NCBI GenBank assembly: GCA_017420455.1
Contig: JAFOJB010000031.1
Span: forward strand, 1 to 5,021
DNA: 5,021 bases
Source: Blautia sp.
GTDB taxonomy: Bacteria; Bacillota; Clostridia; Lachnospirales; Lachnospiraceae
Direction of reading: 5' to 3'
Shown: piece by piece, positions 1-5,021 of the stretch
Layout of the letters: each line of letters begins with the position of its first letter
How positions within the stretch are numbered: position 1 is the stretch's first letter
Program-made: the position numbers and the translations under genes
Notes under the pieces: generated by a model
Told to the model about the DNA's origin: nothing
Database searches by the model: none
What the model saw: the letters and a program-made list of their open reading frames with translations, nothing else

Positions 1-81
1 ATTCAGCTTTTCAGGACTTTCCAGTTTTTCCAGGTTCTTCTCCCGAAACAGGGACTGCTTTTTTTCCGTGTTATCTGCCAT
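1..81 (-). CDS. N-terminus of a putative NHLM-type bacteriocin secretion protein (HlyD-like), cut by the window edge
   Basis: Only the first 27 codons are present; the gene continues beyond the left edge. The peptide starts MADNTEKK and continues SLFREKNLEKLESPEKLN. From memory, the pattern LFR-[KE]-x-LE-[KR]-x-x-SPE-[QK]-L near the N-terminus is typical of the HlyD-like membrane fusion proteins of NHLM bacteriocin systems (TIGR03794 type), which precede a membrane anchor and partner an ABC transporter-peptidase. No membrane segment is reached here, so the call rests on this short cytoplasmic tail. The ATG at 79-81 is preferred because GAGGAAA at 94-100 lies upstream, although its 12-nt spacing is long. 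An in-frame ATG at 100-102 would add seven residues (MRKAGAH) but has no Shine-Dalgarno sequence. A promoter at 130-158 directly precedes the gene, so it probably begins its own transcription unit. Confidence 0.6.
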   Translation of the reverse strand, partial: MADNTEKKQSLFREKNLEKLESPEKLN

Positions 82-129
82 ATGCGCACCCGCTTTCCTC
101 ATAATTGATAAAAAAGAGTAATTACTACC

Positions 130-158
130 ATTATACATACTGAAGGAGGCTTTCGCAA
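130..158 (-). promoter_or_regulatory. Sigma-70-type promoter for the left-edge secretion gene
   Basis: On the minus strand a perfect -10 box TATAAT (130-135) follows a -35 box TTGCGA (153-158, four of six consensus bases) at the optimal 17-bp spacing. Transcription would begin near position 123, giving a leader of about 40 nt before the ATG at 79-81. The site lies after the large hairpin at 231-301, so the secretion gene can be transcribed independently of the phosphatase and ABC genes. Seen directly in sequence; activity is inferred. Confidence 0.7.
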
Positions 159-230
159 GCTTTCCAGTGCAAAACATACCGGTGTGCTCTTCCCGGATTG
201 CAGCTCACGGCCTCGCCGTTGGGGAACACA

Positions 231-301
231 GGGGGAAACACAGGGGGACGGTCCTTTTGTGTTTTTTGAACACAAAAGGACCGTCCCCCTGTGTTTCCCC
301 C
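231..301. repeat. Large perfect inverted repeat (33-bp stem, 5-nt loop), REP/BIME-like element
   Basis: Positions 231-263 pair perfectly with 269-301 around the loop 264-268 (TTTTG). Each arm carries the core GGGGGACGGTCCTTTTGTGT. A further GGGGAACACA at 221-230 partly repeats the stem base GGGGGAAACACA, so the element looks assembled from short duplications. This GGGGACGGTCCTTTTGTG-like sequence is of a kind I recall as a dispersed intergenic repeat in Clostridia; such REP-like elements are often mobilised by RAYT-type TnpA proteins, but none is encoded here. It lies 42 bp past the phosphatase stop codon and before the promoter at 130-158. In RNA it would form a very stable hairpin that could protect or end the upstream transcript, but no T-run follows on either strand. 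Confidence 0.85.
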
Positions 302-308
302 AGAATGA

Positions 309-335
309 GAGAAAAAGGAACCGTCCCCTTTTCTC
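309..335. repeat. Half-copy of the same repeat family, forming its own hairpin
   Basis: The stem GAGAAAA (309-315) pairs with TTTTCTC (329-335), with one bulged A and a further GG/CC pair, around the core GGAACCGTCCCC. Read on the minus strand the core is GGGGACGGTTCCTTTT, nearly the same as the GGGGACGGTCCTTTT core of the 231-301 palindrome and in the orientation of its right arm. The base of the stem differs (GAGAAAA in place of ACACAGG), as expected for a related but separate element. It begins 8 bp after the phosphatase stop codon. Confidence 0.6.
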
Positions 336-343
336 TTTTCTCG

Positions 344-1033
344 TCACTCCTCTGCAGAACGGAGAAGATACTGATCTCCTTCGATGAGCATCCCTGTAAG
401 GCTGCCTCCTTTTCCGCAGCCGGTATCGATACAGATGGTACCGGTCCGGGGCAGGCTCTGCCATTTCTCTGCGGGAAGCTTCTCTGCAGTCTTTTTGTCG
501 CCGGCGAACCAGACAGCAGAGGGAAGGGCAATGTGCCCGGTGATGGCCAGAGGGCCTTTGTAGCGGTTCTCCAGAACAATGTCATGATCATGCAGCAGGG
601 TGTAAAGGTCATTGACCTCAGGTGGAAACACCACCATGCCGGCATGGACGCAGCAGAAGCGCGGATCCTTATAGAACAGTACCGAATGCTCCTGAAGCCA
701 CGAGGCGCAGTCCTCCATTCTTTCACCGTGTTCCTGGAAAGACCTTACGGTCGCCATACGACCTACCCGGTCCCACATCATTCTCATGGGAATGGTCATC
801 TTTTTCTGGAAGAGATAATCCTCATGATTTCCCCGGAGAAGCACAAAGCGGTCCTGCCAGGCTGCCTCCAGCTTCTTTACGTCCTGCAGCACCTGCCAGG
901 AATCCGGTCCACGGTCGAAAAGATCCCCCAGCAGAATGAGCCTGTCTTCTGCGCTCCCCGGATCAAATTTCTGAAGCAGCCTCCGGAGAGCGCCGCTGCA
1001 GCCATGTATGTCGCCTATGATCAACGTTCTCAT
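344..1033 (-). CDS. PPP-family metallophosphatase (serine/threonine phosphatase or ApaH/PrpA-like)
   Basis: A 229-residue cytoplasmic protein with the complete PPP metal-binding signature: GDIHG at 7-11, GDLFDRG at 36-42, RGNHE at 67-71, VHAG at 129-132, GH at 166-167 and a C-terminal IDTGCGKGG at 202-210. These residues bind two metal ions that activate water for phosphoester hydrolysis. Length fits the small bacterial PPP enzymes, which include protein phosphatases of the PrpA/PrpB type and Ap4A hydrolases; sequence alone does not fix the substrate. The start lies 3 bp after the ABC stop codon and has GGAGG inside the end of the ABC gene, so the two are probably cotranscribed and coupled. 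Next to two HPr-kinase-like genes, an attractive inference is that it removes phosphate from the peptide or protein those kinases modify. Confidence 0.88.
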   Translation of the reverse strand: MRTLIIGDIHGCSGALRRLLQKFDPGSAEDRLILLGDLFDRGPDSWQVLQDVKKLEAAWQDRFVLLRGNHEDYLFQKKMTIPMRMMWDRVGRMATVRSFQEHGERMEDCASWLQEHSVLFYKDPRFCCVHAGMVVFPPEVNDLYTLLHDHDIVLENRYKGPLAITGHIALPSAVWFAGDKKTAEKLPAEKWQSLPRTGTICIDTGCGKGGSLTGMLIEGDQYLLRSAEE

Positions 1034-1036
1034 ATA

Positions 1037-2716
1037 TTACTGTTCTCCTCCGTTTTCCAACATCATTTTTCCGCCGGCAAGATGGAGGGTATAATCGCAG
1101 ATCTCCAGGGCTGCCTTCCGATGCGTGACAATAATGCAGGTCTTGTCGCGCATGACGGAAATATTCCTGAGCAGCCTGGCTTCCGTCTCCTCGTCCAGAG
1201 CGCTGGTAGATTCATCCAGAAGAAGGATGTGAGCATGTCCCAGAAGCGCCCTGGCAACAGCCACACGCTGGGCCTGGCCTTCCGACAGACCGACGCCCCG
1301 TTCTCCAAGTACCGCGTCCAGCCCGACTTCCTCCACCAGATCTTCAATACATGCCGCCTTTACAGCCCGCCCTATCTCTTCTTCACTTGCCCTGTCCGTA
1401 AACATGGTCAGATTGTCCCGCAGAGTACCGGAAAACAGCGTATTTCCCTGCGGAACATAGGCAAACAGTCCCCTTGTTCCGCGGCAGGCCGGTACTTCCC
1501 TGGCGCCAAGCCGGAACAGAAGGCGCCCCGATGTAGGCTTATAAATCCCCAGAAGCAGCTGGAACAGAGAAGTCTTCCCCCCGCCGGACATTCCGGTGAG
1601 GGCCATGAAATCCCCTTTCCGTATGGTCCAGTTGATGCTCTGCAGAACCTCCTCTATGCCGTCGTCATATTTAAAGGTGATATTCTCCAGGGAAATGGCG
1701 TCGAAATCTGTCAGCACTTCTCCCTCTTCCTCTGCGGGAAGATCCGTGAGCTCCAGAAGACGCTCGGCGGAGGAGATCACGCCATAGGCCTGCCCGGCAA
1801 TACTTACCGCATTTGCGATGGGCGTTTCAATGCGTCCGATGAGCTGAAGCATGGCTGCCAGGGAACCGTAGGTCATGTTTCCGTGAAAGATGTTCATGCA
1901 CCCCCAGACCATGCAGAACAGCCAGGATAGATCGAAAACCAGAGCCATACTGTCGTTCATTCCGAAGCTGAACATCCCCTGCCGGATCTGTTCGGTCCGC
2001 AGGTTCTCCTGATATCCCTGAATCTGGCGCGCGGTCCTCTGCTCGGAAACGCTGGATTTGATCAGACGGATATTCTCCAGGGATTCCTGCGCAGAAGCAT
2101 GCAGGGCTCCTTCCGCCTCCTGCATTTTTTTATGCCGGCGTTTCATGGGTCTTCTGAAAAGCAGCACCAGGGCAAGACCTGCCATACCGCCGACTGCCAT
2201 CAGAATAATAAAATGCCAGTCCATGGCGATCAGAATTACCGACGCGCCTGCAAAGCTTACGATAATACTGATGAAATTCGGCAGGATATTCATGACACCG
2301 TTGCGTACCACGGAAACATCGGAAAATACCCGGTTCACCAGTTCCCCGCTGTGATATCCCTTGAGCATTGCATATTCCTTGGTCAGAAGCTCCTGTACCA
2401 GCATCCCCTGCATGGATTTCTGCAGGTCCGCGGAAGCATAGACACGGCACCAGGATTTGACCGCTGCCAGAAAATGCTGAAACAGCAGGAGCAGCCCCAG
2501 CAGGACGGCGAATTTTTTCACCTGATCCAGGTTGGAGGACACTGCTCCGTCCACCAGATTTTTGGTCAGCAGACTGAAGAGCAGCGAAGTAACCGAAGTC
2601 ACGACTGTCAGAAAGCAGATGATGAAAACTTTCAGCCGGACACCCTTTGTCCAGCGGAACACCGCAGAAAGGCCGGGACTTCGAAAGACCGACCTGAGCT
2701 TATGCACATATTCCAT
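1037..2716 (-). CDS. ABC exporter, fused membrane and ATPase domains, no peptidase domain
   Basis: A 559-residue half-transporter. The N-terminal part holds hydrophobic segments near residues 29-51, 68-85, 146-188 and 258-276, matching a type-I exporter membrane domain. The ATPase domain follows at about 340-559: Walker A GMSGGGKTS (375-383), Q-loop VPQ (421-423), signature LSEGQ (477-481), Walker B and catalytic Glu ILLLDES (497-503), D-loop SALD (505-508) and H-loop His532. All catalytic motifs are intact, so it should be active as a homodimer. It lacks the roughly 150-residue C39 peptidase found in transporters that cut double-glycine leaders, so leader removal would need another protein, for example an NHLM transporter-peptidase beyond the left edge. 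Size resembles the exporters of lasso and other peptide clusters that give transport or immunity. The start is supported by AGGGGG 8 nt upstream of ATG. Substrate unknown. Confidence 0.9.
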   Translation of the reverse strand: MEYVHKLRSVFRSPGLSAVFRWTKGVRLKVFIICFLTVVTSVTSLLFSLLTKNLVDGAVSSNLDQVKKFAVLLGLLLLFQHFLAAVKSWCRVYASADLQKSMQGMLVQELLTKEYAMLKGYHSGELVNRVFSDVSVVRNGVMNILPNFISIIVSFAGASVILIAMDWHFIILMAVGGMAGLALVLLFRRPMKRRHKKMQEAEGALHASAQESLENIRLIKSSVSEQRTARQIQGYQENLRTEQIRQGMFSFGMNDSMALVFDLSWLFCMVWGCMNIFHGNMTYGSLAAMLQLIGRIETPIANAVSIAGQAYGVISSAERLLELTDLPAEEEGEVLTDFDAISLENITFKYDDGIEEVLQSINWTIRKGDFMALTGMSGGGKTSLFQLLLGIYKPTSGRLLFRLGAREVPACRGTRGLFAYVPQGNTLFSGTLRDNLTMFTDRASEEEIGRAVKAACIEDLVEEVGLDAVLGERGVGLSEGQAQRVAVARALLGHAHILLLDESTSALDEETEARLLRNISVMRDKTCIIVTHRKAALEICDYTLHLAGGKMMLENGGEQ

Positions 2717-2781
2717 TCGCTTTTCCCCCTTTCACAGCATCGAAAAGCATCCCCGGCAGAGACGTTTCTGCGATGACCAAA

Positions 2782-2810
2782 GAAAGGGAGCTGTATAAAG
2801 GCTCCCTTTC
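2782..2810 (-). terminator. Short GC-rich hairpin between kinase and ABC genes, possible attenuator
   Basis: GAAAGGGAGC (2782-2791) pairs perfectly with GCTCCCTTTC (2801-2810) around a 9-nt loop. On the minus strand the hairpin is followed by only TTTGG, so it is a weak intrinsic terminator at best. It sits in the 225-bp gap between the second HPr-kinase-like gene and the ABC gene, where it could reduce read-through or stabilise transcript ends. I see no convincing promoter or gene in the rest of that gap. Confidence 0.4.
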
Positions 2811-2941
2811 GTCGTTCCGTTCCTTCCTGGTACATTCCAGCGCCATCTGTCTGTCCGTACAGGTATGGTATTGACACGGCTTTTCACATCGGATTTTCGC
2901 CGCATTCCTCATCCGGTGAGGCCGCGGATTGTAATGTATTT

Positions 2942-3661
2942 TCAGTCCTCCCCGCTCATGCAGCGGTAAGCAGTCCTTGCGGCCTCGCTTTCCATGGTGC
3001 AGCCCAGCCTGTAAAAAGCCGTCCGCTCCAGCATGACTTTCTCCAGATTCATGACCTTCTGAAGGGAGGCCGCTTTCGACGGTTTATAGGCATTGGTCAT
3101 AAGAAGCGGAAAAACCTTCCGCCTTTCCATGGGTTCTATATGGTTTACCTGGTCTCTTTCCAGAAAAGCGACAGCCTGCAGCGGCGCGCACGCGTTCCGC
3201 CCCAGGTGATGCTTCCCGCACCAGGGGGAACCATATACCATGATCTCCTCCTTCTGAACCCGGAGCAGTGGTTTGTCGTCATTGATCATCCACACCCTGT
3301 CCCCGAATTCTTCCCGCCAGAGCCGGGCGTGAGTACTCTTTCCCGTCCCGCTCTTTGCCGCGAAAAGATATGCCTTTCCATCCATGCACAGGGCAGAGCC
3401 ATGAAACAGGAGGACATCAAAATCCAGAAGCTTCTCTGCCAGAAGGGCATGGATCGTATTGTTTTCCAGAAAAATTGCCGAATATTCTGTATGACGCCCT
3501 GTCATGGCATCCAGTTCCCTCTGCATGGCAAGAATATCTTCCACAGATGGTTCGATTGTCAGGACAGGTTCTTTATCTGAACGGTATTCCCTCAGGAATC
3601 GTCTGTTTTCTTCAAATTCACACCGGATCTCCACCGGGACTCCTGCTATCTCAATCCTCAT
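2942..3661 (-). CDS. HPr-kinase-like P-loop protein, second of a tandem pair
   Basis: A 239-residue cytoplasmic protein. The core resembles the catalytic domain of HPr kinase/phosphorylase: FHGSA (86-90), a short strand-turn, the P-loop AAKSGTGKST (101-110), NDDKPLLR (127-134) with the paired acidic residues seen in HPr kinases, and GSPWCGKHH (144-152). The N-terminal 80 residues carry no motif I recognise. HPr-kinase homologues in peptide clusters are known to phosphorylate peptides, for example the lasso-peptide kinases of the paeninodin type, so a role in modifying the small peptide encoded at 4615-4848 is plausible but unproven. The gene begins 6 bp after its paralogue ends, in the context TGATAAAGGATG, which points to translational coupling; AAGG directly beside the ATG is a poor ribosome site alone. 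A genuine HprK would be over 300 residues and is usually paired with lgt, not seen here. Confidence 0.75.
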   Translation of the reverse strand: MRIEIAGVPVEIRCEFEENRRFLREYRSDKEPVLTIEPSVEDILAMQRELDAMTGRHTEYSAIFLENNTIHALLAEKLLDFDVLLFHGSALCMDGKAYLFAAKSGTGKSTHARLWREEFGDRVWMINDDKPLLRVQKEEIMVYGSPWCGKHHLGRNACAPLQAVAFLERDQVNHIEPMERRKVFPLLMTNAYKPSKAASLQKVMNLEKVMLERTAFYRLGCTMESEAARTAYRCMSGED

Positions 3662-3667
3662 CCTTTA

Positions 3668-4435
3668 TCACCGCGGCTTTGCTGTTTCCCAGGCAGCCCT
3701 CAGGCCTTCTCCGGAGAGGGGGCTTCTGAAACGATAGATCTTTACCCGTCCCTCCAGACTCTTCAGGAGCAGAAGTGTCCTTTGCAGGCTGACAGCCCGT
3801 TCAGGCTTGTACGTCTGTTCCAGAAGTTTAAAGTAACCTTCCAGGGTATCGATCGCCTCCAGGCTGCTTTTCTCTCCGGGTTCTGTTCTTTCCAATAAAA
3901 AAACAGCCTGCAGGGGAACAGCTGTATTCACATTCCAATGTTCCTTGCCGCTCCATGGCGTCCCGCAGGCATAAGCCCTTCTGCTGTCCAGCCTGATCAG
4001 CGGTTTATCCCCGTTTACGATAAAGGAACCGGGAAACTCTTTCAGCCACAGCTCTGCCCGGGTAGTCTTCCCCGTGCCGCTGGGAGCCGTGAACATATAG
4101 GCAGATCCTTCATAGGCTGCCACAGCCCCATGCATCAGGAACGTATCGAAACGAGGCAGATTCTCACAGATCTTACGGTGCACAGCGCCGGTCTCCAGAT
4201 ATCCGGGATCGAAATAATGGTAGATCTCTTCATCGCTTACCGGGAAGCAGCCCTGCGCGGCATCGTTCTCCCGCATGATATTCCGGGGAACAATGTCCAC
4301 AAGAAAAACAGGGGGACCCTGTTCCTCCTCCGGTGCGAGATACTCCTTGCAGAATATCCGGCATGTCTCATGCAGGGAGCGGATCTCGATCAGCCTTCCG
4401 GCCAGCTTTATCCGAAATATATATTTATTCTCCAT
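3668..4435 (-). CDS. HPr-kinase-like P-loop protein, first of a tandem pair
   Basis: A 255-residue paralogue of the next gene, with the same order of motifs: MHGA (101-104), P-loop APSGTGKTT (117-125), NGDKPLIR (141-148), GTPWSGKEHW (158-167) and a similar C-terminal half (PLQAVFLLER; YKPERAVSLQ matching YKPSKAASLQ). Its N-terminus also aligns (AGRLIEIR with AGVPVEIR). The first Asp of the NDDKP pair in its partner is Gly here; in HPr kinases the catalytic Asp lies in such a pair, so activity or specificity may differ. The reading frame opens upstream at a TTG (4460-4462), but that codon lies in a hairpin and has no ribosome site. The ATG at 4433-4435 is chosen instead, although its GGGGG is only 2 nt away, so initiation may be weak. 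It follows the peptide gene by 179 bp, across a probable terminator. Confidence 0.75.
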   Translation of the reverse strand: MENKYIFRIKLAGRLIEIRSLHETCRIFCKEYLAPEEEQGPPVFLVDIVPRNIMRENDAAQGCFPVSDEEIYHYFDPGYLETGAVHRKICENLPRFDTFLMHGAVAAYEGSAYMFTAPSGTGKTTRAELWLKEFPGSFIVNGDKPLIRLDSRRAYACGTPWSGKEHWNVNTAVPLQAVFLLERTEPGEKSSLEAIDTLEGYFKLLEQTYKPERAVSLQRTLLLLKSLEGRVKIYRFRSPLSGEGLRAAWETAKPR

Positions 4436-4451
4436 AACCCCCGATATCTGC

Positions 4452-4488
4452 AAAAGCCACAAGAACCAGATCAGTGGTCCTTGTGGCT
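4452..4488 (-). terminator. Leaky terminator or attenuator between peptide gene and kinase genes
   Basis: Positions 4455-4463 pair with 4480-4488 (core GCCACAAG/CTTGTGGC), then one mismatch, then ACCA (4465-4468) with TGGT (4475-4478) around a 6-nt loop. On the minus strand the stem is followed at once by TTTTG, a short but usable U-run. A partial terminator after a peptide gene is a common way to make precursor in excess of its processing enzymes. No promoter is evident between this hairpin and the kinase ATG only 16 bp beyond it, so the downstream genes probably depend on read-through. Confidence 0.65.
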
Positions 4489-4528
4489 GGCAGACAATTA
4501 TGCGATTTTCTTATAATTCTCTGATATT

Positions 4529-4581
4529 TTCAGATCTGTTCTGATTCTGTTCAGATCTGTTCTGATTCTGTTCTGATTCTG
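4529..4581. repeat. Tandem 21-bp repeat (two exact copies plus a half copy) downstream of the peptide gene
   Basis: The unit TTCAGATCTG followed by TTCTGATTCTG occurs exactly at 4529-4549 and again at 4550-4570; the 11-bp half TTCTGATTCTG recurs at 4571-4581. Degenerate forms extend on both sides (TTCTCTGATATT before, CTCAGATTTTCTCTGAT after), so about 4518-4598 is repeat-like. The motif CTGAT is shared with the repeat upstream of the peptide gene. No reading frame or RNA gene is evident. Confidence 0.8.
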
Positions 4582-4614
4582 CTCAGATTTTCTCTGATCC
4601 ATACAGGTATCGGA

Positions 4615-4848
4615 TCAGGTCCAGATGATTCCTGCGCTCAGCATGGCCTTCAGAGTATCGACATCCGACATGCCCTGATTGATCATGCAGTCCTTCATGA
4701 AATCAACAAATGCCCTCTTGTCAGAAAAATGAAAATAGTGGTTGCCGTTCAGACCACAGGCACCTTCACCGCCAAACCAGGTATATGTCAGGTTACCGCC
4801 TACAACTTCATCCATTAAGTCATCTTTCAATTCTACACGATTGCTCAT
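4615..4848 (-). CDS. Putative double-glycine leader peptide precursor (RiPP or bacteriocin-like)
   Basis: A 77-residue acidic-leader peptide. Residues 1-18 (MSNRVELKDDLMDEVVGG) form a classical double-glycine leader with hydrophobic positions at Leu7, Leu11, Val15 and Val16; cleavage after Gly18 would release 59 residues starting NLTYTW. The core is glycine- and aromatic-rich at first (FGGEGACGLNGNHYFHF), then probably helical, and ends AGIIWT. It has two cysteines (31 and 54), which could form a disulfide, and seven Ser/Thr including a C-terminal Thr. It lacks the Ser/Thr/Cys density of lanthipeptides or thiopeptides. A second GG (26-27) follows Trp24-Phe25. The start is secure: AGAGG (4856-4860) lies 7 nt upstream of ATG. 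It is the first gene of the presumed operon and precedes the kinase pair. It could be a class II bacteriocin, a modified peptide or a secreted signal; I cannot assign a named family. Confidence 0.75.
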   Translation of the reverse strand: MSNRVELKDDLMDEVVGGNLTYTWFGGEGACGLNGNHYFHFSDKRAFVDFMKDCMINQGMSDVDTLKAMLSAGIIWT

Positions 4849-4855
4849 AACCTTA

Positions 4856-4860
4856 CCTCT
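4856..4860 (-). promoter_or_regulatory. Ribosome binding site of the peptide gene
   Basis: AGAGG, within AGAAAGAGG, lies 7 nt before the ATG at 4846-4848. This decides the start, because the frame remains open upstream through the tandem repeats to the window edge. Confidence 0.75.
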
Positions 4861-4891
4861 TTCTGAATTACGTAAAAATGATCCGCTGCAT

Positions 4892-5021
4892 TGATACCTA
4901 CGAAACTGATACCTATGAGAATGATATCTCTGAAACTGATACCTGTGAAATTGATATCTGTGAAACTGATATCTCAGAACTGATATCTCTGAACTGATAT
5001 CTCTGAACTGATATCTCTGAA
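4892..5021. repeat. Tandem 15/14-bp repeat array upstream of the peptide gene, running off the window
   Basis: Nine units begin with TGATAYCT: five of 15 bp starting at 4892, 4907, 4922, 4937 and 4952, then 14-bp units at 4967, 4981, 4995 and 5009, the last cut by the edge. The 15-bp consensus is TGATAYCTNTGAAAC; the 14-bp form is TGATATCTCTGAAC and becomes identical towards the edge (4981-5008 are exact copies). Most units hold the palindrome GATATC. There are no spacers, so this is not a CRISPR array. The array ends 43 bp before the peptide start codon, so it occupies the expected promoter region. I find no clear -35/-10 pair in it or in 4849-4891. Confidence 0.85.

Follow-up and report, generated by a model that had tools for sequence, protein, structure and literature searches.

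A conserved double-glycine peptide encoded beside two divergent HPr-kinase-like proteins: a candidate phosphopeptide locus in Blautia

A 5021-bp contig of Blautia sp. (hereafter the window, that is, the whole stretch of DNA analysed) encodes a double-glycine peptide next to two divergent HprK-like proteins, K1 and K2, and we regard it as an evenly balanced proposition that the core of this peptide is phosphorylated by the pair and that the product is then cleaved and exported by a C39/NHLM system. The pathway would work by analogy with those of the LPPs (Linear Polyphosphorylated Peptides; LppA-K-B-S-D-N; Nat Commun 2026, PMC13381572) or of paeninodin, where the precursor is the target of an HprK-type kinase while it still has its leader. 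K1 and K2, possibly with a division of labour between them, would likely phosphorylate the ~59-residue core before export, and the C39/NHLM exporter is predicted to cut the leader after the GG and secrete the peptide. The RRE-binding leader with its SpI-type or B2-type peptidase would thus give way to a GG leader served by a C39 exporter.

Results

The window is the entire contig C259, one of the 593 contigs of a 78% complete genome, and is cut at both ends, its edges being those of the contig; at the left end no overlapping contig was found in the genome (the best other match covers 28 bases at 86%). As had been predicted, the ORF calls place six genes in a row on the minus strand, the last of them a 27-residue start stopped by the contig end (Table 1). 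The original prediction was also borne out for the peptidase-less exporter, with ABC_membrane and ABC_tran matches over the cut-off and no C39 match, for the metallophosphatase, and for the lack of lasso, lanthipeptide and YcaO enzymes, none of which Pfam or NCBIfam detected among the six genes. An MsbA model was among the best NCBIfam matches of the exporter, below the cut-off. Its matches to the defence models mad3 (3.8e-22, residues 473-546) and, weakly, mad8 were put down to generic ATPase similarity, and the defence models gave nothing for the other four proteins.

Table 1 Features of the window
Feature	Position	Strand	Basis
Precursor peptide, 77 aa	4615..4848	-	ORF, 26 homologous clusters, GAGG upstream
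Hairpin, 14-bp stem then UUUU, between peptide and K1	4455..4488	-	Shuffle test
K1, HprK/PEPCK-fold kinase-like protein, 255 aa	3668..4435	-	Predicted fold, catalytic residues
K2, second HprK-like protein, 239 aa, other clade	2942..3661	-	Catalytic residues, clade
MsbA-like ABC exporter, permease + ATPase, without C39 peptidase, 559 aa	1037..2716	-	PF00664, PF00005
PPP/ApaH-like metallophosphatase, 229 aa, membership in system doubtful	344..1033	-	PF00149
Palindrome, 33-bp stem, 5-base loop, between phosphatase and last gene	231..301	-	Sequence scan
Start (27 residues) of likely NHLM-type HlyD-like protein, cut by contig end	1..81	-	Likeness to C461 protein

A conserved double-glycine precursor

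The peptide belongs to a family of 26 homologous clusters that hardly vary in length and share 20 invariant columns, and can therefore be taken as real rather than a chance reading frame. Its leader, MSNRVELKDDLMDEVVGG (4795-4848), precedes a core of 59 aa. Double-glycine leaders follow the pattern L-12, L/M-7, V/I-4, G-2 G-1, which fits all 27 peptides when I or V is also allowed at -12, so the predicted double-glycine precursor stands. The invariant core residues include C31 and C54, which may form a disulfide, and the alignment leaves T21, Y22 and T65 as the invariant hydroxyl residues, among which a phosphorylation site would probably lie. The lack of an invariant Ser counts against phosphorylation, as the LppK examined in the LPP study acted on Ser3 but on neither S3T nor S3Y (PMC13381572). 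None of the 27 peptides carries the YxxPx RRE-binding motif of LPP leaders, and none ends in Ser, the members closing instead with Lys, Thr, Arg, Pro or Leu.

Searches with the peptide found no match in Pfam or NCBIfam and no sequence match in the PDB. The structural model, of modest confidence overall (pLDDT 73) and moderate confidence for residues 18-77, resembled no PDB entry significantly (best E 1.9). Overlapping samples of genomes from the genus (64), family (397), class (391) and order (392) yielded the peptide in its own genome only, a further point against the phosphorylation reading. No relative was seen in the genome contig collection (searched with two short patterns, with records close to the own genome possibly left out), in viral contigs or, at E 1e-5, in phage and plasmid records, and a literature search for the peptide motif returned nothing. 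Between the peptide and K1 lies a strong hairpin (z -5.96 for the 81-nt segment, with 0 of 200 shuffles as good), absent from the terminator-scan output; it is possibly a leaky terminator that leaves the precursor in excess.

Two HprK-like proteins from separate clades

K1 was read from the ATG at 4435 to the stop at 3668, the same size as record P0027 (the mechanical ORF list begins it at a TTG, giving 264 aa), and K2 starts 6 bases past its stop. Both had been predicted to be HPr-kinase-like, a label backed by the modelled PEPCK/HPr-kinase fold of K1, the only one of the two for which a fold was predicted, and by the P-loop, His and Asp of the HprK/PEPCK superfamily catalytic site in both: H102, Walker K123 and D143 (NGDKP) in K1, and H87, Walker K108 and D128-D129 (NDDKP) in K2. 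All 231 of 231 aligned relatives keep the His, the Walker Lys and the Asp. Family models were less informative: neither protein matched any Pfam model at E <= 1, including PF07475 (HPr kinase/phosphorylase), whose one match in the genome sits on C20, and NCBIfam gave sub-cut-off matches to TIGR04249 ScmC (weak; 1.7e-4 for K1, 4.5e-5 for K2) and, for K2, to HprK-related kinase A (0.013). Among the matches listed, PF27840 is annotated on most K1 homologues. At 36% identity and in different clades, K1 and K2 are not recent duplicates.

Where K2 has the first residue of its Asp-Asp pair, K1 has a Gly, common to 171 of the 231 rows. This substitution, like the missing PF07475 matches, weighs against phosphorylation; it was nevertheless rejected as the sign of a dead kinase, since across 109 loci both an RRE and a SpI protein lie near 21/51 Gly-Asp and 35/58 Asp-Asp kinases. 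The K1 profile found no PDB sequence at E <= 0.001 (best 0.04), K1 was absent from viral contigs, and its PHROGs clamp-loader match (0.0059, over the P-loop) was attributed to P-loop similarity.

Some peptide clusters and K1-clade kinases lie on contigs of equal length

Because relatives of the peptide were absent from the searched genomes, co-occurrence was judged from contigs of exactly equal length in bp. Four of the 26 peptide clusters lie on a contig that equals, to the base pair, that of a kinase cluster, and all four of these kinases fall in the clade of K1. One such pair measures only 1,945 bp; if it is the same contig, the two genes sit side by side. By these indirect signs, peptide and K1 relatives co-occur beyond their own genome, which upholds one part of the co-occurrence expected of the peptide, the kinases and the phosphatase; the phosphatase showed no conserved link. 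Among the K1-clade contigs of at least 5 kb, that of the window excluded (n = 10), three equal a peptide contig in length and seven equal none. Contigs from metagenomes on which such records lie include those of P0011/P0046 (20,263 bp), P0020/P0057 (11,514 bp), P0008/P0042 (5,713 bp), P0004 (22,029 bp) and P0019 (17,762 bp).

The seven unmatched contigs argue against phosphorylation and in favour of a rival reading, in which the product is a two-cysteine peptide of bacteriocin-like or signalling function that stays unmodified, and the kinases are neighbours acting elsewhere, for instance on an LPP-like substrate past the contig. The strong conservation of the core and the moderately confident model of residues 18-77 are what a self-folding disulfide peptide might display, and the missing invariant Ser and the hairpin that parts the peptide from K1 point the same way. 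The four equal-sized contig pairs, the 1,945-bp one among them, speak against mere neighbours, and we consider this alternative unlikely, if worth keeping in mind.

Related kinases lie in LPP-like neighbourhoods

Around 80 related kinases from named genomes, at loci often cut by contig ends, we counted a PqqD-type RRE at 50, a signal-peptidase-like protein at 42, an ABC relative at 22 (within 5 kb of the kinase, generic ABC ATPases included) and NTP_transf_5 at 18, a gene set that resembles that of the LPPs. None of these loci showed tandem kinases, a C39 exporter, a phosphatase relative or the 77-aa peptide. A strict pattern for an LPP-type precursor found nothing in 109 kinase loci, and the one ORF matching a loose pattern, on the other strand from the kinase, was dismissed as chance-like; the neighbourhood is thus LPP-like by its enzymes, not by a proven precursor. 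Single-linkage clustering of the neighbours was exploratory, and its kinase cluster (118 ORFs, 72 loci) was left out of the counts. Two loci, L108 and L109, encode HprK-like/radical SAM fusions (621 aa) whose kinase domain belongs to the clade of K2 and whose gene is followed by a 78-aa precursor candidate, and a third, L031, is an HprK-rSAM-PqqD locus; no paper turned up in a literature search that combined HPr kinase, PqqD and radical SAM.

The phosphatase is a doubtful member

The phosphatase carries the GDxHG, GDxxDRG and GNH(E/D) motifs that make up the PPP-type set. It could form a switch in which K1 and K2 add a phosphate that the PPP enzyme removes around export, as its start 3 bases past the exporter stop and its matches to Metallophos and NinI-like Ser/Thr phosphatase models would allow. 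The original prediction had paired it with the kinases, and as a conserved unit this pair found no support: relatives of the phosphatase are found near none of the 80 kinases, many of them at contig-cut loci, nor in 29 loci with 1.5-kb flanks, and 0 of its best 120 relatives listed lie on contigs equal in size to those of peptide clusters, a test that gave four for K1. One of these 120 equals a kinase contig in bp, with 1.6 expected. With more than 3,000 relatives it is a common enzyme; one of them, at 97% identity, lies on a 15,841-bp contig (P0147). We consequently judge the switch improbable and the phosphatase the weakest part of the system, an optional member or a mere neighbour.

Export and processing

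The last gene had been predicted to be of NHLM type. Its 27-residue start is present and resembles the beginning of a short protein whose gene immediately precedes NHLM_ABC1 on contig C461 (FREKNLEKLESPEKLN versus FRKKSIDRISSPEELN). We take the NHLM label as likely rather than settled, since the C461 protein has only a weak match to NHLM HlyD (TIGR03794; 3.1e-5, under the cut-off) in a search whose control was matched in 14/14 genomes. The genome's C39 exporters, both NHLM-type by the scan, sit on C461 and C370, the latter contig pairing its exporter (898 bits, over the cut-off) with a second ABC protein truncated by the contig end (396 bits, cut-off 709). One of these exporters on another contig likely processes the peptide, and C259 may be joined to C370. 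The two contigs have no sequence overlap, which counts against the phosphorylation reading, and the frame before the first C370 gene is too short to identify.

The contig also lacks an RRE, another argument against phosphorylation. The five PqqD matches over the cut-off are all on other contigs of the genome, and C111, C436, C181 and C176 were rejected as partners since they showed no linking gene. In a further reading the locus is an ordinary LPP cluster, with its RRE and SpI peptidase encoded past one end of the contig. In its favour, both sides of the contig are cut, and a kinase and an MsbA-like exporter are core components of LPP clusters as described (PMC13381572). That reading is very unlikely, given a GG leader in place of the RRE-binding motif in 27/27 members and no SpI-like match in the contig or the 78%-complete genome (a search run without a positive control). 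Equally unlikely is the notion that the phosphate is only a leaving group, K1 and K2 activating Thr residues for elimination by an outside enzyme to dehydro-residues or thioether rings with C31/C54: the core has invariant Thr and Cys residues, and class III lanthipeptides are an established case of kinase-plus-lyase chemistry (PMC10604976), yet the contig gave no match to a lyase or a cyclase. To our knowledge, HprK-type kinases do not take part in such elimination.

Discussion

If core phosphorylation by K1 and K2 is correct, HprK-type phosphorylation extends, with no RRE involved, to bacteriocin-type peptides that have a double-glycine leader, maybe with two kinases. The locus provides a single conserved peptide family in which candidate phosphorylation sites are few. 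It also makes kinase-like proteins encoded close to double-glycine peptides a worthwhile target for mining pipelines. A bolder version, which we put forward only tentatively and think unlikely, is a new class: a disulfide-bonded double-glycine peptide of ~59 residues phosphorylated on invariant Thr/Tyr by a divergent HprK pair without an RRE, the phosphate gating or resulting from C39 export and being reset by the PPP enzyme, with one kinase following the peptide lineage and the other recruited from a radical-SAM/RRE lineage.

Known systems offer partial parallels. NHLM/NHLP export (TIGR03794, TIGR03796, TIGR03797) shares the likely HlyD-like start and the C39 exporter plus second ABC protein on C370. 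NHLM/NHLP precursors have nitrile hydratase-like or Nif11 leaders, in contrast to the short GG leader here. The L108, L109 and L031 loci have K2-clade kinase domains fused to or near RiPP maturases, whereas the window has no radical SAM enzyme. With phosphorylated lasso peptides of the paeninodin type (PadeK, ThcoK, PsmK), the locus would share a kinase whose substrate is the still linear, immature precursor (PMC9266682), but a lasso cyclase and B1/B2 proteins are not in the contig (cut on both sides) and a C-terminal Ser is missing. Literature titles and abstract openings, a coverage outside which most subscription papers and bioRxiv preprints fall, gave no case of an HprK-type kinase with a double-glycine peptide.

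The LPPs are the closest relatives. Both systems place an HprK-like kinase and an MsbA-like exporter beside a small precursor, with no macrolactam cyclase seen in our contig, the likeness of K1 and K2 resting on the predicted fold of K1 and the catalytic residues of both. The lpp cluster as described has one kinase and an RRE-binding leader (PMC13381572), whereas here there are two divergent kinases, a double-glycine leader without the YxxP motif, a precursor without a conserved Ser, and a likely NHLM HlyD start with a C39 exporter on another contig; RRE, SpI and NTP transferase are absent from the contig, which is cut on both sides. The original prediction of an unusual, non-lasso phosphopeptide is supported in its double-glycine peptide and two kinases and loses some of its novelty, kinase-modified non-lasso peptides having been reported in 2026 as LPPs (PMC13381572). 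The cluster would be a new layout of these recently described LPP-type phosphopeptide pathways, with an extra kinase lineage.

Gene organization of the window

The window, which is the complete 5,021-bp contig C259 of a genome in 593 contigs (78% complete), carries only minus-strand genes. They encode a 77-aa peptide, the HprK/PEPCK-like proteins K1 and K2, an ABC exporter and a metallophosphatase; of a sixth product the initial 27 residues are present. The original prediction had this gene content right, including the exporter lacking the leader peptidase domain (C39), for which Pfam and NCBIfam profile searches returned no match in the window's exporter. Genes, sequence conservation and catalytic residues can be read directly, and the kinase fold is predicted for K1. 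K1 and K2 are separated by 6 bases, the exporter and phosphatase by 3.

Coordinates of features in the window and at other loci
Feature	Location	Position	Strand	Details
Precursor peptide	window	4615..4848	-	77 aa
K1	window	3668..4435	-	
K2	window	2942..3661	-	
ABC exporter	window	1037..2716	-	
PPP metallophosphatase	window	344..1033	-	
Sixth gene (start)	window	1..81	-	likely NHLM-type HlyD-like
Palindrome	window	231-301		33 bp, 5-base loop
Tandem repeat, upstream of peptide gene	window	4904-5021		period 15, about 8 copies
Tandem repeats, downstream of peptide gene	window	4529-4598		periods 11, 21 and 32
HprK-like kinase/radical SAM/SPASM fusion	L108	1486-3351		621 aa
HprK-like kinase/radical SAM/SPASM fusion	L109	695-2560		621 aa
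Third HprK-like gene, then overlapping PqqD-domain frame	L007 (C358)	1861-2932		own genome
Radical SAM/SPASM-like gene and precursor candidate	L137 (C111)	2130-4042		own genome
Radical SAM/SPASM-like gene and precursor candidate	L138 (C436)	2041-3397		own genome

A 14-bp hairpin followed by UUUU lies between the peptide and K1 (z -5.96), and a weaker one between K2 and the exporter (z -1.42). Leaky terminators behind precursor genes are a common route to more precursor than enzyme, and the first hairpin may act in this way; a terminator scan listed the palindrome between the phosphatase and the last gene (-69.5 kcal/mol for an 86-nt segment) and not this hairpin. In an exact search of 140 loci, one 20-base half of the palindrome was present solely in two, both being the window's own contig, so that a multicopy element is not demonstrated. 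The tandem repeats on both sides of the peptide gene are possibly regulatory sites or an assembly-breaking repeat.

A rare peptide family and its probable association with K1

A search of 5.8 billion proteins yielded 26 homologous peptide clusters. The alignment of 27 sequences, the window's included, has 20 invariant columns, among them GG, C31, C54, T21, Y22 and T65, and the double-glycine leader pattern (hydrophobic at -12, L/M at -7, V/I at -4, GG) fits all 27; the RRE-bound motif [Y/W]xxPx fits none. The AlphaFold model (mean pLDDT 73) combines a low-confidence leader with a small, moderately confident core and has no significant structural match in the PDB. The family is rare: overlapping genome samples at the level of genus (64), family (397), class (391) and order (392) gave no match outside the peptide's own genome, and relatives were found neither by pattern-based scans of genome and viral contigs nor in phage and plasmid records.

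As an indirect proxy for co-occurrence, we compared the sizes in bp, rather than the sequences, of contigs carrying peptide clusters and K1 relatives. Exactly equal sizes were obtained for 4 of the 26 clusters (1945, 5713, 11514 and 20263 bp), against 0.23 on average with jittered sizes; for contigs of at least 5 kb, 3 of 8 matched, against 0.02. Among the matches listed (120 of 926 clusters), all four size-matched kinases fall in K1's clade of 22, with 0/98 elsewhere (Fisher p 0.0009). Leaving out the window's own, 7 of the 10 K1-clade contigs of at least 5 kb among the matches listed have no peptide counterpart; small genes may have been missed in these assemblies, or the link may not be universal.

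The phosphatase as a doubtful partner

The phosphatase has intact PPP motifs and relatives in the thousands, none of which was found near a related kinase in any tested locus, and none of its 120 best relatives listed shares a contig size with a peptide cluster. Since close spacing to the exporter gene is the sole positive evidence tying it to the system, the conserved kinase/phosphatase switch of the original prediction is not supported. The original interpretation is partly right, with an association of the peptide with K1 indicated indirectly. A switch could still operate in this species alone.

A candidate exporter and a proposed course of maturation

The 27 residues encoded at the window's end are similar to the N-terminus of a small protein on contig C461. 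This protein scores only weakly against the NHLM HlyD model; all controls of that search were positive. It directly precedes NHLM_ABC1 and NHLM_ABC2-like genes, in that order; the former scores 923 bits (cut-off 853), the latter 703, slightly short of its cut-off of 709. The genome as assembled shows two C39 proteins, on C461 and on C370; the latter scores 898 bits for NHLM_ABC1, and the ABC2-like gene behind it is truncated where the contig stops. As the first gene of C370 begins 62 bases from the contig end, behind a reading frame too short for identification, the gene preceding it is missing. By elimination, in an incomplete genome, C370 likely continues the window over a short gap; no sequence overlap between the two was found.

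Most likely, the linear precursor would be phosphorylated by K1 and/or K2 and next carried to the C39/NHLM exporter, which would cleave it after GG and secrete it, perhaps with a C31-C54 disulfide. The main difficulties for this course are that no serine is invariant and that no RRE is seen in the window.

Comparison with known phosphopeptide pathways

We sampled the best 80 of 174 confirmed related kinases, all from named genomes. Within 5 kb, a PqqD-type RRE occurs at 50 loci, a signal-peptidase-like protein at 42 (one example matching TIGR02228, archaeal-type signal peptidase I, at 1.9e-6, below cut-off), an exporter relative at 22 (generic ABC ATPases included) and NTP_transf_5 at 18; a second kinase within 4 kb, or a C39, phosphatase or peptide relative, occurs at 0/80. 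As many loci end at contig edges, the positive counts are lower bounds and the zero counts weaker than their face value. Another 29 family loci with 1.5-kb flanks gave 19, 19, 11 and 7, respectively, and no tandem kinase, C39 or phosphatase.

Other HprK-like and PqqD loci show further arrangements. In L108 and L109 a 78-aa precursor candidate bearing the motif YITPKV comes after the fusion gene; the product is possibly a RiPP both phosphorylated and radical-SAM modified. A sensor histidine kinase-like gene, read by eye, lies near the third HprK-like gene of the window's own genome. On C111 and C436, each with a PqqD match, precursor candidates with YFTPEV or YVTPKV in their leaders adjoin the radical SAM/SPASM-like genes (also by eye).

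Linear Polyphosphorylated Peptides (LPP) have a gene set of SpI, RRE, HprK-like kinase, NTP transferase and MsbA-like transporter, and their kinase LppK is required for phosphorylating core Ser3, the S3T and S3Y variants being unmodified (PMC13381572). An LPP-type leader was not found near the related kinases, and a literature search, with subscription papers mostly outside its reach, found no description of the window's arrangement. The neighbours of the related kinases resemble the LPP gene set, a kinship judged by gene set and fold rather than by Lpp protein sequences. The window belongs with the HprK-type phosphopeptide pathways as a variant of them and does not form a category of its own.
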